The notes under the pieces: generated by a model
Databases searched by the model: none
Seen by the model: only the letters and a program-made list of their open reading frames with translations
Told to the model about the DNA's origin: nothing
Part shown: positions 1 through 64,000 of the stretch, one piece after another
How the letters are laid out: each line of letters starts with the position of its first letter
How positions within the stretch are numbered: the stretch's first letter is position 1
DNA from: Anaerohalosphaeraceae bacterium
GTDB lineage: Bacteria; Planctomycetota; Phycisphaerae; Sedimentisphaerales; UBA12454
Reading direction: 5' to 3'
DNA length: 64,000 nucleotides
Assembly (NCBI GenBank): GCA_021108375.1
Contig: JAIORA010000002.1
Span: 62,001 to 126,000 of the forward strand
Translations under genes and position numbers: made by a program

Positions 1-368
1 AACAATACATTATCATAGGCTTTCCTTTTGTCATCTCTGAACTGATAGATTGCCCTTTCAGTTTCAATATCCCCCGCAAGTGTCTGAGTTAAAAGCGATT
101 CAACATCTTCGCCTTTAACCTTGGCGAAACCAATTCTGCCTCGGCCGGGCATCTCAACTTCAACTATCGGCTCAGCAGCACAATAACCTATACAGCCGAC
201 CTCTACTACTTCAGCGTCAATATCATTCTTTGCTACATAATCATTGATGGCATTAAGCGTTTTGCCCGCGCCGGCACCAAGCCCACAGGTTCCTGTCCCG
301 ATATAAAAATAAAACTTATCGGGATTCCTTGGCTCAACCGTTATATTAAAATTATTTGCCTTGGTCAT
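1..368 (-). CDS. NuoF/HndC-like NADH-binding subunit, N-terminal part (runs off window)
   Basis: Only the first 122 residues lie in the window and the frame is open to the edge. The visible part is a thioredoxin-like [2Fe-2S] domain. It has a GTGTCG stretch near residue 29 and a VGCIGYC pair about 38 residues later, so three cysteines are visible. This matches the domain found alone in HndB and at the N-terminus of HndC/HydB/NuoF proteins, which oxidise NAD(P)H in hydrogenase and complex I-like enzymes. After this domain the chain continues with a charged linker, which favours the fused NuoF form over a stand-alone HndB. The ATG at 366-368 overlaps the end of the NuoE-like gene by 17 nt, which implies translational coupling and one complex. 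Inference: part of a Rex-controlled NADH-linked hydrogenase or dehydrogenase; the hydrogenase subunit itself is not seen. Confidence 0.75.
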   Translation of the reverse strand, partial: MTKANNFNITVEPRNPDKFYFYIGTGTCGLGAGAGKTLNAINDYVAKNDIDAEVVEVGCIGYCAAEPIVEVEMPGRGRIGFAKVKGEDVESLLTQTLAGDIETERAIYQFRDDKRKAYDNVL

Positions 369-855
369 TTTCAACAACTCTTTCACGATATGTATTTAAT
401 ATCTCTTTTATACTGTCAGGCGAAACACCGGCGTGAAACTCGCCGTTCACTGCAATTACCGGTGCAAGACTGCAAGCTCCTATGCAGGCAACCACTTCAA
501 GGTTGAACAGGCCATCACGAGTAGTACCGCCCGGCTCAATCTGCAATTCCTGCTTCAACGCTTCCAGAACGCTGGCAGAGCCTTTGACGTGACAGGCAGT
601 ACCTCGGCAAACCTGTATTTCATAAAGTCCGGCCTTTTCAAATCTAAACTGATTATAAAAAGTCGCGACTCCATATATTTTGCTTGCCGAAAGATTTAAC
701 TTTTCACCAACTTCACATATCGCCTCGCGGGATAGATAACCAAGCTCTTCCTGAATCTCCTGCAAAATCGGGATTAGTGTTTCGCGCTTGGGCTGTGAAT
801 GTTTTTCTAAAATTTTCCTTACTACTGACACGTTTCTATCTCCATTACTTTTCAA
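352..855 (-). CDS. nuoE: NuoE/HndA-like [2Fe-2S] 24 kDa subunit
   Basis: This 167-residue protein is the small thioredoxin-like ferredoxin subunit that passes electrons from the flavin subunit in complex I and NAD(P)-dependent [FeFe]-hydrogenases. The N-terminal helical part contains the family stretch LGYLSREA and IYGVATFYNQF. The cluster ligands are a CRGTAC motif and, about 40 residues later, a CIGAC motif, giving the usual C-x4-C and C-x3-C pattern. Length is normal. It overlaps rex by 11 nt upstream and the NuoF-like gene by 17 nt downstream, so the three genes are very likely one transcript. The immediate neighbour rex suggests regulation by the NADH/NAD+ ratio. Whether the enzyme is a hydrogenase or another NADH dehydrogenase cannot be decided from this fragment. 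Confidence 0.9.
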   Translation of the reverse strand: MKSNGDRNVSVVRKILEKHSQPKRETLIPILQEIQEELGYLSREAICEVGEKLNLSASKIYGVATFYNQFRFEKAGLYEIQVCRGTACHVKGSASVLEALKQELQIEPGGTTRDGLFNLEVVACIGACSLAPVIAVNGEFHAGVSPDSIKEILNTYRERVVENDQGK

Positions 856-1471
856 CCAACCTTGTAAAATGAGCCACTTTCTCGAAATGCATAGTCAAAT
901 CAACATTCTCAACAAAAATACCATCTGTCACATTAAGATGAACAGGTGCGAAGTTGATAATCCCTCTAATCCCGGCACTGACAAGAACTTCAGCAACACC
1001 CTGAGCCTCGGCAGCGGGAACAGCAATTATTCCAATACTGATATTTTCTTCTTTTATCGCTCGCTCAACCTCATCAATTGAATAACATCGGCAACCGTGA
1101 ACAATCTTATTCTCTAACTCAGGGTCTTTGTCGAAGGCTGTCTTTATAATTAAATTCGCTCTTCGCCCGTGAAAAAAAGCAAGAATCGCGGTTCCAAGAT
1201 TCCCAACACCAACAAGACAAAATTTGTCAGGAGTATCAGATAATAAATGTTTTTCTATATTAACTGCCAGTTCATCGAGGTCATACCCGGAGTTAGCCCT
1301 GCCATTCGTTCCGATGAACATAAAATCACGCCTTACCTGAGAACTGGTAACACCAGCGGATTTGGCGATTTCGTGCGAATAAGCCGACTTTTCCCCCTTT
1401 ATCTGATAATTTTCCACTATACGCCTGTAAAGGCTGAGTCTTTCGATTGTCTTTTCGGGCAACAAAATCAA
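845..1471 (-). CDS. rex: Redox-sensing transcriptional repressor Rex
   Basis: Rex binds DNA when NADH is low and leaves it when NADH rises, controlling fermentation, hydrogenase and respiration genes. The 208-residue protein has an N-terminal winged helix (about residues 1-78, with the recognition segment around SSQVRRDF) and a Rossmann domain beginning with GVGNLG at residues 88-93. The C-terminal swapped helix contains the family stretch GIINFAPVHL. The start at 1471 is TTG; an AGGAG sits only about 3 nt before it, so the in-frame TTG two codons later, with better spacing, is an alternative. It is the first gene of the rex-nuoE-nuoF transcript and has a probable operator in its own promoter at 1511-1526, so autoregulation is likely. 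Confidence 0.96.
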   Translation of the reverse strand: MILLPEKTIERLSLYRRIVENYQIKGEKSAYSHEIAKSAGVTSSQVRRDFMFIGTNGRANSGYDLDELAVNIEKHLLSDTPDKFCLVGVGNLGTAILAFFHGRRANLIIKTAFDKDPELENKIVHGCRCYSIDEVERAIKEENISIGIIAVPAAEAQGVAEVLVSAGIRGIINFAPVHLNVTDGIFVENVDLTMHFEKVAHFTRLVEK

Positions 1472-1510
1472 TAACTCCTGATTAATCTCAATTCGTTATA
1501 AAGAAAACAT

Positions 1511-1526
1511 CGTTATTTCAATAACG
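1511..1526 (-). promoter_or_regulatory. Candidate Rex operator
   Basis: CGTTATT-TC-AATAACG is a perfect 7-bp inverted repeat with a 2-bp centre. It resembles the Rex consensus TTGTTA-N6-TAACAA, with one outer base of each half differing. It lies directly downstream of the -10 box of the rex promoter, where a bound repressor would block transcription. Confidence 0.6.
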
Positions 1527-1527
1527 G

Positions 1528-1556
1528 ATTGTACAGTTAAAATATCTAAGAGTCAA
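1528..1556 (-). promoter_or_regulatory. Sigma70-type promoter of rex operon
   Basis: On the minus strand TTGACT (1551-1556) and TACAAT (1528-1533) are separated by exactly 17 bp. Transcription would begin inside or next to the inverted repeat at 1511-1526, about 45 nt before the rex start. Confidence 0.7.
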
Positions 1557-1570
1557 CAAAAAAATAATTA

Positions 1571-1770
1571 TCGCCGTTTAGCCCACCTATGACCCGTGGG
1601 TTTGTTTAGCCTCGGCCGGCACGGCCGAGTTAGTTAATTCTGATTTATCGGGATTATTTGTCATTGCGAGGCGATTTTATCGCCGTGGCAATCTCATCTT
1701 TGTCATGCCCGCGAAAGCGGGCATCCATTTTTTTAGAAGCCGAGCCGCGGGAGCGGCCGGATAGTTAGCC
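1571..1770. repeat. Cluster of short palindromic repeats
   Basis: The gap between rex and the deaminase gene contains several families that recur elsewhere in the window. Two TTTAGCC hairpins begin at 1576 and 1604. A GTCATTGCGAG...CGTGGCAATCTC unit spans about 1661-1694. A perfect 8-bp stem with a GAAA loop lies at 1705-1724. A second hairpin, GCCGC-GGGA-GCGGC, follows within 1732-1766. The remainder (1770-1990) has no gene I can support. Confidence 0.8.
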
Positions 1771-2000
1771 CGCAATTGTAATCCTGCAATCCGTCTATTT
1801 GCAAATCGCCTTGAAAGCCAGGGCAAGGCTTTCAAGGTAGTGATAACAGCCTGTATGCGTAAATTATTGATAATCCTGAATACAATGATAAAGAACGAAA
1901 GCTTATGGGAAACAAAAATAATCCTAAAAAACACTTGAAATCAAACACAGCCGCTTTGTGGCTTCGTGGCTAATTAGAGTACTTCAGGTAAATGGCAGCC

Positions 2001-2555
2001 CTAATACGTCTGGCTATTTTTTTTAGAATAGTCTCGCAGCACCTGGCAGGCTTCAGAGCGAAGGACATCGATGATAACTTCTATATTGCGGGCTTCATAC
2101 TTTTCTATCCAGTCACTTGGCTTGTCGCCTTCATCGAATCCTATTGCTTTTGCGTCTTCCTCTCTTCCGCTGCATACCAAAGACCCTACTCCTGACCAGG
2201 GTATTGCCCCCATACACATTGCGCAGGGCTGACAGGAACTTACCAGTTGATATTTTGAAGGGCCGGGCAAACGATATGTGCCAAGTTTTTTTTGGGCAAG
2301 CATTATAGCTATCATTTCAGCGTGAGCGATACTGCAACCCATAGGAACAACCATATTTGTTCCCGCACTGACAAGGGAGCCGCTATTAATATCAAATATC
2401 GCCGCTCCGAATGGCCCGCCGGTACCGTGTTCTATATTGAGATGGGAGAGATTTATAACAAATCCTGCTCGTTCTTCAATACTATTGTGTGTAATATCTG
2501 CCGCCCTGGAGTTAATACGATTCAACCATTCAGGTAATTTTAGTTCAAATTCCAT
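2001..2555 (-). CDS. Nucleoside/guanine deaminase family protein (CDA fold)
   Basis: This is a zinc-dependent deaminase of the cytidine/deoxycytidylate superfamily (TadA/guanine deaminase branch). It carries the HAE motif that supplies a zinc ligand and the catalytic Glu, and SCQPCAMC, whose two cysteines complete the zinc site. PFGAAIFD upstream is the usual substrate-pocket strand. The Ser-Cys-Gln-Pro-Cys form and the long C-terminal part, with a GFDEGDKP segment, fit small-molecule deaminases better than tRNA deaminase TadA, but the substrate cannot be assigned. I place the start at the internal ATG (2553-2555), giving 184 residues. A longer frame would begin at 2615, only a few bases past the 3' end of the tRNA gene, and its extra 20 residues look non-conserved. 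The gene may share read-through from xseAB-tRNA. Confidence 0.8.
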   Translation of the reverse strand: MEFELKLPEWLNRINSRAADITHNSIEERAGFVINLSHLNIEHGTGGPFGAAIFDINSGSLVSAGTNMVVPMGCSIAHAEMIAIMLAQKKLGTYRLPGPSKYQLVSSCQPCAMCMGAIPWSGVGSLVCSGREEDAKAIGFDEGDKPSDWIEKYEARNIEVIIDVLRSEACQVLRDYSKKNSQTY

Positions 2556-2622
2556 AGTTACACCGCGTAAAAGGTCTGCGCCAAGCGGAAGCGTCGGATT
2601 GCTTGAACATTTCACAACGCAC

Positions 2623-2706
2623 TACGAGCGGAGGGAGTCGAACCCACAAGCCCCTAAGGACACCAGGACCTAAACCTGGCGCGTCTGCCAATTCCGCCAC
2701 GCTCGC
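2623..2706 (-). tRNA. tRNA-Leu (anticodon UAG)
   Basis: The minus strand folds as a class II tRNA of 84 nt. The acceptor begins GCGAGCG and ends CGCTCGT (a G-U closing pair), with A73 as discriminator. The D arm contains TGGCGGAATTGGCAGACGC. The anticodon arm is CCAGG-TTTAGGT-CCTGG with anticodon TAG. A variable arm follows, then GGGTTCGACTCCC in the T arm. No CCA is encoded. It lies 50 nt after xseB on the same strand. Confidence 0.97.
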
Positions 2707-2756
2707 ATAAAAAATAATGAACCGAAATACAAAAATCTCGCCGTCAAAACCGTTGG

Positions 2757-2981
2757 TTATTGAGATACGGACTCTGCGGAGATTTTTTCAATCCGCTTCT
2801 CAGCTTTTTGCAGAATCTCCCTGCAATGCTTTATCATCTCCATCCCCTCCGAATACTTGTCGAGACTATCTTCGAGCTTTATCTGGCCCTGCTCGATTTG
2901 GCCGACAATCTCGGTAAGCTTCTTTATGGAATCCTCAAAGCTGAGTTCACTAATATCAATTTTTTCAGTTTTTTCTGCCAT
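2757..2981 (-). CDS. xseB: Exodeoxyribonuclease VII small subunit
   Basis: This 74-residue acidic helical protein is the small subunit of exonuclease VII, which degrades single-stranded DNA to oligonucleotides and acts in recombination and mismatch repair. The family core is present: LSFEDSIKKLTEIVGQIEQG followed by LEDSLDKYSEGM and a terminal helix with a conserved Cys-Arg pair (IKHCREIL). Length is normal. It starts 15 nt after the stop of xseA on the same strand, so the two subunits are co-expressed. A tRNA-Leu gene follows 50 nt downstream, possibly on the same transcript. Confidence 0.95.
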   Translation of the reverse strand: MAEKTEKIDISELSFEDSIKKLTEIVGQIEQGQIKLEDSLDKYSEGMEMIKHCREILQKAEKRIEKISAESVSQ

Positions 2982-2996
2982 AATTTTCTCACAATT

Positions 2997-4442
2997 TTAC
3001 TTTTTAGTAACACGACTTTCAACTAAATTATTGTCTTTTAGTTCAGTAATAAGGATGTCGTCAATATCTATATCGGCTGAGTTTTTCACCAACGCCCCGG
3101 TTCGCGAATTTCTCGTAATGCTGTAACCCCTGTCCAGAACGTTTTTAGGGTTAAGCCCACTCAATCTGCCGGCCTGCGACTCAAGCTGCAATTTTAAAGC
3201 TGACATATTCCCTGAATATCCCGACTCCATTCGGCTGCGCAAATTGTTGAGCGAAATTTTCTTCTGCGAGATAAGCCTGCTCGGCTCGATTCTCAACAAC
3301 TTTTCATAAAACGACTGAATTAATCTCTCTGCATATTGACCAGCCTGTTTTGCTACAGAATTAAGACGGCCCTCAAGCTCATCGACAATTTGCGTTTTGC
3401 TATTGACTATGTAAAGCGGATTTCTAAAAGCCGCACTGGCCAGTATCGTCTCAAGATTGCCCGCAGCCATACCAAGCCTGCTCCGCACATCAGCACTGAG
3501 CCTGTTTGCGACAGCGTTAATTCTCTCAAAAATTTCATCAATGTCAGGCACAGCTATCACGCCCGCCTTGGTCGGCGTCGATGCCCTCTCGTCAGCAACA
3601 AGGTCGGCGATTGTTACATCAACCTCGTGTCCGACGGCACTGATGATTGGAATTTTCGATGCGAATATCGCTCGTGCAACAGGCTCTTCGTTGAATGCCC
3701 ACAAATCTTCCATCGACCCGCCGCCACGACCGACTATCAGCAAATCCAGTTTCAAATTTTTGTTCCGCTTATTTATTTCGCTTATCGCCGATGCAATTTT
3801 TTTCGATGCCCCTGCCCCCTGAACCGGAACCGGATAAAGATAAAGTTTTGCTATTGGCCAACGGTTAAAAATGCTGTCGGTAATATCGTGCAGGGCCGCA
3901 CCTGATTCGCTCGTCAGTATTCCGATTCGCTGCGGATATTTCGGCAAAGGCCTTTTGTGGGCATCATCAAACAACCCTTCAGCTTTTAATTTCTCCCGCA
4001 TCTGCTCAAACGCCAATTGTAACTCGCCTATGCCGGCAGGCTTCATTGATTCTACATAGAACTGATATTTGCCTTGAGGGGGATAGACATCGACATAGCC
4101 TTTAGCCAGTACCGCCAGACCGTTATCTGGAGCAAATTTTAATTTGCCTGCCGCGCTTTTCCACATCACTGCCGGCATAACTGAATTTTCGTCTTTGAGG
4201 TCGAAATAGCAATGCCCGCTGCGATGGCTTTTGAAGCCGGAAATTTCAGCGGCAATGGTGAGCCTGCCCGGCAGAGAGTTTTCCAGAGCCGTTTTTATTA
4301 GCGTATTGACCTGACTAACGGTATAAACTTTTGGCTCAATCGCAGGTTTACTAACCGGTTTTTTAGCTGACTTCGCCTTTTTGGCAGATATAGCTTTTGT
4401 CTTTTTAAAATTTTCTTCGCTGAATAACGATTTCTGTTCCAT
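2997..4442 (-). CDS. xseA: Exodeoxyribonuclease VII large subunit
   Basis: This is the catalytic subunit of exonuclease VII (481 residues). An unusual Lys/Ala/Ser-rich N-terminal extension of about 36 residues precedes the OB-fold (YTVSQVNTLIK, about residues 40-140). The nuclease core follows with RIGILTSESGAALHDI, then LLIVGRGGGSMEDLWAFNEE and VGHEVDVTIADLVADERAST, all family signatures. The C-terminus has long coiled-coil helices and ends with a GYSITR segment typical of XseA. It precedes xseB by 15 nt. No Shine-Dalgarno sequence is visible, and a perfect TATAAT on the minus strand (4451-4456) ends 8 nt before the ATG, so the message may be leaderless. A terminator at 4481-4514 separates it from the gene upstream. 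Confidence 0.96.
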   Translation of the reverse strand: MEQKSLFSEENFKKTKAISAKKAKSAKKPVSKPAIEPKVYTVSQVNTLIKTALENSLPGRLTIAAEISGFKSHRSGHCYFDLKDENSVMPAVMWKSAAGKLKFAPDNGLAVLAKGYVDVYPPQGKYQFYVESMKPAGIGELQLAFEQMREKLKAEGLFDDAHKRPLPKYPQRIGILTSESGAALHDITDSIFNRWPIAKLYLYPVPVQGAGASKKIASAISEINKRNKNLKLDLLIVGRGGGSMEDLWAFNEEPVARAIFASKIPIISAVGHEVDVTIADLVADERASTPTKAGVIAVPDIDEIFERINAVANRLSADVRSRLGMAAGNLETILASAAFRNPLYIVNSKTQIVDELEGRLNSVAKQAGQYAERLIQSFYEKLLRIEPSRLISQKKISLNNLRSRMESGYSGNMSALKLQLESQAGRLSGLNPKNVLDRGYSITRNSRTGALVKNSADIDIDDILITELKDNNLVESRVTKK

Positions 4443-4450
4443 AGGATTGG

Positions 4451-4456
4451 ATTATA
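4451..4456 (-). promoter_or_regulatory. Candidate -10 box of a leaderless xseA transcript
   Basis: TATAAT on the minus strand is followed by 8 nt and then the xseA ATG, so the predicted transcription start coincides with the start codon. The -35 region at normal spacing is poor (TGGAGT), so this is tentative. Confidence 0.35.
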
Positions 4457-4480
4457 TCTGCTCGGACGATTTTACTCCAT

Positions 4481-4514
4481 AAAAAAAGCCGCCCGGATTA
4501 AACCGAACGGCTTT
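4481..4514 (-). terminator. Rho-independent terminator of the dockerin-like protein gene
   Basis: On the minus strand AAAGCCG pairs with CGGCTTT around a 16-nt loop that can add two further pairs, and the stem runs into seven T residues. It lies just after the stop codon at 4530 and before xseA. Confidence 0.8.
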
Positions 4515-4529
4515 ATGCTATCTATACTC

Positions 4530-6479
4530 TTACAAACTGCCTCCACAGCCGCCTGGCAAACTAGGTCCATGTGGCGGATTTTTTACCAGCCAATTTGTCT
4601 GCAGAATGAACAAATCCGTGGCCCCAACGTGGTGATAACCGTTTTTAGCATCACCGCCTAAATCACGAGCAAAATCTGCACAAATACCATTTGGTACACT
4701 ACCAATACCAGGCCCCTGTGGAGGTTCCTTAATCAGCCAACCTGCCTGCAGAATGAACAAATCCCCAGCCCCAACTTGGTGGTAACCATTTTTAGCATCG
4801 CCTTCAACCGCTCCGTCAGCATCACCTCGGCACTGATATGTGTAGCACCAACAAGTAGGCCTGCCAGCACTAACCCAAGCTACATAATCAGGATGAGTAC
4901 TATCAAAGCATTCCTGTATTGGCGTCGTCTTAATTGCGAAGGCCAAATCGAGCGATTCCGGATGAAGCTCGTGCCCAAATGGATAACGCAATTCGTTCCA
5001 CGGGCCAAAGTAAGGCTCAACGCCCATACCCCAAACCGCATCGTCATTCCAATGCTCAAGCGAGGTCTTCCAGCCGAACTCTGCCTCGCCCATTGAGTCG
5101 TTTGGCTCTGCCTGAACATCAAGCCAGTAAACGATTGGCATTTCAAGCGTGCCCTCCTGAACAAACGCATCGCACGGGTCGATAGTAAAGACATACTTGA
5201 AGCAAATCGTGTCGCCCGGGAACGTATAACCAAATGGGTCATCCGGCGACCACCAGCCCTCAAGAATATCATCTCTTTCAATTGTAACATAGTATGTCTT
5301 CGGCTCGAACGTCTTAAGCCAAACAGTCTCAGCCGGCATACTGTATGTGCACGGGTCAGCCGGATCGGGGTCAGGAATATCGGTGTGCAGGCTCAATATG
5401 AACTTTACATCATCCGGGCCACCCTCAGGCAGCATATCATATTTCCACGAACCCCATACTGTGATTTCAGTAATGAGGTTCGTCTCATTACACTCGAAAT
5501 CGTCGGCAAGAATGAAAGGCTCTGTCGCTTTGATATCGATACCCATTTCACTCAGGTCGGGTCTTTGCAGCCATTTAAGATTCGGGTCAACAGGCCCTTC
5601 AATATTGTGAAATACCGAGACATCACTACTACGACCAACTTCACCAGGGTAAGGCTGACCATTATCGACAGCAACCCAATCCATCCATGTGCTTATCTTC
5701 AGCGACGTAGTACGATTCAGGAAAATATCATCTTCGGTCTGAGCGCTCTGTTCAATAGCTATTCGCCTTGGGTCGCCCGCTGGCAGTCCGCCACCATCAA
5801 CGGTAAATTTCAGTACTCTGGTAGCCGATGCTCCCTGCGCAATATCACCGAAATCATAAGTCGGAACAAGGTAATCGCCAAACGGCATTAATTGTGGTTC
5901 GTTCTCCGGTGTCCAGCAGTACCATCCAAGCTGATTAGGCTCTATAGCTTCGATATGCGGAAAAATATCCTGATATGGGGGATATGTCATTGAACCCCAC
6001 AAAGCAATCCAATTATCATAAGAACCCCTCTCAATAGCAAACTCAACCGTCAGTTTAGTGTCGTACAAAATACCCTCATACTGCTCTGGTACGCTAAGTG
6101 TTTCGCCGTGACTGTTAGTACCGTCTGCCCACGGCGTGGAGGCTGGCGTGTCATTGGTAATGGTAGCATTAATTTCAAAATAAACAAGATTACCAGCATT
6201 GTACTGCAGGTTAAAAGCAACACCCTCAATAGCGAAATAACTTGCAAGGCCGCCGCCATGCTCTATTACATTGTCATAAAACTCATGCGTGCGAGCCTCC
6301 TCAATCCCATCGGGCAATCTCAAAAACCATTGTCCCAGTGATGCGGGGGGATCGATCATTGGCCCGGTCCATCCATTGTTCATAACAGGCGGGGAAGTAA
6401 TTCGGAGCGATGGTGCTGCAAGCACCATTGTTGCCGAAAGCACCAGCATTGCTAAAACTACTAATCTCAGATTCTTCAT
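4530..6479 (-). CDS. Secreted protein with two C-terminal dockerin-like repeats
   Basis: This 649-residue protein has a clear Sec signal peptide (MKNLRLVVLAML then a hydrophobic stretch, cleavage after VLAAP). I do not recognise an enzyme in the long middle part, which is rich in Asp, Pro, Trp and Asn and contains DPDPADPC and DPCDAFV stretches of the kind common in planctomycete exported proteins. The last 100 residues hold two copies of a motif of the form GDAKNGYHxVGAxDLFILQxxWL, separated by a Cys-containing linker. They resemble dockerin type I repeats (Gly-Asp start, Asp-Leu, hydrophobic helix) but lack the usual DxNxDG calcium loop. Inference: extracellular, attached to or assembled with other surface components through its C-terminus. 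It has its own promoter (6708-6736), a leader of about 220 nt, and a terminator (4481-4514). Confidence 0.75.
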   Translation of the reverse strand: MKNLRLVVLAMLVLSATMVLAAPSLRITSPPVMNNGWTGPMIDPPASLGQWFLRLPDGIEEARTHEFYDNVIEHGGGLASYFAIEGVAFNLQYNAGNLVYFEINATITNDTPASTPWADGTNSHGETLSVPEQYEGILYDTKLTVEFAIERGSYDNWIALWGSMTYPPYQDIFPHIEAIEPNQLGWYCWTPENEPQLMPFGDYLVPTYDFGDIAQGASATRVLKFTVDGGGLPAGDPRRIAIEQSAQTEDDIFLNRTTSLKISTWMDWVAVDNGQPYPGEVGRSSDVSVFHNIEGPVDPNLKWLQRPDLSEMGIDIKATEPFILADDFECNETNLITEITVWGSWKYDMLPEGGPDDVKFILSLHTDIPDPDPADPCTYSMPAETVWLKTFEPKTYYVTIERDDILEGWWSPDDPFGYTFPGDTICFKYVFTIDPCDAFVQEGTLEMPIVYWLDVQAEPNDSMGEAEFGWKTSLEHWNDDAVWGMGVEPYFGPWNELRYPFGHELHPESLDLAFAIKTTPIQECFDSTHPDYVAWVSAGRPTCWCYTYQCRGDADGAVEGDAKNGYHQVGAGDLFILQAGWLIKEPPQGPGIGSVPNGICADFARDLGGDAKNGYHHVGATDLFILQTNWLVKNPPHGPSLPGGCGGSL

Positions 6480-6510
6480 TTCAATCTCCTTAAAAAAAGA
6501 TTCGTATTGC

Positions 6511-6642
6511 TTACTGACATTTATTTAAACTGCGCGCAAGCGCAACAGACTTCTCAACTAAACAGCGGATATTACCATAGATACTTTTCTTGACGTGATT
6601 ACAATACAGCCGACGACTAACCCAGATAGCGGTATCCATCAT
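6511..6642 (-). other. Possible leader ORF (43 codons) in the 5' UTR
   Basis: Between the promoter at 6708-6736 and the secreted-protein gene an ATG-ATG start at 6640-6642 opens a 43-codon frame. It ends 31 nt before the main ATG. An AAGGAG lies about 15 nt upstream of it. The peptide is basic and has no recognisable domain. It could be a leader peptide or chance; nothing else is visible between 6480 and 6821. Confidence 0.2.
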
Positions 6643-6707
6643 TCTCAACACTTTTCCTATCTCCTTAACCGTCCAAACATAATCTCCATTTATGCTCTAC
6701 GGCCTCG

Positions 6708-6736
6708 CATTATAATCGAATTGTAGATAGAAATCA
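6708..6736 (-). promoter_or_regulatory. Promoter of the dockerin-like protein gene
   Basis: On the minus strand TTGATT (6731-6736) and a perfect TATAAT (6708-6713) are 17 bp apart. The implied leader is about 220 nt long and ends with AAGGAG before the ATG at 6479. Confidence 0.75.
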
Positions 6737-6821
6737 AGGATTTATGTTTTTTTATGAGAGTTTAACGACTGCCTAAGTGCTTTTTTGACAAGGCGATAGG
6801 TTGTTCCATAACAATAAAAAT

Positions 6822-7670
6822 TTAAAATCCGTTATTGCCATCAGCGTTGATGCCACCACTACCACCGCTGCCATTGCCTTCTGAGTCGAGATATATTTGC
6901 ACTCTCTCTATCGATTCAGCGATTCGTGAATTGCTGTCAACCGTTACAACAATCCCGCTCATTCTCACATCGCCGTCGGCAATTTCGAATGGGCAGGGCA
7001 TTTGCGTTCTGAAATTTTTCAGCACTGATTCGACTTTCCTTCCAAGCACCGAATCGTGTGCACCCGTCATTCCGATGTCGGTTATGTAGGCCGTGCCTTT
7101 TTTTAGAATTTTTTCATCTGCTGTTGTAACGTGCGTGTGTGTTCCATAAACGCAGGCTACTCTGCCGTCGAGGTAATAGCCCATCGCAATTTTTTCACTC
7201 GTCGCTTCCGCGTGAAAATCCACAATTATTATTTCCGCCTGATTTTGGAATTTGCTTATTATGGAGTCAGCATAGTCATACGGATTCTCAGCAGGCTTCA
7301 TAAATACTCTGCCGATAAGCGAAACCACTGCGATAGTTGGTCCTGCCGATGTTTTATAAAGCGCAACTCCTCTGCCAGCCGCTTTAGCCGAAAGATTCGC
7401 CGGGCGGATAATGTTATCAGCCGTCTCCAGTAGCGGTATAATGTCTTTTTTTCGAAAAACGTGGTCGCCGAGCGTGATAACATTCACGCCGTACTTCAAA
7501 AGTTTGTGGTATATTTGCGGAGTTATCCCGCTGCCGCCGGCGGCATTTTCAGCGTTGGCAATTACGCAGTCTATGCTTTTGTCTTTGACAAATCCTGAGA
7601 GCTTCTCAGCCAGAATCCTCTTACCCGGCCGACCAACGATATCACCTATACATAAAATTTTTAACTTCAT
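6822..7670 (-). CDS. YmdB-type metallophosphoesterase (TIGR00282 family)
   Basis: The 282-residue protein belongs to the YmdB family of calcineurin-like phosphoesterases, which in Bacillus hydrolyse 2',3'-cyclic nucleotides and influence biofilm and motility decisions. Metal-site motifs are GDIVGRPG at the N-terminus, NAEN near residue 40, GDHVF near residue 67 (the family more often has GNH), VDFHAEATSEK and YGTHTHV. The last 20 residues form a Gly/Ser/Asn tail that looks unstructured and is not part of the family. It lies downstream of rny on the same strand. The rny-ymdB order is also found in Firmicutes, where the two proteins interact, so a link to RNA turnover is a reasonable inference. 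A block of palindromic repeats separates the two genes here. Confidence 0.9.
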   Translation of the reverse strand: MKLKILCIGDIVGRPGKRILAEKLSGFVKDKSIDCVIANAENAAGGSGITPQIYHKLLKYGVNVITLGDHVFRKKDIIPLLETADNIIRPANLSAKAAGRGVALYKTSAGPTIAVVSLIGRVFMKPAENPYDYADSIISKFQNQAEIIIVDFHAEATSEKIAMGYYLDGRVACVYGTHTHVTTADEKILKKGTAYITDIGMTGAHDSVLGRKVESVLKNFRTQMPCPFEIADGDVRMSGIVVTVDSNSRIAESIERVQIYLDSEGNGSGGSGGINADGNNGF

Positions 7671-7697
7671 TTCTTATCAACCGCAACTTACATTTCA

Positions 7698-7918
7698 CCA
7701 TTTAGCCCCCAAGCAGGCTTGGGGGTTCGTGCTTACATATTGTTTATCACTTTCCCATCGCCATTAGCCCGTAGGTCTTGCCCTGCGGGTTGCTACATAT
7801 TGTTTATCCTTTACATATCGCTGATTAGCCCTGCCATCACTATGGCAGGGTTTCCCCTATTCGGCCGGTAGGCCGAATCCATAACTCAAAACTAAAGACT
7901 CACAACTCATAACTACAA
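7698..7918. repeat. Array of three TTAGCC hairpin units plus AACTCAAAACT phrase
   Basis: Three units begin at about 7701, 7763 and 7824, a 61-62 bp period. Each is TTAGCC or ATTAGCC, a palindromic stem, then a tail like GGTTCGTGCTTACATATTG. The stems differ: CCCCCAAGC/GCTTGGGGG, CCCGTAGG/CCTGCGGG and CCCTGCCAT/ATGGCAGGG. A GGCCG/CGGCC hairpin at about 7862-7876 and the phrase AACTCAAAACTAAAGACTC at 7886 follow. Both recur in other gaps. Confidence 0.85.
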
Positions 7919-7925
7919 GAAGGCA

Positions 7926-9503
7926 CTACCTTGCGTATTCTATACAGCGAACTTCACGCAGTAGTGTAACCTTAATTTCGCCCGGATACGTCATTTCGTC
8001 TTCTATTTTCTTGGCGATATCTCTGGCCGTCTTCGTCGCGGCCTCATCGTTAATATTCTGAGCGTTTACAATCACCCGAATTTCCCGCCCTGCCTGAATA
8101 GCATAGCAGTTTTCCACACCATTGAACTGGCTGGCGATTTCCTCGAGTTTTTCCAGACGTTTGATATACCGCTCAAGCGTCTCTCGCCTTGCTCCCGGCC
8201 GGGATGCACTTACCGCGTCAGCCGCCGCGACCAAAGGTGTGTACGGGTTATCTGCCGCTATATCACCGTGATGAGCCTCGACAGCATTAAGTATTATCGA
8301 GGATTCGTTAAAGCGTTTGAGGAAGTTCGCTCCGATAGCCGGGTGCCCGCCCTCGACATCGTGGTCCATCGCCTTGCCAATGTCGTGCAAAAAGCCTGCT
8401 CGCCGTGCAATCGCCCCGTCAAGGCCGAGTTCATCAGCCATTACCTGAGCAAGAAACGCAACCTCTATCGAATGACGCAGAACGTTCTGCCCATAGCTCG
8501 TTCGATAGTTAAGCGTACCAATTTCCATTATAATTTTGTTATTCAATCCGCGAATATCGGTCTCAACGCACGCCTCTTTTCCAACCTGTATCAACTTTTG
8601 GTTCACATCTTTTTTCGTCTGCGCGACAAGCTCTTCTATTCTGCTCGGATGAATCCTGCCGTCCTGTATAAGCTTTTCCATCGACTGTCGCGCGACTTCA
8701 CGTCTAACCGGATTGAACCCGCTGATAACAATAACGCCAGGCGTATCATCAACAATCACGTCAACACCGGTAGCTTTTTCAAAGGCACGAATGTTCCGAC
8801 CCTCTCTGCCGATAATCCGCCCTTTCATATCGTCGCTGGGAATATCGATGGTCGATACTGTAACTTCGCACGTCTGGTCTGCCGCATACCGCTGAATAGC
8901 GGAAGAAAGTATTTCGCGACTCTTTTCCTCAACGGTCTCGTTTGTTTCTTCGGCCTTACGCTGAATGATTGCGTTCATCTCGTGTTCGCATTCATCTTCA
9001 AGTTTTTTGAGCAGAAGCTGACGGGCATCTTCGGCATTCATACCCGAAATTTTCAGCAATTGCGTTTTCTGCTCCGCGATTACCGTACTGACCTGCCTGT
9101 CCTTAGCCTCAACGTTTTTAACTCTCTGACCAAGGCTCTGCTCAGACTGCAAGAGTTTCTTTTCTCTTTCTTCGACCTGCTCTTTCTGACGGTCAAGGGC
9201 ATCTTCGTGTTTACTCAGCCTGCGTTCAGCCGCTCGCAGTTCGTTTTTCGATTTATCGACATCCTCTGCCAGTTTTTCTTTTCTTTTGATAGTCTCTGCC
9301 GCCGCCTCAAGCCTTGCCGATTTTAAGATATTCTCAGCTTCAACATTGGCATTTTCGATTTTTTTCTGTAGGTCATTCGTAGCATTCTTTGTTTTTATTT
9401 TCGAGACAATCGCCTTAACAACAAGAGCAATAATGCTGCCGGCAAGAATCCCGATCGCTAAATAAAGAACGTTGGCAAGGGGAGCTTGTGCTAAAATAGC
9501 CAT
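7926..9503 (-). CDS. rny: Ribonuclease Y
   Basis: RNase Y is a membrane-anchored endoribonuclease that starts mRNA decay. The protein has an N-terminal transmembrane helix (about residues 10-30, [17 protein letters not shown]), a long charged coiled coil (about 35-200), a KH domain containing [19 protein letters not shown], and an HD domain with [18 protein letters not shown], where the His-Asp pair binds metal. The C-terminus ends in the family segment [17 protein letters not shown] choose the ATG at 9501-9503, giving 525 residues, because GGAAAGG lies 7-13 nt before it. The frame also extends to 9554 without a ribosome binding site. A promoter about 450 nt upstream implies a long leader. 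A YmdB-type gene follows. Confidence 0.96.
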
Positions 9504-9953
9504 CTTTTTGAACCTTTCCAGTATATAATGTTTATAGTAAGGTAAACACGACATACGGACAAATTCGGAAAAGGCAGCAATAGCTACAAAAGAATTGTAT
9601 TATGAGTTTTCAGAAATCCGTTTCAGTAATTTTAGCACAAATTGACACCGGCTATCAGCACCCAGGCTGATTCCAGGCGACTGCGGCATCTTTCAGATGC
9701 GCAATTTCGCCGCAAAATTTACAAACCCTCTTTGCTGAAGAAAAATTTATGCTTTTCATTATCTAAACTTCTTTTCTCATAATTCACCTTTTCGCTGTGA
9801 ATTGCCGACTTGAGCATCTTTTATAGACCTCTATCGCCGCCAAATTCCAGCTTACGGTGCTTTTGTAACGTTATACTGCTCAATTAACCGACCCAAAAAC
9901 CCCGAATCGGCCCGTTATCCGCTGCAAACCGCATCGATTTGCACTCGTGATAC
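9504..9953 (-). other. Long 5' leader of rny
   Basis: No gene is visible here. Reading on the minus strand from the predicted start near 9953, the region contains several short hairpins: CCGA/TCGG near 9890-9912, AATTCAC/GTGAATT at about 9780-9802, and GCATCT/AGATGC at about 9686-9700. Their number suggests a structured leader, but I cannot match it to a known RNA. Confidence 0.45.
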
Positions 9954-9959
9954 ACATAT

Positions 9960-9988
9960 ATAATAGATATTAGGCCTCGACTCGTCAA
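9960..9988 (-). promoter_or_regulatory. Promoter, likely for rny
   Basis: On the minus strand TTGACG (9983-9988) and TATTAT (9960-9965) are 17 bp apart. No gene lies between this point and rny. Confidence 0.65.
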
Positions 9989-10014
9989 GTTAAAAATCAG
10001 CCCCGCACAAGTTT

Positions 10015-10315
10015 AATCGCCCGCATCGCCATTTAGAAGCCGAGCAACGTAAGTCGCCGGAATACTTTCTGTCATTGCGAGCGCAGCGTGGCAATCTCGA
10101 CCTTCCATATGACTTATCCCACCCACATCGCCATTTAGCCATCGCCCCCTGCCCGACGGTTCGTGCTTACATATTTTCTATCCCGCCCGCACAAGACTTT
10201 GTCATTCCCGTGAAAACGGGAATCCATTTTTTCCTCTGTACTCTCTGTGTCCTCTGTGGCTAAAAAAATCTGTGTTAATCCGTGTCTAAACTTTTGTGTC
10301 TTTGGGTCTTTGTGG
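10015..10315. repeat. Mixed short repeats downstream of icd
   Basis: This gap holds a degenerate GCCGAG hairpin with a GTAA loop (about 10033-10060) and a GTCATTGCGAGCGCAGCGTGGCAATCTC unit (10073-10100). It also has a TTTAGCC unit (about 10135-10170), an ATTCCCGT-GAAA-ACGGGAAT hairpin (10204-10223), and the degenerate phrases CTCTGTGTCCTCTGTGGC and AATCTGTGTTAATCCGTGTC. The last phrases continue into the 3' end of icd. Confidence 0.8.
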
Positions 10316-12972
<2,657 letters not shown>

Positions 12973-13200
12973 CTGTCATTGCGAGGCCGTACTTTTTATT
13001 AAAAGTCCATCCCGATTTATCGGGATTCCTTAACTCAAAACTAAAGATTCAAGACTCATAACTATTTTTTTGTCATACCCGCGAAAGCGGGTATCCATTT
13101 TTTACTTTTTTAAAATCTGTGTTAATCTGTGTCTAATTAAATAAATCGGTCTCGGCCAAAAGCGGATTCCTCAACTCAAAACTAAAGACTCATAACTCAT
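12973..13200. repeat. GTCATTGCGAGG, AACTCAAAACT and GAAA-hairpin repeats
   Basis: The units are GTCATTGCGAGG with AAAAGTCCATCCCGATTTATCGGG (12975-13022), AACTCAAAACTAAAGATTC (about 13032 onward), a perfect ATACCCGC-GAAA-GCGGGTAT hairpin (13075-13094), AAATCTGTGTTAATCTGTG (about 13110) and a second AACTCAAAACTAAAGACTC copy (about 13174). No gene is visible. Confidence 0.8.
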
Positions 13201-13202
13201 AA

Positions 13203-13811
13203 CTATTTCAGTTGTCTTTGCGTGGTTAAAACTTTGCCTGTCAGGTGGTCGTTGAATTTAACTTTCAGTGTGAACTCGCCGTTTTCGGTTTCAATTCCGT
13301 TCAAATCGAATTCGAGTTTGAAGTAATTCGTCATAAACGTTCCCGACCAGGCCTTTTTGAGGGTCTCTGCGCCGGCTTGCCATTTTCCGATGAGCGCTTC
13401 GCTCGGCTCAGCATTTAGATTCCAAAGCTCAACTTCGCAACTGCCCGCTGCCTTTATCGCGTCCCCAATATCATCGATGGTTCGCAGATAGATTCGCAGG
13501 TCATCTTTCACGTTGTCTTTATCGCTGTCGTAAAGTCCGCACCTACGGGTAAGTTCAATTCTCGACAGCCTCGTGATAGCGTCATATTTAAGAGATTCGT
13601 CAAGGTTTGTCAGCGATGTGATTTCTTCTTTGAGCCGGGCATTTTCAGCGATGAGTTTTTCGTTGGCGTTTTCGAGTTGTTTTTGTGCAAGGAAAGCTTC
13701 ATCCTGCTGGTTGGCCTGTTTCGCTTTTTGGCTCTCTGCGCATCCGCCGATAAGTAACAAAAGGGTGCAGAATACAGGTGTTAAGATTATTAAATAAAAT
13801 CCGTTTCGCAT
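13203..13811 (-). CDS. Predicted coiled-coil lipoprotein of unknown function
   Basis: This 202-residue protein starts with a lipoprotein signal peptide: a hydrophobic stretch followed by LIGGC, so Cys24 would be lipidated after cleavage. Residues about 25-75 form a charged, Gln/Lys/Glu-rich coiled coil with heptad character (KLIAENARLKEEITSL). The C-terminal 120 residues look like a compact beta domain (ELWNLNAEPSEALIGKW, FKLEFDLNGIE, FTLKVKFND). I do not recognise the family. The ATG at 13811 has GGGAGA about 9 nt upstream. It follows the tig-clpP-clpP cluster on the same strand with a 46-bp gap, so it may be transcribed with it. Location would be the inner face of an outer membrane or the periplasmic face of the cytoplasmic membrane. 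Confidence 0.75.
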   Translation of the reverse strand: MRNGFYLIILTPVFCTLLLLIGGCAESQKAKQANQQDEAFLAQKQLENANEKLIAENARLKEEITSLTNLDESLKYDAITRLSRIELTRRCGLYDSDKDNVKDDLRIYLRTIDDIGDAIKAAGSCEVELWNLNAEPSEALIGKWQAGAETLKKAWSGTFMTNYFKLEFDLNGIETENGEFTLKVKFNDHLTGKVLTTQRQLK

Positions 13812-13857
13812 TCTTGTAAGTCTCCCTGACTTTTTTACATCATCTTACCCGACCGTT

Positions 13858-14487
13858 CTAATCGTCGCTTTTAGCGACAGGCCCGTCCGGTGCTTTTTCG
13901 AGAATTTCATCTGCAAGGCCATAGCTAATCGATTCGCCGGCTTCGAGCCATAAGTTTCTGTCGCAGTCAGCCTCGATTTTGCCCGCATCCTTGCCAGTAC
14001 TCTCAGCGAGTATATTGTAGAGTCTGCTCCTGAGCCTTATAATTTCGTTCGCCTGAATTTCGAGGTCGGTGGCGGCCCCTTCTACAACGCCGCTAATCAA
14101 AGGCTGGTGCAGCAGAATTCTGCTGTTGTTGAGCATAAAGCGTTTGCCTTTTGTTCCGCCTGTAAACAGAATCGCACCCATACTCGCCGCTTGTCCGATA
14201 CAGTAAGTTGCGACATCGCACCGCAAAAACCTCATCGTGTCATAAATCGCCAGCCCCGCCGTAACGCTTCCGCCGGGCGAATTGATATAAAAGCTGACAT
14301 CGCTTTTGTTGTCCTCATTGCTGAGAAACAGCATCTGTGCGATTATAAGGTTGGCCGTATCGTCATCTACCGGCCCGCCGAGAAAGATGATTCTGTCTTT
14401 CAGCAGACGCGAATAAATATCATAAGCACGTTCACCTCTGCCGCTTTTTTCGATAACCATTGGTACAAGAGCCTGATTCACAGTCAT
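13858..14487 (-). CDS. clpP: ClpP-like protease subunit with Asn in place of the catalytic Asp
   Basis: ClpP forms the tetradecameric peptidase barrel used by ClpX/ClpA/ClpC. This 209-residue copy has the oxyanion strand [18 protein letters not shown], the nucleophile region [10 protein letters not shown] (Ser of ASM), and the His in RILLHQPL. Aligned with the family segment TERDRF, the third triad position reads CDRNLW, so the catalytic Asp is Asn178. A similar Asn is known in ClpP1 of Listeria, which works in mixed complexes with a second ClpP. The second clpP lies 49 nt upstream in the same operon and has a complete triad, so a heteromeric ClpP1P2 is a reasonable inference. The C-terminus has a short charged tail. 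Confidence 0.93.
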
Positions 14488-14536
14488 TTTATCCTCGCAA
14501 TTGCGTGGTCTATAAATTTTGGAAGAATTTTAAATT

Positions 14537-15175
14537 CTATTTTTTATTTTTTTTATCGTCGATAACTTCGGCGAGCACTTCGTCGATAATTCCGTACTCC
14601 AGTGCTTCCTGAGCGGTCATATACCTATCCCGTTCGGTTTCGGCGGCAATCTTTTCGATAGCGGTACCGGTTTTTTCCGCCAGCACTTCGTTAATCATCT
14701 TCTTGGCTTTGATAATTTCCTCAGCCTGAATTTTGATATCCGATGCTTGGCCGGTAACTCCGCCCCAGGGCTGGTGCAGCATTATCTTCGCGTGCGGCAG
14801 AGCGTGTCGCTTACCTTTTTCGCCGGCTGCCAGAACTATCGCACCACCCGATTGTGCCCTGCCGATGCAAAAAGTCGAGACAGGTGAGCCGATGAATTGC
14901 ATCGTATCATAAATCGCCATCGTATCATCAACGCTTCCGCCGGGCGAATTGATATAGAGACTAATTTCGCTGCCGCGTTTGGTGTTGTCCAGATACAGCA
15001 GTTTCATAATTACCGTCGTCGCCATCGAATAGTTTATTTCGCCAATCATAAACACAATCCGATTCTCCAGCAGCATATCGTCGAGCGTCATCTCGCGTGT
15101 CCGCTGATACCCCTGCGCTTGGTTACGAATGTCCATCGGGTTAACGATTCCGCTTTTTACCGGCTCTATAATCAT
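14537..15175 (-). CDS. clpP: ATP-dependent Clp protease proteolytic subunit (complete triad)
   Basis: This 212-residue ClpP has [18 protein letters not shown], the nucleophile motif CIGRAQSGGA (Ser followed by Gly where most ClpPs have Met), HAKIMLHQPWGG with the catalytic His, and TERDRYMTAQEALEYG with the catalytic Asp. The last residues are basic (DDKKNKK). It is downstream of tig and upstream of a second clpP that has Asn at the Asp position. The tig-clpP order is common in bacteria and links chaperoning of nascent chains to proteolysis. A 161-bp MITE-like element lies in the gap between tig and this gene, so the two may no longer be strongly co-transcribed. Confidence 0.95.
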   Translation of the reverse strand: MIIEPVKSGIVNPMDIRNQAQGYQRTREMTLDDMLLENRIVFMIGEINYSMATTVIMKLLYLDNTKRGSEISLYINSPGGSVDDTMAIYDTMQFIGSPVSTFCIGRAQSGGAIVLAAGEKGKRHALPHAKIMLHQPWGGVTGQASDIKIQAEEIIKAKKMINEVLAEKTGTAIEKIAAETERDRYMTAQEALEYGIIDEVLAEVIDDKKNKK

Positions 15176-15203
15176 TTACGTTTCCTCAATTACTCAAACT
15201 AAA

Positions 15204-15364
15204 GGGAACCTCTAAAAATTCATTTTGGCGAACAAGCGAACCTTTTTGCCGATGGACTGCGTCAGACAAAAGCCGCTTTATCTACGGATAAAGCTGATTT
15301 GTCTTCCTTGCCATCGGACAAAAATTTTCTACTTGTCGCTCAAAAGCAATTATTAGAGCTACCC
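15204..15364. mobile_element. 161-bp MITE-like element, copy 1
   Basis: The element begins GGGAACCTCTAAAAATT and its other end, read inward, is GGGTAGCTCTAATAATT, so the ends are imperfect inverted repeats of about 16 bp. It is flanked by TAAA (15200-15203) and TAAA (15365-15368). The interior folds into a long hairpin: GCCGATGG/CCATCGG, AGACAAA/TTTGTCT, and a central GCTTTATC-TACG-GATAAAGC. It has no transposase and lies between tig and clpP. Confidence 0.88.
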
Positions 15365-15401
15365 TAAAAAATATGCCTTAGATTAACAGTATCGGCTGAT
15401 T

Positions 15402-16916
15402 TTAGTCGCTACTTTTCTTTTTTGACGTGGTTTTCTTCTTAGAAACCGTCTTTTTTTTGCTGCTTGTGGCTTTTTCAGCCTTTTCCGTCTTTTTGGCAGC
15501 TGGCTTTGCGGTCGCCTTTTTCACTGTTTTCTTAGTCGTAGTCTTCTTGGTGGCAGTTTTCTTCGCAGCCTTTTCCGGCTCAACTTCGGTTATCTTGGCC
15601 GATTCCAGTAGCTTGTCGATACATTTCTGCTCGCGAATTTCCAAAACCGCCTGACTCAGCGAGCCATCTTTGGACATCTGTTCTCTCATCTTTTCTGGAC
15701 GCATCTGCTTGTACATCGCCATCTGAGCGATGTAACCGTTGACCTCTTCGTCGCTGGTCTGAATCTCGAACTTACGCGCGATTTCGTCGATAATGAAGAA
15801 GCTCTTGAGCTGATTCTTTGCCTGCTCTTCGCTGGAGGCCTTAAGCTCATCGAGCTGCTCAACAACTTCGGCAGCTTGGGTACCTTGCTGCAATAGTTTC
15901 ATATACTGCCTCTGCAACAACTGCTGCGACTGGTCAGCGACAACGCTTGCCGGCAAATCGAAATCGACCTTGTCCAAGAGATATTTATGTACCGCTGCCT
16001 GCATTGCCTGGCGAACCTGACCTTCGAGCTGCTGCTGACTCCTCTGGCGGATTGCGTCCTTAAGGTCATCAAGGTCTTTCACACCGAACTTCTCAAAGAA
16101 ATCGTCGTTCATTTCCGCCGCGATAAGCTCTTTCACATCGCCGACCTTAATTTCGACATCGACTTTCTTGCCGCGATATGCTTCATCGAAAAATGTTTCC
16201 GGTATTTCGACAGTTGTTTTCTTTGTATCGCCGGACTTGGCACCTTTAAGCACTTTTACAAGGCCTTCAATCGGCACCTTCCACGCGAACCCGCGGTCTC
16301 TGACAGCGATTTCGACGTTGTTCTTACTATCCTCGTCGTCATCTGTCTTTAGCGTAACGTCGGCGATGACCTGGTCGTCTTCTTTAACCGGGCCGTCTTT
16401 AGGCTTCCACGTTCCGAGCCTCTTTTGCAGTTCGCCAACTTCGGCCTCGACAGCGTCATCGCTGACTTCCATCTTAGGCTTATCGACCGGAATACCTTCC
16501 AGTTCCGGCAACTTGAACGTAGGCCTGACTTCGACTTCAAACTCGAATTTCATTGCGCCTTCTTCCGGCAGCACGATGTCGGCGTGATTGATGTCCGGCT
16601 CGCCGAGTGAGTCAATTTCGTTATCCTTTATTGCCTCTTCGCTTGCCTCTGCCAGAAGTGTCAGTTTGGTTTGTTCGAGAACGTCTTTTCCGAACCGTTT
16701 TTCGAGCAGCCTTTGCGGTGCTCTGCCTTTGCGGAAGCCGGGGATTTCAGCATCACGTCGCAACTGCGAGTATTGCTTGCTGAGGGTCTCCTGGATTTTT
16801 TCTCTTGGGACTTCGATACTGATTTTCTTCTTGCACGGGCCGGAATCTTCGACCGTTACGATATTTTTGATTTCAGCTTGTTTTTCTTCGTTGGCCTTAT
16901 CTGCTTTTTTTGCCAT
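15402..16916 (-). CDS. tig: Trigger factor with long lysine-rich tail
   Basis: Trigger factor is the ribosome-bound chaperone for nascent chains. The N-terminal ribosome-binding domain has IPGFRKGRAPQRLLEKRFG. The middle domain is FKBP-like but degenerate (about residues 170-260), and the C-terminal chaperone arms follow. At 504 residues it is longer than usual because the last 59 residues (about 446-504) form a tail of Lys, Thr, Ala and Ser with 23 lysines, in repeats such as KKTATKKTTTKK, resembling histone H1-like tails. Such a tail could strengthen contact with rRNA or bind nucleic acid; this is inference. The ATG at 16916 has TAGGAG upstream. clpP genes follow on the same strand after a MITE-like insertion. 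Confidence 0.95.
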   Translation of the reverse strand: MAKKADKANEEKQAEIKNIVTVEDSGPCKKKISIEVPREKIQETLSKQYSQLRRDAEIPGFRKGRAPQRLLEKRFGKDVLEQTKLTLLAEASEEAIKDNEIDSLGEPDINHADIVLPEEGAMKFEFEVEVRPTFKLPELEGIPVDKPKMEVSDDAVEAEVGELQKRLGTWKPKDGPVKEDDQVIADVTLKTDDDEDSKNNVEIAVRDRGFAWKVPIEGLVKVLKGAKSGDTKKTTVEIPETFFDEAYRGKKVDVEIKVGDVKELIAAEMNDDFFEKFGVKDLDDLKDAIRQRSQQQLEGQVRQAMQAAVHKYLLDKVDFDLPASVVADQSQQLLQRQYMKLLQQGTQAAEVVEQLDELKASSEEQAKNQLKSFFIIDEIARKFEIQTSDEEVNGYIAQMAMYKQMRPEKMREQMSKDGSLSQAVLEIREQKCIDKLLESAKITEVEPEKAAKKTATKKTTTKKTVKKATAKPAAKKTEKAEKATSSKKKTVSKKKTTSKKKSSD

Positions 16917-17034
16917 TTTGAACTGCTCCTAACGTTATTTAAAAAATGTAGAATTTTGTATTTTGTTTTTATTTAACCGCGGATTTTGCTGATTACACGG
17001 CTTTTTTTATCTTTGTGTTCTCTGTGGCTAAACG

Positions 17035-17071
17035 AAAAAAGCCCCGCGGACTTTTAATATGTCCCGAAGCC
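17035..17071 (-). terminator. Probable terminator after tRNA-Gly
   Basis: On the minus strand GGCTTCGGGAC and GTCCGCGGGGC form an imperfect hairpin around an A/T-rich loop, and the stem runs into a T-run. It lies between tRNA-Gly and tig. Confidence 0.6.
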
Positions 17072-17131
17072 TTATGGCAACTTCCAAACATATCAATAAC
17101 CTGCGCCTGACTAACGAGTTAGCCGATACCT

Positions 17132-17203
17132 TACTGATACTATATTAAGTACTGATACTATTTTAAGTACTGATACTATTTTAAGTACTGATACTATTTT
17201 AAA
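17132..17203. repeat. Four tandem 18-bp repeats at the 3' end of tRNA-Gly
   Basis: TACTGATACTATTTTAAG is repeated four times head to tail (17132, 17150, 17168, 17186). The first copy has one changed base and the last ends in A. The array touches the discriminator position of the tRNA gene. Confidence 0.95.
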
Positions 17204-17274
17204 GCGGGTGATGAGATTCGAACTCACGACAGCCACGTTGGCAACGTGACGCTCTACCACTGAGCTACACCCGC
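17203..17274 (-). tRNA. tRNA-Gly (anticodon GCC)
   Basis: The minus strand reads GCGGGTG acceptor, GCTCAGTGGTAGAGC D arm, TCACG-TTGCCAA-CGTGG anticodon arm with anticodon GCC, GTGAG-TTCGAAT-CTCAT T arm, CACCCGC, and U73. CCA is not encoded. A promoter (17288-17315) precedes it. Confidence 0.97.
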
Positions 17275-17287
17275 GGGTAGGGTTGTG

Positions 17288-17315
17288 AGTATAAGGATTT
17301 TGGGGGGCGTTTCAA
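17288..17315 (-). promoter_or_regulatory. Promoter of tRNA-Gly
   Basis: On the minus strand TTGAAA (17310-17315) and TATACT (17288-17293) are separated by 16 bp. The predicted start is a few bases before the tRNA 5' end. Confidence 0.65.
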
Positions 17316-17458
17316 GCGTTTTTTTTCGTTTTTTTCATCGATATCTATCGTAAATGGAAACTAAGTAGCAATTTCTTTCGGAAGTATGTACTTGACACAC
17401 AGTTGAAAAGATTGAAGCCATTTCAGATTGTTATCCCTTTTGGATAATCAGTTATCAG

Positions 17459-17914
17459 TTAAGGAGTGGCTGGACTTGGACGGCGAATAGAAAATTTTTG
17501 GTTGGGATAATCTATTTTTAAGACAAAATTAGTCAAGAAGTTTCTTGTGCCGAGAATAAAGTTTTGGCAACCAACAAGGTAATCTATTGGAGTATTCTTG
17601 ATGGTGTACAGCACTTTAGTCGTTGGTAGTCCGACAGAATCTATTTCCAAAATTTCTATTGTTGAAGTGTGGGGATAAGCCAAGGCGGGGGTATTTACGC
17701 CATGGATAACTTTGGGTTTTACGGTTGTTAGGTTGTGTCCTAAGGCTTGCGCAGCGCTTGCTGGAAACACACAATCATCCGCTCCAGTATCTACAAGAGC
17801 CATAAACTTAACAGGCGATATTTCAGGGTGGTCAGGATTAGATATCCTTATCCACAACATAGGCCTCGTTATGTCAGATGCAACGATGGTAAACGGATAA
17901 TTTTGTATGGGCAT
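17459..17914 (-). CDS. Retropepsin-like aspartic protease domain protein
   Basis: This 151-residue protein is a single-domain pepsin-like fold of the retropepsin type, which works as a dimer. The active-site motif is ALVDTGADDCVFP (Asp-Thr-Gly-Ala). It is followed by strands including VIHGVNTPALAYPH, where a Gly substitutes in the flap region, and LVGCQNFILGTRNFL near the C-terminus, the family Leu-Gly-x-x-Phe-Leu segment. It starts 3 nt after the stop of a DUF5678 gene, so the two are translated together. The substrate is unknown. The pair has its own consensus promoter (18239-18268) and is separated from both neighbours by long gaps, a layout typical of small accessory modules. Confidence 0.82.
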   Translation of the reverse strand: MPIQNYPFTIVASDITRPMLWIRISNPDHPEISPVKFMALVDTGADDCVFPASAAQALGHNLTTVKPKVIHGVNTPALAYPHTSTIEILEIDSVGLPTTKVLYTIKNTPIDYLVGCQNFILGTRNFLTNFVLKIDYPNQKFSIRRPSPATP

Positions 17915-17917
17915 AAA

Positions 17918-18106
17918 TCAATAAATATAGGCTGTGTTATCTTTTGGAACAAAGACAACAGCGGGTTCGCCTACACCCTTTCCTCTCGCTTTATTGATCA
18001 CATCGCCAACATCTTCACCAAAAGCAACGACATCTTTCCCCTTTAACGGGTCAAAAGCGACATATTTACCCTGATATCTTTTGTCAGCAACTAAAACCTG
18101 TGACAT
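17918..18106 (-). CDS. Small DUF5678-like protein
   Basis: The protein has 62 residues from the ATG at 18104-18106. Most of its length, GKYVAFDPLKGKDVVAFGED followed by a helix and a final strand (AVVFVPKD), looks like the DUF5678 domain, whose function is unknown. I choose this start because GGAG lies 8 nt before it; an in-frame ATG five codons upstream has only a GG too close to it. It is co-transcribed with the retropepsin-like gene (3 nt apart). Proteins of this type are often paired with small enzymes or toxins. A toxin-antitoxin or substrate-adaptor role is speculation. Confidence 0.7.
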   Translation of the reverse strand: MSQVLVADKRYQGKYVAFDPLKGKDVVAFGEDVGDVINKARGKGVGEPAVVFVPKDNTAYIY

Positions 18107-18238
18107 TTCTGAACTCTCCATCCTACTGGTATCGTCTTTTTTTCGTATATCCTTTAAATATGGGAATAGACACTCCTATATCATGGAGCCGCCACGCAAG
18201 ATTGTTGCATTCTCCTGCTCTTCCATCCTCAACACCGC

Positions 18239-18268
18239 ATTATACATAGCTTGGCTATCAATTGTCAA
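18239..18268 (-). promoter_or_regulatory. Promoter of the DUF5678/retropepsin pair
   Basis: On the minus strand TTGACA (18263-18268) and TATAAT (18239-18244) are both perfect, with an 18-bp spacer. The leader to the first ATG is about 125 nt and contains a short open frame with no recognisable domain. Between here and accD (18269-18517) I see only the hairpin repeat at 18470-18495. Confidence 0.8.
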
Positions 18269-18469
18269 GAATAATGCTTCTTAGGCATCATAACCGCTTG
18301 CTCTGACTGCGCTTAGCGGCTTTTGCGGGTTGATTCACTTTACATTATAAACAGAACTTTCCACCAATAACAATAGAAGTATAGTAAATTTTGGCAATTA
18401 GTCAAGTCTCTACTGGTATCCAAATGCTCATCATAAAAGGCACCCGATACTTTTTTACTAACGCACAAA

Positions 18470-18495
18470 CCCTGCCATAGTGATGGCAGGGCTAA
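18470..18495 (-). repeat. TTAGCC hairpin unit downstream of accD
   Basis: On the minus strand this reads ATTAGCC followed by a CCCTGCCAT/ATGGCAGGG stem, the same stem word found at 7824, 30108 and (with changes) 36631. Placed just after accD and followed by T-rich sequence, it might also end transcription. Confidence 0.75.
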
Positions 18496-18517
18496 TCGGC
18501 GTTGTGGGGAATATAAA

Positions 18518-19360
18518 TCAACAAGTGTAATCTATGAGTCTTGCGATTTCGCTTCGCATATCCTTGCGATGCACAATCATATCGACAAAGCCGTGCTCAA
18601 GCAAAAATTCCGCTCGCTGAAACCCTTCCGGCAGTTCAACCTTAATAGTCTCCAAAATCGTTCTCGGCCCAGCGAACCCAATCAACGCTTTAGGCTCTGC
18701 AATAATGACATCACCCAGCATCGCAAACGAAGCGGTAACCCCGCCAGTTGTCGGGTCGGTCAGAATCGAAATGAACAATCCGCCAGCATCATCCAGTCTG
18801 GCAAGTGCCGCTGATGTTTTTGCCATCTGGCCCAGCGAGACAACGCCCTCGTGCATTCTCGCTCCGCCTGAAGCACTCACGACGATTAACGGAAGTTTCT
18901 CTTCGATAGCTTTATCGATAGCGGCACACAGCTTTTCGCCGACAACAGCACCCATCGAGCCGCCGAGATAATTGAAGTCCATCACTGCCAGCGATACGCC
19001 TCGGCCCTTGATAAATGCTTTGCCTACAAGAATCGCTTCCTTACCGGCAGCTCTGGTTTCAGCGGCGGCGGCGCGGTCTTTGTAAGTCGTTCCTCTAAAA
19101 TGGAAGTCCAGCGGGTCGGCAGAGACCATTTCGGTATGAATCTGCTCGAACGAGCCCTCATCAGCGAGGTAGCGGATACGGTCGGCTGCGCCGATGCGGA
19201 AATGGTAATCGCATTCGGGACAGACATCACGATTTTCGACAGCCTTTTTTTTGTATATCGTTTTCTCACAACCCGGACACTTCACCCAAAGCCCTTCAGG
19301 CATTTCCCTGCGGGGTTTCAGGCTGAAACCGTCCCACTGTGATTTATTATCTTTAGCCAT
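18518..19360 (-). CDS. accD: Acetyl-CoA carboxylase carboxyltransferase beta subunit
   Basis: AccD (280 residues) forms the carboxyltransferase with AccA and transfers CO2 from carboxybiotin to acetyl-CoA, giving malonyl-CoA for fatty acid synthesis. The N-terminal zinc ribbon has CPGC and, 15 residues later, CPEC. The crotonase-like core has ALIGFAGPRTILETI, SASGGARMHEG and LTDPTTGGVTASFAMLGD, all family signatures. Length is normal. No clear Shine-Dalgarno sequence is seen before the ATG at 19360. A TATAAT on the minus strand lies about 40 nt upstream in the gap after rpe, so it may be transcribed both with rpe and alone. accA is not in the window. Confidence 0.97.
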   Translation of the reverse strand: MAKDNKSQWDGFSLKPRREMPEGLWVKCPGCEKTIYKKKAVENRDVCPECDYHFRIGAADRIRYLADEGSFEQIHTEMVSADPLDFHFRGTTYKDRAAAAETRAAGKEAILVGKAFIKGRGVSLAVMDFNYLGGSMGAVVGEKLCAAIDKAIEEKLPLIVVSASGGARMHEGVVSLGQMAKTSAALARLDDAGGLFISILTDPTTGGVTASFAMLGDVIIAEPKALIGFAGPRTILETIKVELPEGFQRAEFLLEHGFVDMIVHRKDMRSEIARLIDYTC

Positions 19361-19438
19361 ATTTTAATACCACTTTTAATACTAAGTCGATTGTAATTTC
19401 GGCAGATTATAGCAGGTGAGCGATGAAAAATCGACCCT

Positions 19439-20113
19439 TTATTTGCTACAGGCGCTGCGGATTGCTTTGATGGCGACGGCGCGGTCTGTTTGGCCGAAAA
19501 TCGCGTTGCCAGCGACCAGTGTGTCAGCACCATAGCTTGTTACGAGCCGAGCGGTTTCAGGGTCGATACCGCCATCGACCTCGAGTCGCACGTCAGGGCC
19601 GACGATTTGCCTTATCGGTGCGATTTTTTCAGCGGCTTTGGCGATGAAACTTTGCCCGCCGAAACCGGGATGGACGGTCATAACGAGTATCATATCAGCC
19701 AGCGGGGCGTACTTTTCGATAGCTGAGACCGGCGTTTCGGGGTTGAGGCACAGCCCTGCTGATATGCCGGAATCGTGGAGCTTTTTGATGAAATCGGTGG
19801 GTTCCGGCACGACTTCGATGTGGAAAGTGATATTGTCAACTCCCGCATCGATAAAGGGTTGCGCGTATTTTTGCGGGTCGGTTATCATTAGATGAGCGTC
19901 GAAGAACAGGTCGGAGCATTTGCGGATTTTTGCCACGACCGGCGGGCCGAAAGTGATGTTCGGCACGAAATGGCCGTCCATAACGTCCAGATGTACCATT
20001 TCTATGCCGTTAGAGGCGATTTCCGCAATTTCGTCGGCGATTTTTGCGAAATCACAGCTTAAAATCGATGGAGCGAGCTGTATAGATGGCGTTTTTGGCA
20101 ATTTTTTGGCCAT
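19439..20113 (-). CDS. rpe: Ribulose-phosphate 3-epimerase
   Basis: The enzyme interconverts ribulose 5-phosphate and xylulose 5-phosphate in the pentose phosphate pathway. The TIM-barrel protein (224 residues from the ATG at 20111-20113) shows IQLAPSILSCDFAKI, VHLDVMDGHFVPNITFG with metal-binding His and Asp, DAHLMI, MTVHPGFGGQSFI, and LEVDGGIDPETA with the second catalytic Asp, then GADTLVAGNAIFG for phosphate binding. The frame extends to 20230 but the extra 39 residues are non-conserved and GGAAAG lies directly before the chosen ATG. A good promoter lies at 20163-20191. accD follows 78 nt downstream. Confidence 0.97.
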   Translation of the reverse strand: MAKKLPKTPSIQLAPSILSCDFAKIADEIAEIASNGIEMVHLDVMDGHFVPNITFGPPVVAKIRKCSDLFFDAHLMITDPQKYAQPFIDAGVDNITFHIEVVPEPTDFIKKLHDSGISAGLCLNPETPVSAIEKYAPLADMILVMTVHPGFGGQSFIAKAAEKIAPIRQIVGPDVRLEVDGGIDPETARLVTSYGADTLVAGNAIFGQTDRAVAIKAIRSACSK

Positions 20114-20162
20114 TTTCTTTCCTTTTGGTTCGTTTTTCAGTTTTTGACCGGCTTTTGAGCAG

Positions 20163-20191
20163 ATTATCACAGTTTTTTGACGGAAAATCAA
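20163..20191 (-). promoter_or_regulatory. Promoter of rpe
   Basis: On the minus strand TTGATT (20186-20191) and GATAAT (20163-20168) are 17 bp apart, leading to a short leader before the rpe ATG at 20113. This also supports the shorter rpe start. Confidence 0.65.
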
Positions 20192-20194
20192 CCA

Positions 20195-20372
20195 CGAATG
20201 AACACGAATTTTATTAGACACAGATTTCATTTGTCATTCCCGTTTTCACGGGAATCCATTTTGTTTTGAATTTTACTTTTTGGTTATTTGATATTGTTTA
20301 GGATTTAGGGTTTAGATATTAGTTTTTTCCTCTGTGTAAATCCGTGTCTAAAAAAATCAGTGCAATCCCTGC
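20195..20372. repeat. Degenerate intergenic phrases and an inverted-loop hairpin
   Basis: The gap between the divergent rpe and methyltransferase genes contains CACGAATGAACACGAA, ATTAGACACAGATTTC, a perfect hairpin ATTCCCGT-TTTC-ACGGGAAT (20236-20255), and CCTCTGTGTAAATCCGTGTC. All belong to families found in other gaps. In this hairpin the loop is TTTC although the flanks have the GAAA orientation. Confidence 0.75.
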
Positions 20373-20375
20373 AAG

Positions 20376-20393
20376 TTGCCATTAGAATGGCAA
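20376..20393. promoter_or_regulatory. Perfect palindrome abutting the methyltransferase start
   Basis: TTGCCATT-AG-AATGGCAA is a perfect 8-bp inverted repeat ending one base before the ATG at 20395. It covers the place where a ribosome binding site should be. It may be an operator, a translation-blocking hairpin, or a remnant of the TGCCAT/ATGGCA repeat family. Confidence 0.45.
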
Positions 20394-20394
20394 G

Positions 20395-21363
20395 ATGGAA
20401 AATCTGACCAATAAAATCGTCTGCGGAGACTGCATAGAGATTCTGGCTGCTGCTGAAAAGCCTTTCGCGGATTTGATATTCGCTGACCCGCCCTTCAATA
20501 TCGGGTACAAATACGACAAATATCACGATAAGAAAAAGAAAGACCAGTACCTGTCGTGGACGAAAGACTGGATAACGGCCTGCTATAACGTTCTCAAGCC
20601 TAACGGCTCGTTCTATATCGCTATCGGGGACGATTACGCAGCGAATGTAAAAATTATCGCAGAGGAAATCGGACTCATCTGCCGGAACTGGATTATCTGG
20701 CATTACACTTTCGGCCAGCAGATGAAAACGAAATTCGCACGCGCCCATACCCATATTTTCTATTTCGTAAAAGACAAAGACAATTTCACATTTAACGACA
20801 AAGCGGTCAGAACGCTGTCGGACAGGCAGTTGATTTATAAAGATAAGCGCGCAAATGCTGCCGGCAAGATGCCCGACGATGTATGGAACGATTTTTCGAG
20901 AGTTTGCGGGACATTTAAAGAACGACTCGGATGGCACCCGTGCCAAATGCCTGAAATGCTGCTGGCAAGAATAATCGCGGCAAGCTCAAAGCAAGGCGAT
21001 TGTGTACTCGACCCATTTATGGGTTCAGCAACAACGGCGGCGGTGGCGGTTACATACGGCAGGAAATACGCGGGTGTGGATATATCAGCAGATTATGTCA
21101 AAGGCGCGATTGAACGAACAGCACAGGCCGAGAAGATTGTTCACAAACAGCAAGACTCAGCCTTGGGCGCAATGGAAACCGCTGAACTTAAAAGGCTGTT
21201 TGTGGAAACGCAGGTTCCGTTTGAAACGCTGAACGAAAATGACAAACTGATGGATATATTCATAAATCATTTCCGAATGAGAATCGGCAGCGATAAAAAA
21301 TATGAGCTTGCCGAAATTACGAATGCGTTAAAGGAATTCAGCATTTGGATAAAGAGAACCTGA
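20395..21363 (+). CDS. Solitary DNA methyltransferase (DPPF type, probably N6-adenine or N4-cytosine)
   Basis: This 322-residue amino-methyltransferase modifies an exocyclic amine in DNA. The catalytic motif IV (ADPPFNIGY, residues 30-38) comes before the S-adenosylmethionine motif I (LDPFMGSATT, about residues 203-212), so the motif order is the beta class. WHPCQMPEMLLARII before motif I matches motif X of this class. A C-terminal segment of about 80 residues beyond the core may help target recognition. No restriction endonuclease is nearby, so it is probably an orphan regulatory methylase or an acquired gene. It overlaps the start of lnt by 19 nt. No Shine-Dalgarno sequence is visible; a perfect palindrome sits at the start codon. 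The recognition sequence cannot be read from the protein. Confidence 0.9.
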   Translation: MENLTNKIVCGDCIEILAAAEKPFADLIFADPPFNIGYKYDKYHDKKKKDQYLSWTKDWITACYNVLKPNGSFYIAIGDDYAANVKIIAEEIGLICRNWIIWHYTFGQQMKTKFARAHTHIFYFVKDKDNFTFNDKAVRTLSDRQLIYKDKRANAAGKMPDDVWNDFSRVCGTFKERLGWHPCQMPEMLLARIIAASSKQGDCVLDPFMGSATTAAVAVTYGRKYAGVDISADYVKGAIERTAQAEKIVHKQQDSALGAMETAELKRLFVETQVPFETLNENDKLMDIFINHFRMRIGSDKKYELAEITNALKEFSIWIKRT

Positions 21364-23033
21364 AAAAATTATATGTTCCAGCCTGTCTTTTGCTGAGCGG
21401 TTGTTTGCTGACGATTATTCAACTGCCTTTTGGGTTTGGTTTTTTAGGCTGGGTTGCTTTAGTACCTTTTATACTCGTCTGCAACTCAGAAAGAAAAACC
21501 AAACCATTACTAATAACAGCATACATAATCTCTGCGGTCTATTGGCTTGGAAATGTTTACTGGCTCAGCTATGTAACTGCCGCCGGCTGGATTGTGTTCG
21601 CCCTGTATATGGGGCTGTACTGGCCGTTATGTATGCTTGCAATCAAACAGTGCAGAAAAATCGGAATAGTGCTTTGGGTGAGCGTGCCAATAATTATCGC
21701 CGGGGCAGAAGCTTTTCAGGGAATAATTTTCGGAGGCTTTAACTGGCGACTGCTCGGCCAAAGTCAGTATTCAAATATCACGATTATTCAGATAGCGGAT
21801 ATTTTCGGCGTAGCGGGAATCAGCTTTTTGCTGGCAATGGTTAACGGACTCATCGCACAGTTAATAATAGATTTCAAAAAAAATAAACTTTGGCGATTAT
21901 CCAACACGGCAGCTTTTGTTTGCGTTGCGGTACTGACAGCCGGTGCTTATGGGTACGGGCGGTATCGAATAAATCAAACGCCCGACTGCATCGAGCCTGC
22001 GACAATAATAGCAACGGTACAGTCGAATCTTGTCATCACCAACAGTGAAAAAATGGAAGACGCGGCAAAAACTTTTATGGATACGCTTATCGATAGCAGA
22101 AATGCGATGATGGGCAGCAAAGCTGAACTGATAATATGGCCTGAAACTATGGTCGAGGCGGTGCTTGATGAAAGTTTTGTAGCGGTTGCGCCGGAGTATT
22201 TCAGAGCGACAATTTTCAATCGCGCACTAAAAAGACACAGCAACGAAGGAGTGTATCTGCTGGTGGGAGCTTTCGGCGGGAAAGCGGTCGATAAAGGAGA
22301 GACGATTAAGGTCGAAGAAAAAACTAATTCGGTATTTTTTTACGAGCCTGGAAAGGGCAAAAACGAAAAGTATTACAGCAAAATTCATCTCGTGCCTTTC
22401 GGAGAATATCTGCCTTTTAGGGATGTGCCTTTCGTTGAAAAAATTATGAACCTGCTGAGTCCTTACTCGCACGATTATAATCTCAGCAAGGGCAGCGAAT
22501 ATACGGTTTTTGAGATGGTCTCGGCCAATGGCAAAAAATATAAATTCGGCACGGTGATATGTTATGAAGATACCGACCCGGGAGTTTGCAGGCGGATGGC
22601 GGTCGATAAATTCGGTAATAAACGAATCGATTGGTTAGTTAATATCAGTAATGACGGCTGGTTCACGAGGGAAAAGGCCAGCAGCGATGATTATGAAGTT
22701 CTGCCAAGCACTGAATTAGCCCAGCATACCGCGATAAGCATTTTTCGAGCGGTTGAGAACCGGCTAAGCATCGTCAGAAGCGTAAATACCGGCGTTAGCT
22801 GTATGATTAACTCGCTTGGCGAGATAGAAAACGGCTATAAAAACGGAAATTTGCCGAAAAAATGGCAGGCACGGGCTGGGGAAAAAGGCTGGCTTGCGGG
22901 ACAAGTATTTGTCGATAAAAGAGTTACACTGTTCAGCAGGTTCGGCAGAGGCCTTGAAATTTGCTGCGGAGTATTATGCACTTTAATACTGGTTATGACG
23001 ATATATAGGAAGAAAGTTCAAAATAAAGGGTAG
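21345..23033 (+). CDS. lnt: Apolipoprotein N-acyltransferase
   Basis: Lnt adds the third acyl chain to the N-terminal cysteine of lipoproteins in the cytoplasmic membrane. The 562-residue protein has an N-terminal membrane part with several hydrophobic helices (about residues 8-205) and a nitrilase-like domain. The catalytic residues are visible: Glu in IIWPETM (about 267), Lys in YYSKIHLVPFGEYLPF (about 346) and Cys406 in TVICYEDTDP. A final transmembrane helix is near the C-terminus. The start overlaps the methyltransferase gene by 19 nt. The stop codon TAG lies within GGGTAGCTCTAA, which is identical to the end of the MITE-like element described at 15204. lgt, which acts earlier in the same pathway, is at 35573. 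Confidence 0.94.
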   Translation: MDKENLKKLYVPACLLLSGCLLTIIQLPFGFGFLGWVALVPFILVCNSERKTKPLLITAYIISAVYWLGNVYWLSYVTAAGWIVFALYMGLYWPLCMLAIKQCRKIGIVLWVSVPIIIAGAEAFQGIIFGGFNWRLLGQSQYSNITIIQIADIFGVAGISFLLAMVNGLIAQLIIDFKKNKLWRLSNTAAFVCVAVLTAGAYGYGRYRINQTPDCIEPATIIATVQSNLVITNSEKMEDAAKTFMDTLIDSRNAMMGSKAELIIWPETMVEAVLDESFVAVAPEYFRATIFNRALKRHSNEGVYLLVGAFGGKAVDKGETIKVEEKTNSVFFYEPGKGKNEKYYSKIHLVPFGEYLPFRDVPFVEKIMNLLSPYSHDYNLSKGSEYTVFEMVSANGKKYKFGTVICYEDTDPGVCRRMAVDKFGNKRIDWLVNISNDGWFTREKASSDDYEVLPSTELAQHTAISIFRAVENRLSIVRSVNTGVSCMINSLGEIENGYKNGNLPKKWQARAGEKGWLAGQVFVDKRVTLFSRFGRGLEICCGVLCTLILVMTIYRKKVQNKG

Positions 23034-23050
23034 CTCTAAAAAATAAGAGG
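23028..23050. mobile_element. Possible MITE relic (end sequences only)
   Basis: GGGTAGCTCTAA (23028-23039) equals one end of the 161-bp element and AGAGGTT (23046-23052) equals the inner part of the other end, with only six bases between. A TAAA precedes it. It may be an internally deleted copy, and it supplies the lnt stop codon and the AAGAGG ribosome binding site of the next gene. Confidence 0.4.
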
Positions 23051-23056
23051 TTGAAA

Positions 23057-24061
23057 ATGAAGAAATTAGTTCTCATATCAATACTGATAATGCCGCTGGC
23101 GGTAAGTTTTGCGGTCGGGGCGAGCGAAAACCCGGCCAATTTGAACGTTTACAGGAGCGGGCCGGTCGCTGAGGCGGCTAATATCGTTTCAAAGGCATTG
23201 AAAAACCCGGACCCCAGAATTCGTACCAATGCAATCGAGGTTGTTTCGGAGGGCAAAATCAGTTTTCTCGCATCTAATGTTGCAGAAATGCTCAAAGATG
23301 AGAGTATGCCTGTACGATTCGCGGCGGCGACAGCTATCGGCGATATGCGGTATCGTCTTGCTAAACAACAAGTTAGGTCGCTACTGAACGATGAAAAGGA
23401 GAATGTCGTTATGGCCGCCGCTTATGCTTTAGTAAAGCTCGGCGAAAAAAAATACGCAAAGGCCATAGCCGAAAGAGCTATGTCTGCAAACCAGACCGTA
23501 AGGGCAAATGCCACTATGCTGCTCGGCAAAATTGGCGACAGAGGGGCTTTGAAAATTTTGTACAGAATCAAAAACGACAAAGATTCATCCGATGCGGCAG
23601 CATTCGGCGCAACCGAAGCAATCGCTCGGCTCGGCGACAAAAAAATATACGGCAAAATCTGGACTATGCTCATAAGTGCCTATGCTGACGATAGATATAT
23701 GGGCACAATAGCAATGAGCCATTTGAATACGCCAGAGGCAGCCGGGGCGTTAATCACGATGCTGGATGATGAAACAGCAGAAGTTCGGCTCTCAGCGGCG
23801 GGGAGACTGGGGCTGTGCGGCGATAACAGCGGCAGTATCGTAGTGGCTGATTACCTCAAGGGTGCCGGCAGTATGGAAAGCGATAAAATCGTCAAGGAAC
23901 GCAGGGATGTTCTGGCGGCGATAGCTATCGGCCAGATAGGCGATACGGCCCTGGTGAATTATCTGCCTAAAATGCTGAAAGACAATTCCGTCCGAATTCG
24001 ATTGGCCGCAGCTAAGTCGATTTTTCTAATCGAAGGCAAAAAGCGACCAAAAAGGCCATAA
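23057..24061 (+). CDS. Exported HEAT-repeat protein
   Basis: The protein (334 residues from the ATG at 23057) begins with a signal peptide (KKLVLISILIMPLAVSFAVGA) and then consists of about eight HEAT-like helical repeats. Examples are MLKDESMPVRFAAATAIGDM, LLNDEKENVVMAAAYALVKL, RAMSANQTVRANATMLLGKI and MLDDETAEVRLSAAGRLGL. Such repeats make a protein-binding solenoid; no enzyme motif is present. A TTG two codons earlier (23051) is in frame, but AAGAGG is better spaced for the ATG. It follows lnt by 23 nt and precedes a coiled-coil membrane protein and the mre operon on the same strand. An envelope role is inferred from context only. Confidence 0.85.
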   Translation: MKKLVLISILIMPLAVSFAVGASENPANLNVYRSGPVAEAANIVSKALKNPDPRIRTNAIEVVSEGKISFLASNVAEMLKDESMPVRFAAATAIGDMRYRLAKQQVRSLLNDEKENVVMAAAYALVKLGEKKYAKAIAERAMSANQTVRANATMLLGKIGDRGALKILYRIKNDKDSSDAAAFGATEAIARLGDKKIYGKIWTMLISAYADDRYMGTIAMSHLNTPEAAGALITMLDDETAEVRLSAAGRLGLCGDNSGSIVVADYLKGAGSMESDKIVKERRDVLAAIAIGQIGDTALVNYLPKMLKDNSVRIRLAAAKSIFLIEGKKRPKRP

Positions 24062-24190
24062 CAGTAAAAATAGCTTGACCTTAGCGAATTTAAAATATAG
24101 AATCTACCCTGTTTTAACAGGTTAATCGGAAATTTTATGGAGCTTCCTGCCAGGCTTGGGCTTATAGCGTTTTTATGAAAGGAGCGTGTT

Positions 24191-25060
24191 TTGAGTACCC
24201 TTACCAAGATTTTGATTGTGTTACTGTCGCTGTTAGTGATTTTTCTGTGTGGAACAATTGTAACGTATGTCGGCACAGCTACGAACTACAAAGCGGCATA
24301 TGAAAACGTTGAAAAAGAGCTGATGGCTTCGGAAAAAAGTAGCAGCCAATATCAGCAGCAACTCGAGGAAAAGAAAATCGCGATGGAAGCACTAAACGAT
24401 AAGCTCGATGAGGAAATCGCGACTATTTCGTCGGAGAGAGACCAGCTTAAGAACGATTTGAGAAATGCTGAACGGGCTAAAATTGCTCTGGATGAAAAAG
24501 TTCAGAACCTTGCCTCTTCCGCTCTGAAGTTTGAGCAGACGGTAGGCGGAATGGAAGAATCGCTCAAGACTACCAGGGCCGAGCTTGACACTGCCAGAGC
24601 AGAGGGTATTAAGCTCAGCAAGAATCTCAACGAGATAACCGCCAGCCTTGAACAAAAAATGGCTCAGCTAAGTGCGCTGGAAGATGAACGCAAAAGGTTG
24701 CTCGAAGAAAAAGCGAATATGGAAAACGCGATGGCCGGTGGCAATTCTGTCAGTTCAGGAACGAGTGCGGTGGTTTTTGAGCCTGTAACACAAATTCAGG
24801 ATTCAGCAATGGCCGCGGTTGAATCGGCAGAGGAAATTTCCATCGATGGCGTTATTACCGCTATCGACGGTGCTATGGCTACAATTTCGGTCGGCAGCGC
24901 AGACGGAGTTCAGCGGGGAATGATTTTCCACGTTGTGAGCAATGACGGCTTTCTCTGCGATATCAAAATAACTGATGTGGATACGGAAGTTTCGGCCGGA
25001 GCGTTGCAGCTTGTTCAGCGGCAGCCGGCTGTCGGAAATACAGCGTCCACTTCGTGGTAA
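24191..25060 (+). CDS. Membrane-anchored coiled-coil protein upstream of mreB
   Basis: The protein has 289 residues and a TTG start preceded by GGAG at a suitable distance. One transmembrane helix (about residues 8-30) is followed by a long coiled coil (about 35-175) of Glu/Lys/Ala-rich heptads, a short Ser/Gly linker, and a small beta domain (about 205-280) with SIDGVITAIDGAMATISVGS and ADGVQRGMIFHV. That last segment resembles the beta-domain turns of MreC and some flagellar accessory proteins. I do not recognise the family. Its position before a 50-aa membrane protein and mreB suggests a role in cell shape or envelope assembly. Confidence 0.8.
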   Translation: MSTLTKILIVLLSLLVIFLCGTIVTYVGTATNYKAAYENVEKELMASEKSSSQYQQQLEEKKIAMEALNDKLDEEIATISSERDQLKNDLRNAERAKIALDEKVQNLASSALKFEQTVGGMEESLKTTRAELDTARAEGIKLSKNLNEITASLEQKMAQLSALEDERKRLLEEKANMENAMAGGNSVSSGTSAVVFEPVTQIQDSAMAAVESAEEISIDGVITAIDGAMATISVGSADGVQRGMIFHVVSNDGFLCDIKITDVDTEVSAGALQLVQRQPAVGNTASTSW

Positions 25061-25186
25061 GATTAATTTAGACGTGGTGAGATTAAAAGTTATCCCAAAA
25101 TGTCTGAGAAGTAATGCTAATGGCTTTGGGAGCGTTAAAAATGATAATTTTGGGATGGATAAAAATTTAAAATTTGGGAATTTGCG

Positions 25187-25339
25187 ATGAGTCCAAAAAA
25201 AATTGAGGCTTCAAGTAATATCTATACGGCACTACTGGCTCTTGTCTGCGGTATCGCCGGGGCAACGGCGGGCCTGGTCGCTTATAAGTGTTACTTTGAT
25301 TACGAAACACTGTTTAAAATAGTTAATGTGTTTAGATAA
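25187..25339 (+). CDS. Small membrane protein (50 aa) before mreB
   Basis: An ATG at 25187 opens a 50-codon frame ending at 25339. The peptide begins MSPKKIEASSNIYTALL and has one hydrophobic helix rich in Ala, Gly and Leu (about residues 13-33), then KCYFDYETLFKIVNVFR. GGGAA lies about 7 nt upstream of the start. It lies between the coiled-coil membrane protein and mreB on the same strand, 67 nt before mreB. No known family is recognised. A 10-bp inverted repeat (ATCCCAAAAT at 25092, ATTTTGGGAT at 25147) precedes it. Confidence 0.55.
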   Translation: MSPKKIEASSNIYTALLALVCGIAGATAGLVAYKCYFDYETLFKIVNVFR

Positions 25340-25406
25340 ATCGATAAAGTTATCTGCAAAACAAGTACCATTATAGTGGAGAACGTTACATCGAAAGGGA
25401 CTTCAA

Positions 25407-26462
25407 GTGCTGCTGGACACGATATTAGGCTGGTTTAGTGTTGATATGGGAATCGACCTCGGTACGTGCAATACCTTGGTCTGTGTCCGAAACGAGGGGA
25501 TTGTTCTCAACGAGCCCAGTGTTGTCGCGGTGCGCAAAGGCACTAACGTTGTACTGAACAACGGCGAAGCTGTCGGCCTGGTCGCCAGAGAGATGCTCGG
25601 CAAAACGCCGGGCAGCATATCCGCGATTCGTCCGATGAAGGACGGAGTCATCAGCGATTTTGAAATCACAGAAAAAATGCTCGGCTACTTTATCCGCAAA
25701 GTTCACGGACGAGGCGGACTGGTCAGGCCGAGAGTTGTTATCGCAGTTCCCAGCGGAATTACCGCTGTCGAAAGGCGTGCGGTAATTGACAGTGCCGAGC
25801 GTGCCGGAGCAAGAAAAGTTTACCTCGTTGACGAGCCGATGGCCGCTGGTATCGGAGCGGGACTGCCGATTACAGAGCCAACCGCTTCAATGATAGTGGA
25901 TATCGGCGGAGGCACAACGGAAGTTGCGATAATGAGCCTTGCGGACATAAGCACGTGCGAATCAATCCGTATCGGCGGCGATGATATGGATGAGGCCATC
26001 ATCAACCATCTCAAGCGAACCTATAATCTGCTCATCGGAGAGCCGCGGGCCGAACAGGTAAAAATTCAGCTCGGCTCGGCATCGCCAATGGAAGAGGAAA
26101 CAACGATGGAGATAGCCGGCAGGGATACCATTTCAGGACTGCCTCGCAAAATTGTTATAACCAGCGAAGAAATACGCGAATCGCTGCGAGAGCCGATTTC
26201 CGGAATTATCGAGACTGTAACGAGAACACTGGAAAAGGCTGAGCCTGAACTGGCGGCGGATTTGATAGATAACGGCGTGCATATTTGCGGCGGCGGTTCG
26301 CTGCTTCGTGGAATGGATACGGTACTATCTAACGCTACCGGGCTTAACGTTCTCAGGGCCGATGAGCCTTTGACCTGCGTAGCCAGAGGCACAAGCGTGT
26401 ACCTGGAAAATTTAGAGGTGTGGAAAGACACAATGGATCACAGCGGCTACGGCTGGGAATAA
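25407..26462 (+). CDS. mreB: Rod shape-determining protein MreB
   Basis: MreB is the bacterial actin that directs lateral wall synthesis. The 351-residue protein has the phosphate 1 loop MGIDLGTCNTLVCV, the phosphate 2 region SMIVDIGGGTTEVAIMSL, and a C-terminal ICGGGSLLRGMDTVLSNATG. An N-terminal LLDTILGWF segment may be the membrane-binding amphipathic helix. The start is GTG at 25407, with AAAGGGA 6 nt upstream. mreC, mreD and mrdA follow on the same strand with short gaps, the classical shape operon. Its presence implies a rod-like or elongating cell with a peptidoglycan wall, which is not universal in planctomycetes. Confidence 0.97.
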   Translation: MLLDTILGWFSVDMGIDLGTCNTLVCVRNEGIVLNEPSVVAVRKGTNVVLNNGEAVGLVAREMLGKTPGSISAIRPMKDGVISDFEITEKMLGYFIRKVHGRGGLVRPRVVIAVPSGITAVERRAVIDSAERAGARKVYLVDEPMAAGIGAGLPITEPTASMIVDIGGGTTEVAIMSLADISTCESIRIGGDDMDEAIINHLKRTYNLLIGEPRAEQVKIQLGSASPMEEETTMEIAGRDTISGLPRKIVITSEEIRESLREPISGIIETVTRTLEKAEPELAADLIDNGVHICGGGSLLRGMDTVLSNATGLNVLRADEPLTCVARGTSVYLENLEVWKDTMDHSGYGWE

Positions 26463-26506
26463 AGCTGTGCCATCCGCTCCATTTTTAAAATCGGTTTCCG
26501 TCAGCA

Positions 26507-27307
26507 ATGGCACAAAAAAAAATCAAACCATCAAAAATTACAGTCTTCATCAGTCTGTCTCTGATAGGCATAATTCTGATGCTTATACCGACCAGCTACA
26601 CCAGCAAAGTAAATTTCACTTTCATCGACCTGTTCGACTTCTTTCTGAACATCGGTTCATCAGCAGTGCGGTACCCGCAGGCCGACAGCAATTCGCCCTA
26701 CTATGTGAGCCGGGGCGAATATAATAAGCTCTGGGTTGCGTACTCCAATTTGCAGGCAGAACTTTTTGAGGAAAGAAAAAAAATCGTCAAGCTCCAGCGC
26801 ATCCGCCTGAGCGAGCCAAGTCCAAACACGAGTCTTATACTGGCGGAAGTATTGAGCCGTCGCAACGGCAATCTTGTTATAAATCGCGGCTCTGAATATG
26901 GAATCAGGCCTGGCCAGTATGTGCTGGGCGACAATGCGGTTATCGGCGTCATCGGAGATGTATCGCCGACGGTTTCGAGCGTGGAAGTAATCACCAGCGG
27001 CAGTTGTAAGATTCATATAAAAATTTGCGATACCGAATCGGATGTCTATTATAATGGCACCATTGAAGGTAACGGTGCCGGGGGCGGACGGATTCTGAAC
27101 GTGTCCAAAAAATATAAAATCAAGGTTGGCTTCAATGTCTATGCCGCCAAAAAGGCCGGACTGCTCGAATTTCCGAGGATAATCGGGCGAGTCTCAAAGT
27201 GCGCTATTGATGAGAACAACCCGGTAGTCTGGGATATAACCGTTGCCCCCGCCTACGATATAAAAACAATCTCTGATGTCGCGGTAGTAGCAATCAACAC
27301 CCTTTAG
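26507..27307 (+). CDS. mreC: Rod shape-determining protein MreC
   Basis: MreC links MreB filaments to wall-synthesis enzymes in the periplasm. The 266-residue protein has an N-terminal transmembrane helix (about residues 10-28), a coiled-coil stretch (about 70-100, SNLQAELFEERKKIVKLQRIR) and two beta domains with VLSRRNGNLVINRGSEYGIR, VIGVIGDVSPTVSSVEVITS and a final VVWDITVAPAYDI. Sequence conservation is modest, as usual for MreC, and a Gly-rich loop (NGAGGGR) lies in the second domain. It starts 44 nt after mreB. Confidence 0.92.
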   Translation: MAQKKIKPSKITVFISLSLIGIILMLIPTSYTSKVNFTFIDLFDFFLNIGSSAVRYPQADSNSPYYVSRGEYNKLWVAYSNLQAELFEERKKIVKLQRIRLSEPSPNTSLILAEVLSRRNGNLVINRGSEYGIRPGQYVLGDNAVIGVIGDVSPTVSSVEVITSGSCKIHIKICDTESDVYYNGTIEGNGAGGGRILNVSKKYKIKVGFNVYAAKKAGLLEFPRIIGRVSKCAIDENNPVVWDITVAPAYDIKTISDVAVVAINTL

Positions 27308-27407
27308 GGTGATAAGTTCGCGTTGTGTGTGGAATAAATAAAAATGAATGGTAGTTTAACAATCGAGCGATTTGACTATAATTTGTATGGTACGGAGGCC
27401 GAATAAT

Positions 27408-27932
27408 ATGCGCTGGCTCAGATTCAGTATGCTTATTCTTTTTATATCGGTCGTCCAGGCCAGCACCGCGATGAACATCGCCGCGATTACCGATTTGCAT
27501 ATCAAGCCCGACATTCTGCTTATTTTCCTGGTCTATTTTGCAATTAAGTGCGAAACCTACGATGCGGTTATCGTTTCCTTTTCGCTCGGATTTGCTGCCG
27601 ACATTATAAGCCCGACGCTCGGGCCTTACTTTTTGAGCTTTGGAATAGTCGGCTCTGCACTGGCACACGTTCGGCGGGTAATACTGCTCAAAACGACACG
27701 ACAGCAATCGGTAACAATCATTGCGGTGGGCATAGTAACCGGCCTGCTTGTCAAAATTCTATCAGGATTTAAAGGGCCGACAGCAATGATAAATTCGGTG
27801 TTCACTATTTCGGCGGTCGCTGTGTATTCGGCGATTGTGTATTTCCTGATAAGACTGTTTGTCGAGGCATCAGCAAAATGGCTGGGTGTCGGCCTGCACC
27901 GTTTCGGCAACAAAGGCAGCAGTAGTAAATAG
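27408..27932 (+). CDS. mreD: Rod shape-determining protein MreD
   Basis: MreD is the polytopic membrane partner of MreC. The protein (175 codons with stop, start ATG 27408 with GGAGG 9 nt upstream) has four to five hydrophobic segments: WLRFSMLILFISVVQASTA, DILLIFLVYFAI, IISPTLGPYFLSFGIVGSAL, VTIIAVGIVTGLLVKILS and VYSAIVYFLIRL. The motif GFAADIISPTLGPYF corresponds to the family segment G-x-x-x-D with Gly-Pro later on. An upstream TTG at 27372 gives a longer frame but no ribosome site. It lies between mreC and mrdA. Confidence 0.88.
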   Translation: MRWLRFSMLILFISVVQASTAMNIAAITDLHIKPDILLIFLVYFAIKCETYDAVIVSFSLGFAADIISPTLGPYFLSFGIVGSALAHVRRVILLKTTRQQSVTIIAVGIVTGLLVKILSGFKGPTAMINSVFTISAVAVYSAIVYFLIRLFVEASAKWLGVGLHRFGNKGSSSK

Positions 27933-27949
27933 CTCGGCAATGATTATTT

Positions 27950-30001
27950 ATGTACAATAAACGCCTGAAACAATTTGTGTATTTTTTCGCCATTGTCGCG
28001 ATTATCTGCATTGGCCGATTAGCCTATATACAGCTCAATCCAAAATCGGTATGGCAGGGACAGCTCGAAAAAATCCGCCGTGGCTCAACCAGAGATTTGC
28101 CATCACTCAGAGGCGAAATACTCGACAGAAACGGCAAAATACTGGCCGGCGACGAAGCAAAATTTACGCTCTGCATCGATTACAAATACGCCCGGCTGGC
28201 TGACGACCGTTTCTGGAAGGCTCAAACTCTGCGAAGACTGAACAGGGGCAAAACATACGCCCAAGCTGACGAGCAGATTAAAAAAGATTACAGCGAAGAC
28301 TTCAACACGCTTTTTGAGATGATTGAAAAGTGCGCCGCCTTTGCCGGCAAAACACCGGAAGAGATGAAGGCGCAAATCAATAAAAAAATTAACGCACCGC
28401 TCTGGAGATTAAGGGAACATCTGGCCTGGAAGCGTAAATACCCTGAGGCAGAATCGTTTTCGCTGGCCCAGCCCAGCACTGATAAAAGACTGCTGCTGGC
28501 ATACGAAGTTGATTTGGCGGAAATGCACCAACCGCAAAAGTTGATAACCTTTGATAACGATGACCAGATGCTCGCGGCACAATTGACGCTAATAAATGTC
28601 GAGGGCGTAAAAATAATGCCCAAACCTGAGAGACTCTACCCTTATAAGCAGACGGCATCGCAATTAATCGGATGGGTAAGGCCCTGGAATCCTGATGAAG
28701 AACAAATTTTTGCCGAGCACGAACTTGAAAAATACCGGCACGGCGACATCGCGGGCTTTTCAGGAATCGAATATATCTGCGAGTCAGTGCTTCGAGGCAA
28801 ACGTGGAAAAATCGTTTATAACATCGATAACGAAATAGTCAGAAGGGACGAAACACAATTCGGACAAGCGGTACAACTCACTATCGATATTGAATTGCAG
28901 GACAAAATCGAAAAGCGTTTCAAGAACTGCGCGATGAACCAGTACTGCAAGAAACCTGCCGCGGCGGTGGTGATAGACGTTAACTCCGGCGATGTCCTGG
29001 CGATGGTCTCTCTCCCCTGTTTCGACCTTAACAAAGCCAGAAGCAATTACGGCACTTTATGCAGCGACCCCAACAAGCCAACCATTGACCGAACAATAAA
29101 CAATCGCTACCCGCCCGGCTCGACAGCAAAACCTATAATACTGGCAATGGGAATGCAGGAAGGCAAAATCGGTCCCGGCGATACTATCGCCTGTACATCC
29201 GAACCCGCGCCAAGAGGCTGGCCGAGGTGCTGGTACGAAAGAAAATACCATCTCGGCCATAGCGACCAATGGGGCTATGAGGGTGGCAACTCCGCACGCA
29301 ACGCAATAAGGGGCAGTTGCAACATTTACTTTTCACATCTTGCGGTTCGCCTCTCGCCGAAAAAACTCCAGCGATGGCTGTGGGATTTCGGGTTCGGACA
29401 TAATGCTTTGGATGTGCCGGAGGAATTTTCGTATGGAGATGGCCGGCAAAGAACTTTCAGACAGATGGCCGGCGTGATTTCGAGCAGGATTCCGGATGAC
29501 TGCTCTTCGCTGGAAAGTCTTCCGCCGATAACTTCTGCCGAGCGGAGATTTTTCGGAATAGGCCAGGGCAATTTTCGCGCAACACCGTTGCAGGTCGCCA
29601 ATGCCTTTGCGACAATCGCACGCGATGGAATATACAAAAAAGCAAAAATTTTCGCAGGCCAAAATGACGCAGGTTTAAAAAATCTTGAAATGAGCGAGAC
29701 AACACTGATGACCATCCGCGATGGAATGCGAGCGGTCGTCAGTGCCGATGGCGGAACAGCGTACAAACAATTTCGCAATAGCGGATTTGAGGAAAAAGGC
29801 ATTACGGTTTTCGGCAAGACAGGCTCGACAGAAAAACCTTATAACGCGTGGTTTGCTGGATTTGCTGAAGATAAAAAAAGGAACGCAATCGCGGTGGTAG
29901 TACTCGTTGAAGGCGGCCAGCACGGCTCAAGCGATGCCGCTCCAATCGGACGGGACATCATCAGCTTTTGCATAGAAGCTGGGTATCTGGATGGGCAATA
30001 A
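27950..30001 (+). CDS. mrdA: Penicillin-binding protein 2 (elongation transpeptidase)
   Basis: This class B penicillin-binding protein (683 residues) cross-links peptidoglycan in lateral wall growth. It has one N-terminal transmembrane helix (about residues 10-30), a dimerisation domain, and a transpeptidase domain with nucleophile motif STAKP (Ser391, Lys394), an SxN motif in RGSCN, and KTGS near residue 625. The N-terminal region between the membrane helix and the RLYPYKQTASQLIG segment is longer than in most PBP2 proteins and rich in charged residues. A CTSEPAPRGWPRCWYERK segment with cysteines after the SxxK motif is unusual. It starts 17 nt after mreD and ends the shape operon; palindromic repeats follow. 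Confidence 0.93.
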   Translation: MYNKRLKQFVYFFAIVAIICIGRLAYIQLNPKSVWQGQLEKIRRGSTRDLPSLRGEILDRNGKILAGDEAKFTLCIDYKYARLADDRFWKAQTLRRLNRGKTYAQADEQIKKDYSEDFNTLFEMIEKCAAFAGKTPEEMKAQINKKINAPLWRLREHLAWKRKYPEAESFSLAQPSTDKRLLLAYEVDLAEMHQPQKLITFDNDDQMLAAQLTLINVEGVKIMPKPERLYPYKQTASQLIGWVRPWNPDEEQIFAEHELEKYRHGDIAGFSGIEYICESVLRGKRGKIVYNIDNEIVRRDETQFGQAVQLTIDIELQDKIEKRFKNCAMNQYCKKPAAAVVIDVNSGDVLAMVSLPCFDLNKARSNYGTLCSDPNKPTIDRTINNRYPPGSTAKPIILAMGMQEGKIGPGDTIACTSEPAPRGWPRCWYERKYHLGHSDQWGYEGGNSARNAIRGSCNIYFSHLAVRLSPKKLQRWLWDFGFGHNALDVPEEFSYGDGRQRTFRQMAGVISSRIPDDCSSLESLPPITSAERRFFGIGQGNFRATPLQVANAFATIARDGIYKKAKIFAGQNDAGLKNLEMSETTLMTIRDGMRAVVSADGGTAYKQFRNSGFEEKGITVFGKTGSTEKPYNAWFAGFAEDKKRNAIAVVVLVEGGQHGSSDAAPIGRDIISFCIEAGYLDGQ

Positions 30002-30004
30002 ACT

Positions 30005-30580
30005 ACGTTTAGCCCTCACCATTAGAAGCCGAGCCGCGGAAGCGGCCGGACAGTTCCGATTCATCGGGATTCACGTTTCCATATTTTCTGCCCCACCCAC
30101 ACCGCCGTTTAGCCCTGCCATCACTATGGCAGGGCTTTCTTTTACGAATGGTTTGCCCCGTTGGCACCGACTTTGTCATTTAGCCCCCAAGCAGGCTTGG
30201 GGGTTCGTGCTTGCATATATCCTATCACTTTCCCACCACCATTAGCCCCTGGGTCTTGTCCCAGGGGTATTTGCGAATTGTTTATCACTTTCCTACCGCA
30301 TAAAAACCGAGCCGCGGAAGCGGCCGGACAGTTCCGATTCATCGGGATTCCTCAACTCAAAACTAAGGACTCAAAACTCAAAACTACTCTTTGCCGTGGC
30401 AATCTTTTTTTTAATTAACCGTTCGCACAAGAGACTCTGTCATTCCCGCGAAAGCGGGAATCCAGTTTAATCGGTCATCGCCGAAAAGCGATTCCTTAGC
30501 TTTGCCTTTTTACTTTTAGGTTTTCACTTTTTTAAAATCAGTGCAATCCTTCGGCTACGCTCAGGACAAGCCTGTGAAAT
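30005..30580. repeat. Repeat block between convergent mrdA and ftsI
   Basis: The block has three TTAGCC hairpin units (about 30108, 30179 and 30241), two GCCGC-GGAA-GCGGC hairpins (within 30022-30055 and 30303-30335), and CCGATTCATCGGGATTC twice. It also contains AACTCAAAACTAAGGACTC (about 30353), a perfect ATTCCCGC-GAAA-GCGGGAAT hairpin (30442-30461), and AAAATCAGTGCAATCC/ATCCGTGCTTAA phrases up to the ftsI stop. No gene or clear terminator is seen apart from these palindromes. Confidence 0.85.
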
Positions 30581-30586
30581 CCGTGC

Positions 30587-32284
30587 TTAATTTCCGCTTT
30601 GCAGGTAGCCGAGGCTCTTATCGAGAATTTCGTTCACAACAGGAGCAGCGACTGAACCGCCGGTATAGCCAAGACCTAATTTTCTGTTCGGCTTTCTTAT
30701 GGAAACAAGCACCACTATTGCCGGGTCTTTGGCGGGCACTCCGCCAGCAAAGGAAGCAACGTAATTCGACTCGTCATAACCTTTTCCGGTGGACTTTGCG
30801 ATATTAGCGGTGCCGGTTTTGCCCCATACCTGATACTTTTTCAGAGCGGCTCTCTTGCCGGTTCCCTTTTTGACAGCGTTCGACAGGGCCTGACGAACGA
30901 GCCATCTGGACGTTTCGGAATTTATGACGCATCCACCGAGAGGTTTTGGCGATATGATTTTTGTCTGACTGCTTGAGGTGTCGATGACTGCCTTTGCCAG
31001 ATACGGCTTTATTATTTTGCCGTCGTTGGCCAAAACGCAATAGGCTTTTGCTATCTGCATTCCTGTTACGAGTACTTCGTGTCCGTACGGAATGCGAGCA
31101 ACGCTATAGCCGTCCCATCTTTTCAACGGCCAGATAATTCCAGGCTCTTCGCCGGGCAGGTCGATACCGGTTTTAACTCCGAAGCCGAAAAACTTTATAC
31201 CCTCATAAATTTTTTTCGCGCCCATCTTCTGCCCAATTTTTGTCATCCCGATATTGCTGGAGAAAGCGAGTATGTCGCCTATGCTGAGATGGCCAAAGCC
31301 ATCGCGGTATTCGCCTATTCGTCCGAACCCTTTGCCCGCGTAGCGACCGTTCTCACAGAACACCACATCATTTTGCTTAAACACGCCACTATCAACTGCC
31401 CAGGCGGCAACTATCGGCTTGAAGATACTGCCCGGCTCGAACGGGTCCGAAATAAGGTGATTGCCCATACTGTTCGCGTCAGCATCGGCAAGGGTTTCCG
31501 GGTCGAAATCCGGCAGCGAGACCATCGAAAGCACCGCCCCCGTGCAGGGGTTCATAACGACTGCAAAACCGGATTCGGCGTTGTATCTGGTTATTTGTTT
31601 CGACAGAGCCGAGCGGGTAAATTCCTGAATCACGGCATCGATTGTCAAAACTATATCGGAGCCATCGGCTGCAAAAGATTTATTTTCCTCCAAACCTATC
31701 GGCCTTCTGGCAACATCTGAAAAGAAGGTACTCTTGCCGGTTTTGCCGCTGAGCAATTTGTTATATTTTAGCTCAATGCCTGCCAGAGCCTTGCCATCAG
31801 TTCCGACAAAGCCAACAACGTGCGCCGCGGTTCGGCCGAGAGGATATGACCGCTTCCATTTCGTTTCTACGCCGATACCGCGAATTTTGCGAATAGCTTT
31901 TCGCTGCTCGTCGGTCAGCGTTATTTCTCTGGCAACCGGAGCATAACCCGGATTGCGCCCCGCGAGCACTTTTTCCGTTATCTCACTTGCGCTAATATCG
32001 AGAATTTCAGACAGTTCATTTGCGACAGCTTTTAAATCGCTAATCGCTCTTGGCTCAGCAAAGATGGTCTCCAGAGGCACGCTCGCAGCCAATGTTCTGC
32101 CGCGACAATCAAGAATTGCGCCTCTTCTGGTTTGTTCGATAAAATTGGAGTGCTGCGATTTCTCTGAGGATTTTTGGTAGAACTCTCGGCAAAAGTATTG
32201 CAGGTAGAAACATCTGCCGCCAATGCCCAAAAACGCCGCGGCAGCTATTACGAGCATCACTATCGCGGTTTTTATCCTAATCAT
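30587..32284 (-). CDS. ftsI: Division transpeptidase FtsI (PBP3)
   Basis: FtsI is the septal class B penicillin-binding protein. From the ATG at 32282-32284 it has 565 residues: an N-terminal membrane helix (about residues 5-25), a dimerisation domain with RRGAILDCRGRTLAAS and a transpeptidase domain. The motifs are GSIFKP (nucleophile Ser, Lys), SSN, and KTGTAN. VGFVGTDGKALAGIELKY is the usual family segment before the catalytic domain. The chosen ATG overlaps the ftsL stop in an ATGA-type junction, indicating coupling; a GTG at 32299 is possible but has no ribosome site. It is the last gene of the mraZ cluster here. mraY, mur and ftsW genes do not follow; a repeat block does. Confidence 0.95.
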   Translation of the reverse strand: MIRIKTAIVMLVIAAAAFLGIGGRCFYLQYFCREFYQKSSEKSQHSNFIEQTRRGAILDCRGRTLAASVPLETIFAEPRAISDLKAVANELSEILDISASEITEKVLAGRNPGYAPVAREITLTDEQRKAIRKIRGIGVETKWKRSYPLGRTAAHVVGFVGTDGKALAGIELKYNKLLSGKTGKSTFFSDVARRPIGLEENKSFAADGSDIVLTIDAVIQEFTRSALSKQITRYNAESGFAVVMNPCTGAVLSMVSLPDFDPETLADADANSMGNHLISDPFEPGSIFKPIVAAWAVDSGVFKQNDVVFCENGRYAGKGFGRIGEYRDGFGHLSIGDILAFSSNIGMTKIGQKMGAKKIYEGIKFFGFGVKTGIDLPGEEPGIIWPLKRWDGYSVARIPYGHEVLVTGMQIAKAYCVLANDGKIIKPYLAKAVIDTSSSQTKIISPKPLGGCVINSETSRWLVRQALSNAVKKGTGKRAALKKYQVWGKTGTANIAKSTGKGYDESNYVASFAGGVPAKDPAIVVLVSIRKPNRKLGLGYTGGSVAAPVVNEILDKSLGYLQSGN

Positions 32285-32522
32285 TTTTCTCGCCTGCACC
32301 AGATATCACGTTTTTTTCGAGCTTTTCGGTTATTGAAGCAGGATTTATCATACGCTCAAGCTGAAGCTGTTTTTGCCATAATCTTTGCTTAAGCCTGCTC
32401 TGAGTTGTGCAGGCAGCGCGGAAATCGTAAAAACTGCTGTTGTTAATCCGCCGAAGGTAAACCGCCGCCAGCAAAACGGCAACGATTGAGAAAACGAAAA
32501 AGATGTAACGGGTAATAGACAA
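32277..32522 (-). CDS. ftsL: FtsL-like small division protein
   Basis: This 81-residue bitopic protein has an N-terminal transmembrane helix (YIFFVFSIVAVLLAAVYL), a short extracellular segment and a leucine/glutamine-rich coiled coil (SRLKQRLWQKQLQLERM). FtsL proteins are very divergent, and the assignment rests on size, topology and position directly before ftsI, with overlapping stop and start codons, in an mraZ-rsmH cluster. The start is TTG with no visible Shine-Dalgarno; it begins 6 nt after the stop of the LysM gene, so translation may be coupled. Confidence 0.75.
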   Translation of the reverse strand: MSITRYIFFVFSIVAVLLAAVYLRRINNSSFYDFRAACTTQSRLKQRLWQKQLQLERMINPASITEKLEKNVISGAGEKND

Positions 32523-32528
32523 GATTTT

Positions 32529-33335
32529 TTATTTAACCGGTAGATTCAACTTCATTCCGACAGTCAAACGGTCGGAATCCGAAATTGCAGACTTGTTAAT
32601 TTTCAATATCTCCAGATACCTGCAGCCGTTCCCAAGCCTTCCTTTAGCGATTTTCCAGAGGCTGTCATTTTCCTTGACGATGTATTGTTTGTACTCGCTC
32701 GGCGAGACGGGAGTTTCAACCATCTCTAAAACTTTGCTGTCCACTGCCTTGACAGCCTCACCTGCCAGAGGCGGTACGACGAGCTTTTGGCCAATCCTGA
32801 TTCTGTCCGGTGCTTTGAGAATAGAACGGTTTGCCTTGAATATCTTTTCGATATTGACGAGCTTGTTGCCAGCTTCAGGGCCATAAAATTTCTTCGCTAT
32901 CCCGGAAAGACTATCGCCGGAAGTTACTGTATAGTATCGCGGCTTCTGCTGAACAGGGGCAATTTTAACAGGAGCAATTTCTATCTGCTCAACGGGTTTT
33001 TGGATTTGCACAACAGTTGTACTCGGAGCTGTGTCCGGCTTGGTTATTTCGACCACCGCCTGAGCCTGCGGCAGAACCCGGCTGTAACGCTGATAACTTT
33101 TATCTGCCGGAATAACAGCCGCCGACGGACTGCGATAGTTAATCCGCTCCCTTATAACGGTTCTGCTGGAGCCGACAACTCCTGGCTCGGCAGAACGATG
33201 GTGGCGGATATAAGGGCCGGTTTGTTCTGCAGGTTTGTCATCACTGAGAAAGCCAGGCAGCCCATTGATTACGAATGTTATGGCAACAACGAAAACAAGT
33301 GCTAACAATAATCCGATTTTTGCGTCAGCAGTCAT
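32529..33335 (-). CDS. Membrane-anchored protein with two LysM domains
   Basis: The 268-residue protein has an N-terminal transmembrane helix (about residues 7-25, LLLALVFVVAITFVI), a Pro/Thr/Val-rich linker (about 30-135) and two LysM domains (about 137-195 and 212-268). Each LysM has the typical start, YYTVTSGDSLSGIAKKFYG and YIVKENDSLWKIAKGRLG, and bound peptidoglycan or chitin oligosaccharides would be expected. It has no catalytic domain. It sits between rsmH and ftsL in the division cluster, so a role in septal wall attachment is a reasonable inference. The ATG at 33335 has TGGAG upstream. Confidence 0.9.
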   Translation of the reverse strand: MTADAKIGLLLALVFVVAITFVINGLPGFLSDDKPAEQTGPYIRHHRSAEPGVVGSSRTVIRERINYRSPSAAVIPADKSYQRYSRVLPQAQAVVEITKPDTAPSTTVVQIQKPVEQIEIAPVKIAPVQQKPRYYTVTSGDSLSGIAKKFYGPEAGNKLVNIEKIFKANRSILKAPDRIRIGQKLVVPPLAGEAVKAVDSKVLEMVETPVSPSEYKQYIVKENDSLWKIAKGRLGNGCRYLEILKINKSAISDSDRLTVGMKLNLPVK

Positions 33336-33394
33336 ATGCGAAACTCCATTTTCTCAATACCCCGCCCGTAGCGGGTAAACTATTTACAAGCCTT

Positions 33395-34291
33395 TTAAAC
33401 CTTCTGAGCTATCCTCATTTTCGCGCTTCGCGCTCTCGGATTTTTCGAAGCCTCCGATTGTGAAGCGGTGATAGGCTTCTTTGTTATTATCTTGTAATTG
33501 CCGGTATAAACGCTTTCCTTAAAATCGTGTTTCACAATCCCGTCTTCAAGACTGTGAAAACTTATGACCGCTATTTTGCCGCCCGGGGTCAAAAGCTCTT
33601 TAGCGCGAACTAAAAAAGTTTTCAAGCACCCAAGTTCATCATTTACAGCGATACGCAAAGCCTGAAAGGTCTTCGTTGCCGGGTGTATCTTTCGCTTTCT
33701 CGATTCCGGATTAACCTTGAGAGCCTGGCATATAATTTCGACCAACTGGGATGTCGTGGTTATTTTCTGACGAGACCTGTGATGAACAATGAAACGGGCA
33801 ATCTTCCGTGATGCCCGTTCCTGTCCAAATTCAAAAATCAGGTCAGCCAATCCTTTTTCATCCCTGCTGTTGACAATTTCCGCGGCGGTTACTTTTAGCC
33901 TGTCGTCGAGCCTCATATCGAGAGCACTGTCGAGTTGAAAACTGAGGCCCCTTTCAGGGTCGAGCAACTGCGCCGAGCAAATCCCTAAGTCGGCGAATAT
34001 CAAGTCGGCCTTTTCAATTCCAGCGGCACTGAAAACATCATCAATCTCAGCAAAATTGGCACGGAACAACCGTACATTGCATTTGACATTCGCTAAAGCC
34101 TTTTTGGCATTTTCGAGCGATTTCGGGTCAACGTCCAGCCCCACCAGCGTTGCGCCTGCGCCGAGCGACTCAGCAAAAATACTGCTGTGGCCTCCATAGC
34201 CAACCGTCGCATCGACAACTACCGCATCGGGCGAAAGCACCAGAGAATTTTTCACATCCTCAGCAAGTACAGGTATATGTTCTGCCGGCAT
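33395..34291 (-). CDS. rsmH: 16S rRNA (cytosine1402-N4)-methyltransferase
   Basis: RsmH (MraW) methylates N4 of C1402 in the ribosomal P site. The protein (298 residues from the ATG at 34289-34291; a GTG three codons upstream is also possible) has HIPVLAEDVKNSL at the N-terminus, the S-adenosylmethionine motif VDATVGYGGHSSIFAE, LIFADLGICSAQLLDPERGLSFQ, and the C-terminal KTFQALRIAVNDELGCL and ISFHSLEDGIVKHDF. Length is normal. The small orf68 and mraZ lie upstream on the same strand and the LysM protein gene downstream. Confidence 0.96.
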   Translation of the reverse strand: MPAEHIPVLAEDVKNSLVLSPDAVVVDATVGYGGHSSIFAESLGAGATLVGLDVDPKSLENAKKALANVKCNVRLFRANFAEIDDVFSAAGIEKADLIFADLGICSAQLLDPERGLSFQLDSALDMRLDDRLKVTAAEIVNSRDEKGLADLIFEFGQERASRKIARFIVHHRSRQKITTTSQLVEIICQALKVNPESRKRKIHPATKTFQALRIAVNDELGCLKTFLVRAKELLTPGGKIAVISFHSLEDGIVKHDFKESVYTGNYKIITKKPITASQSEASKNPRARSAKMRIAQKV

Positions 34292-34362
34292 ATTATTCAC
34301 TTTTCACATAACCATTCTGAAAGGTACAAATTTACCACCAACACGGCCCTTCCAAACAAACT

Positions 34363-34569
34363 TCAGCTTACAGCAAGAGTCATCTCGCCAGAGGAAATGG
34401 CCTGCAGTTCATCAGAAAATTCGATGTCAAGAAAAGCCCTGTGGGTTTTCTTCAACTGCTCAAGCCGGCCGGCAAGTACGCCGACAGAACCAAGCATATC
34501 GTCGGAGACATTATTGCTTTCGAGGCCGTTCTGAACAATTTGGCAATGGTCAAATTCTTTTGTGTACAT
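34363..34569 (-). CDS. Small protein of unknown function between mraZ and rsmH
   Basis: This 68-residue protein starts at an ATG with AAGGAGT 5-6 nt upstream, so translation is likely. It is predicted mostly helical, with VGVLAGRLEQLKKTHRAFLD as the central helix, and is acidic with no membrane segment or cysteine cluster. I do not recognise it. It lies 39 nt after mraZ and 72 nt before rsmH on the same strand and must be part of the same transcript. The usual order is mraZ directly followed by rsmH, so this is an added gene. Confidence 0.65.
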   Translation of the reverse strand: MYTKEFDHCQIVQNGLESNNVSDDMLGSVGVLAGRLEQLKKTHRAFLDIEFSDELQAISSGEMTLAVS

Positions 34570-34608
34570 CCCTTACTCCTTTAAAGTATGTCTTAACTTA
34601 TAAAAGCC

Positions 34609-35088
34609 TTAAATTTCTTTACTTTGTTTTTGCAAAACGGTCTGCCTTGCCTGGACAGCCTGCTGTTGAAACTGAGCGAAGTTATCCGAGACATAACTAT
34701 CCCAGTCGTCGTTGTTCCACAACTCGATATGGTCCCTGACACCTACAAGCGTAATACCGCTTTGCAGATTTGCCCTTGTCCTGATTCTCTCGTTAATCAA
34801 CAACCGTCCTTGCCGATCCAGCTCAACCCTGCTGGCCAATGCGAAACTCATTCGCTCAAAAACTATAGACTCGTCCGGGGCCACCATCCCTGGCGACTCG
34901 GCAAGGGCGATTTGCTGAAAATACTTTTCGGGGTAGAGACACAGAACACCATTTGCTCCGAGGGTGAGATAAAAATTACTGCCGTGCTCATCGCAATCGA
35001 TTTGGCTGCGGAGTTTGTTGGAGACGAAGATTCTACCCTTGTCGTCCAGAGTACCCTCGTATTCTCCTGTTAGTAAAAGCATGGCCAT
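34609..35088 (-). CDS. mraZ: Transcriptional regulator MraZ
   Basis: MraZ is the first gene of division/cell wall clusters and represses its own promoter by binding repeated TGG-type boxes. The 159-residue protein has two SpoVT/AbrB-like half domains with the conserved motifs DDKGRIFVSNKLR (residues 15-27) and DRQGRLLINERIR. A Gln-rich C-terminal helix (FQQQAVQARQTVLQKQ) extends beyond the family core. The start at 35088 is followed by a second in-frame ATG two codons later. The promoter and five boxes lie directly upstream (35090-35145). Confidence 0.96.
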   Translation of the reverse strand: MAMLLLTGEYEGTLDDKGRIFVSNKLRSQIDCDEHGSNFYLTLGANGVLCLYPEKYFQQIALAESPGMVAPDESIVFERMSFALASRVELDRQGRLLINERIRTRANLQSGITLVGVRDHIELWNNDDWDSYVSDNFAQFQQQAVQARQTVLQKQSKEI

Positions 35089-35089
35089 T

Positions 35090-35136
35090 GTCCCACTTGA
35101 TTTCCTTTATGCCCCAATTATTACCACTTTGCCCCA
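35090..35136 (-). promoter_or_regulatory. MraZ operator: five TGG-type boxes
   Basis: On the minus strand the boxes are TGGGGC (35131-35136), TGGTAA (35121-35126), TGGGGC (35111-35116), AGGAAA (35101-35106) and TGGGAC (35090-35095). Their spacing is 10, 10, 10 and 11 bp, one helical turn. They overlap the spacer, the -10 box and the transcript start. Confidence 0.75.
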
Positions 35137-35145
35137 CCGTGTCAA
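35117..35145 (-). promoter_or_regulatory. Promoter of the mraZ division cluster
   Basis: On the minus strand a perfect TTGACA (35140-35145) and AATAAT (35117-35122) are 17 bp apart. The leader to the mraZ ATG is about 22 nt. Confidence 0.8.
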
Positions 35146-35329
35146 TAGACAAAAAATAAAAAATGCTGTTTTTTTAAAAAAATTAGTTATCGGACTTCCT
35201 GTGCAGTGGAAGCTGAGCCGTAAGGCCTTGGGGGTGTTTTTTTGATTACAGGGCAAATATGGTAGTAAATACCCTATATATAGGGGAGGGGTGCTACCAT
35301 TGCGACTAACGTGGAGAAATCTTGTTTTT

Positions 35330-35565
35330 AAAAATTAGCCCCACATTTACAAATGTGGGGTTGCCCTTTTTCGGCCGCAGGCCGAATGTTTAGCCCCCAA
35401 GCCTGCTTGGGGGGGCAGTTTACTTTATCTTTTTACTTTTTCAAAATCTGTGTTAATCCGTGTCTGTTTTTTTACTTTTTTCAATCCGCGTAATCTGCGA
35501 AATCAGTGTTTAAATAATCCGTCCCGATTTATCGAGAATCGTTATCATTGCAAGCCCCCGCGGGT
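35330..35565. repeat. TTAGCC hairpins and degenerate phrases downstream of lgt
   Basis: A hairpin CCCCACATTT/AAATGTGGGG begins at 35335, a GGCCG/CGGCC hairpin follows at about 35373, and CCCCCAAGC/GCTTGGGGG at 35390. The rest (35430-35560) contains AAAATCTGTGTTAATCCGTGTC, ATCCGCGTAATCTGCG and CCCGATTTATCG phrases. Nothing else is visible between 35146 and 35330. Confidence 0.8.
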
Positions 35566-35572
35566 ATCTGCT

Positions 35573-36577
35573 CTAAATTTTGTCCGGCCGGATTCTTGCG
35601 AAAACCGCTATCAAAATCAAACCAAAAACAACAAGTCCTATACCCATATTCTGTGAAATTGTTAAACCATTAGCTCCGAATGGATTGTCGTCCCGCAAAA
35701 ATTCCAGCAGAAAGCGAACAATGCCATAAAAAATGAACATCACGGCAAAGGTCGAACCAGGCCGCAGGAAAAATGGCGGCCACTTGCCGAATATCTCACA
35801 ACGTATCCCCCAACTCCGCCAGGCATATAATGCCATCGCAACAAACAATGCGCAAATGGATGAGTAAATCTCCGTGGGTATTACCGGCAGCGGACAATAC
35901 GCCCCCGTCGTAACTTCCTGCCTCTGAGCGGGCGTGAGCATATCGAAAGGCTTCAGGTTGTACATCAAATAATCCCAGGCCGGGGCATCGACCCAATTAT
36001 TATTTTCATCCATATATCCAAAATACTCAGCCGGCATATCAATATAGGGCAGCGGCCTGTCTCTATCGAGATTTGGCCTTACCTGGCTTTGATGAGCTAA
36101 AGAATTGTACGGAAAAGTTATCGATAGCGAAGAGTTGGTGGGCTTGCCGAAACAGCAGCCGTTAAGAAGGCAACCGATTCGCCCGAAAGTAAGTGCGACA
36201 AGCAAACCTATCGCAAGAATATCGAGGTACCTCCTGACGGGAAGTCTTTTCGCTTTTAGGTACATCGCTATAACGCAAATAGCCGTTAGAACGCCGCCAA
36301 GCAGCTCTAAACCGCCCTTCCAAACCGCGAAAATATCGAAGAAATTGCGTCCGCTAAATTGCGGCCAGTAGTGAATAACGTAAAAAAGCCTTGCCCCGAT
36401 AACGCCTGTAATAAGCGAATATAAAGCCGCCGTCGTTATGTACTCGGCGTTATGGCCCATACCGCGGGAGAGTTTGCGAATGACATACATTGCCGCGAGA
36501 AAGCCTATGACAACCATCGTGCCGTAATTTTTTACGGTAAGGTCGGTAAAGGGTATCCTGAAAAGTTCGGGATGCAT
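35573..36577 (-). CDS. lgt: Prolipoprotein diacylglyceryl transferase
   Basis: Lgt transfers diacylglycerol from phosphatidylglycerol to the lipobox cysteine, the first step of lipoprotein maturation. The 334-residue protein has seven hydrophobic segments and the conserved stretches LFYVIHYWPQF, KGGLELLGGVL, GRIGCLLNGCCFG and FGIVRFLLEFLRDD-like YGIVRFLLEFLRDDNPFG. A soluble insertion of about 80 residues between the fourth and fifth helices (containing YIDMPAEYFGYMDENNNW) makes it longer than typical. No Shine-Dalgarno sequence is seen before the ATG at 36577. Repeat blocks flank the gene on both sides, so it is probably transcribed alone. Confidence 0.95.
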   Translation of the reverse strand: MHPELFRIPFTDLTVKNYGTMVVIGFLAAMYVIRKLSRGMGHNAEYITTAALYSLITGVIGARLFYVIHYWPQFSGRNFFDIFAVWKGGLELLGGVLTAICVIAMYLKAKRLPVRRYLDILAIGLLVALTFGRIGCLLNGCCFGKPTNSSLSITFPYNSLAHQSQVRPNLDRDRPLPYIDMPAEYFGYMDENNNWVDAPAWDYLMYNLKPFDMLTPAQRQEVTTGAYCPLPVIPTEIYSSICALFVAMALYAWRSWGIRCEIFGKWPPFFLRPGSTFAVMFIFYGIVRFLLEFLRDDNPFGANGLTISQNMGIGLVVFGLILIAVFARIRPDKI

Positions 36578-36624
36578 AGATAGATAACTTTAAAATTTAA
36601 AGTAAAAATGTAAAAGTAAACTGT

Positions 36625-37090
36625 CCTGATTAGCCCTGCTATCACTACGGCAGGGTTTTCTTTTTGCGAATAGTAATGCCCTTATTTAGCCCCCTGATTC
36701 ATCAGGGGGTTTTCTTTTTGTCATTGCGAGCGCAGCGTGGCAATCTCAACCTGTCCGCACAAGACTCTGTCATACCCGCGAAAGCGGGTATCCAGTTTTA
36801 CAAAATAAGTCTCGGCCGCAAGGCCGATTCAATCTACTGCCTACTGTCTTCTATATTCTTTATTCCATTGTTCGCATCGGCGATTATGACTTTTGGCTTG
36901 AAATTTTTTGTCTCTTCCAGATTCCTCAACTCAAAACTAAGGACTCAAGACTCATAACTACTCTTTGCCGTGGCAATCTCATTGTTTTGAATTTTTAAAT
37001 TTTTGTGTTTTGATATTGTTTAGGATTTAGATATTAGGATTTATTTTCCCTACTGCCATTAGCCTTGGCAACTTGTTTGCCGGGGTTCGC
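36625..37090. repeat. Repeat block between panD and lgt
   Basis: TTAGCC units start at about 36631 (CCCTGCTAT/ACGGCAGGG, a changed form of the TGCCAT stem), 36684 (CCCCCTGAT/ATCAGGGGG) and 37059 (GGCAA/TTGCC with a CTTG loop). Also present are GTCATTGCGAGCGCAGCG (36719), a perfect ATACCCGC-GAAA-GCGGGTAT hairpin (36772-36791), AACTCAAAACTAAGGACTC (36929) and CTTTGCCGTGGCAATCTC (36963). The stretch 36880-36910 is nearly identical to 37105-37160 inside the 3' end of panD (TATGACTTTTGGCTTGAAAT), so part of this block is a duplicated panD tail. Confidence 0.8.
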
Positions 37091-37092
37091 GC

Positions 37093-37446
37093 TTACATAT
37101 TCTTTATCCCGTTGTTTTCATCAGCAATTATAACTTTTGGCTTGAAATTTTTTGTCTCTTCCAGAGTCATCAGGCCAAAACTCATAAGAATAACAATATC
37201 GCCTTTTTTCATAAGGTGAGCAGCCGCGCCGAGTATCGTTATTTTGCCACTGCCGGCAGGCTCTGGAACAACGTAGGTTTCCAGACGATTGCCATTAGTA
37301 ACATCCGCAACGAGAACCACCTCGTAAGGAACGATTCCAGCCGCTTCCATAAGCGTAGTATCTATGCCGATACTGCCGGGATAATCGATAAGAGCGTCGG
37401 TAACCGTTGCGCGATGGATTTTGCCCTTCAACGTCTTGATAAGCAT
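37093..37446 (-). CDS. panD: Aspartate 1-decarboxylase precursor
   Basis: PanD decarboxylates aspartate to beta-alanine for pantothenate and CoA. It is made as a proenzyme that cleaves itself between Gly and Ser to create a pyruvoyl group; the site is YPGSIGID (Gly24-Ser25). KGKIHRATVTDAL before it and GNRLETYVVPEPAGSGKITILGA-type strands after it match the family, with total length 117 residues. The neighbouring upstream gene is panC on the same strand, but a 161-bp MITE-like element now lies between them. A short piece of the panD 3' end is duplicated in the downstream intergenic region. Confidence 0.95.
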   Translation of the reverse strand: MLIKTLKGKIHRATVTDALIDYPGSIGIDTTLMEAAGIVPYEVVLVADVTNGNRLETYVVPEPAGSGKITILGAAAHLMKKGDIVILMSFGLMTLEETKNFKPKVIIADENNGIKNM

Positions 37447-37466
37447 ATTTTTACGTCCTGTCTTAA

Positions 37467-37627
37467 GGGTAGCTCTAATAATTGCTTTTGAGCGACAAGT
37501 AGAAAATTTTTGTTATCCGGCAAGGAAGACAAATCAGCTTGAGCCGTAGTTCAAGCGGCTTTTGTCTAACGCAGTCCGGTAGCAAAAAGGTTTGCTTGTT
37601 TGCCAAAATGAATTTTTAGAGGTTCCC
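37467..37627. mobile_element. 161-bp MITE-like element, copy 2 (inverted)
   Basis: The ends are GGGTAGCTCTAATAATT and, inward from the right, GGGAACCTCTAAAAATT. It is flanked by TTAA on both sides (37463-37466, 37628-37631). Its length is again 161 bp. Compared with copies 1 and 3 the hairpin arms are changed: the central stem is GCTTGA/TCAAGC instead of GCTTTA/TAAAGC, and the outer stem is ACCGG/CCGG instead of GATGG/CCATC. Pairing is mostly kept. Confidence 0.9.
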
Positions 37628-37680
37628 TTAAATATAAACAAAAATTAACGAGGTGCATTTTACCTATTACTTGGAACAAT

Positions 37681-38535
37681 TCAAGCATTTTTGATGTCGA
37701 TAATGATATTGTCGATAAGCCTTGCACTGCCGAGGCCCGCGGCAACAGCTACCAGAATCTCGCCATTAAGGTTCTCAATCGGCCTTAGCGTCTCAATATC
37801 GACGATGCTTATATAATCTATTTTGATGTCGGCCCCTGTCTTGAGAATTTTTTCCATCGCGGCGATAATCGCTCCTGCTTTTCGCTGGCCGGAAGCGATT
37901 AACAACTCGGCATACTGAAGAGCGGCGTAAATCAGAGTTGCCTGGGTTCTTTGACGGGGGTTGAGATATTTGTTCCTGCTGCTCATCGCTAATCCGTCCG
38001 ACTGGCGAACAGTTGGGCAGACCACAATTTCCAGCGGCATATTCAAATCGGCAACCATTCGCTTGATTATAATCGACTGCTGTGCGTCTTTTTGGCCGAA
38101 AAACGCAAAATCGGGACTAACGATATTGAGGAGCTTGGCGCAAACCGTTGTTACGCCCCTGAAATGGTCTGGACGACTTTTGCCGCAAAGCAAGCCGCCG
38201 AGGGCATTAACGGTTACCCAGGTGATATTTTCTGACGGATACATCTGCGAAACGGCAGGAGCGAAAACCAAATCAACACCCAGAGAACGACAGCCATCAC
38301 AATCAGATTCAAGCGTTCGAGGATATTTACCTATGTCCTCAGTTGGGCCAAATTGCGCAGGGTTAACGAAAATGCTGACGACGACAAAATCGCAAGCCTT
38401 TTTGGCAGCACGTATTAGCGAAAAATGTCCTTCGTGCAAAGCGCCCATCGTTGGAACAAAGCCGACAGTTTCACCGGCAGTACGGGCAAAAGCGATAAGC
38501 TCCCTGGTATCCTGAATTGTTTCTGTAATTTCCAT
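37681..38535 (-). CDS. panC: Pantothenate synthetase
   Basis: PanC condenses pantoate and beta-alanine with ATP to pantothenate. The 284-residue protein has VGFVPTMGALHEGHFSLIRA with the HEGH nucleotidyl-transferase motif, VVVSIFVNPAQFGPTEDIGK, LLCGKSRPDHFRGVTTVCAKL, FAFFGQKDAQQSIIIKRMV and VRQSDGLAMSSRNKYLNP. All are diagnostic. The ATG at 38535 follows intergenic repeat sequence, part of which (GTGTCTTAGCGGCTAAAATAC) reads as a weak promoter. panD is downstream, across a MITE-like insertion. Confidence 0.96.
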   Translation of the reverse strand: MEITETIQDTRELIAFARTAGETVGFVPTMGALHEGHFSLIRAAKKACDFVVVSIFVNPAQFGPTEDIGKYPRTLESDCDGCRSLGVDLVFAPAVSQMYPSENITWVTVNALGGLLCGKSRPDHFRGVTTVCAKLLNIVSPDFAFFGQKDAQQSIIIKRMVADLNMPLEIVVCPTVRQSDGLAMSSRNKYLNPRQRTQATLIYAALQYAELLIASGQRKAGAIIAAMEKILKTGADIKIDYISIVDIETLRPIENLNGEILVAVAAGLGSARLIDNIIIDIKNA

Positions 38536-38539
38536 AAAT

Positions 38540-38815
38540 GTATTTTAGCCGCTAAGACACGAAGACACAAATATAGTTTTGAGTTTTGAGTCCTTAGTTT
38601 TGAATTGAGGGGTCTCGGTTTCTGTCATACCCGCGAAAGCGGGTATCCATTTTAATCGGTCATCGCCGAAAGGCGATTCCTTAGCTTTGCCTTTTTACTT
38701 TTAGGTTTTTACTTTTTTAAATCTGTGTAATCAGTGAAATCTGTGTCTAAAAAACTTCGTGTCTTAGTGCCTTCGTGGCTAAGAACCCGAATTGTTTAGT
38801 CTTGTTTTTTTTAGC
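38540..38815. repeat. Degenerate phrases and GAAA hairpin upstream of panC
   Basis: The stretch has TAAGACACGAAGACACAAA, GTTTTGAGTCCTTAGTTTTG, a perfect ATACCCGC-GAAA-GCGGGTAT hairpin (38627-38646), AATCTGTGTAATCAGTG and CGTGTCTTAGTGCCTTCG. All of these have relatives in other gaps. Confidence 0.75.
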
Positions 38816-38827
38816 CAAAATGGCCTC

Positions 38828-38911
38828 AAAAACAGTAAAAAACCGTTCAAAACCGGTAAAAAAGTGAGCAAAAGTGTTCAAAAAATGCAAAAAAATGCAA
38901 AAACGTTCAAA
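38828..38911. other. Phased A-tracts, likely intrinsically curved DNA
   Basis: Nine runs of three to seven A occur at a spacing of about 9-11 bp (centres near 38830, 38840, 38851, 38861, 38872, 38883, 38892, 38901 and 38910). Phasing of A-tracts with the helical repeat is the classical cause of static DNA bending. No gene is present. Confidence 0.75.
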
Positions 38912-38950
38912 TTTTTGCCGTTTTTCTATGGTTCAACAATGTCCTGAATG

Positions 38951-39225
38951 GGTTTTAGGCCTAAAAACGCTACTGCAATTTCCGGCTCAATAATATACTA
39001 AATAGGTTTCTGGCCTAAAAACGCTGTTCTCGCCCCTCTTTTGGCAACGTAAAATAAGGAGTTATGCACGAAACGCACAGTGTAAAATAAGGACTTACAA
39101 CCATTTTTACTTACTGTGCTATTGTCATTTCGACTGAAGCGCAGCGTAATGGAGAAATCTATTTTTACATTTTTTAAATTCCTCGACTCCGCTCGGAATG
39201 ACAAATGAATCCCGATTCATCGGGA
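38951..39225. repeat. Direct repeats and degenerate phrases
   Basis: GGTTT-TAGGCCTAAAAACGCT at 38951-38971 recurs at 39005-39025 with two differences (54-bp period). GTAAAATAAGGA occurs at 39049 and 39082. From 39120 on there are GTCATTTCGACTGAAGCGCAGCG, GACTCCGCTCGGAATGAC and CCCGATTCATCGGG units shared with 57560-57650. Confidence 0.75.
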
Positions 39226-40323
39226 CTAAATAACAGCGGAAATATAGGCCTCTATCTTTTCAGCAAGAGACTCAACACAATCAGTCCGCCGAAAATCACA
39301 CTCAGCAGAATCAATCCTAAATAACGGACTCTTAGTCCAATCAGAAAACAATCTCTCATACTCAGCGTCAAGCGATTGTAAAAAATCCAAATCTATGTCC
39401 TGCTCGTACGGACGGTTGCGGCTGTGTATCCGCTCCAGACATAATCGCGGCTCAAGTCTTAAATATATAACAACAGCAGGAGTAACAACAGACTCGCACA
39501 ACTGAATGTTTATCTCATTATACCGCTTCAACTGCTCGCTATCGAGCCAGGCAGATGCGTAAATTTTTTCTTTGTCAATTACATAATCGCTGATGACGAT
39601 TCGGCCAGGCTGCAAATTTTCGCTGCTTAACTGAGCGACCCTGCTCCTTAAAAAGAACAACTGCGAATCGAGAGCTAATGTCTTATCGCCGGCATAGACC
39701 TGCGGCATAAAAGGGTTCTCGCTGTAAGCCTCCTTGAGAATTTCACAGTTGAACCTTTCAGCAAGAGCATCTGCCAAAGTCGTTTTGCCCGCACCTATAA
39801 CGCCTGCAATACTAATTAACTGCGGTTTTTTGGAATCGAAATAAAAATCGCCGTCATTGAGCCTGTCCGCCAAAACAGATACGCTCTCTTTGAGAATGGG
39901 ATGTACAAAATTCGGCGCAAGTTCACAAAGGCCATCCAGAACAAACGAACGCAAATGCAACTGCCTGTGCGGGATGGTGAGTGAATCCGTATCGATGATT
40001 CTATCGCCAAAGAAAAGTATATCCAAATCGATTGGACGGCTGAGCCATTGTTCGCTTGTTGCCACCCTGCCGAGCGAGCTTTCAATTTGCTTTAAACAAT
40101 CGAGAAGTTGCTGGCCGTTCAAATCTGTTCGAAGTTCAGCGACCGCGTTTAAATAATCGCCCTGCTTTTTACCAGTTAAGGGTTTTGTGGTAATCTCTCT
40201 GCTGACTTTGCAAACAGTGATATGTTCGTTTTCACCGAGCAGTCTGAGCGCATCGCGAAAATTCGCGGCGGGAGCACCCATATTACTGCCAAGACCAATA
40301 TATACAGTTGTTTGTTTAGACAT
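39226..40323 (-). CDS. Fusion of HPPK (FolK) and a deoxynucleoside kinase
   Basis: Residues 1-160 are 6-hydroxymethyl-7,8-dihydropterin pyrophosphokinase of folate synthesis: YIGLGSNMG, SRPIDLDILFFGD (95-107) with the metal-binding Asp pair, and PHRQLHLRSFVLDGL. Residues 168-365 are a deoxyribonucleoside kinase of the dCK/dGK type: P-loop GVIGAGKTT (174-182), a DYVIDKEKIYAS segment, an ARG-type LRLEPRLCLERI lid region and RNRPYEQDIDLDFL. The two activities are unrelated in pathway but both feed nucleotide synthesis. Similar fusions are known in some Bacteroidetes; I infer a real single protein because the frame is continuous and no start with a ribosome site is visible at the junction. It starts 9 nt after dapL and is co-transcribed with it. 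Confidence 0.9.
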   Translation of the reverse strand: MSKQTTVYIGLGSNMGAPAANFRDALRLLGENEHITVCKVSREITTKPLTGKKQGDYLNAVAELRTDLNGQQLLDCLKQIESSLGRVATSEQWLSRPIDLDILFFGDRIIDTDSLTIPHRQLHLRSFVLDGLCELAPNFVHPILKESVSVLADRLNDGDFYFDSKKPQLISIAGVIGAGKTTLADALAERFNCEILKEAYSENPFMPQVYAGDKTLALDSQLFFLRSRVAQLSSENLQPGRIVISDYVIDKEKIYASAWLDSEQLKRYNEINIQLCESVVTPAVVIYLRLEPRLCLERIHSRNRPYEQDIDLDFLQSLDAEYERLFSDWTKSPLFRIDSAECDFRRTDCVESLAEKIEAYISAVI

Positions 40324-40332
40324 TTCGAAATC

Positions 40333-41559
40333 TTATATTTTTTTGAATCGCTGGAGCGCTTCGATAACATTGTCAGGTGAGCCGAAAGCACTTAATCTGA
40401 AGAAGCCTTCGCCAGCCGAGCCGAAACCACTGCCGGGAGTACCGACAATGTTTGCCTTTTCGAGAAGGTAATCGAAAAACTGCCACGAAGTCATATTGTC
40501 TTTTGTTTTTAGCCAGACATAAGGAGCGTTTACGCCGCCATAAATTTCATAGCCGAGAGCAGTAAGCGATTCTCTGATGAGTTTGGCGTTTGACATATAA
40601 AGATTGATTGTCTGGCGAATCTGGGTTTTGCCGGTGTCAGAATAAACGCTCGCCGCCGCGGCCTGAGAAATATATGATGCGCCGTTGAATTTTGTGCAGT
40701 GTCGGCGATTCCAAATCGCGTTTACATCAATAGTCGAGCCATCCTTTTTATAAGCCTTGAGTTGTTTCGGCACTACGGTATAGGCGCATCGCAGGCCGGT
40801 AAAGCCGGCAGTCTTGCTGAAGCTGCGGAACTCGACTGCTACCTCTTTGGCACCATCGACCTCATAAATCGAATGGGGAATGTCAGGGTCCGATATAAAC
40901 GCTTCGTAGGCGGCATCAAAGAGAATAATCGCATTATTTTTTTTGGCGTAATCGACCCAGACTTTGAGCCGGGCTTTGCTCGCAACTGCGCCGGTGGGGT
41001 TGTTGGGATAGCAGAGATAAATTAAATCTACTTTTTCTTTCGGCAATTCGGGAACGAAGTTATTGTCGGGCGTTACAGGCATATAAACTATGTCGGCGTA
41101 CCTGCCGCTGGAGTCAGCTTTGCCGCCTCTGCCAGCCATTACGTTGGTATCGACATAAACAGGATAGACGGGGTCTGTTACGGCAATGACGTTGTCAGTA
41201 TCAAAAACTTCCTGAAAGTTGCCGGTATCACATTTTGAGCCGTCACTAACGAAAATCTCGCTGCTGTCAAGAGTTATGCCGCGAGGGGCGAAGTCGTTTT
41301 TGATGATTTTTTCTATGAGAAAATCGTATCCTCGCTCGGGGCCATAACCTTTTACGCCCTGTTTTGAGCCCATTTCGTCAACGGCTTTGTGCATTGCCTC
41401 GACGATTGCCGGAGGCAGGGGCTCGGTAACATCGCCAATGCCTAATTTTATTATGGCAGAATCGGGATTATCAGTAGTGAAAACCTTGACCCTGCGAGAA
41501 ATTTCAGGAAAAAGGTAGCCGGCCTGTAACAAAAGGAAGTTTTCGTTAATCTTAGTCAT
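40333..41559 (-). CDS. dapL: LL-diaminopimelate aminotransferase
   Basis: DapL converts tetrahydrodipicolinate directly to LL-diaminopimelate using glutamate, a short lysine/peptidoglycan route found in Chlamydiae, planctomycetes, plants and some others. The 408-residue class I aminotransferase has [53 protein letters not shown] and the PLP lysine in [15 protein letters not shown], then [18 protein letters not shown], all characteristic of DapL. It has a promoter at 41651-41679. The folK fusion gene follows 9 nt downstream. Confidence 0.97.
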
Positions 41560-41650
41560 AGCAATTCCGTTAAATGCGTTGTCGTTAATAAGTTATATCA
41601 AAGACTGAAAAAGCCGATATAGAATGCAAGGCTCGTCTTGTCGGAAGACT

Positions 41651-41679
41651 AAGATACCCCAGAGCCGCTTTAGTGTCAA
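41651..41679 (-). promoter_or_regulatory. Promoter of dapL
   Basis: On the minus strand a perfect TTGACA (41674-41679) and TATCTT (41651-41656) are 17 bp apart. The leader is about 85 nt. Confidence 0.6.
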
Positions 41680-41741
41680 TAATTAACAGAAGTTCTTTTA
41701 TTAAAAAGAGTTGCTAAAATTAGATATATGAACGATTTTAC

Positions 41742-41770
41742 TTGCAAAACGACCTATAATCTGGTACAAT
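41742..41770 (+). promoter_or_regulatory. Promoter of the giant surface protein gene
   Basis: TTGCAA (41742-41747) and TACAAT (41765-41770) are separated by 17 bp. Transcription from here would make a leader of about 385 nt, including a hairpin, a short open frame and the MITE-like element. Confidence 0.65.
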
Positions 41771-41790
41771 GTACGGGCTTTTTGGGGTTT

Positions 41791-41928
41791 ATGGAGAAAG
41801 AACACTTCGCAAAGTCCTATATGGACTGCGCCCGGAATGCGACAAGCGAAGTTTTACCACGAATAACGGATTATTCAAAACAATTCAGCAACAAACAGAA
41901 AATTTATGCGCATAGTGCGTCTGTTTAA
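41791..41928 (+). other. Possible leader ORF (45 codons)
   Basis: An ATG at 41791, preceded by GGGG, opens a frame that ends at 41928. It contains no recognisable domain. It includes an inverted repeat, ACTTCGC (41804-41810) with GCGAAGT (41846-41852), and an inner AGTCC-TATAT-GGACT hairpin (41813-41827). It may be a leader peptide, a structured leader, or both. A GGAG and GTG follow at 41935 and 41944. Confidence 0.25.
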
Positions 41929-41956
41929 CAAAACGGAGACAAAGTGAATAATTTAA

Positions 41957-42117
41957 GGGAACCTCTAAAAAATCATTTTGGCGAACAAGCGAACTTTTTC
42001 GCCGATGGACTGCGTCAGACAAAAGCCACTTTATCTACGGATAAAGCTGATTTGTCTTCCTTGCCATCGGACAAAAATTTTCTACTTGTCGCTCAAAAGC
42101 AATTATTAGAGCTACCC
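41957..42117. mobile_element. 161-bp MITE-like element, copy 3, in the leader of the giant gene
   Basis: It has the same ends as copy 1 (GGGAACCTCTAAAAAAT and, inward from the right, GGGTAGCTCTAATAATT), and is flanked by TTAA on both sides (41953-41956, 42118-42121). The central GCTTTATC-TACG-GATAAAGC hairpin is identical to copy 1. Element plus one target copy is 165 bp, a multiple of three, and the frame through it is open, so a GTG at 41944 stays in frame with the downstream gene. Confidence 0.9.
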
Positions 42118-42162
42118 TTAAGAACAACCGAACGAAATATATACCCGAATAAATGGAGTTGT

Positions 42163-45100
42163 ATGATGAAAAAGTATTCCGCGATATTAATTATTGTTCT
42201 GAGCCTTTACAGTTTTGCCGGCGCAGCAACCTTTAACGTCCCTGCCGATTATCCGAATATCCAGGCGGCGGTGAACGCAGCCAGTGACGGCAATGAGGTC
42301 ATTGTCGCAGATGACCCTACGCCGTACACCGGCGTTGGCAACCGCGATATTGATTTCGGCGGTAAACTTATAACCGTAAGGAGCGCAAGCGATAATCCGT
42401 CTGCCTGTATTATTGACTGCCAGGGCTTAGGCAGAGGCTTTTTGTTTCAAACAGGTGAAACCGGGGCGGCAGTCGTGCGCGGATTTACTATTAAAAACGG
42501 CGACGAATACTATGGCGGTGCTATCGAATGCGATGGCGCATCACCGGAAATTAACAACTGTATAATTACAAATAATACGGCAAGCTATGGTGGAGCTATC
42601 GACTGCTTTGAGGCATCGCCGGCAATAATAAACTGTGTTATAATCAATAACACCAGCGACAATGACGGCGGCGCCATCGAATGCGGAAGCGATGCATCGC
42701 CTGAAATTAGAAACTGCCTTATAGCTAATAATACCTCTACTTTATATGGCGGTGCTATCGATTGCTACGACGCATCTTCGCCTGTAATAACGAACTGTAC
42801 AATCGTAAACAACAGCGGCACTTCCAATCGAGGCGGCGTTTATACCTTTGATTCTTCAAGCCCGGTTATAAGAAACAGTATTTTGTGGGGTAATGGCGAT
42901 GATATTGACGGTGCAAGCGCAGAGTACTCGTGTATTCAGGACGGCGATGCCGGAACGGGCAATATCAGTACCGACCCGATGTTTAGAGCAGGGCCCTTAG
43001 GCGATTATTATCTGCGCCAGATTACCGGCGGACAACTCGCAGACAGCGTTGCTGTCGATGGTGGCGGCGATGACGCTACTGTTATCTTCGGCGCAGGACA
43101 TTCCTACACAACGGCGACAAACAATACTCTGGACGACCCTACCGGCGGAACTGTCGATATGGGTTACCATTACCCCGACAGCGGTGCGGCAGCTCAGCAT
43201 AACCTTACAACAGTTGTTGACCCCAATGGGAATTTTGGCACGCTCGACCCGAATAATCCCGCACCCGGCGTTGCGTATGACGAATTCAACGAAGTGCTGC
43301 TTACAGCAAGCCCTGACGCGGGTTTTACTGTCGCAAGCTGGAATGGAACTGACGATGACGGCAGTGTCGCTTTGACTAATGTCGTAACAATCGACGGCGA
43401 TAAAACAGTTACCGTGAAATTTCTCGGCCTGACAATGCACAAACTGCTTACCGGTGTCAACGGAACTAATGGCACGGTTTTGCCTGACAACTCCGGAAAC
43501 AATTTTTACCCTGAATATTCGCAGGTTGATATTACGGCCACTCCTGACGCAGGTTATGTAGTTAATCAGTGGTACGATGGTAACACGGCAACATTCAATA
43601 TAAATGACCCCTGCACCTATACTGTAACAGCCGGGCCGAACGAAATATATACCACGATAATGGATGCCAATACTACCGTGCTGGCTGAGTTTGTTGAAGA
43701 CCCCTGCTCGTACAGGTTCGAGGCAAGAGTTGTGGGGGGCAATGGCACGGTAAGTCCAAAGCGACAGAGCTATCCCCAAAATATAGTTGTTCCCGTTGAC
43801 GCGACACCCGATGCGCATTATCACGTTAAAGAGTGGACAGTAAATGGTACTCCGTTAACCTTAACAGGAACGACCATTTTCGTAACAATGACCTCGGATA
43901 AGAGCGTTACGGTGGAATTTGAGGAAGACCCGACATTTGCAATAATAACGAGCAGCTTTGACATAAGCCACCCCAACCTGAGCGACCCAAATGCTGGCAA
44001 TGACCCGAACGTTTACGACCCGAATTACAGCGTCTACTACAACTTAGAAATCGATGCGAACATAGCTAATGACCCGAACGTCGGATACATCGAACCAAAT
44101 TATCCCGCAGGCGGAACAATTTATCAAAATGAAACAGGAATCTTTACGGCTCATCCAGCTATTGGTTACAAAATTTATTCGTGGTTCGATGCCAACACAA
44201 ATGCCAATGCATTTGACCCTTGCGACCCTAACACATACCATTTGATATACACTGATAGTGTAACACATAACGTAGTGATGGACGCAAACAAAGCAGTCAA
44301 AGCATTTTTCCAGCCTACACCAATATACACTCTGACAACCGATACATTTGGAGGGGTAACGGTTGCTCCTGATTATCAGGCAGGGGAAGACTTTGCAGAA
44401 GGTACGGTCGTTACGCTGACAGCAACGATTCCTGCCGGCGACGATGTAATCGTCTGGAGCGGAACAGATAACGATGGCTCAATACAACTTACAAATACTG
44501 TAACAATGGACTCCAACAAATCCGTAACGGTCGGTGTAAGAACGCCGATAACTCTGCACGTACCCGGGCAGTATCCATCCATAGGCGAAGCGGTTGACGC
44601 AGCTCAGGGCGGCGATACGATTATTGTATCCGAACGAGCGGGCGACCCTTATAACGAAAACGGAATCGACCTTGACGGCAAAGAAATTACAATCGCCGGT
44701 GAACATCCCGATGACCCGTGCTGTGTCGCGGCGACAGTTATTGACTGCCAAGGTCTTGACGCGGCATTCATACTGAAAAAAGGACAGGGCCGAGATACGG
44801 TTATTGACGGCCTGACAATTATCAACGGCGGCGGTGCACAAGACCCTGACAACCCAACAACAAACAGATACGGCGGAGCAATAGCGTGCTTTGAAGGTTC
44901 GGCCCCGATAATTTCTAACTGTGTTTTCAGAAACTGTGTTGCTCAGGGCCAAAACGGCTCAAACGGCGACCATGAGTACGATGACATCGGGGACTACGAC
45001 GACCTCCCTGACCAAATTGACGCTAATGAACCCGACGCTAATTTTCCGGACGGTCAAGCCGGAATATCCGGAATAGATGGAGCAGACGGCCAAAATGGAG

Positions 45101-48100
45101 CAGATGGCGAGGATGGCGGCGATGGCGGAGACGCATACGGCGGAGCTTTATATTTCAGCCTTTCAGGCAATCCGAAGATACTGAACTGTAAAATGATTAA
45201 CTGCTCGGCAGCAGGTGGTAATGGCGGCTGGGGCGGAGACGGCCAAAACGGACAAAACGGACAGACCGGACAGGCCGGCCAGACCGGACAAGAGGGTATG
45301 GAGGGCGACCCTAATATGCCTGGCGGTACAGGCGGTACAGGCGGTGATGGCGGTACTGGCGGTGATGGCGGCGATGGCGGCGAAGGCGGTAAAGGCGGCG
45401 ACGGCGGCGAAGCAATCGGCGGAGCGATTTATTTCGCAGGCAATAGTAATATAGATATGGAATACTGTGAGTTTATAGAGTGCAGCACAACGCCGGGTAT
45501 AGGCAACTATGCTGGTAACGCTGGTAACGCTGGCAATGCTGGAGATAGCGGTGAAGGCGGTACAGGCGGTGAGGGTGGTGATAACAGCGAACCCAATGGA
45601 ATCGACGGAATCGATGGGGCTGACGGAATTAGCGGATTGGCTGGTGACGGCGGAGACGGCGGACGCGGCGGCGATGGCGGAGTGAACGGCCAACTCTCAC
45701 ACGCAGGTGCTGTATTCTTCGGAGACACCTGCAATACGACTATGCTCGAAACGCTGTTTGAAGGCAATTTCACGGTAACTGACATGTTGCCGTTCAGATG
45801 CGACGCAGGTAACGGCGGTAACGGCGGTGATGGCGGCAGCGACCCTAACGATATAGGCGGCAACGGCGGCGAAGGTGGCGATGGCGGTACTCCGGGCAAC
45901 TCCGGCGACAACAAAGAAATAGGCGAAGGCGGTAACGGCGGCGATGGCGGCACAGGCGGCGGGGACTTCGGCGCAGGTGGTGATGGCGGCGACGCGACAA
46001 ACGGTGATACCGGCGGAACAATAGGCGGCGAAGGCGGCGAAGGCAATCCTGATGGTGTTGATGGTACCGACTATAGCGAGTCAGACGGAATATCGCCGTG
46101 GATTACAATGACAGCCATAGCCGGCGGTAACTACTACTCGCACGACTGCACTGTTACGATGACGAATTGTACTTTCAAAGGCAACCATACCGAAGACACG
46201 TGGACAAACACAAACTCCAGCGGTGGAGCAGAGTACTACGAAGAAAACTGCACACTAACAATAGACGGCTGCAAATTCGTAGACAATTACGTCGGCTCGT
46301 GGGGCCACGGTGGCGGGCAATGTCTCGCGGTGTGGGGCTACGGGCTAAGCATTACTGACAGCCAATATCTGGACAACCAGTGCGTCGGCTCCGGCGGCGG
46401 TGTTTACGTTGGCTGGGGAGTAAATATAGATATCAACAGAACAACATTCAGCGACAATATCGCCGGCTTCAGCAAAAACGGCTACCAAAACTATAGTTAC
46501 GGTGGCGGTATCTGCTGGAATAATAGTGGCTTTTCCGGAACAGTAAATATAAATGACAGCGAATTCACAAACAACTACGCCGCGTTCGGCGGAGGAATGT
46601 ACTGGTACAGCGATACAAATATGACAACAAATGTCAGGAGATGTTTCTTTGCTGACAATTCTGCAAATCACGGCGGCGGTATATACTTTAGCTTAGGCGA
46701 CCCTAACATCAGCGATTGTACTTTCAAGCGCAACCACGCGGAAGGTCTGTGGGTGTGGATGGACAACTGGTACTTTGAAGACTTCTACGGCGGTGGCGGC
46801 GCGATTATGGCGTTCAGTACTGACGCGGTTATAAAGGATTGTTCAATAAGCGAAAATACTACCAGCGGCTCCGGCGGCGGTGTGTATCTCGGAGGCGGCG
46901 CAAACTATCCATCGCTGAATAACTGTCTGATAACAGATAACGTCGCAACGCTTGATGGCGGCGGTGTAATAACATATTGGTACGTCGAATCTACTATAAG
47001 AAATTGTACAATCGTCGGTAACAGTGCCTATGATGTAATGGACGAAAATTACGGTAAAGGCGGCGGACTGAGTTGTTCGTATGAAAGCCAGACAACACTC
47101 ATCGACAGCATTGTGTGGGGCAATCTCGCAGTAGCCGGTGACCAGATTGCAGTAGGCAGCGACAGCGACCCGTACTATATTCAGCGGCCAGCAACGCTGA
47201 CCGTTTCGTACAGCGATATTGAAGGCTGGACGAACCCTGATTCCATATATGTTGAGCCTGGACGAACTCTTACTGATGCCGGCGGCGTAATCAGCGTTGA
47301 CCCGAATTTCATAGAGCCTTACTATCTGGCATTTGACAGCAATGCAGTTGATGCCGGTAGCCAGAGCGCGACAGCAGCAGGACTTGATACATATACAACA
47401 CATATAGACAACACGCCGGATGCCAACACGGTCGATATGGGTTACCATTACGGGCTGGGACAGTTCAGTCTCGTTATCATAGGTAACGGCAGTGTAACGG
47501 TTGACCCGAACAACTTCGACCCAGGTACCGGCTTATACAGCGGCAGTATGTTTACGCTGACGGCTGTGCCGGATTACGGATATAGAGTTAAGAGCTGGGA
47601 CGGAGCCGAAGAGGCCCCTGCCTGGAACACGAACATCAATACCGTTGTAGTTAACGGCATTAAGATTGTTACGGTAGAATTTGAAGTTGCCCACAATAAC
47701 ACCATTGATGTTTTCGGCGATGTTATGGGTATCCAAAAAGCTATCGATGACGCAGTCGATGGCGACACTATTAAGATTCATCCGGGTACATACGTCGGAA
47801 CAGGATTCTATGTCGATAAAAACATAACAATCGTCGGCGACCCTGAGAATCCGGAAACTGTTGTTATCGACTGCAATGACGAAAGTCCTGACAGCCGTGG
47901 CTTTGTACTCGTTGGCGATAATACTCATTCGGTAGAACTTAACGGCCTGACAATAATTAATTCGATTGTCTGGGTAGGCAATGTACACCAACCGGATGAC
48001 CCGGGCGAGGATGGTTGGCCTAACGAAGAGAACCGCGATAACGGAGCCGCTGACCTGTTTGGCGGAGCTATCAGGATATTGGGTAATCATACAGTAGCAA

Positions 48101-51100
48101 ACTGTATTATAAGAAATTGCTCCGTAACAGCCGGACACGCTTCAGACGGCGTAGCCGGAGGCGACCCTGAAGATGGCGAGTTACACGATGGCGGCGACGG
48201 CGGATTCGGCGGCAACGCTGGCGGAGCGGGTATATGCGTGTTCTGGGGAGAGCCGAATATAATCAACTGCACAGTCGAAGATTGCGTAGCTATCGGCGGA
48301 AATGCCGGTGATGGAGCCATCGGATGGACATTCCCAGACCCTCCCACACACCCGAGCGGTATAAGCGGGAACGGCGGCGGAGGCGGCAATGTTTATGGTG
48401 CCGGTGTTTATGTACGCAACGGCAGTCCGACTTTTGAAAATCTAACCGTCAACAATTGCCTGGCAATAGCTGGTAACGCAGGCGACGGCAGCGACGGCGC
48501 ACCGAACGCAAAAGGCGGCGATGGTGGTTTGCCGGGACAGATTAGAGGCGGTGGCGTTTATTGCGCAGTCAACTCTATGCCGGAATTTATAGACTGCGAC
48601 ATCGAAAATTGTACCGCTCTCGGCGGCTTTGCCGGCGATGGTGGTGATGGCGGCGAAATGGAAAGCGCAGAAATAGAAGGCGGATACGGCGGTCTTACAA
48701 CCGAGGCTGGCGCAGAACAAGGCGAAATATGGCGACATAGCGGTAATGGAAGCGGCGTATATTGTGACGAATGGTCAAGAGCGACATTCACAAATTGCAG
48801 CTTTGTTGACAATATCGGTTACGGCGGTATAAGCGGTCTTGGCGGACGTAACACCGTAAGTAACTGGCAGTGGCAGCCGAGGAAGAATTTCATAATGCCT
48901 GTTCACGGCGGCGGTGTTTACTGCTCTGAAAATTCTTCTGTAACATTTGACCAATGCCATATTGAAAATAACAGAACAGCATTCCTTTACGATTATGCCT
49001 CGCCTGACTTCAGTGATTTTCAGGGACTTGTATGCCCGGCAATCCTGCCTGACTATAACGATGCTGTAAGTAGCTATGACGGCGAGTTGATTGGCAGAGG
49101 CGGCGGTGCGTATCTATTAGAAACAGCATCGACAACAATCACAGATTGTAATTTCGTTGGCAACAGCTCACCTGTCGGCGGTGGTATTTACGCGTTTGAT
49201 TCCGGAATAAATATAGCAGACAGCAACATTATGGAAAATATCGCTTACTCTGGTGGTGGCGCACTTATCGAAGACAGTGTGGCCGACATCAATAATACGA
49301 TTTTCCAAAATAATGCGGCGGGAACCCAGGGCGGCGACGCTGAGTATCTCGGCAATGTCGATTTCGGTACCGGCGGTGGTTTGTACTCGATTTCAACGGA
49401 GTTAAATTTTGTAAATTCAACCATAACAGAAAACTATGCTAAACTTTACGGCGGCGGCGTGGTCATTGACGGCGATTTGCCGATGGCCGGTTGGCCAATA
49501 GTAAAGAACTGCCTTATAACCAGCAACAAAGCTGTCGAGGCAGGCGGCGGTATAGCGAGTATCTACTTCGCTGAGCCAATAATCGCAAATTGTACAATCG
49601 CTGAAAACAGGGTAAGCGATGCCAACGGTCTTGGCGGCGGTCTGTTCGGCTCTTACGGTAGTGATACATTCGTCGTTGACAGTATTATCTGGGGCAACAG
49701 CGGTGTTGACGGCGGACAAATTGCGCTGAGCAAAGGCGGGCCAGGAACAAACTACCCTGCCAACGCAGTCGTTATATACAACGATATAGACCTAAGAACG
49801 GTTGTGCCTTTTGAATTTGAATCTACTTCTGGTTCATCAGGCGGCAGCGGCACAGGTTTGCTTGTCAATGGACAGACAATTCAAAACCATATCGATGCTA
49901 ATGGAGTCGCTAACGTTATAGTAACATTAGTTGATTCGGAGATGGCGGGGTCAACGAACTGGAATTCATCAGCTTCTGTTGCCGCTCTCCAGGGTGATGT
50001 AGCACTTATTCAGCAGCAGGTACTGTCAACTCTTGACGCAGGTGAATTTGCCCTGCGTCAGCAACTGCAAAATACGCCTATCGTCAGCGGCAGTATAAGC
50101 CAATCCGGTCTGGACAAATTAGTTGCCAACCCGGCAGTAGCTCATATCGAACCGGTAAAACAGGTTCATCCCGCACTGGCACAGGGCATTCCGCTAATGC
50201 AGGCCCTGAGTGCGAGACAACAATTCAATGGTTCGGGTACTTCTGTTGCAATCGTTGATACGGGCATAGATTATACACATCCAATGCTCGGCGGCGGCGG
50301 CTTCCCGAACGCAAAAGTTATTGGCGGTTACGATACCGGCGAAAACGACACAGACCCAATGCCACTAAGCCAAGCACACGGCACGAATTGTGCTGGTATC
50401 GCAGCTGGTGATTTAGGAACTGTTGGAGATTACATCGGCGGTGTAGCTCACAGTGCAAGATTGTACGCACTTAAAGCAAATCCCGATGGTATGGGATACT
50501 TCTTCACTGACGCTATAATCGCAGCCTGGGACTGGTGTATAAGCCACAAAAATGATGACTCGGCAAACCCGATTCTGGTCATAAGCAATAGTCTCGGTGG
50601 AGGTAAATACTACAGTGCTGAAGAAGCAGACGATGACAATCCTGCAACTTTTGCTGCTGCAAGTCGCGCAAATGATGCAGGCATAACGGTAGTGGCAGCG
50701 TCCGGCAACGATGGGTACACCGATGGAATAAGTGCCCCGGCGGCAATGAGCAATATCATAAGCGTCGGTGCGGTTTACGATGGTGTATTTTTGTCCGGTG
50801 CGTGCGGGATAATGACAAGGCCTGATGATGTTACCTGCTATTCAAATACGGCAGACTTCCTTGACATTCTCGCGCCTTCAGAAAACGCCTATACCACCGA
50901 TATTGTCGGTGCGGGTGGATACGGCAGTGGAGATTACTATGCCTACTTTAACGGTACAAGCTCGGCGTGTCCCTATGCGGCTGGAGCTATTGCAGCTCTG
51001 CAAAATGCGGCGATTGAAAGCAAAGGGGCAGCACTTAGCCCTGAAGAAATCAGGACTACGCTCACAACTACCGGCGACCCTGTTACCGATACGAAGGTCA

Positions 51101-54100
51101 ACATTACCAAGCCGAGAGTTAATCTCGGAGCGGCAATCGCGATGCTGAGTGAAGCTGTTCCGATTTATCTCGAAGAAGGCTGTACAATATACGGAGTTGA
51201 GCCAAACACCGCAGACCCTAACGAAGCGTGGATGGTTTCGGCTGACAGCAATAATATCGATGATGACCCGAACTTTGTTTACGGATATTACCTGAGCCAT
51301 ATTGCTGCCAACCAGGAAATAGACAGCAACGCAATTGATGCAGGAAGCGACCTTGCTACTGCACTGGCAATGCATATTTACACGACACGTACAGACGGTG
51401 TAAACGATGTCAATACCGTTGATATGGGTTATCACTACTTAGCGGCTTATCCGAGCTACATTCTAACTCTTGAGGTAAACCAGCCGGGACTTCCAAATGA
51501 TGTGAATTATTATGGACATATCGAATTTGACTGGAACGACGTCAACACGACAGCGGCTACGCCATATAGTATCTATAAGGGTACTCCGGTCAAAATTGAA
51601 GCTGTGCCGGATGCCAACTACAGGGTTGCCAAGTGGTTTATTGAACTGCCCGACCCGAATTATGACGACCCGAATCAGACTTTCACAACGACCATAGAAA
51701 CTCGTGAGCGATATCGAGAAATCGTTATGACCAGCGATATAGCAATTACTGTTGAATTTGAATTTTATGAGCCAAGACATCTGTTCGTGCCTGATGAATA
51801 TGCAACTATCCAGGAAGCGGTAGATGCAGCGGAGCCGGGCGATACGATATATGTCTATCGCAAGGACAACGGAGACCCCCATTATATAACGGGTGCGGAC
51901 GGAATCGACCTTCAAGGCAAGGGTATAACAGTTCGTTCTGAAGACCCGAACGATGCGAATATTGTAGCGCAGACTGTTATCGACTGTCAGAACAACAGCA
52001 GAGCGTTTATCTTCCGGAACGAAGAGGATGCTAATACTATCATTGACGGCCTGACAATAATCAACGGTTCAGCTTCAGGTGGAATCGGTTATCCGGGCGG
52101 AACCGGTCCGTGGGACCCGTGCGACCCGAACACACGCTACGATGGCGGCGACGCTGCCGGTGATGGTTACGGCGGAGCGATGTACTTCGATGCCAACACC
52201 AGTCCGATTGTACGCAGATGTACAATTACGAACTGTCAGGCAACCGGCGGTATTGGCGGAGACGGTATTAAGGGATTCTCAGTTGATGCAGACGATGGAG
52301 CTGATAGGGCCGGCAGAGGCGGACACGGCGGTAACGGCAGCGGTAGCGGTTATGGCGGTGCGTTCTACTGCGACGCGAACAGCCATCCAACAATTGATTT
52401 CTGTTTCATCGAAAATTGCAAAGCTCTCGGTGGCATAGGCGGCGATGGCGGCGATGGCGGTAACGGTCTGGATGACAAGATTGGCGGCGATGGCGGTAAT
52501 GGCGGTAACGGCAACGGCAACGGTGCCGGCGGCGTAGTGTACTGCGAAGAAGACGCAGCTCCGAAATTTATCGATTGCAACTTCCCGGAAAACAATGCCT
52601 CGCAGGGCGTTGGCGGTACCGGCGGCAGCACCGGAGCAGGTACTATACCTGATGACCCTGATATTCGCCTTCCACATAACGGCTATAACGGCAGCAGCAA
52701 CGGCTCCGGTGTCGGAGGCGCAGGTTACTATACAGAAGCTACCATCGCAGACTTCAATAGCTGCCAGTTCATCAGCAACAGCAGTACCTCTGATGGCAGT
52801 ACAATACATAATGATGGTGGCGGAGCTCTTTACTTTGAGCCTAACTGTGTATCTGTTGAGCTTATCAGTTGCGACCTCTATGGCAATATGGCAACCGGCG
52901 GTGATGGCGGAGCCATCAAGTGTAAAGCCAAGAACACAATCAAACTTACCGGCTGCTACTTCGGCGGTAATAACTCAGATGGAGACGGCGGCGCGATTTG
53001 TGTCGGAGACACGGAAGACGCGAATACCGTTTTTCTTGAATTTACAGACTGTGCTATCACCGACAATACGGCTACGGCCTTCGGCGGTGGTATATACGCA
53101 ACGAGCTTTGACGCAGATATGATAGATTGCTACGTCAATAGAAACACCGCTACAAGCGGCGGTGGAATGTATCTGACGACACAAGTAGATGCCTCGACAG
53201 AATCTGAGCTCGAATTCGTTCGCGGCACCATTATGCAGAACAACGCTACCGGAGATTATGCCAACGGCGGAGGCGCATATATTGTTAATCTGCCGGCAAC
53301 GATAGTAAATGTGTGGGTAAAGGGCAACAGCTCTTTCTATGCCGGTGGTGGAATTATGTTCAGAGGCACTAAGACAAGCGAAACGGAAATATATAATTGT
53401 CTCTTTACAGAAAACACGGCCACTACCAGAGGCGGCGGTCTTTTGGTATCTATCAATTCCTCGCCTGAAATTACAAGCTGTACTTTCGTCAAAAACGGTG
53501 TGGCAGTGAGCGGTATGGGCGGTGCTATACTCTGTATCAACAACAGTTCGCCAATTATCGCCAATTGTATCTTCGCTGAATCCGGCCAGGTGGCTGTACG
53601 GGAAGGTAGTGCCGATAGCGTTGTCGATATGTCTTACTGTATGTTCGCCAAGAACATAAACGGCGATTATTATGAATTCGACTCCGGCAGAACATATAAA
53701 ACCTACGGTTCGACCGACCCAAATGAACTTGCCGCTTTAAATGCAGCGACCGGCGGTAATCATAGGATTGGTCTCAACACAACCTCTGATTTCACAAAGG
53801 GTACGTTGGGTGATTATTATCTGGTTCAGGCTATGAGTCTGGCAGTCAATAACGGAAGCGGCGACGCAAATGACGCTAACCTGCCGATTACCGGCGAGAC
53901 TATGGCTGACTACACGACAAACCCCAACGATGTTTTCGTCGCCGACAGCGGGCTGCTCGATATGGGTTATCACTATCCGAACCCGAACACTTTGGTAGAA
54001 TATACACTGACAACAATCGTCGATGGTGGTAACGGCGATATCATTCCAGCCACAGACCAGCACTACGCAGGCACAACGGTAGAACTTACCGCGGTACCGA

Positions 54101-57100
54101 GGACGGGCTGGCGAGTTAATAAGTGGAGCGGAACAGATGACGATACCAAGACAGAGGTAACAAACTATATAACCATAATCGGCGACAGGACTGTAAGTGT
54201 TTCTTATGAACTGCCAGATGTCCTTTATGTGCCGAGTGAATACACCGCGATTCAGTATGCAATTAACGATGCAAAGAGCGGTGATAAAATTGTTATGGCT
54301 CCGGGCATTTATCCCGAGCCGGACGTAAATTATGACTATGGTGCCATTATAATTAACGGCAAGAATATCGTTATAACGAGCAGCAATCCTGACGACCCGT
54401 GCATCGTTGCCGCTACGGTCTTTACAGAAAGCCGTTGGTATATAAATAATGTTGACAGGACTATGGTAATTGACGGAATAACTATCCGTGATGCTCATTA
54501 CCACGGCGGAAACTGCGACTGCCCACCGCGATGTGCCAAAGGTCCTACCGGAGACGGCAACAACGGCGGAAGCTTGATGGGCGGTGCAATTATACTAATC
54601 AACGCATCTCCAACAATCCGCAATACCAGAATTGTTGACTGCTCAGCTGGCGGCGGCAATGCTGCTCCTGCCTGCGATGAATGGGGAGACGGCGGCTGGG
54701 GCGGCTATGCAAGAGGCGGTGCGGTCGGCATCTCTCTCGGAAGCGACCCGCTCTTTGCTAACTGTGAATTTATCGACTGCTATGTACGAGGCGGTGACGG
54801 CGGTAACGCCCGCGAAAATAAGGGACACGGCGGAAGCTGGGGCGACCCGAATGATGATGTATGGCATACCTGGGACTGGGCACCGGCCGGCGGCTACGAA
54901 GAATACTGGTATTACAGCGGTTACGGCGGCGCGGTTTACTGTATGCCAGGCACAAAGCCATTATTTGAGAACTGTCTGTTCCAGGGCAATAGAGCCTATG
55001 GCGGTGTCTGCGGCAACAGTCACACAGCAGCGTGGCCGTGGCCTCAGTTTAACTATGTCATAGATGCCTTCGGCGGTGCGATTTTTGCCGGTGCAGGCAG
55101 TGAGCCTAATTTTGTTAATTGCAGCTTTATAGATAATGAGGCTGATACCAGAGGCCAGATAGATGGCGGCCTTGACCCGAACGAACCTAACAGCACAGAG
55201 TTCACTTTGCCAGATGCTGTTATAAGCTATGGCGGTGCGGTTGCGGCCGAAATTGGCGCGAAGCCGAAATTCACAAATTGTGATTTCAGCGAGAACATCG
55301 CCTGTTCCGGCGGTTCAATGTACCTTGAAGGTGCCGACGCGATGATTGATAATTGTACGTTTGAAGAGGGATGGTCAATGCTTGGCGGCGGGCTGTGTAT
55401 GATAGACAGTAATTCGATAATCTCGCAAAGCCGAATCAGCTCAAACACCGCTATCAACCCGACAGGCCAGGGCGGCGGTATATACAGCGTATCGTCAGGC
55501 ATACAGTTTATCGACAGCCAGCTCAATAGTAATATCGCAACCATTTCCGGCGGCGGTGCATACTTTGGCGGCGAAAGAGAGCCCAATATGTTCAACTGCC
55601 TCGTCGTTGACAATAGCGCAAACAGAGATGGCGGCGGTGTTTCAGCCAACTGGCACAGTCAACTGCTGATATCCAACTGTACCATCGCTGATAACACGGT
55701 TAGCGGCATCAACTTCGACGCGGGTTACGGCGGCGGCTTGAGCGCTGCTTATTACGCATACGTCGATGTCATAAACAGTATTATCTGGAGCAACACAGCC
55801 AGTTACGGCCTAAGCATATCGATAGGCAGTGTGTACGACCCGAATGCCAAGCCTATGGCAGAAGTTAAAGTCAGATATAGCGATATTCGCGGCGGTGAGG
55901 CCAACGTATTCGTTGATACCCCGCACGAGGCAGTACTCGACTGGAATGATATAGGTGAACCAAATACAAACCTGCTTGGTACCGCACTGGATGACCCGAA
56001 TTTCGTTGTCGGCCCACTGGGCGGTCTGCTGGAAAGTTACTACCTTAGCCAGTTGGATACAGGCGACCCGAGCCAGACTGTCGATAGCCCTGCTGTCAAT
56101 AGAGGCAGTGCAGATGCGGTAGATGTTGATATGTACAGACACACAACCAGGACAGACCATATGTTAGATGCTGGCACTGTCGATATGGGATACCATTATG
56201 TATTGGATACGTTCAGTAATGGTATTAGATGCGACTACAACTATGACGGTATTGTTGATATGCAGGATTTGACACTGTTCCTGCTTTACTGGCTCCAGGA
56301 TGATTGCCAATTCCCGGGCTGGTGCCACGACAGAGACCTGACAACCGATGGCGAAGTAGATATGGAAGACTATTCCGTCTTTGCCAGTCATTACGGAGGT
56401 ACGGAAGATGTTCCGCCTGAGCCGAACTCGATGACGTGGGCGGTAACTCCGCACTCCGCTGGAGATGCCGGGATTACAATGACGGCAACAACGGCAGTCG
56501 ATGATTTCAGTCCGCCAGTCGAGTACTACTTCCGTTGCGATTACAATCCTAATGGCGATGGCAGTGATAGAGATTGGGGCGAGGACAGCAGCTACAGCGA
56601 TGAAGGCCTTACTGAAGACGTTGCGTACGGCTACAAGGTAAGGGCCCGCGATTCAAGAGGCAACGAAACGGACTGGTCTGTCATCGGCTATGCTGTACCT
56701 GGCGAAGATGTAACTCCGCCAGAGCCGAATGTGATGACCTGGGCGTTAGTGCCTTATGCGACATCGCCTAACTCAGTGAGTATGACCGCTACGACAGCCA
56801 GCGATGGCAGCGGAGTTGAATATCGCTTCTACGAAACCAGCGGTGAGCCTAACGGGACAACAAGTGATTGGCAGGATAGCTCGATATTCGACGATTTCGG
56901 ACTCGACCCGTGTACAACCTATTCTTACTACGTTGTCGCACGAGATAAATCCAGTAATCACAACCAGACGGCACCCTCGACAACAGAATCGGTTACAACA
57001 TCAAGCGAGGCAAATGACCCTAATGTTACCGATGTATATCCGCCGGAACCTAACCCGAGCCAGTGGGCTACATATCCTTATGCATACGAGGAGTTCGGCA

Positions 57101-57339
57101 CGGGTACCTGGTATCACACAATGACAGCTGTTGTCGCCGAGGACACCAACACCGGAGGAAATAACCCGTGCGAGTACTACTTTGAATGCGTCGGCTTCTC
57201 CGACAGCGGCTGGACAACCAGTCCAACGTGGACATATCACGTCGGAGGCGCTGCAAACCATAGAACCTATCGTGTGCGAACCAGAGACTCTATAGGCAAC
57301 ACGGGTGGTTGGTCAATATATCGTCACACCTCTGATTAA
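42163..57339 (+). CDS. Giant secreted multi-beta-helix protein with embedded pro-subtilase
   Basis: About 5058 residues from the ATG at 42163 (GGAG 5-8 nt upstream; signal peptide KKYSAILIIVLSLYSFAGA). Five super-modules start near residues 24, 797, 1847, 3207 and 4020. Each opens with a cap such as VPADYPNIQAAVNAASDG, continues as right-handed parallel beta-helix coils (repeated GGAI-x-NC strands), and closes with VDMGYHY or LDMGYHY near 335, 1759, 3088, 3934 and 4674. InlB-type repeats link modules (five after the first, one after each of the next three). Module 3 contains an I9-like propeptide (about 2570-2675) and a subtilase with Asp2699, His2739, Asn2849 and Ser2933 (GTSSACP). Gly-Gly-X loops occur in modules 2, 3 and 4, with a shorter Gly-rich stretch in module 5. 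After residue 4690 come a dockerin-like pair (DYNYDGIVDMQDL) and three PPEPN-MTWA domains. Inference: extracellular adhesin or matrix protein. Confidence 0.9.
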   Translation: MMKKYSAILIIVLSLYSFAGAATFNVPADYPNIQAAVNAASDGNEVIVADDPTPYTGVGNRDIDFGGKLITVRSASDNPSACIIDCQGLGRGFLFQTGETGAAVVRGFTIKNGDEYYGGAIECDGASPEINNCIITNNTASYGGAIDCFEASPAIINCVIINNTSDNDGGAIECGSDASPEIRNCLIANNTSTLYGGAIDCYDASSPVITNCTIVNNSGTSNRGGVYTFDSSSPVIRNSILWGNGDDIDGASAEYSCIQDGDAGTGNISTDPMFRAGPLGDYYLRQITGGQLADSVAVDGGGDDATVIFGAGHSYTTATNNTLDDPTGGTVDMGYHYPDSGAAAQHNLTTVVDPNGNFGTLDPNNPAPGVAYDEFNEVLLTASPDAGFTVASWNGTDDDGSVALTNVVTIDGDKTVTVKFLGLTMHKLLTGVNGTNGTVLPDNSGNNFYPEYSQVDITATPDAGYVVNQWYDGNTATFNINDPCTYTVTAGPNEIYTTIMDANTTVLAEFVEDPCSYRFEARVVGGNGTVSPKRQSYPQNIVVPVDATPDAHYHVKEWTVNGTPLTLTGTTIFVTMTSDKSVTVEFEEDPTFAIITSSFDISHPNLSDPNAGNDPNVYDPNYSVYYNLEIDANIANDPNVGYIEPNYPAGGTIYQNETGIFTAHPAIGYKIYSWFDANTNANAFDPCDPNTYHLIYTDSVTHNVVMDANKAVKAFFQPTPIYTLTTDTFGGVTVAPDYQAGEDFAEGTVVTLTATIPAGDDVIVWSGTDNDGSIQLTNTVTMDSNKSVTVGVRTPITLHVPGQYPSIGEAVDAAQGGDTIIVSERAGDPYNENGIDLDGKEITIAGEHPDDPCCVAATVIDCQGLDAAFILKKGQGRDTVIDGLTIINGGGAQDPDNPTTNRYGGAIACFEGSAPIISNCVFRNCVAQGQNGSNGDHEYDDIGDYDDLPDQIDANEPDANFPDGQAGISGIDGADGQNGADGEDGGDGGDAYGGALYFSLSGNPKILNCKMINCSAAGGNGGWGGDGQNGQNGQTGQAGQTGQEGMEGDPNMPGGTGGTGGDGGTGGDGGDGGEGGKGGDGGEAIGGAIYFAGNSNIDMEYCEFIECSTTPGIGNYAGNAGNAGNAGDSGEGGTGGEGGDNSEPNGIDGIDGADGISGLAGDGGDGGRGGDGGVNGQLSHAGAVFFGDTCNTTMLETLFEGNFTVTDMLPFRCDAGNGGNGGDGGSDPNDIGGNGGEGGDGGTPGNSGDNKEIGEGGNGGDGGTGGGDFGAGGDGGDATNGDTGGTIGGEGGEGNPDGVDGTDYSESDGISPWITMTAIAGGNYYSHDCTVTMTNCTFKGNHTEDTWTNTNSSGGAEYYEENCTLTIDGCKFVDNYVGSWGHGGGQCLAVWGYGLSITDSQYLDNQCVGSGGGVYVGWGVNIDINRTTFSDNIAGFSKNGYQNYSYGGGICWNNSGFSGTVNINDSEFTNNYAAFGGGMYWYSDTNMTTNVRRCFFADNSANHGGGIYFSLGDPNISDCTFKRNHAEGLWVWMDNWYFEDFYGGGGAIMAFSTDAVIKDCSISENTTSGSGGGVYLGGGANYPSLNNCLITDNVATLDGGGVITYWYVESTIRNCTIVGNSAYDVMDENYGKGGGLSCSYESQTTLIDSIVWGNLAVAGDQIAVGSDSDPYYIQRPATLTVSYSDIEGWTNPDSIYVEPGRTLTDAGGVISVDPNFIEPYYLAFDSNAVDAGSQSATAAGLDTYTTHIDNTPDANTVDMGYHYGLGQFSLVIIGNGSVTVDPNNFDPGTGLYSGSMFTLTAVPDYGYRVKSWDGAEEAPAWNTNINTVVVNGIKIVTVEFEVAHNNTIDVFGDVMGIQKAIDDAVDGDTIKIHPGTYVGTGFYVDKNITIVGDPENPETVVIDCNDESPDSRGFVLVGDNTHSVELNGLTIINSIVWVGNVHQPDDPGEDGWPNEENRDNGAADLFGGAIRILGNHTVANCIIRNCSVTAGHASDGVAGGDPEDGELHDGGDGGFGGNAGGAGICVFWGEPNIINCTVEDCVAIGGNAGDGAIGWTFPDPPTHPSGISGNGGGGGNVYGAGVYVRNGSPTFENLTVNNCLAIAGNAGDGSDGAPNAKGGDGGLPGQIRGGGVYCAVNSMPEFIDCDIENCTALGGFAGDGGDGGEMESAEIEGGYGGLTTEAGAEQGEIWRHSGNGSGVYCDEWSRATFTNCSFVDNIGYGGISGLGGRNTVSNWQWQPRKNFIMPVHGGGVYCSENSSVTFDQCHIENNRTAFLYDYASPDFSDFQGLVCPAILPDYNDAVSSYDGELIGRGGGAYLLETASTTITDCNFVGNSSPVGGGIYAFDSGINIADSNIMENIAYSGGGALIEDSVADINNTIFQNNAAGTQGGDAEYLGNVDFGTGGGLYSISTELNFVNSTITENYAKLYGGGVVIDGDLPMAGWPIVKNCLITSNKAVEAGGGIASIYFAEPIIANCTIAENRVSDANGLGGGLFGSYGSDTFVVDSIIWGNSGVDGGQIALSKGGPGTNYPANAVVIYNDIDLRTVVPFEFESTSGSSGGSGTGLLVNGQTIQNHIDANGVANVIVTLVDSEMAGSTNWNSSASVAALQGDVALIQQQVLSTLDAGEFALRQQLQNTPIVSGSISQSGLDKLVANPAVAHIEPVKQVHPALAQGIPLMQALSARQQFNGSGTSVAIVDTGIDYTHPMLGGGGFPNAKVIGGYDTGENDTDPMPLSQAHGTNCAGIAAGDLGTVGDYIGGVAHSARLYALKANPDGMGYFFTDAIIAAWDWCISHKNDDSANPILVISNSLGGGKYYSAEEADDDNPATFAAASRANDAGITVVAASGNDGYTDGISAPAAMSNIISVGAVYDGVFLSGACGIMTRPDDVTCYSNTADFLDILAPSENAYTTDIVGAGGYGSGDYYAYFNGTSSACPYAAGAIAALQNAAIESKGAALSPEEIRTTLTTTGDPVTDTKVNITKPRVNLGAAIAMLSEAVPIYLEEGCTIYGVEPNTADPNEAWMVSADSNNIDDDPNFVYGYYLSHIAANQEIDSNAIDAGSDLATALAMHIYTTRTDGVNDVNTVDMGYHYLAAYPSYILTLEVNQPGLPNDVNYYGHIEFDWNDVNTTAATPYSIYKGTPVKIEAVPDANYRVAKWFIELPDPNYDDPNQTFTTTIETRERYREIVMTSDIAITVEFEFYEPRHLFVPDEYATIQEAVDAAEPGDTIYVYRKDNGDPHYITGADGIDLQGKGITVRSEDPNDANIVAQTVIDCQNNSRAFIFRNEEDANTIIDGLTIINGSASGGIGYPGGTGPWDPCDPNTRYDGGDAAGDGYGGAMYFDANTSPIVRRCTITNCQATGGIGGDGIKGFSVDADDGADRAGRGGHGGNGSGSGYGGAFYCDANSHPTIDFCFIENCKALGGIGGDGGDGGNGLDDKIGGDGGNGGNGNGNGAGGVVYCEEDAAPKFIDCNFPENNASQGVGGTGGSTGAGTIPDDPDIRLPHNGYNGSSNGSGVGGAGYYTEATIADFNSCQFISNSSTSDGSTIHNDGGGALYFEPNCVSVELISCDLYGNMATGGDGGAIKCKAKNTIKLTGCYFGGNNSDGDGGAICVGDTEDANTVFLEFTDCAITDNTATAFGGGIYATSFDADMIDCYVNRNTATSGGGMYLTTQVDASTESELEFVRGTIMQNNATGDYANGGGAYIVNLPATIVNVWVKGNSSFYAGGGIMFRGTKTSETEIYNCLFTENTATTRGGGLLVSINSSPEITSCTFVKNGVAVSGMGGAILCINNSSPIIANCIFAESGQVAVREGSADSVVDMSYCMFAKNINGDYYEFDSGRTYKTYGSTDPNELAALNAATGGNHRIGLNTTSDFTKGTLGDYYLVQAMSLAVNNGSGDANDANLPITGETMADYTTNPNDVFVADSGLLDMGYHYPNPNTLVEYTLTTIVDGGNGDIIPATDQHYAGTTVELTAVPRTGWRVNKWSGTDDDTKTEVTNYITIIGDRTVSVSYELPDVLYVPSEYTAIQYAINDAKSGDKIVMAPGIYPEPDVNYDYGAIIINGKNIVITSSNPDDPCIVAATVFTESRWYINNVDRTMVIDGITIRDAHYHGGNCDCPPRCAKGPTGDGNNGGSLMGGAIILINASPTIRNTRIVDCSAGGGNAAPACDEWGDGGWGGYARGGAVGISLGSDPLFANCEFIDCYVRGGDGGNARENKGHGGSWGDPNDDVWHTWDWAPAGGYEEYWYYSGYGGAVYCMPGTKPLFENCLFQGNRAYGGVCGNSHTAAWPWPQFNYVIDAFGGAIFAGAGSEPNFVNCSFIDNEADTRGQIDGGLDPNEPNSTEFTLPDAVISYGGAVAAEIGAKPKFTNCDFSENIACSGGSMYLEGADAMIDNCTFEEGWSMLGGGLCMIDSNSIISQSRISSNTAINPTGQGGGIYSVSSGIQFIDSQLNSNIATISGGGAYFGGEREPNMFNCLVVDNSANRDGGGVSANWHSQLLISNCTIADNTVSGINFDAGYGGGLSAAYYAYVDVINSIIWSNTASYGLSISIGSVYDPNAKPMAEVKVRYSDIRGGEANVFVDTPHEAVLDWNDIGEPNTNLLGTALDDPNFVVGPLGGLLESYYLSQLDTGDPSQTVDSPAVNRGSADAVDVDMYRHTTRTDHMLDAGTVDMGYHYVLDTFSNGIRCDYNYDGIVDMQDLTLFLLYWLQDDCQFPGWCHDRDLTTDGEVDMEDYSVFASHYGGTEDVPPEPNSMTWAVTPHSAGDAGITMTATTAVDDFSPPVEYYFRCDYNPNGDGSDRDWGEDSSYSDEGLTEDVAYGYKVRARDSRGNETDWSVIGYAVPGEDVTPPEPNVMTWALVPYATSPNSVSMTATTASDGSGVEYRFYETSGEPNGTTSDWQDSSIFDDFGLDPCTTYSYYVVARDKSSNHNQTAPSTTESVTTSSEANDPNVTDVYPPEPNPSQWATYPYAYEEFGTGTWYHTMTAVVAEDTNTGGNNPCEYYFECVGFSDSGWTTSPTWTYHVGGAANHRTYRVRTRDSIGNTGGWSIYRHTSD

Positions 57340-57361
57340 CAGATTTTAACAGAACACTTTC

Positions 57362-57401
57362 AGGCCTCTGTGGTTTTTATAACCGCAGGGGCCTTTTTTT
57401 T
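57362..57401 (+). terminator. Rho-independent terminator of the giant gene
   Basis: AGGCC-T-CTG-T-GGTT and AACC-G-CAG-G-GGCC form a strong stem around TTTAT, followed by eight T residues. It begins 22 nt after the stop codon. Confidence 0.92.
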
Positions 57402-57419
57402 AAAAATGAGCTTGCTGCG

Positions 57420-58090
57420 ACAAAGAGTAATTTTGAGTTTTGAGTCCTTAGTTTTGAGTTGAGGAATCCCGATGAATCGGGATGGATTATTTCACCACGG
57501 AGGACACAAAGAGCACAGAGTTTTTATTAGCCACTAATACCAAGTACGAATAATAAATGCGCACACACGTCATTCCGAGCGTAGTCGAGGAATCTAAAAA
57601 CGACAGATTTCTCCGCTCCATTCACTTCGCTCGTTCCGGTTGAAATGACAATGGCGCACTTAATAATCGGAATTGGTATTAGACACGGGTTAACACAGAT
57701 TTAAAAAATTCAAAAGAATGGATTCCCGCTTTCGCGGGAATGACAAAGTCCCGTGCAAACGGTTAATTTAAAAGAAGATTGCTGCGACAAAGAGTAACTT
57801 TGAATTTTGAGTCCTTAGTTTTGAGTTAAGGAATCCGCTAACGGCGGATGGATTTTTAATAAAAAACAAGGCCTCGCAATGACAAAAAATATTCCGGCCG
57901 CTCCCGCGGCTCGGCTACTAAGCGATGCGGGCGGGTTATTAAAATTCGCAAGCACGAACCCCCTGATGAATCAGGGGGCTAAACGGCGGTGGGTAAGGGA
58001 CAGAAAAATATGCAGCAACCCGCAGGGCAAGACCCATTCGGCTTCGCTCAGGGCAGACTCCACGGGCTAATGGCGATGACAACAGCGCAT
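57420..58090. repeat. Repeat block between the giant gene and recO
   Basis: Most units here are in the opposite orientation to those elsewhere. There are two copies of TTTTGAGTCCTTAGTTTTGAG (57433, 57807), CACACGTCATTCCGAGCGTAG with a long following unit (57555-57655), and a perfect ATTCCCGC-TTTC-GCGGGAAT hairpin (57722-57741). A CCGGCCGC-TCCC-GCGGCTCGGC hairpin (about 57893-57915), and two inverted TTAGCC units (CCCCCTGAT/ATCAGGGGG at about 57958; a degenerate one at 58018-58075) complete the block. No gene is visible. Confidence 0.82.
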
Positions 58091-58097
58091 TTAGAGC

Positions 58098-58844
58098 CTA
58101 TCTTTTAAAAATTCTTAAAACCATATCAGCCATCTTCAATCGCCTTGAAGTTATTGATGTTATATGCGATATTAAGAGCCGCTCTATCGCCAGCAAAGAA
58201 GTTTTATCAGCGTTCAACATTTTTTTTCTATCGCTCAAGCAATCGGCTACAGTTTTGCTAAGCTCTATCTTATCCGCAAAATTGCCCTGGCAATCTCTGC
58301 ACACAAGGCCTGATGCGGTACTACTGAAAAAACACCTTTGCCATAACGGGCCATAATGCGATTTGCAGTTTACGCAGAAATCCAGCACAGGTTCGCCACC
58401 TGTTTCCTTTAAGAGGAAAAGCTGGAAGCTGAGCAGCGTCAAAAGAATTTGTCTTTCATCGGCACACCGCTCCATCTCCTGCATAAATTCGAGCATTCCC
58501 ATATAAAGCCTCTGATGAATATCGTGCTCAATCGTAAGGATGTTCAGAATTTCAGCGGCCAGCAATACGCTGTTGAGAGCCGGCAGGCTTTTTCGCAGGC
58601 TAACAGGATAAAAAATCTGCTCAAACTCGGTTAGAGTCCAAAGCCTGTCATCGGCTCCGGGCATTATTACCATCTCTCCGGCGGTAAGAATCTCCAGGGG
58701 TCCCGCGAACTTATTTTTTGGTCTTCTTGAACCCTTGGCGATTGCGGAAACCTTGCCGTTAAGCTCAGTAAAGAACGTCAAAATCTGAGAGGTTTCCGAA
58801 TAGTTTACATTGCGAAGCACTATGCCTTTATCTTTTGTCAGCAT
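58098..58844 (-). CDS. recO: DNA repair protein RecO
   Basis: RecO helps load RecA on SSB-coated single-stranded DNA with RecR. The 248-residue protein has an N-terminal OB-fold (KDKGIVLRNVNYSETSQIL, FTELNGKVSAIAKGSRRPKN), a helical middle and a zinc site of the form CVNC ... CRDC about 25 residues apart. Length is normal. It starts 2 nt after the stop of the CorC-like gene and is the last gene of the cdsA-phoH-HD-ybeY-corC-recO run. ybeY, phoH, corC and recO are neighbours in many bacteria. Confidence 0.94.
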   Translation of the reverse strand: MLTKDKGIVLRNVNYSETSQILTFFTELNGKVSAIAKGSRRPKNKFAGPLEILTAGEMVIMPGADDRLWTLTEFEQIFYPVSLRKSLPALNSVLLAAEILNILTIEHDIHQRLYMGMLEFMQEMERCADERQILLTLLSFQLFLLKETGGEPVLDFCVNCKSHYGPLWQRCFFSSTASGLVCRDCQGNFADKIELSKTVADCLSDRKKMLNADKTSLLAIERLLISHITSITSRRLKMADMVLRIFKR

Positions 58845-58846
58845 AA

Positions 58847-60130
58847 TCAGCTACCAGTGTCCTTTTCGGAAATTTTCTGTATTTTCAAGCGGTCTATCCT
58901 TCTAGCCTCGGCAGCGGTAACGGTAAACCTCAAACCGTTATAGTCGAAAGTATGGCCCTTGCCGGGAATGTAGCCGAGATGTGAGAAAACAAACCCGCCA
59001 ACAGTGTCGTAATCCTCTTCTTCGGGCAACTCGATTTCAAACTCTTCGTTAAGGTCATCTATGTACATTCTCGCGTCAATTTCAACAGTCGTTTCGTTTA
59101 TTCTTTTCAGACTGTCCGGCGGCATCTGCTCGTATTCATCGGTTATTTCGCCAACAACTTCTTCGAGAATATCTTCTATCGTTACTATTCCGGCAGTACC
59201 GCCATATTCGTCAAGCACAATGGCAATATGAAGTTTTCGCTCCTGAAATTCTTTCAAAAGCTGCCGAAGCGATTTTGTCTCCGGCACAAAATACGCATCC
59301 CGCAGACATTTGCGAAGGTTAAATTCAGAAAAGTCCTTGCCAATCATACTTAAAAGGTCTTTGGCGTAAACAAGCCCTATTATACTATCGATATTGCCTT
59401 CGTAAACCGGGAGCCTCGAATGCCCCTCCGATATAACCTGCTCAAGGACCTTCTCTATATCGTCCTCAGCCATTATGGCAACTATATCAGTTCTCGGAGT
59501 CATTATTTCTTCTGCCGTGGTGTCGTTAAGCTCGAGAACGTGCTCAATCATTTCCTGCTCAACCGCATCAACAACGCCTTCGGCTTTGCCCTGCTCGACA
59601 ACACTGAGAAACTCTTCCTGCTTTTCCTCCTGTGCTTCTTCGGCGGTAGTCTCGGCAATGCCGGCAAGCCTGCGGACAATCAAATCGTGCAGTTTCAAAA
59701 CCGCAAGCACCGGAAAAAGAATGTATGTCAGGAAGTGCAAAAAGCCATAAGTACGACTAAGAATAAATTCGCCGGTGTACCTTGCCCAGGCATAAGGTAT
59801 TACAATTTGAAAAACGATGAGCAGCAGTGAGCCGATTATAAATGCTGATACCAACCACAGCAGCATAGTACCGCAGAACGGCCTCATAAGAACGAAAATC
59901 ATCAACACCATCGCTACGCCGGAAATTATCCTCAGAAATGAACACGCCCAGAATATCTTTTCGGCCTCGGCAACAAATTTCTCGGTTAATTCCTCTTTTT
60001 TGCAATCCTTAAAGGCTTCCTGGATTTTCACCCTTGAAAAAATCTTCGCGGAAATCGAGATTAAAGAAAAGAACAACCCCGCCAACAAACAAATAACCAT
60101 CATCACGGCAGATAAGCCGACTTCGTCCAC
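58847..60130 (-). CDS. CorC/HlyC-family membrane protein with CBS domains
   Basis: The 427-residue protein belongs to the hemolysin C/CNNM family linked to magnesium and cobalt efflux or resistance. It has an N-terminal membrane part of about four hydrophobic helices (residues 5-155), a pair of CBS domains (about 195-315; VEQEMIEHVLELNDTTAEEI, MTPRTDIVAI, GHSRLPVYEGN and LDEYGGTAGIVTIEDILEE), and a C-terminal CorC_HlyC domain (about 335-420; YDTVGGFVFSHLGYIPGKG). The membrane domain is more divergent than in typical CNNM proteins. It lies between ybeY (25 nt upstream) and recO. Confidence 0.9.
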   Translation of the reverse strand: MDEVGLSAVMMVICLLAGLFFSLISISAKIFSRVKIQEAFKDCKKEELTEKFVAEAEKIFWACSFLRIISGVAMVLMIFVLMRPFCGTMLLWLVSAFIIGSLLLIVFQIVIPYAWARYTGEFILSRTYGFLHFLTYILFPVLAVLKLHDLIVRRLAGIAETTAEEAQEEKQEEFLSVVEQGKAEGVVDAVEQEMIEHVLELNDTTAEEIMTPRTDIVAIMAEDDIEKVLEQVISEGHSRLPVYEGNIDSIIGLVYAKDLLSMIGKDFSEFNLRKCLRDAYFVPETKSLRQLLKEFQERKLHIAIVLDEYGGTAGIVTIEDILEEVVGEITDEYEQMPPDSLKRINETTVEIDARMYIDDLNEEFEIELPEEEDYDTVGGFVFSHLGYIPGKGHTFDYNGLRFTVTAAEARRIDRLKIQKISEKDTGS

Positions 60131-60155
60131 TTTTTTTACCCTTTCAAAAAACCAT

Positions 60156-60632
60156 TTATTCCTGGCTGTAAACTATTCCGTAGCCAAATTCCTGTAGAAT
60201 CTCATCTTCTGTCCTGTGCATTTTTTCCGCATCGCTTAAAGCAATGTCGTCAAAGCCAAGATTATGCAAAAGCCCGTGCAGAGCATAAAGCGCAAGTTCA
60301 GCCTCTGGAGAGACCTGTCTTTGCCCGGCCTTTTCCTCGGCCAACTGAGCGTTTATGACAATATCAAAAAGCCGTTCCCGCGAATCATCGGAAAGGTCAA
60401 AACTTATAACATCAGTTATTTTTGAGCTGTTAAGGAATTGGCTGTGTATTTCGCATATACCGGAATTGTCAACTATCGCTATGTTAATTTGAGCCGCAAC
60501 CGTTCCGAAACGAAGGCAGGTTTGTCGCAGCATTTCGGCGAGTTTATCTTCGCTGAATTTTACACAGTCGCATTCGATACAAAACGCGACTTTGATTGGC
60601 CCTGAGTCGGGCTTTTCCGGCTCACTGGGCAT
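60156..60632 (-). CDS. ybeY: Endoribonuclease YbeY with altered zinc motif
   Basis: YbeY is a metal-dependent RNase needed for 16S rRNA maturation and ribosome quality control. From the ATG at 60630-60632 (AGGAGG about 11 nt upstream) it has 158 residues. ITDVISFDLSDD is the family strand before the active site, and the zinc motif reads HGLLHNLGFDD: His119 and His123 are present, but the third ligand, His in HGxLHxxGYDH of the family, is Asp129. Asp can bind zinc, so activity may be kept. A longer frame to 60728 overlaps the upstream HD gene and is rejected. The chosen start overlaps that gene by 11 nt, indicating coupling. Confidence 0.93.
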   Translation of the reverse strand: MPSEPEKPDSGPIKVAFCIECDCVKFSEDKLAEMLRQTCLRFGTVAAQINIAIVDNSGICEIHSQFLNSSKITDVISFDLSDDSRERLFDIVINAQLAEEKAGQRQVSPEAELALYALHGLLHNLGFDDIALSDAEKMHRTEDEILQEFGYGIVYSQE

Positions 60633-62139
60633 TTCCCTGAACCTCCTGCTGCTGTTTTTCGACAGGCTTTGGATATGCGATTCTTCCGTGATGATGTGCC
60701 GCAAGGCTCTTTGCGATGGAGGCTTCAATCCGGCTCAACTGCCTCAGTGTGAGTTCACATTCGTCAAACTGGCCGTCCTGCAATCTTTTCATCGCCATAT
60801 TATGAACAACAGTTTCTATCTTTGTCGGCGTAACTTCCGGCAAAGCTCTTACCGCCCCTTCAACCGCATCGGAAAGCATCACGATAGCGGCCTCTCTGCT
60901 CTGGGGTTTCGGCCCGGCATAACGGAATTCCGCCTCCGAGGGCGGAGCGGTTTTTCCATCGGCCTTTTTCTGCGCTTCGGCATAAAAATACTCAACCAGT
61001 GTAGTCCCGTGATGGGTTTCTATAAATTGCCTTATGACCGCCGGCAGCCTGTATTCGCGTGCCATCTCGATGCCGTCTTTTATATGCCCGACGATTATCA
61101 ACTGGCTCATAGCCGGCGAAAGCTGTTCGTGCCTGTTGGCCGAGCCCATCTGGTTTTCAACGAAGTAGCGAGGTTTGCCGATTTTTCCAATATCGTGATA
61201 GTAAGCACCCACCCTGCACAGCAGACCGTTAGCACCGATTGATTCTGCCGCCGATTCGGCTATCGAACCTATTAAAAGGCTATGGCTAAACGTGCCCGGT
61301 GCTTCCATCGCGAGCTTTTTCAGCAACGGCTGATTAGCATCGCTGTAATCCAGCAAGGTCATACTCGTGGCAATCCGAAAGACCTTTTCAATAACCGGCA
61401 GCAACGCCTGAATTATAATACCGACCAGTATAACAACAGCAGAGGCCTTGGTCGCGGCGATTAAAATCGCATTGCTGTAGCCCGTGCCAATCAGATTGGT
61501 CGCAAAGAATGTTACAAACACGGCAGCCGCAGCCAATGCACCGACCTCCAGGAGCTTTATCCTCGTTCTTATTTCACGAAGCGAAAAGCAACAAACGATT
61601 ACCCCGGAAGCCATCGTTAAAAACAGGCCGAAATCGGCGCCCTCGCCGTTACTGAAACAGGCCAGCGGCGCATAAAAAAGGCTCATCCCCAGCGCAAACC
61701 TCTGGTCGTAGGCAATTGTGAGAATTATGGCACAGGTGATAACAGTGGCAATCGTAAAATAAATACTGTTCGAAAAAAAAGAACCTATCTTCGCCAGAAT
61801 CAACAGCGTTGTAAACAAGCCTGCCAAAGCGATAGCCCTTACGTGCTTTTTGATTATGCGATTATTATAATGATGAACGTAAATCGCAATTCCGCCGCTG
61901 ATTAAAATTACGAGAACGCAAATCGCCAGTATCTCCGACCACGGCCGCCAGGTAATACTGTCCGGGTCAGTAGAAAGGCTCAGCAGAATAGAACTCAGCA
62001 AAGCAAAAACCACCAGTATAAGAATAGATACCGGCACGCCGCTATTGATAATATCACTGAAACGTCCGAAACGCTCGGTAGCGATATTTTCGCGGACCTG
62101 CTTACGCCGTTGGCTTATTTTTTTTCTCAGTATTCCCAT
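60622..62139 (-). CDS. Membrane HD-domain phosphohydrolase (PgpH-like)
   Basis: The 505-residue protein has six to seven transmembrane helices (about residues 35-265) and a cytoplasmic HD domain (about 285-480). HD-site motifs are TFSHSLLIGSIAESAA, AYYHDIGKIGKP with the His-Asp pair, QFIETHHGT and MLSDAVEGAVRAL. The HD domain matches the 7TM-HD proteins such as PgpH that hydrolyse cyclic di-AMP to pApA. The large extracellular 7TMR-HDED domain normally before the helices is absent. A cyclic di-AMP role is inferred from family. It lies between phoH and ybeY; the same order phoH-7TM HD-ybeY is common in other phyla. Confidence 0.9.
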   Translation of the reverse strand: MGILRKKISQRRKQVRENIATERFGRFSDIINSGVPVSILILVVFALLSSILLSLSTDPDSITWRPWSEILAICVLVILISGGIAIYVHHYNNRIIKKHVRAIALAGLFTTLLILAKIGSFFSNSIYFTIATVITCAIILTIAYDQRFALGMSLFYAPLACFSNGEGADFGLFLTMASGVIVCCFSLREIRTRIKLLEVGALAAAAVFVTFFATNLIGTGYSNAILIAATKASAVVILVGIIIQALLPVIEKVFRIATSMTLLDYSDANQPLLKKLAMEAPGTFSHSLLIGSIAESAAESIGANGLLCRVGAYYHDIGKIGKPRYFVENQMGSANRHEQLSPAMSQLIIVGHIKDGIEMAREYRLPAVIRQFIETHHGTTLVEYFYAEAQKKADGKTAPPSEAEFRYAGPKPQSREAAIVMLSDAVEGAVRALPEVTPTKIETVVHNMAMKRLQDGQFDECELTLRQLSRIEASIAKSLAAHHHGRIAYPKPVEKQQQEVQGNAQ

Positions 62140-62162
62140 TTAAAATTTTAAACCAAAAAACA

Positions 62163-63107
62163 TTACGAATGCTTCTTTTTTCTGGCCTCGTAGGCCTGAA
62201 CAATACTCTGCACAAGATTATGCCTTACAATGTCCGTTTCGTCCAGTCCAATTAATGAGATTCCATCGATATTGCCCAGTGTCTCCATCGCGTCGAGCAT
62301 TCCGCTTTTCACGCCCTTGTCGAGGTCAATTTGGGTGGTATCGCCGGTAATTATCATTTTCGACCCCCTGCCCATCCTCGTCAGGAACATCATCATCTGC
62401 GAAGACGATGTATTCTGGGCCTCATCGCAAATAATCACCGCCTCATTAAGCGTTCTGCCACGCATAAACGCCAGCGGAATTACCTCTATTATGTCCATAT
62501 CGATGAACCTTCGCATCTGCTCAAATTCCATCATATCCTCAAGGCTGTCGAAAAGCGGCCTTAAATAAGGATTGACCTTCGCCTGCAAATCGCCGGGCAA
62601 AAATCCGAGTTTTTCGCCGGCTTCGACTGCCGGCCGAGCCAATACAATTTTCCTTATCTGTTTTTTCTTCAGCATTGCTACCGCCACCGCCACCGCAAGA
62701 TATGTTTTTCCCGTTCCGGCCGGGCCTGTACAAAAAGTGAGGTCGCTTTTCAGCATTGCTTCTATGTACCGCTTTTGTCCTTTAGTGTAAGGGGCGATAG
62801 ATTTTTTCGGGGAAAATACTTTTATGGTTGTGCCTTGGTCGCTCTCCATATCGATTTTCAACTTGCCCATAAGGCTGATGACATCATCTTTATCGACTCT
62901 GCCGAATTTAACGAGGTGCTTTTGCATAAGCTCAATAATTTCAGCAGCTTTTTTTACGTCCTGACTTTTGCCCTTGAGACCGATATTACCATTCCGCGCA
63001 GTTATCTGAACTCCGCAGCGATTGCGAACAATTCTGAGGTTTTCATCGCCGGGGCCAAAAAGCTCGAGGCACTTATCGTCAGAGGCAATTTGAAGTGTAA
63101 TTTCCAA
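62163..63107 (-). CDS. phoH: PhoH-family ATPase
   Basis: PhoH-like proteins are RNA-associated P-loop ATPases. The 314-residue protein has an N-terminal KH-like domain (about residues 1-70, VRNRCGVQITARNGNIGLKG), then YTKGQKRYIEAML, the Walker A motif GPAGTGKTYLA (about 137-147), VLARPAVEAGEKLGFLPGDL, the Walker B region AVIICDEAQNTSSSQMMMFL and IITGDTTQIDL. All are diagnostic. It begins 6 nt after cdsA and is followed by the HD phosphohydrolase and ybeY, the standard neighbourhood. Confidence 0.95.
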   Translation of the reverse strand: MEITLQIASDDKCLELFGPGDENLRIVRNRCGVQITARNGNIGLKGKSQDVKKAAEIIELMQKHLVKFGRVDKDDVISLMGKLKIDMESDQGTTIKVFSPKKSIAPYTKGQKRYIEAMLKSDLTFCTGPAGTGKTYLAVAVAVAMLKKKQIRKIVLARPAVEAGEKLGFLPGDLQAKVNPYLRPLFDSLEDMMEFEQMRRFIDMDIIEVIPLAFMRGRTLNEAVIICDEAQNTSSSQMMMFLTRMGRGSKMIITGDTTQIDLDKGVKSGMLDAMETLGNIDGISLIGLDETDIVRHNLVQSIVQAYEARKKKHS

Positions 63108-63113
63108 TATATT

Positions 63114-63974
63114 TTATACCAGTAAAAAAAACAAATACGCGAAAACCGCAGCAACAACAGGCGAATCAATTAAATCGAGAACACCGCCAAAGCCCGGCAC
63201 AGACGAAGCCGAATCTTTCATATCGGCATCGCGTTTCAGCATCGATTCCGCCAGGTCGCCAAGCTGGCCGATAAAAGCCATCACAACGCCAAAACAGACA
63301 GCAGCCCAGAGAGCCATTATACCGGTTTGCCAGGCGAATAGCCAGGCGATAGCAGCGGCTAAAAACGCACCACCAGCCATACCTTCCCACGTTTTTTTGG
63401 GGCTTATTCGGGGCGAAAACTTGTGTTTGCCAAAGAGTCTGCCGAACGTGTAAGCTCCTATATCGGAAGATTTTACAACGCAAATAAACATCAAAAAAGC
63501 CCACAGGCCAAACTCAATGCGAATTGCGGCCAAAAAGCAAGCCAACCCACCTAAATACAAAATCGCCAGGCAGTTTGCCCCGCAGTTGATTATCGTCCGG
63601 CCGCAACCGATAGTGATATTCTGATACAAAAAAAACGACAACAGCGACAGCACTATAACGACTGGAACATAAATGGATATGAATCCAGATGGATTTGTAA
63701 AAAACTGCGACCAATACCACGTCCCCGCCAAAAGTACTGAGGAGATTATTACAACGGGTCTGAAAATTACGGCCTGTATATTTTTGAACAGGCGAGCGAT
63801 TTCAAAACAGCCGATAACGATGACCATACACAGCAGCGTCATCGCCAAACTCCCCTGCACAGGTGCATCGGGGGCCTGCGAACTTATCGAGCCGTCAATC
63901 CACGCATCGAAAAGCAAAAGCCCGATGAGGGTGATTACCATCAACGTGCCAAAAATCAGTCTGTGCCGTAACAT
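63114..63974 (-). CDS. cdsA: Phosphatidate cytidylyltransferase
   Basis: CdsA makes CDP-diacylglycerol from phosphatidate and CTP for phospholipid synthesis. The protein (286 residues from the ATG at 63972-63974) has about eight hydrophobic helices and the C-terminal signature SSDIGAYTFGRLFGKHKFSP, SPKKTWEG and QLGDLAESMLKR with KDSASSVPGFGGVLDLIDS. In the signature the His of PGHGG is Phe and the Arg of DR is Leu, so it departs from the E. coli form at two conserved positions. A TTG start five codons upstream, close to AAGGAG, is an alternative. It heads the run that continues with phoH; upstream genes are outside the window. Confidence 0.9.
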   Translation of the reverse strand: MLRHRLIFGTLMVITLIGLLLFDAWIDGSISSQAPDAPVQGSLAMTLLCMVIVIGCFEIARLFKNIQAVIFRPVVIISSVLLAGTWYWSQFFTNPSGFISIYVPVVIVLSLLSFFLYQNITIGCGRTIINCGANCLAILYLGGLACFLAAIRIEFGLWAFLMFICVVKSSDIGAYTFGRLFGKHKFSPRISPKKTWEGMAGGAFLAAAIAWLFAWQTGIMALWAAVCFGVVMAFIGQLGDLAESMLKRDADMKDSASSVPGFGGVLDLIDSPVVAAVFAYLFFLLV

Positions 63975-64000
63975 AAAACCACCTATCAAATACTCCTTAG

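Follow-up and report, generated by a model that had tools for sequence, protein, structure and literature searches.

The window analysed here, a 64,000-nucleotide stretch of an Anaerohalosphaeraceae genome (contig JAIORA010000002.1, positions 62,001 to 126,000), holds three copies of a 161-bp palindromic repeat, which raise the question of whether the element is an ordinary mobile remnant or whether its folded form is itself kept, for mobility or as an RNA. The usual view of MITEs is that they are transient leftovers of a single IS within a single species. The source genome is a 2.36-Mb draft from the order Sedimentisphaerales (Planctomycetota). The strand that begins GGGTAGCTCTAAT is here denoted R, and its complement, GGGAACCTCTAAAAA, L. 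The features of the locus are as follows.

15204..15364, minus strand: element copy 1, 161 bp; the fold-favoured R strand, which starts GGGTAGCTC, is on the minus strand
15200..15203, no strand: TAAA, left target duplication of copy 1
15365..15368, no strand: TAAA, right target duplication of copy 1
15275..15294, minus strand: apical stem-loop of copy 1, 8-bp stem and 4-nt loop, site of the T-A to G-C change in copy 2
15305..15310, minus strand: conserved internal loop, 5' side, CAAGGA on the R strand, placed by alignment A1 (described below) and its structure
15257..15263, minus strand: conserved internal loop, 3' side, GACGCAG on the R strand, placed in the same way
37467..37627, plus strand: element copy 2, 161 bp, R on plus, TTAA duplications at 37463-37466 and 37628-37631
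41957..42117, minus strand: element copy 3, 161 bp, R on minus, TTAA duplications at 41953-41956 and 42118-42121
23028..23052, plus strand: possible relic of the element, with one end, GGGTAGCTCTAA, and behind it what may be left of the other end, AGAGGTT; a chance resemblance is possible

A sequence-only reading had described three 161-bp copies flanked by TAAA, TTAA and TTAA. All three were confirmed, each exactly 161 bp long and each (3/3) bounded by perfect 4-bp duplications; copies 1 and 3 share one orientation and copy 2 has the opposite one. The inverted terminal repeats that it quoted are also present, but 13 bp is too short, since the ends reach about 26 bp with mismatches. Copy 3 lies in the leader of a giant secreted-protein gene, the likely true start of which, MKKYSAILIIVLSLYSFAGA, is just downstream of the copy; the corresponding open frame (41944-57339, plus strand, 5131 codons) apparently encodes a giant secreted repeat protein. 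The surroundings of copy 1 revealed no sigma-70-like promoter. The apical stem-loop at 15275-15294, followed by a T-rich stretch, gives a terminator-like score on both strands.

Every feature of a MITE that we examined was found, supporting the assignment of the element to this class. It is 161 bp long, below 500 bp, has inverted ends in the aligned copies and occurs in multiple dispersed copies with no transposase inside, the longest frame being 53 codons and not constrained. Autonomous partners were found as IS5-type elements in the complete genome of a relative, G033, with further candidates in G020, G272 and G328. The G033 element is a 1297-bp IS that has GGCCACCTCTAAAAATC and GGGTTCCTCTAAAAATC at its ends and is accompanied by the duplications TTAA and TAGA. 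The transposase that it encodes carries the domains DUF772 and DDE_Tnp_1 and reaches 279 bits against NF033581 (IS5 family), for which the cut-off is 140. The sequence that this IS has in common with the MITE is limited to the first ~15 bp. G020 has an IS that resembles the one in G033 but lacks matching duplications. In G328 an IS1182/IS5-like gene lies directly behind CTAGCAGCCCGTTGAAAAAGTC, the end type carried by the MITEs of that order; the candidates of G272 and G328 have the same ends and are nearest to IS1182/IS5, below curated cut-offs. Within the source genome, searches with PF01609 and PF05598 revealed no autonomous partner: its single DDE_Tnp_1 gene is on a contig other than that of the window and has no such ends, and DUF772 gave no match. 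A full-length IS with matching ends was thus found in a relative and not in the own assembly, which is 93% complete, so that a partner may be missing from it. The copy number, terminal repeats, duplications and matching IS5-type elements bear out the proposal of a non-autonomous transposon, and for the two transposase families searched the window is indeed empty.

The sequence-only reading had suggested looking for the element in its own and in related genomes, and many further copies were found in both. In the source genome 48 stretches match, about 30 of them at full length, and numerous solo ends represent truncated remnants. Matches occur in 30 of 98 genomes searched among the relatives (the own one counted), in 23 of 58 genera. 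Perfect 4-bp flanks surround 19 of 29 own-genome copies (L001-L030, with L028 excluded as a 250-bp variant). Copies lacking duplications had been named as evidence against the transposon, and this was borne out in part, as the other ten of 29 are imperfect, mostly by one or two bases; we read these as decay. The right end is present in 61 named stretches. Their source MAGs bear the labels Phycisphaerae, Phycisphaerales, Sedimentisphaerales, Planctomycetota or uncultured bacterium, except for one from Lysobacterales; this last stretch (L188) has no hairpin and was dropped as a chance match of a 20-letter pattern. Searches of plasmids with two outgroup copies returned short weak matches only, and one scan of viral contigs gave three candidate stretches.

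The length of ~161 bp is kept even in distant genomes, with 87 end pairs at 161 bp, 15 at 160 and 8 at 162, a tally of end pairs below 300 bp in loci chosen for resemblance to the query and hence not an unbiased sample. Size variants include 51-83 bp derivatives, 170-184 bp forms and 250-bp forms with a three-hairpin insert; in four own-genome loci of 249-250 bp (L051, L052, L053 and L060) an extra block of ~92 nt in one arm folds into three hairpins. Two copies carry a large insert near the apical loop and have perfect duplications (L144:679-1020, 342 bp, TGTA; L151:6616-6959, 344 bp, TTAA). Short derivatives of 36-111 bp exist, some of them with duplications, which suggests that the interior may be dispensable for insertion unless later deletion made them. 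The very short forms with perfect duplications (L101:1578-1613, 36 bp; L100:1026-1078, 53 bp; L057:201-274, 74 bp) are either mobile ends or in-place deletions.

The entire element is a single imperfect palindrome that folds as one hairpin. The R strand of copy 1 has a predicted fold of -69.6 kcal/mol (z -8.9 against shuffles), and the other strand one of -60 kcal/mol (z -8.3). Copies 1 and 2 differ at 16 positions, 12 of which fall in six pairs altered on both sides. The compensatory ones read, from copy 1 to copy 2, CG>TA, AT>CG, TA>CG and TA>GC, so that the T-A to G-C and A-T/T-A to C-G changes claimed earlier are correct by pair comparison; of the other double changes, TA>GT yields a G-U pair and AT replaces a CC mismatch. 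A further two pairs changed on one side, both GC>GU on the R strand. At the gathering level of Rfam the element matches no family, and we rejected a known RNA family; at the relaxed level two sub-threshold matches overlap it (L083 and L258, E 0.91 and 8.7), which we take as chance. The only Rfam matches of the window are two tRNA genes, at 2623-2706 and, on the minus strand, 17203-17274.

To examine the pairing across copies we used an alignment (A1) of 90 distinct copies of 91 listed, L138 being excluded as a poor match. These were drawn from 118 end pairs, the remainder being variants of greater or smaller length or ends paired by chance. A structure of 60 pairs leaves 94.9% of cells paired, and 31 of these pairs show double changes. 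Covariation scored 0.228, compared with 0.118 in shuffles and 0.034-0.077 when partners were slid, and none of 500 shuffles reached the observed value; the structure was derived from A1 itself, which somewhat favours it. Mapped onto a tree, changes in paired columns coincide on a branch 52 times, compared with a mean of 12 and a maximum of 25 in 1000 random-placement runs, and slid partners give 10-15 coincidences; these event counts are rough, as they come from parsimony on a poorly resolved tree. The covariation thus lends strong support to the earlier claim that pairing has been maintained. The R strand is the more stable one in 113 of 118 end pairs, a count that includes chance pairs; the outgroup counts of 82/84 and 17/17 are not independent proof, since the covariance model set the orientation and may favour the better-folding strand.

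Whether the hairpin is kept as DNA or as RNA can be approached through single changes away from Watson-Crick pairs. If DNA complementarity alone were at work, G-U and A-C would be expected in equal numbers, since what is G-U on one strand reads as A-C on the other. On the R strand of A1 we counted 119 changes to G-U and 50 to A-C (p 1e-7), and pairs defined by the L-strand fold gave 114:52. Among individual pairs, 32 lean to G-U and 8 to A-C, and the excess is found on terminal (84:41) as well as internal branches (35:9). The same mutation classes in unpaired columns gave 50:92, the opposite trend (Fisher p 5e-10), so that mutational bias does not explain the G-U excess. In three groups from another class the ratios were 35:11 (G142, p 0.0005), 30:12 (a mixed group, p 0.008) and 60:46 (G296, p 0.21), replicating the bias in two of the three. 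These counts suggest selection on RNA or on one single-stranded DNA strand, as DNA-level palindrome repair would not produce a bias. The strand bias is the new result beyond the first observation, which was right and understated. As to the suggestion that the fold may matter for mobility or act as an RNA, the bias speaks for an RNA, or for a single folded strand, and does not indicate the role.

The main competitor, which we consider unlikely, is an ordinary palindromic MITE without an RNA role, the arms of which are kept complementary by replication template switching in the hairpin (quasipalindrome correction). Arm-to-arm copying of this kind needs no selection to produce double changes in any long palindrome, and the own-genome copies taken alone (n=27) show no significant strand bias, with 16:12 distinct G-U and A-C changes (p 0.57). 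Such copying is symmetric between strands, however, which is at odds with the ratio in the full alignment and with the opposite lean of unpaired sites. It would also erase mismatches, yet nearly all copies keep the internal loop CAAGGA/GACGCAG and a GC/UG mismatch at alignment columns 19-20/149-150. Selection on a folded single DNA strand, for instance in movement or replication that uses a single-stranded hairpin, would escape the argument from symmetry, and G-T is tolerated better than A-C in DNA hairpins too. The G-U:A-C ratio is close to 2:1 in every gene context (R sense 12:6, R antisense 12:5), and this independence of gene orientation is what would be expected if transcription were irrelevant. 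Inverted ends with 4-bp duplications point instead to a DDE transposase acting on double-stranded DNA; moreover, the 27 copies of G033, 16 in one orientation and 11 in the other, show no orientation switch between chromosome halves such as fork-tied single-strand movement might give (read by eye, with halves drawn without a located origin). We hold this explanation to be less probable still than arm-to-arm copying. Integron attC-like or IS200/IS605-like single-strand movement was likewise found unsupported, the element having inverted ends and duplications.

A protein-coding palindrome like the Rickettsia RPEs was the least plausible alternative and was rejected. It can draw on L-strand frame 3, open in 58 of 90 copies and in 54 of 71 of the 161-bp copies, and on the sum 161+4, a multiple of three, by which insertion could preserve a reading frame. 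Variability is nevertheless flat over the codon positions (0.546, 0.513 and 0.547 bits), indicating a frame without protein selection; many own-genome copies have a stop in the apical stem, 160- or 162-bp copies shift the frame, and 8 of 77 copies lie inside a called ORF, mostly a short one. The position of copies relative to neighbouring genes, taken from a simple ORF caller, shows similar numbers in all four arrangements (+M+ 20, -M+ 17, +M- 15 and -M- 13, of 77). A cis-only RNA role dependent on gene orientation is unsupported, as copies occur in all arrangements and the bias is the same in all contexts. The constant ratio means that the bias does not follow host transcription; the fold seems to be selected in the lineage of the element, not visibly via transcription of its present neighbours.

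We also looked for relatives beyond the order. A first covariance model (R1) matched 4 of 294 genomes of the phylum, two from the order of the window and two, G264 and G296, from outside the class. R1 scores of 45-61 bits in the outgroup are alone no proof of homology, because true elements score 36-71 bits on the wrong strand. A second model (R2), built from ten G296 copies, finds Sedimentisphaerales copies reciprocally, with up to 61 bits and E 2e-12. Full-length R-strand matches (E below 0.001) were obtained in 22 of 27 sources given, the exceptions being L045, L047, L093 (which gave a weak partial match only) and both R1-found loci of G264, L245 and L259; among the three window copies only copy 3 was matched, at 50.2 bits. 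R2 matched 10 of 14 genomes in the order of G296, among which G296 itself gave 134 matches and G142 gave 111; it also matched 22 genomes of the 294-genome phylum sample, in 15 families, most matches being 154-163 bp long. In this stricter search of the phylum none of the eight listed genomes of the window's own order was matched. Outside the order the terminal repeats differ (GCAGGCCGTTGAAAA, in part with CTAG flanks, and TGGTCTGACACG in G264), and the internal-loop letters CAAGGA and GACGCAG, or close variants, recur in other classes; in the G142 group the loop is closed to a continuous stem. Two related elements lie side by side, 2-3 bp apart, at L270:1501-1808 and G139:C40:32-352, in genomes of other classes. 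Common descent of the elements of Sedimentisphaerales and of the other families is likely, not proven, on these sequence comparisons, and caution is called for because similarity of IS ends between palindromes inflates the scores that they give with one another. A bolder reading, which we put forward tentatively and rather doubt, is a phylum-wide class of mobile structured RNA: a ~161-nt hairpin, almost constant in length and with its internal loop conserved, carried through Planctomycetota by IS5/IS1182-type ends that change per lineage while the RNA core is selected. On this view what moves would be an RNA gene, and the DNA transposases would be borrowed by it.

From the observed ends, duplications, copy number, covariation, strand bias and wide distribution, the explanation that we prefer as a whole, with a probability of roughly 0.6, is a MITE moved in trans, the R-strand RNA hairpin of which is selected and works after transcription. 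The 161-bp non-coding element would be moved by IS5/IS1182-type DDE transposases that recognise the terminal ~15-26 bp, and would insert between genes at 4-bp YTAR/TTAA-like targets. The R strand (GGGTAGCTC first) would be transcribed into one RNA hairpin of ~60 bp with the conserved internal loop. This fold would be under selection, the interior, unlike that of most MITEs, being no dead remnant. After transcription a host factor specific for dsRNA, for example RNase III, may bind the hairpin or cleave it; for a hairpin of this length, processing by RNase III would be the simplest step to assume. Such a step could make insertions in transcribed spacers tolerable and alter the stability of flanking messages, as reported for NEMIS/ERIC. 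We infer the mobilizing transposase, the transcription and the host-factor step, and place most weight on selection for the R-strand RNA hairpin and much less on the precise mechanism.

The spread, uniformity and strand-specific pairing of the interior are unusual for a MITE. A similar length and fold in at least 15 families, together with compensatory change that is specific to one strand, would imply that a transposon relic is exposed to selection through its RNA. The count of G-U versus A-C offers a measurable way to tell selection on RNA from palindrome repair in DNA, and it can be applied to ERIC, NEMIS and other repeats. The element is also a candidate RNA, missing from Rfam, in a phylum whose RNA biology is little known. 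The end sequence of the element had no match in the literature searched, and the terminal letters of the outgroup repeats gave matches all on staphylococci by title. Titles and abstract beginnings of the literature on Sedimentisphaerales transposons, Planctomycetes MITEs or intergenic palindromes and IS1182 MITEs held no description of it.

Among known systems, NEMIS or Correia elements of Neisseria are described as intergenic, ~107-155 bp long and bounded by terminal repeats, with a long-stem transcript that RNase III cleaves at the repeats (PMC2229807, PMC10969869). The present element resembles them in size range, intergenic site, terminal repeats and a long transcript stem, here from a predicted fold; it differs in its ends and in belonging to another phylum, Planctomycetota, and is likened by description, not by sequence. 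The duplication of NEMIS/Correia is TA, and we know of no phylum-wide constant length for them. The hairpin transcript of NEMIS/ERIC-type repeats has its counterpart here in the covariation and strand bias, with transcription itself assumed. ERIC/IRU and YPAL of enterobacteria are described as imperfect palindromes of fixed length, intergenic, which affect the transcripts that carry them, and the element is likewise an imperfect palindrome, of fixed length and intergenic. YPAL measures ~168 bp, ERIC/YPAL show TA or internal repeats in place of the 4-bp YTAR-like duplications of the element, and their hosts are enterobacteria. The length of ERIC/IRU is 127 bp. Rickettsia RPEs are described as palindromes of ~105-150 bp with an open frame, whereas the present element shows no coding constraint and seldom lies within a gene. 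QMITE1/2 of Coxiella are hairpin MITEs too, reported as origins of small RNAs (PMC10969869), but their duplications are 7-9 bp and they belong to one species. REP/RAYT palindromes, of 20-40 bp with a GTAG or CGTC tag, a tyrosine transposase and no duplications (PMC3733652), were rejected as a model for an element of 161 bp with 4-bp duplications. The IS5-group/IS1182 elements of MITE-carrying genomes resemble the element in the type of their terminal letters and in their 4-bp targets (TTAA, TAGA, CTAG), but they carry a transposase and have no common sequence with it that we noticed past the first ~15-20 bp.

Follow-up and report, generated by a model that had tools for sequence, protein, structure and literature searches.

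The window analysed here is a stretch of 64,000 nucleotides from contig JAIORA010000002.1 of an Anaerohalosphaeraceae bacterium (order Sedimentisphaerales, phylum Planctomycetota), and it contains one uninterrupted reading frame for a giant fibre protein, which an alternative GTG start at 41944 would extend by 73 aa (Table 1). The frame matched Beta_helix (PF13229, E 5e-38) in seven stretches, Flg_new_2 repeats, and Peptidase_S8 (PF00082, E 1.3e-37, 130 bits); the PF13229 match together with the regular coils of an AF2 model identifies a right-handed beta-helix. Profile HMMs derived from cap and closing-motif sequences of the window itself, so that training and target proteins were the same, recovered the five modules of cap, helix and DMGYHY described by the initial annotation, with caps at residues 26, 800, 1850, 3209 and 4023, closing motifs at residues 266, 1708, 3030, 3872 and 4606, and DMGYHY at residues 332, 1758, 3087, 3933 and 4674. 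Judged by its hydrophobic N-terminal segment, the protein is probably secreted, and it may be located on the cell surface. Modules 2 (approximately 45400–46400) and 4 (52100–52500) also carry long Gly/Asp/Asn-rich loops that resemble collagen or PGRS sequences (GQNGQNGQTGQAGQ..., GGDGGDGG).

Table 1. Features of the fibre gene (positions in the window; "socket" denotes the loop ahead of the closing motif of a module)
Feature	Position	Strand	Basis or remark
Giant beta-helix fibre protein, 5058 aa	42163..57339	+	Single ORF; Pfam Beta_helix, Flg_new_2, Peptidase_S8
Probable signal peptide MMKKYSAILIIVLSLYSFAGA	42163..42225	+	Direct reading; hydrophobic N-terminus preceding the first cap
Module 1, cap 26 to closing motif 338, without cassette	42238..43176	+	Own profile HMMs
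Module 2, residues 800–1764, socket type, empty (YSDIEGWTNPDSIYVEPG...DPNF)	44560..47454	+	Own profiles
Module 3, cap and beta-helix to last strand VVIYNDI, residues 1850–2544	47710..49794	+	Pfam, profiles, AF2
Low-complexity Gly/Ser linker (RTVVPFEFESTSGSSGGSGTG)	49795..49857	+	Direct reading; variable in relatives
I9-like propeptide, residues 2566–2674, predicted end ...ALAQ/GIPL	49858..50184	+	
S8 subtilase catalytic domain, residues 2675–2998	50185..51156	+	PF00082; PDB AK.1 protease, E 3e-19
Catalytic Asp2699	50257..50259	+	Conserved in 42/42 family members
Catalytic His2739	50377..50379	+	Conserved across family alignment
Oxyanion-hole Asn2849	50707..50709	+	Conserved across family alignment
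Catalytic Ser2933	50959..50961	+	Conserved across family alignment
Socket rim and closing motif of module 3, residues 3000–3092	51160..51438	+	
Module 4, residues 3209–3939, without cassette	51787..53979	+	Own profiles
Module 5, residues 4023–4680, socket type, empty	54229..56202	+	Own profiles
Dockerin-like EF-hand pair	56218..56397	+	Kept in relatives; under Pfam/NCBIfam cut-offs
C-terminal tail, about three Fn3-like repeats	56398..57336	+	fn3 sub-threshold; tail conserved in relatives

No translocator domain was present among the Pfam matches of the protein, whose C-terminus consists of the dockerin-like and Fn3-like regions. Cohesin (PF00963) had no match in the genome of origin (G000, 93% complete) and the dockerin-like pair is sub-threshold, so that the protein does not classify as a cellulosome component; several dockerin type I domains occur in this genome, without a recognisable cohesin. 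Outside the fibre gene, the genome gave one weak match only to the beta-helix modules. The gene neighbourhood comprised housekeeping genes only, with no associated system, and elsewhere in the window a single ORF (39226–40323, reverse strand) encodes an HPPK fused to a deoxynucleoside kinase.

The S8 region (residues 2545–3010) lies between the cap and the closing motif of module 3 and in no other module. The profiles, the PF00082 match and the intact catalytic residues thus bear out a complete pro-subtilase inside module 3 only, as had been read from the sequence at first sight, and the positions given then for D2699, H2739, N2849, S2933, VVIYNDIDL (2536), DDDPNF (3033), YYLS (3042) and the five DMGYHY motifs were exact. 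The insertion after VVIYNDIDL is real, with limits at approximately residues 2541 and 2998, and its outline needed two corrections: the Gly/Ser linker precedes the propeptide, and the resumed helix end already begins with PIYLEEG... from residue ~3000, reading PIYLEEG...NNIDDDPNF...YYLS...DMGYHY. The linker on the 5′ side of the propeptide is flexible and variable, and the C-terminus of the S8 domain joins the socket rim nearly without a linker.

In an alignment of 42 family members, namely 26 inserted copies (including that of the window), 14 stand-alone enzymes and 2 N-terminal copies, the catalytic set of Asp, His, Asn and Ser is intact throughout, with good conservation of L[AR]Q/[GAS][ILM] at the pro/mature junction. 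The domain directly before the catalytic domain is an I9-like propeptide. This agrees with the initial annotation, since 8 of 11 propeptides from the family reached E<=1 against PF05922 (I9), the best at 4e-6, though the window copy alone gave no match; a profile search with the propeptide matched pro-domains of solved subtilases in the PDB. Mean pairwise identity is 0.43 for the propeptide and 0.62 for the catalytic domain among inserted copies, and 0.38 and 0.60 among stand-alone copies. As its constraint relative to the catalytic domain matches that of the stand-alone enzymes, the propeptide of the inserted copies is probably still in use. The junction motif occurred 17 times in 21 ORFs, every time at the pro/mature junction, and these ORFs gave no sign of extra self-cleavage sites between modules, an absence that is not significant by itself given a shuffled expectation of 0.7.

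The structure prediction proposed at the outset succeeded in part. An AF2 model of residues 2300–3100, made with three sequences, gave the beta-helix a pLDDT of about 65–90 over most of 2310–2530 and the propeptide the topology beta-alpha-beta-beta-alpha-beta, with unprocessed pro-subtilisin E as the best fold match of a low-confidence model. The catalytic domain and the closing motif stayed below pLDDT 50, and only the helix and the propeptide are usable. For the empty module 2, the strands were modelled up to YSDI and the closing half was likewise below 50.

The search for other proteins with the order beta-helix, I9, S8, beta-helix was productive, and what might have been taken for a one-off protein proved to be widespread: the same two junctions were found in about 29 genomes of one order (families f1, f6 and f7), including G033, whose genome is a single contig. 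In a search of 98 relatives, the insert copies are mostly 50–66% identical and lie inside ORFs of about 1600–12,800 aa. In each, a strand with YSDIGP or YSDIDL at its end is followed by a low-complexity linker, a propeptide with LVDxQTIY..., the S8 domain and a closing sequence PIYVEEGCTLxG...NIxxDPxFVxGYYLS...VDMGYHY. These recurring junctions exclude a chimeric join of subtilase and beta-helix genes. The genome of origin is a draft of 55 contigs, in which an assembly or binning artefact could in principle have fused the two genes, but the recurrence of the junctions, also in the single contig of G033, and the missing GC break (0.51/0.50/0.51 over the junctions, with a modest GC3 dip within the insert) reduce the probability of such an artefact to practically nil. 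The viral contigs searched contained no relative. The fibre family is broader than the protease, with 77 of the 98 relatives matching the last module and tail, and complete ORFs follow a common plan of signal peptide, two to twelve modules, dockerin-like repeat and Fn3-like tail.

Regarding the origin of the insert, a first tree that included the distant outgroup L081 had a very long branch, and a careful tree was made without it. There, the inserted copies and the two N-terminal copies form one clade, separated from 14 stand-alone secreted subtilases with branch support of 100/99. Because the N-terminal copies nest among the inserted ones, the best tree does not make the latter strictly monophyletic on their own, although their monophyly was not rejected (AU p 0.19). 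Stand-alone relatives extend to other orders of the class, with a single case elsewhere in the phylum, and matches that continue through the socket rim are found in this order only. Socket-type S8 domains at the fibre N-terminus, outside any module, were seen at L133 (G406), L061 (G090) and L075 (G082). A single insertion in the ancestor of f1, f6 and f7 with few subsequent moves to the N-terminus would fit this pattern best, and the cassette was probably acquired once, in that ancestor of the three families. The statement that subtilases usually stand at the N-terminus holds for a second, distant S8 lineage in some sister fibres, where it follows the signal peptide with triad motifs mostly intact (L165, L166, L167, L168, L169, L172, L173, L179 and L181; also G079, G026 and G067); some sister fibres have both N-terminal and socket proteases.

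The same loop also exists without a protease. Within the window protein, the filled socket of module 3 (VIYNDIDL-insert-PIYLEEG...DDDPNF) has empty counterparts in module 2 (VSYSDIEGWTNPDSIYVEPG...DPNF) and module 5 (VRYSDIRGGEANVFVD...DPNF). Scanning for long gaps ahead of closing motifs revealed other whole domains in this loop among the relatives: the in-module domains comprise 28 S8, 11 vWA, 6 NIDO, 2 choice-of-anchor-L and 1 propeller-like domain, all 48 of which sit 14–56 residues ahead of the closing motif (one further NIDO reaches the end of its ORF and was left out of the 48). The vWA cassettes match PF00092 and have the metal-site motif DTTGSMG, NIDO cassettes match PF06119 (E 1e-26 and 2e-32), and the choice-of-anchor-L cassette matches NF038133 (E 1e-73). 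Non-protease cassettes were detected in G010, G026, G042, G044, G045, G060, G067, G075 and G079 (loci L046, L128-129, L175, L126-127, L167, L173, L059-060, L172 and L123-125), and different cassettes can alternate along one fibre, as in G079 (S8, NIDO, S8 and vWA in four modules) and G044 (propeller-like, S8, vWA, vWA, S8). A strict pattern for the socket-type helix end, GxQIAV...P..V.I.YSDI, was found in 40 of 48 cassette modules, compared with 48 of the 125 that are empty (Fisher p 8e-8), and by visual inspection the other cassette modules share this helix end wherever their upstream end could be read. Matches to a vWA cassette query span the socket rim and came only from members of the order, in 8 of the 298 class genomes searched. 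From these sequence patterns, the pre-closing loop looks like a general socket for swappable whole domains. The idea that self-processing, as suggested by the initial annotation, explains the insertion is not supported, as the same loop holds non-cutting vWA, NIDO and choice-of-anchor-L domains in sister modules.

We therefore favor, with reasonable confidence, a secreted modular fibre in which the socket loop displays cassettes, here a self-activating pro-subtilase whose source would be a secreted stand-alone subtilase of these bacteria. A socket-type module ends with a last strand ...YSDI followed by PIYVEEG...DPxF...YYLS...DMGYHY, and the loop between them would accept globular domains; in module 3, the cassette consists of the flexible linker, the I9 propeptide and an S8 domain tightly fused to the socket rim. 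Once exported, the protease would be folded by its I9 domain and would cut once at LAQ/GIPL, after Gln2674. The conserved motif at the propeptide junction makes such self-processing plausible. The N-terminal half would keep the propeptide, and the presumably active protease would sit on the side of the fibre with a covalent tie to the C-terminal half alone. The N-terminal half is probably held by contacts between helix and closing motif and by the propeptide. Because the closing motif is retained and conserved, the halves likely remain docked, and a nicked but assembled fibre is the somewhat better supported outcome of the cut. We propose more tentatively, and with some doubt, a programmable fibre with a true socket in which unrelated domains are exchanged and the protease makes a self-nicked fibre separable at a defined joint.

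Other functions of the protease can be weighed against this displayed cassette. Since the propeptide lies on the N-terminal side, the cut necessarily breaks the chain, and self-cleavage followed by propeptide breakdown might serve to free the N-terminal half (modules 1 and 2 with the greater part of helix 3) from a C-terminal half that stays in place; the conserved pro/mature junction, which occurs once wherever it is present in a fibre, would suit such a severing device. However, cutting is not what the site was selected for, because non-proteolytic cassettes share the socket, and the closing motif after the insert is conserved as if docking were still required, which makes severing an unlikely purpose. 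The conserved propeptide is also what would be expected if it remained on the fibre as a permanent inhibitor of a latent protease, to be activated by another protease or a signal, and subtilase propeptides are known to act as inhibitors (PMC10580911); yet the triad and the junction look fully competent, and we consider permanent latency rather improbable. That the S8 domain is dead and purely structural, serving as a spacer or binding module, would be in keeping with the non-enzymatic nature of the remaining socket cassettes, but is very hard to reconcile with a triad and oxyanion Asn that are intact in all inserted copies.

Among known systems, the subtilase autotransporters, such as Ssp of Serratia marcescens, likewise combine a subtilase and a parallel beta-helix in one secreted protein, with the protease at the N-terminus, where it caps the helix, and a translocator at the C-terminus (PMC9977779). 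In the window protein, by contrast, the protease has its own I9 propeptide and lies within an internal helix, ahead of its closing motif (residues 2566–2998, in module 3), rather than at the N-terminus, and no Pfam translocator or C-terminal translocator beta-barrel was matched. Globular subdomains also protrude from the side of the beta-helix in the SPATE autotransporters Pet and Hbp, for instance the loop subdomain d2 of Pet (PMC9977779). The SPATE protease, however, is trypsin-like and N-terminal, whereas here an S8 protease lies inside a module. SPATEs are not known to have exchangeable domains at a single fixed site. Closer in sequence are secreted stand-alone S8 proteases of the same bacteria with a C-terminal dockerin (L062, L063 and L067), which belong to the same S8/I9 family (51–56% identical), share the junction LAQGIPL, and differ in that the propeptide immediately follows the signal peptide, a beta-helix is missing and an extra Cys-rich loop is present. 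Phage T4 gp5 and the endosialidase tailspikes with an intramolecular chaperone are beta-helix proteins too, and the enzyme or chaperone part released by their self-cleavage can remain bound, but they form trimeric triple-stranded helices and their proteases are unrelated. In the literature searched, no paper dealt with Planctomycetes beta-helix proteins that have a subtilase or vWA domain.

Most beta-helix proteins known to carry a protease are autotransporters, in which the enzyme is N-terminal. The fibres described here, which belong to one order of Planctomycetota and run from 2000 to nearly 13,000 residues, admit unrelated whole folds at one fixed loop and keep the closing motif. Such a fibre would be a natural scaffold for the spaced display of enzymes and binders and would serve as a test of how repeat proteins tolerate insertions, and a pro-enzyme whose activation would cut its own scaffold raises the testable question of whether the fibre holds together.
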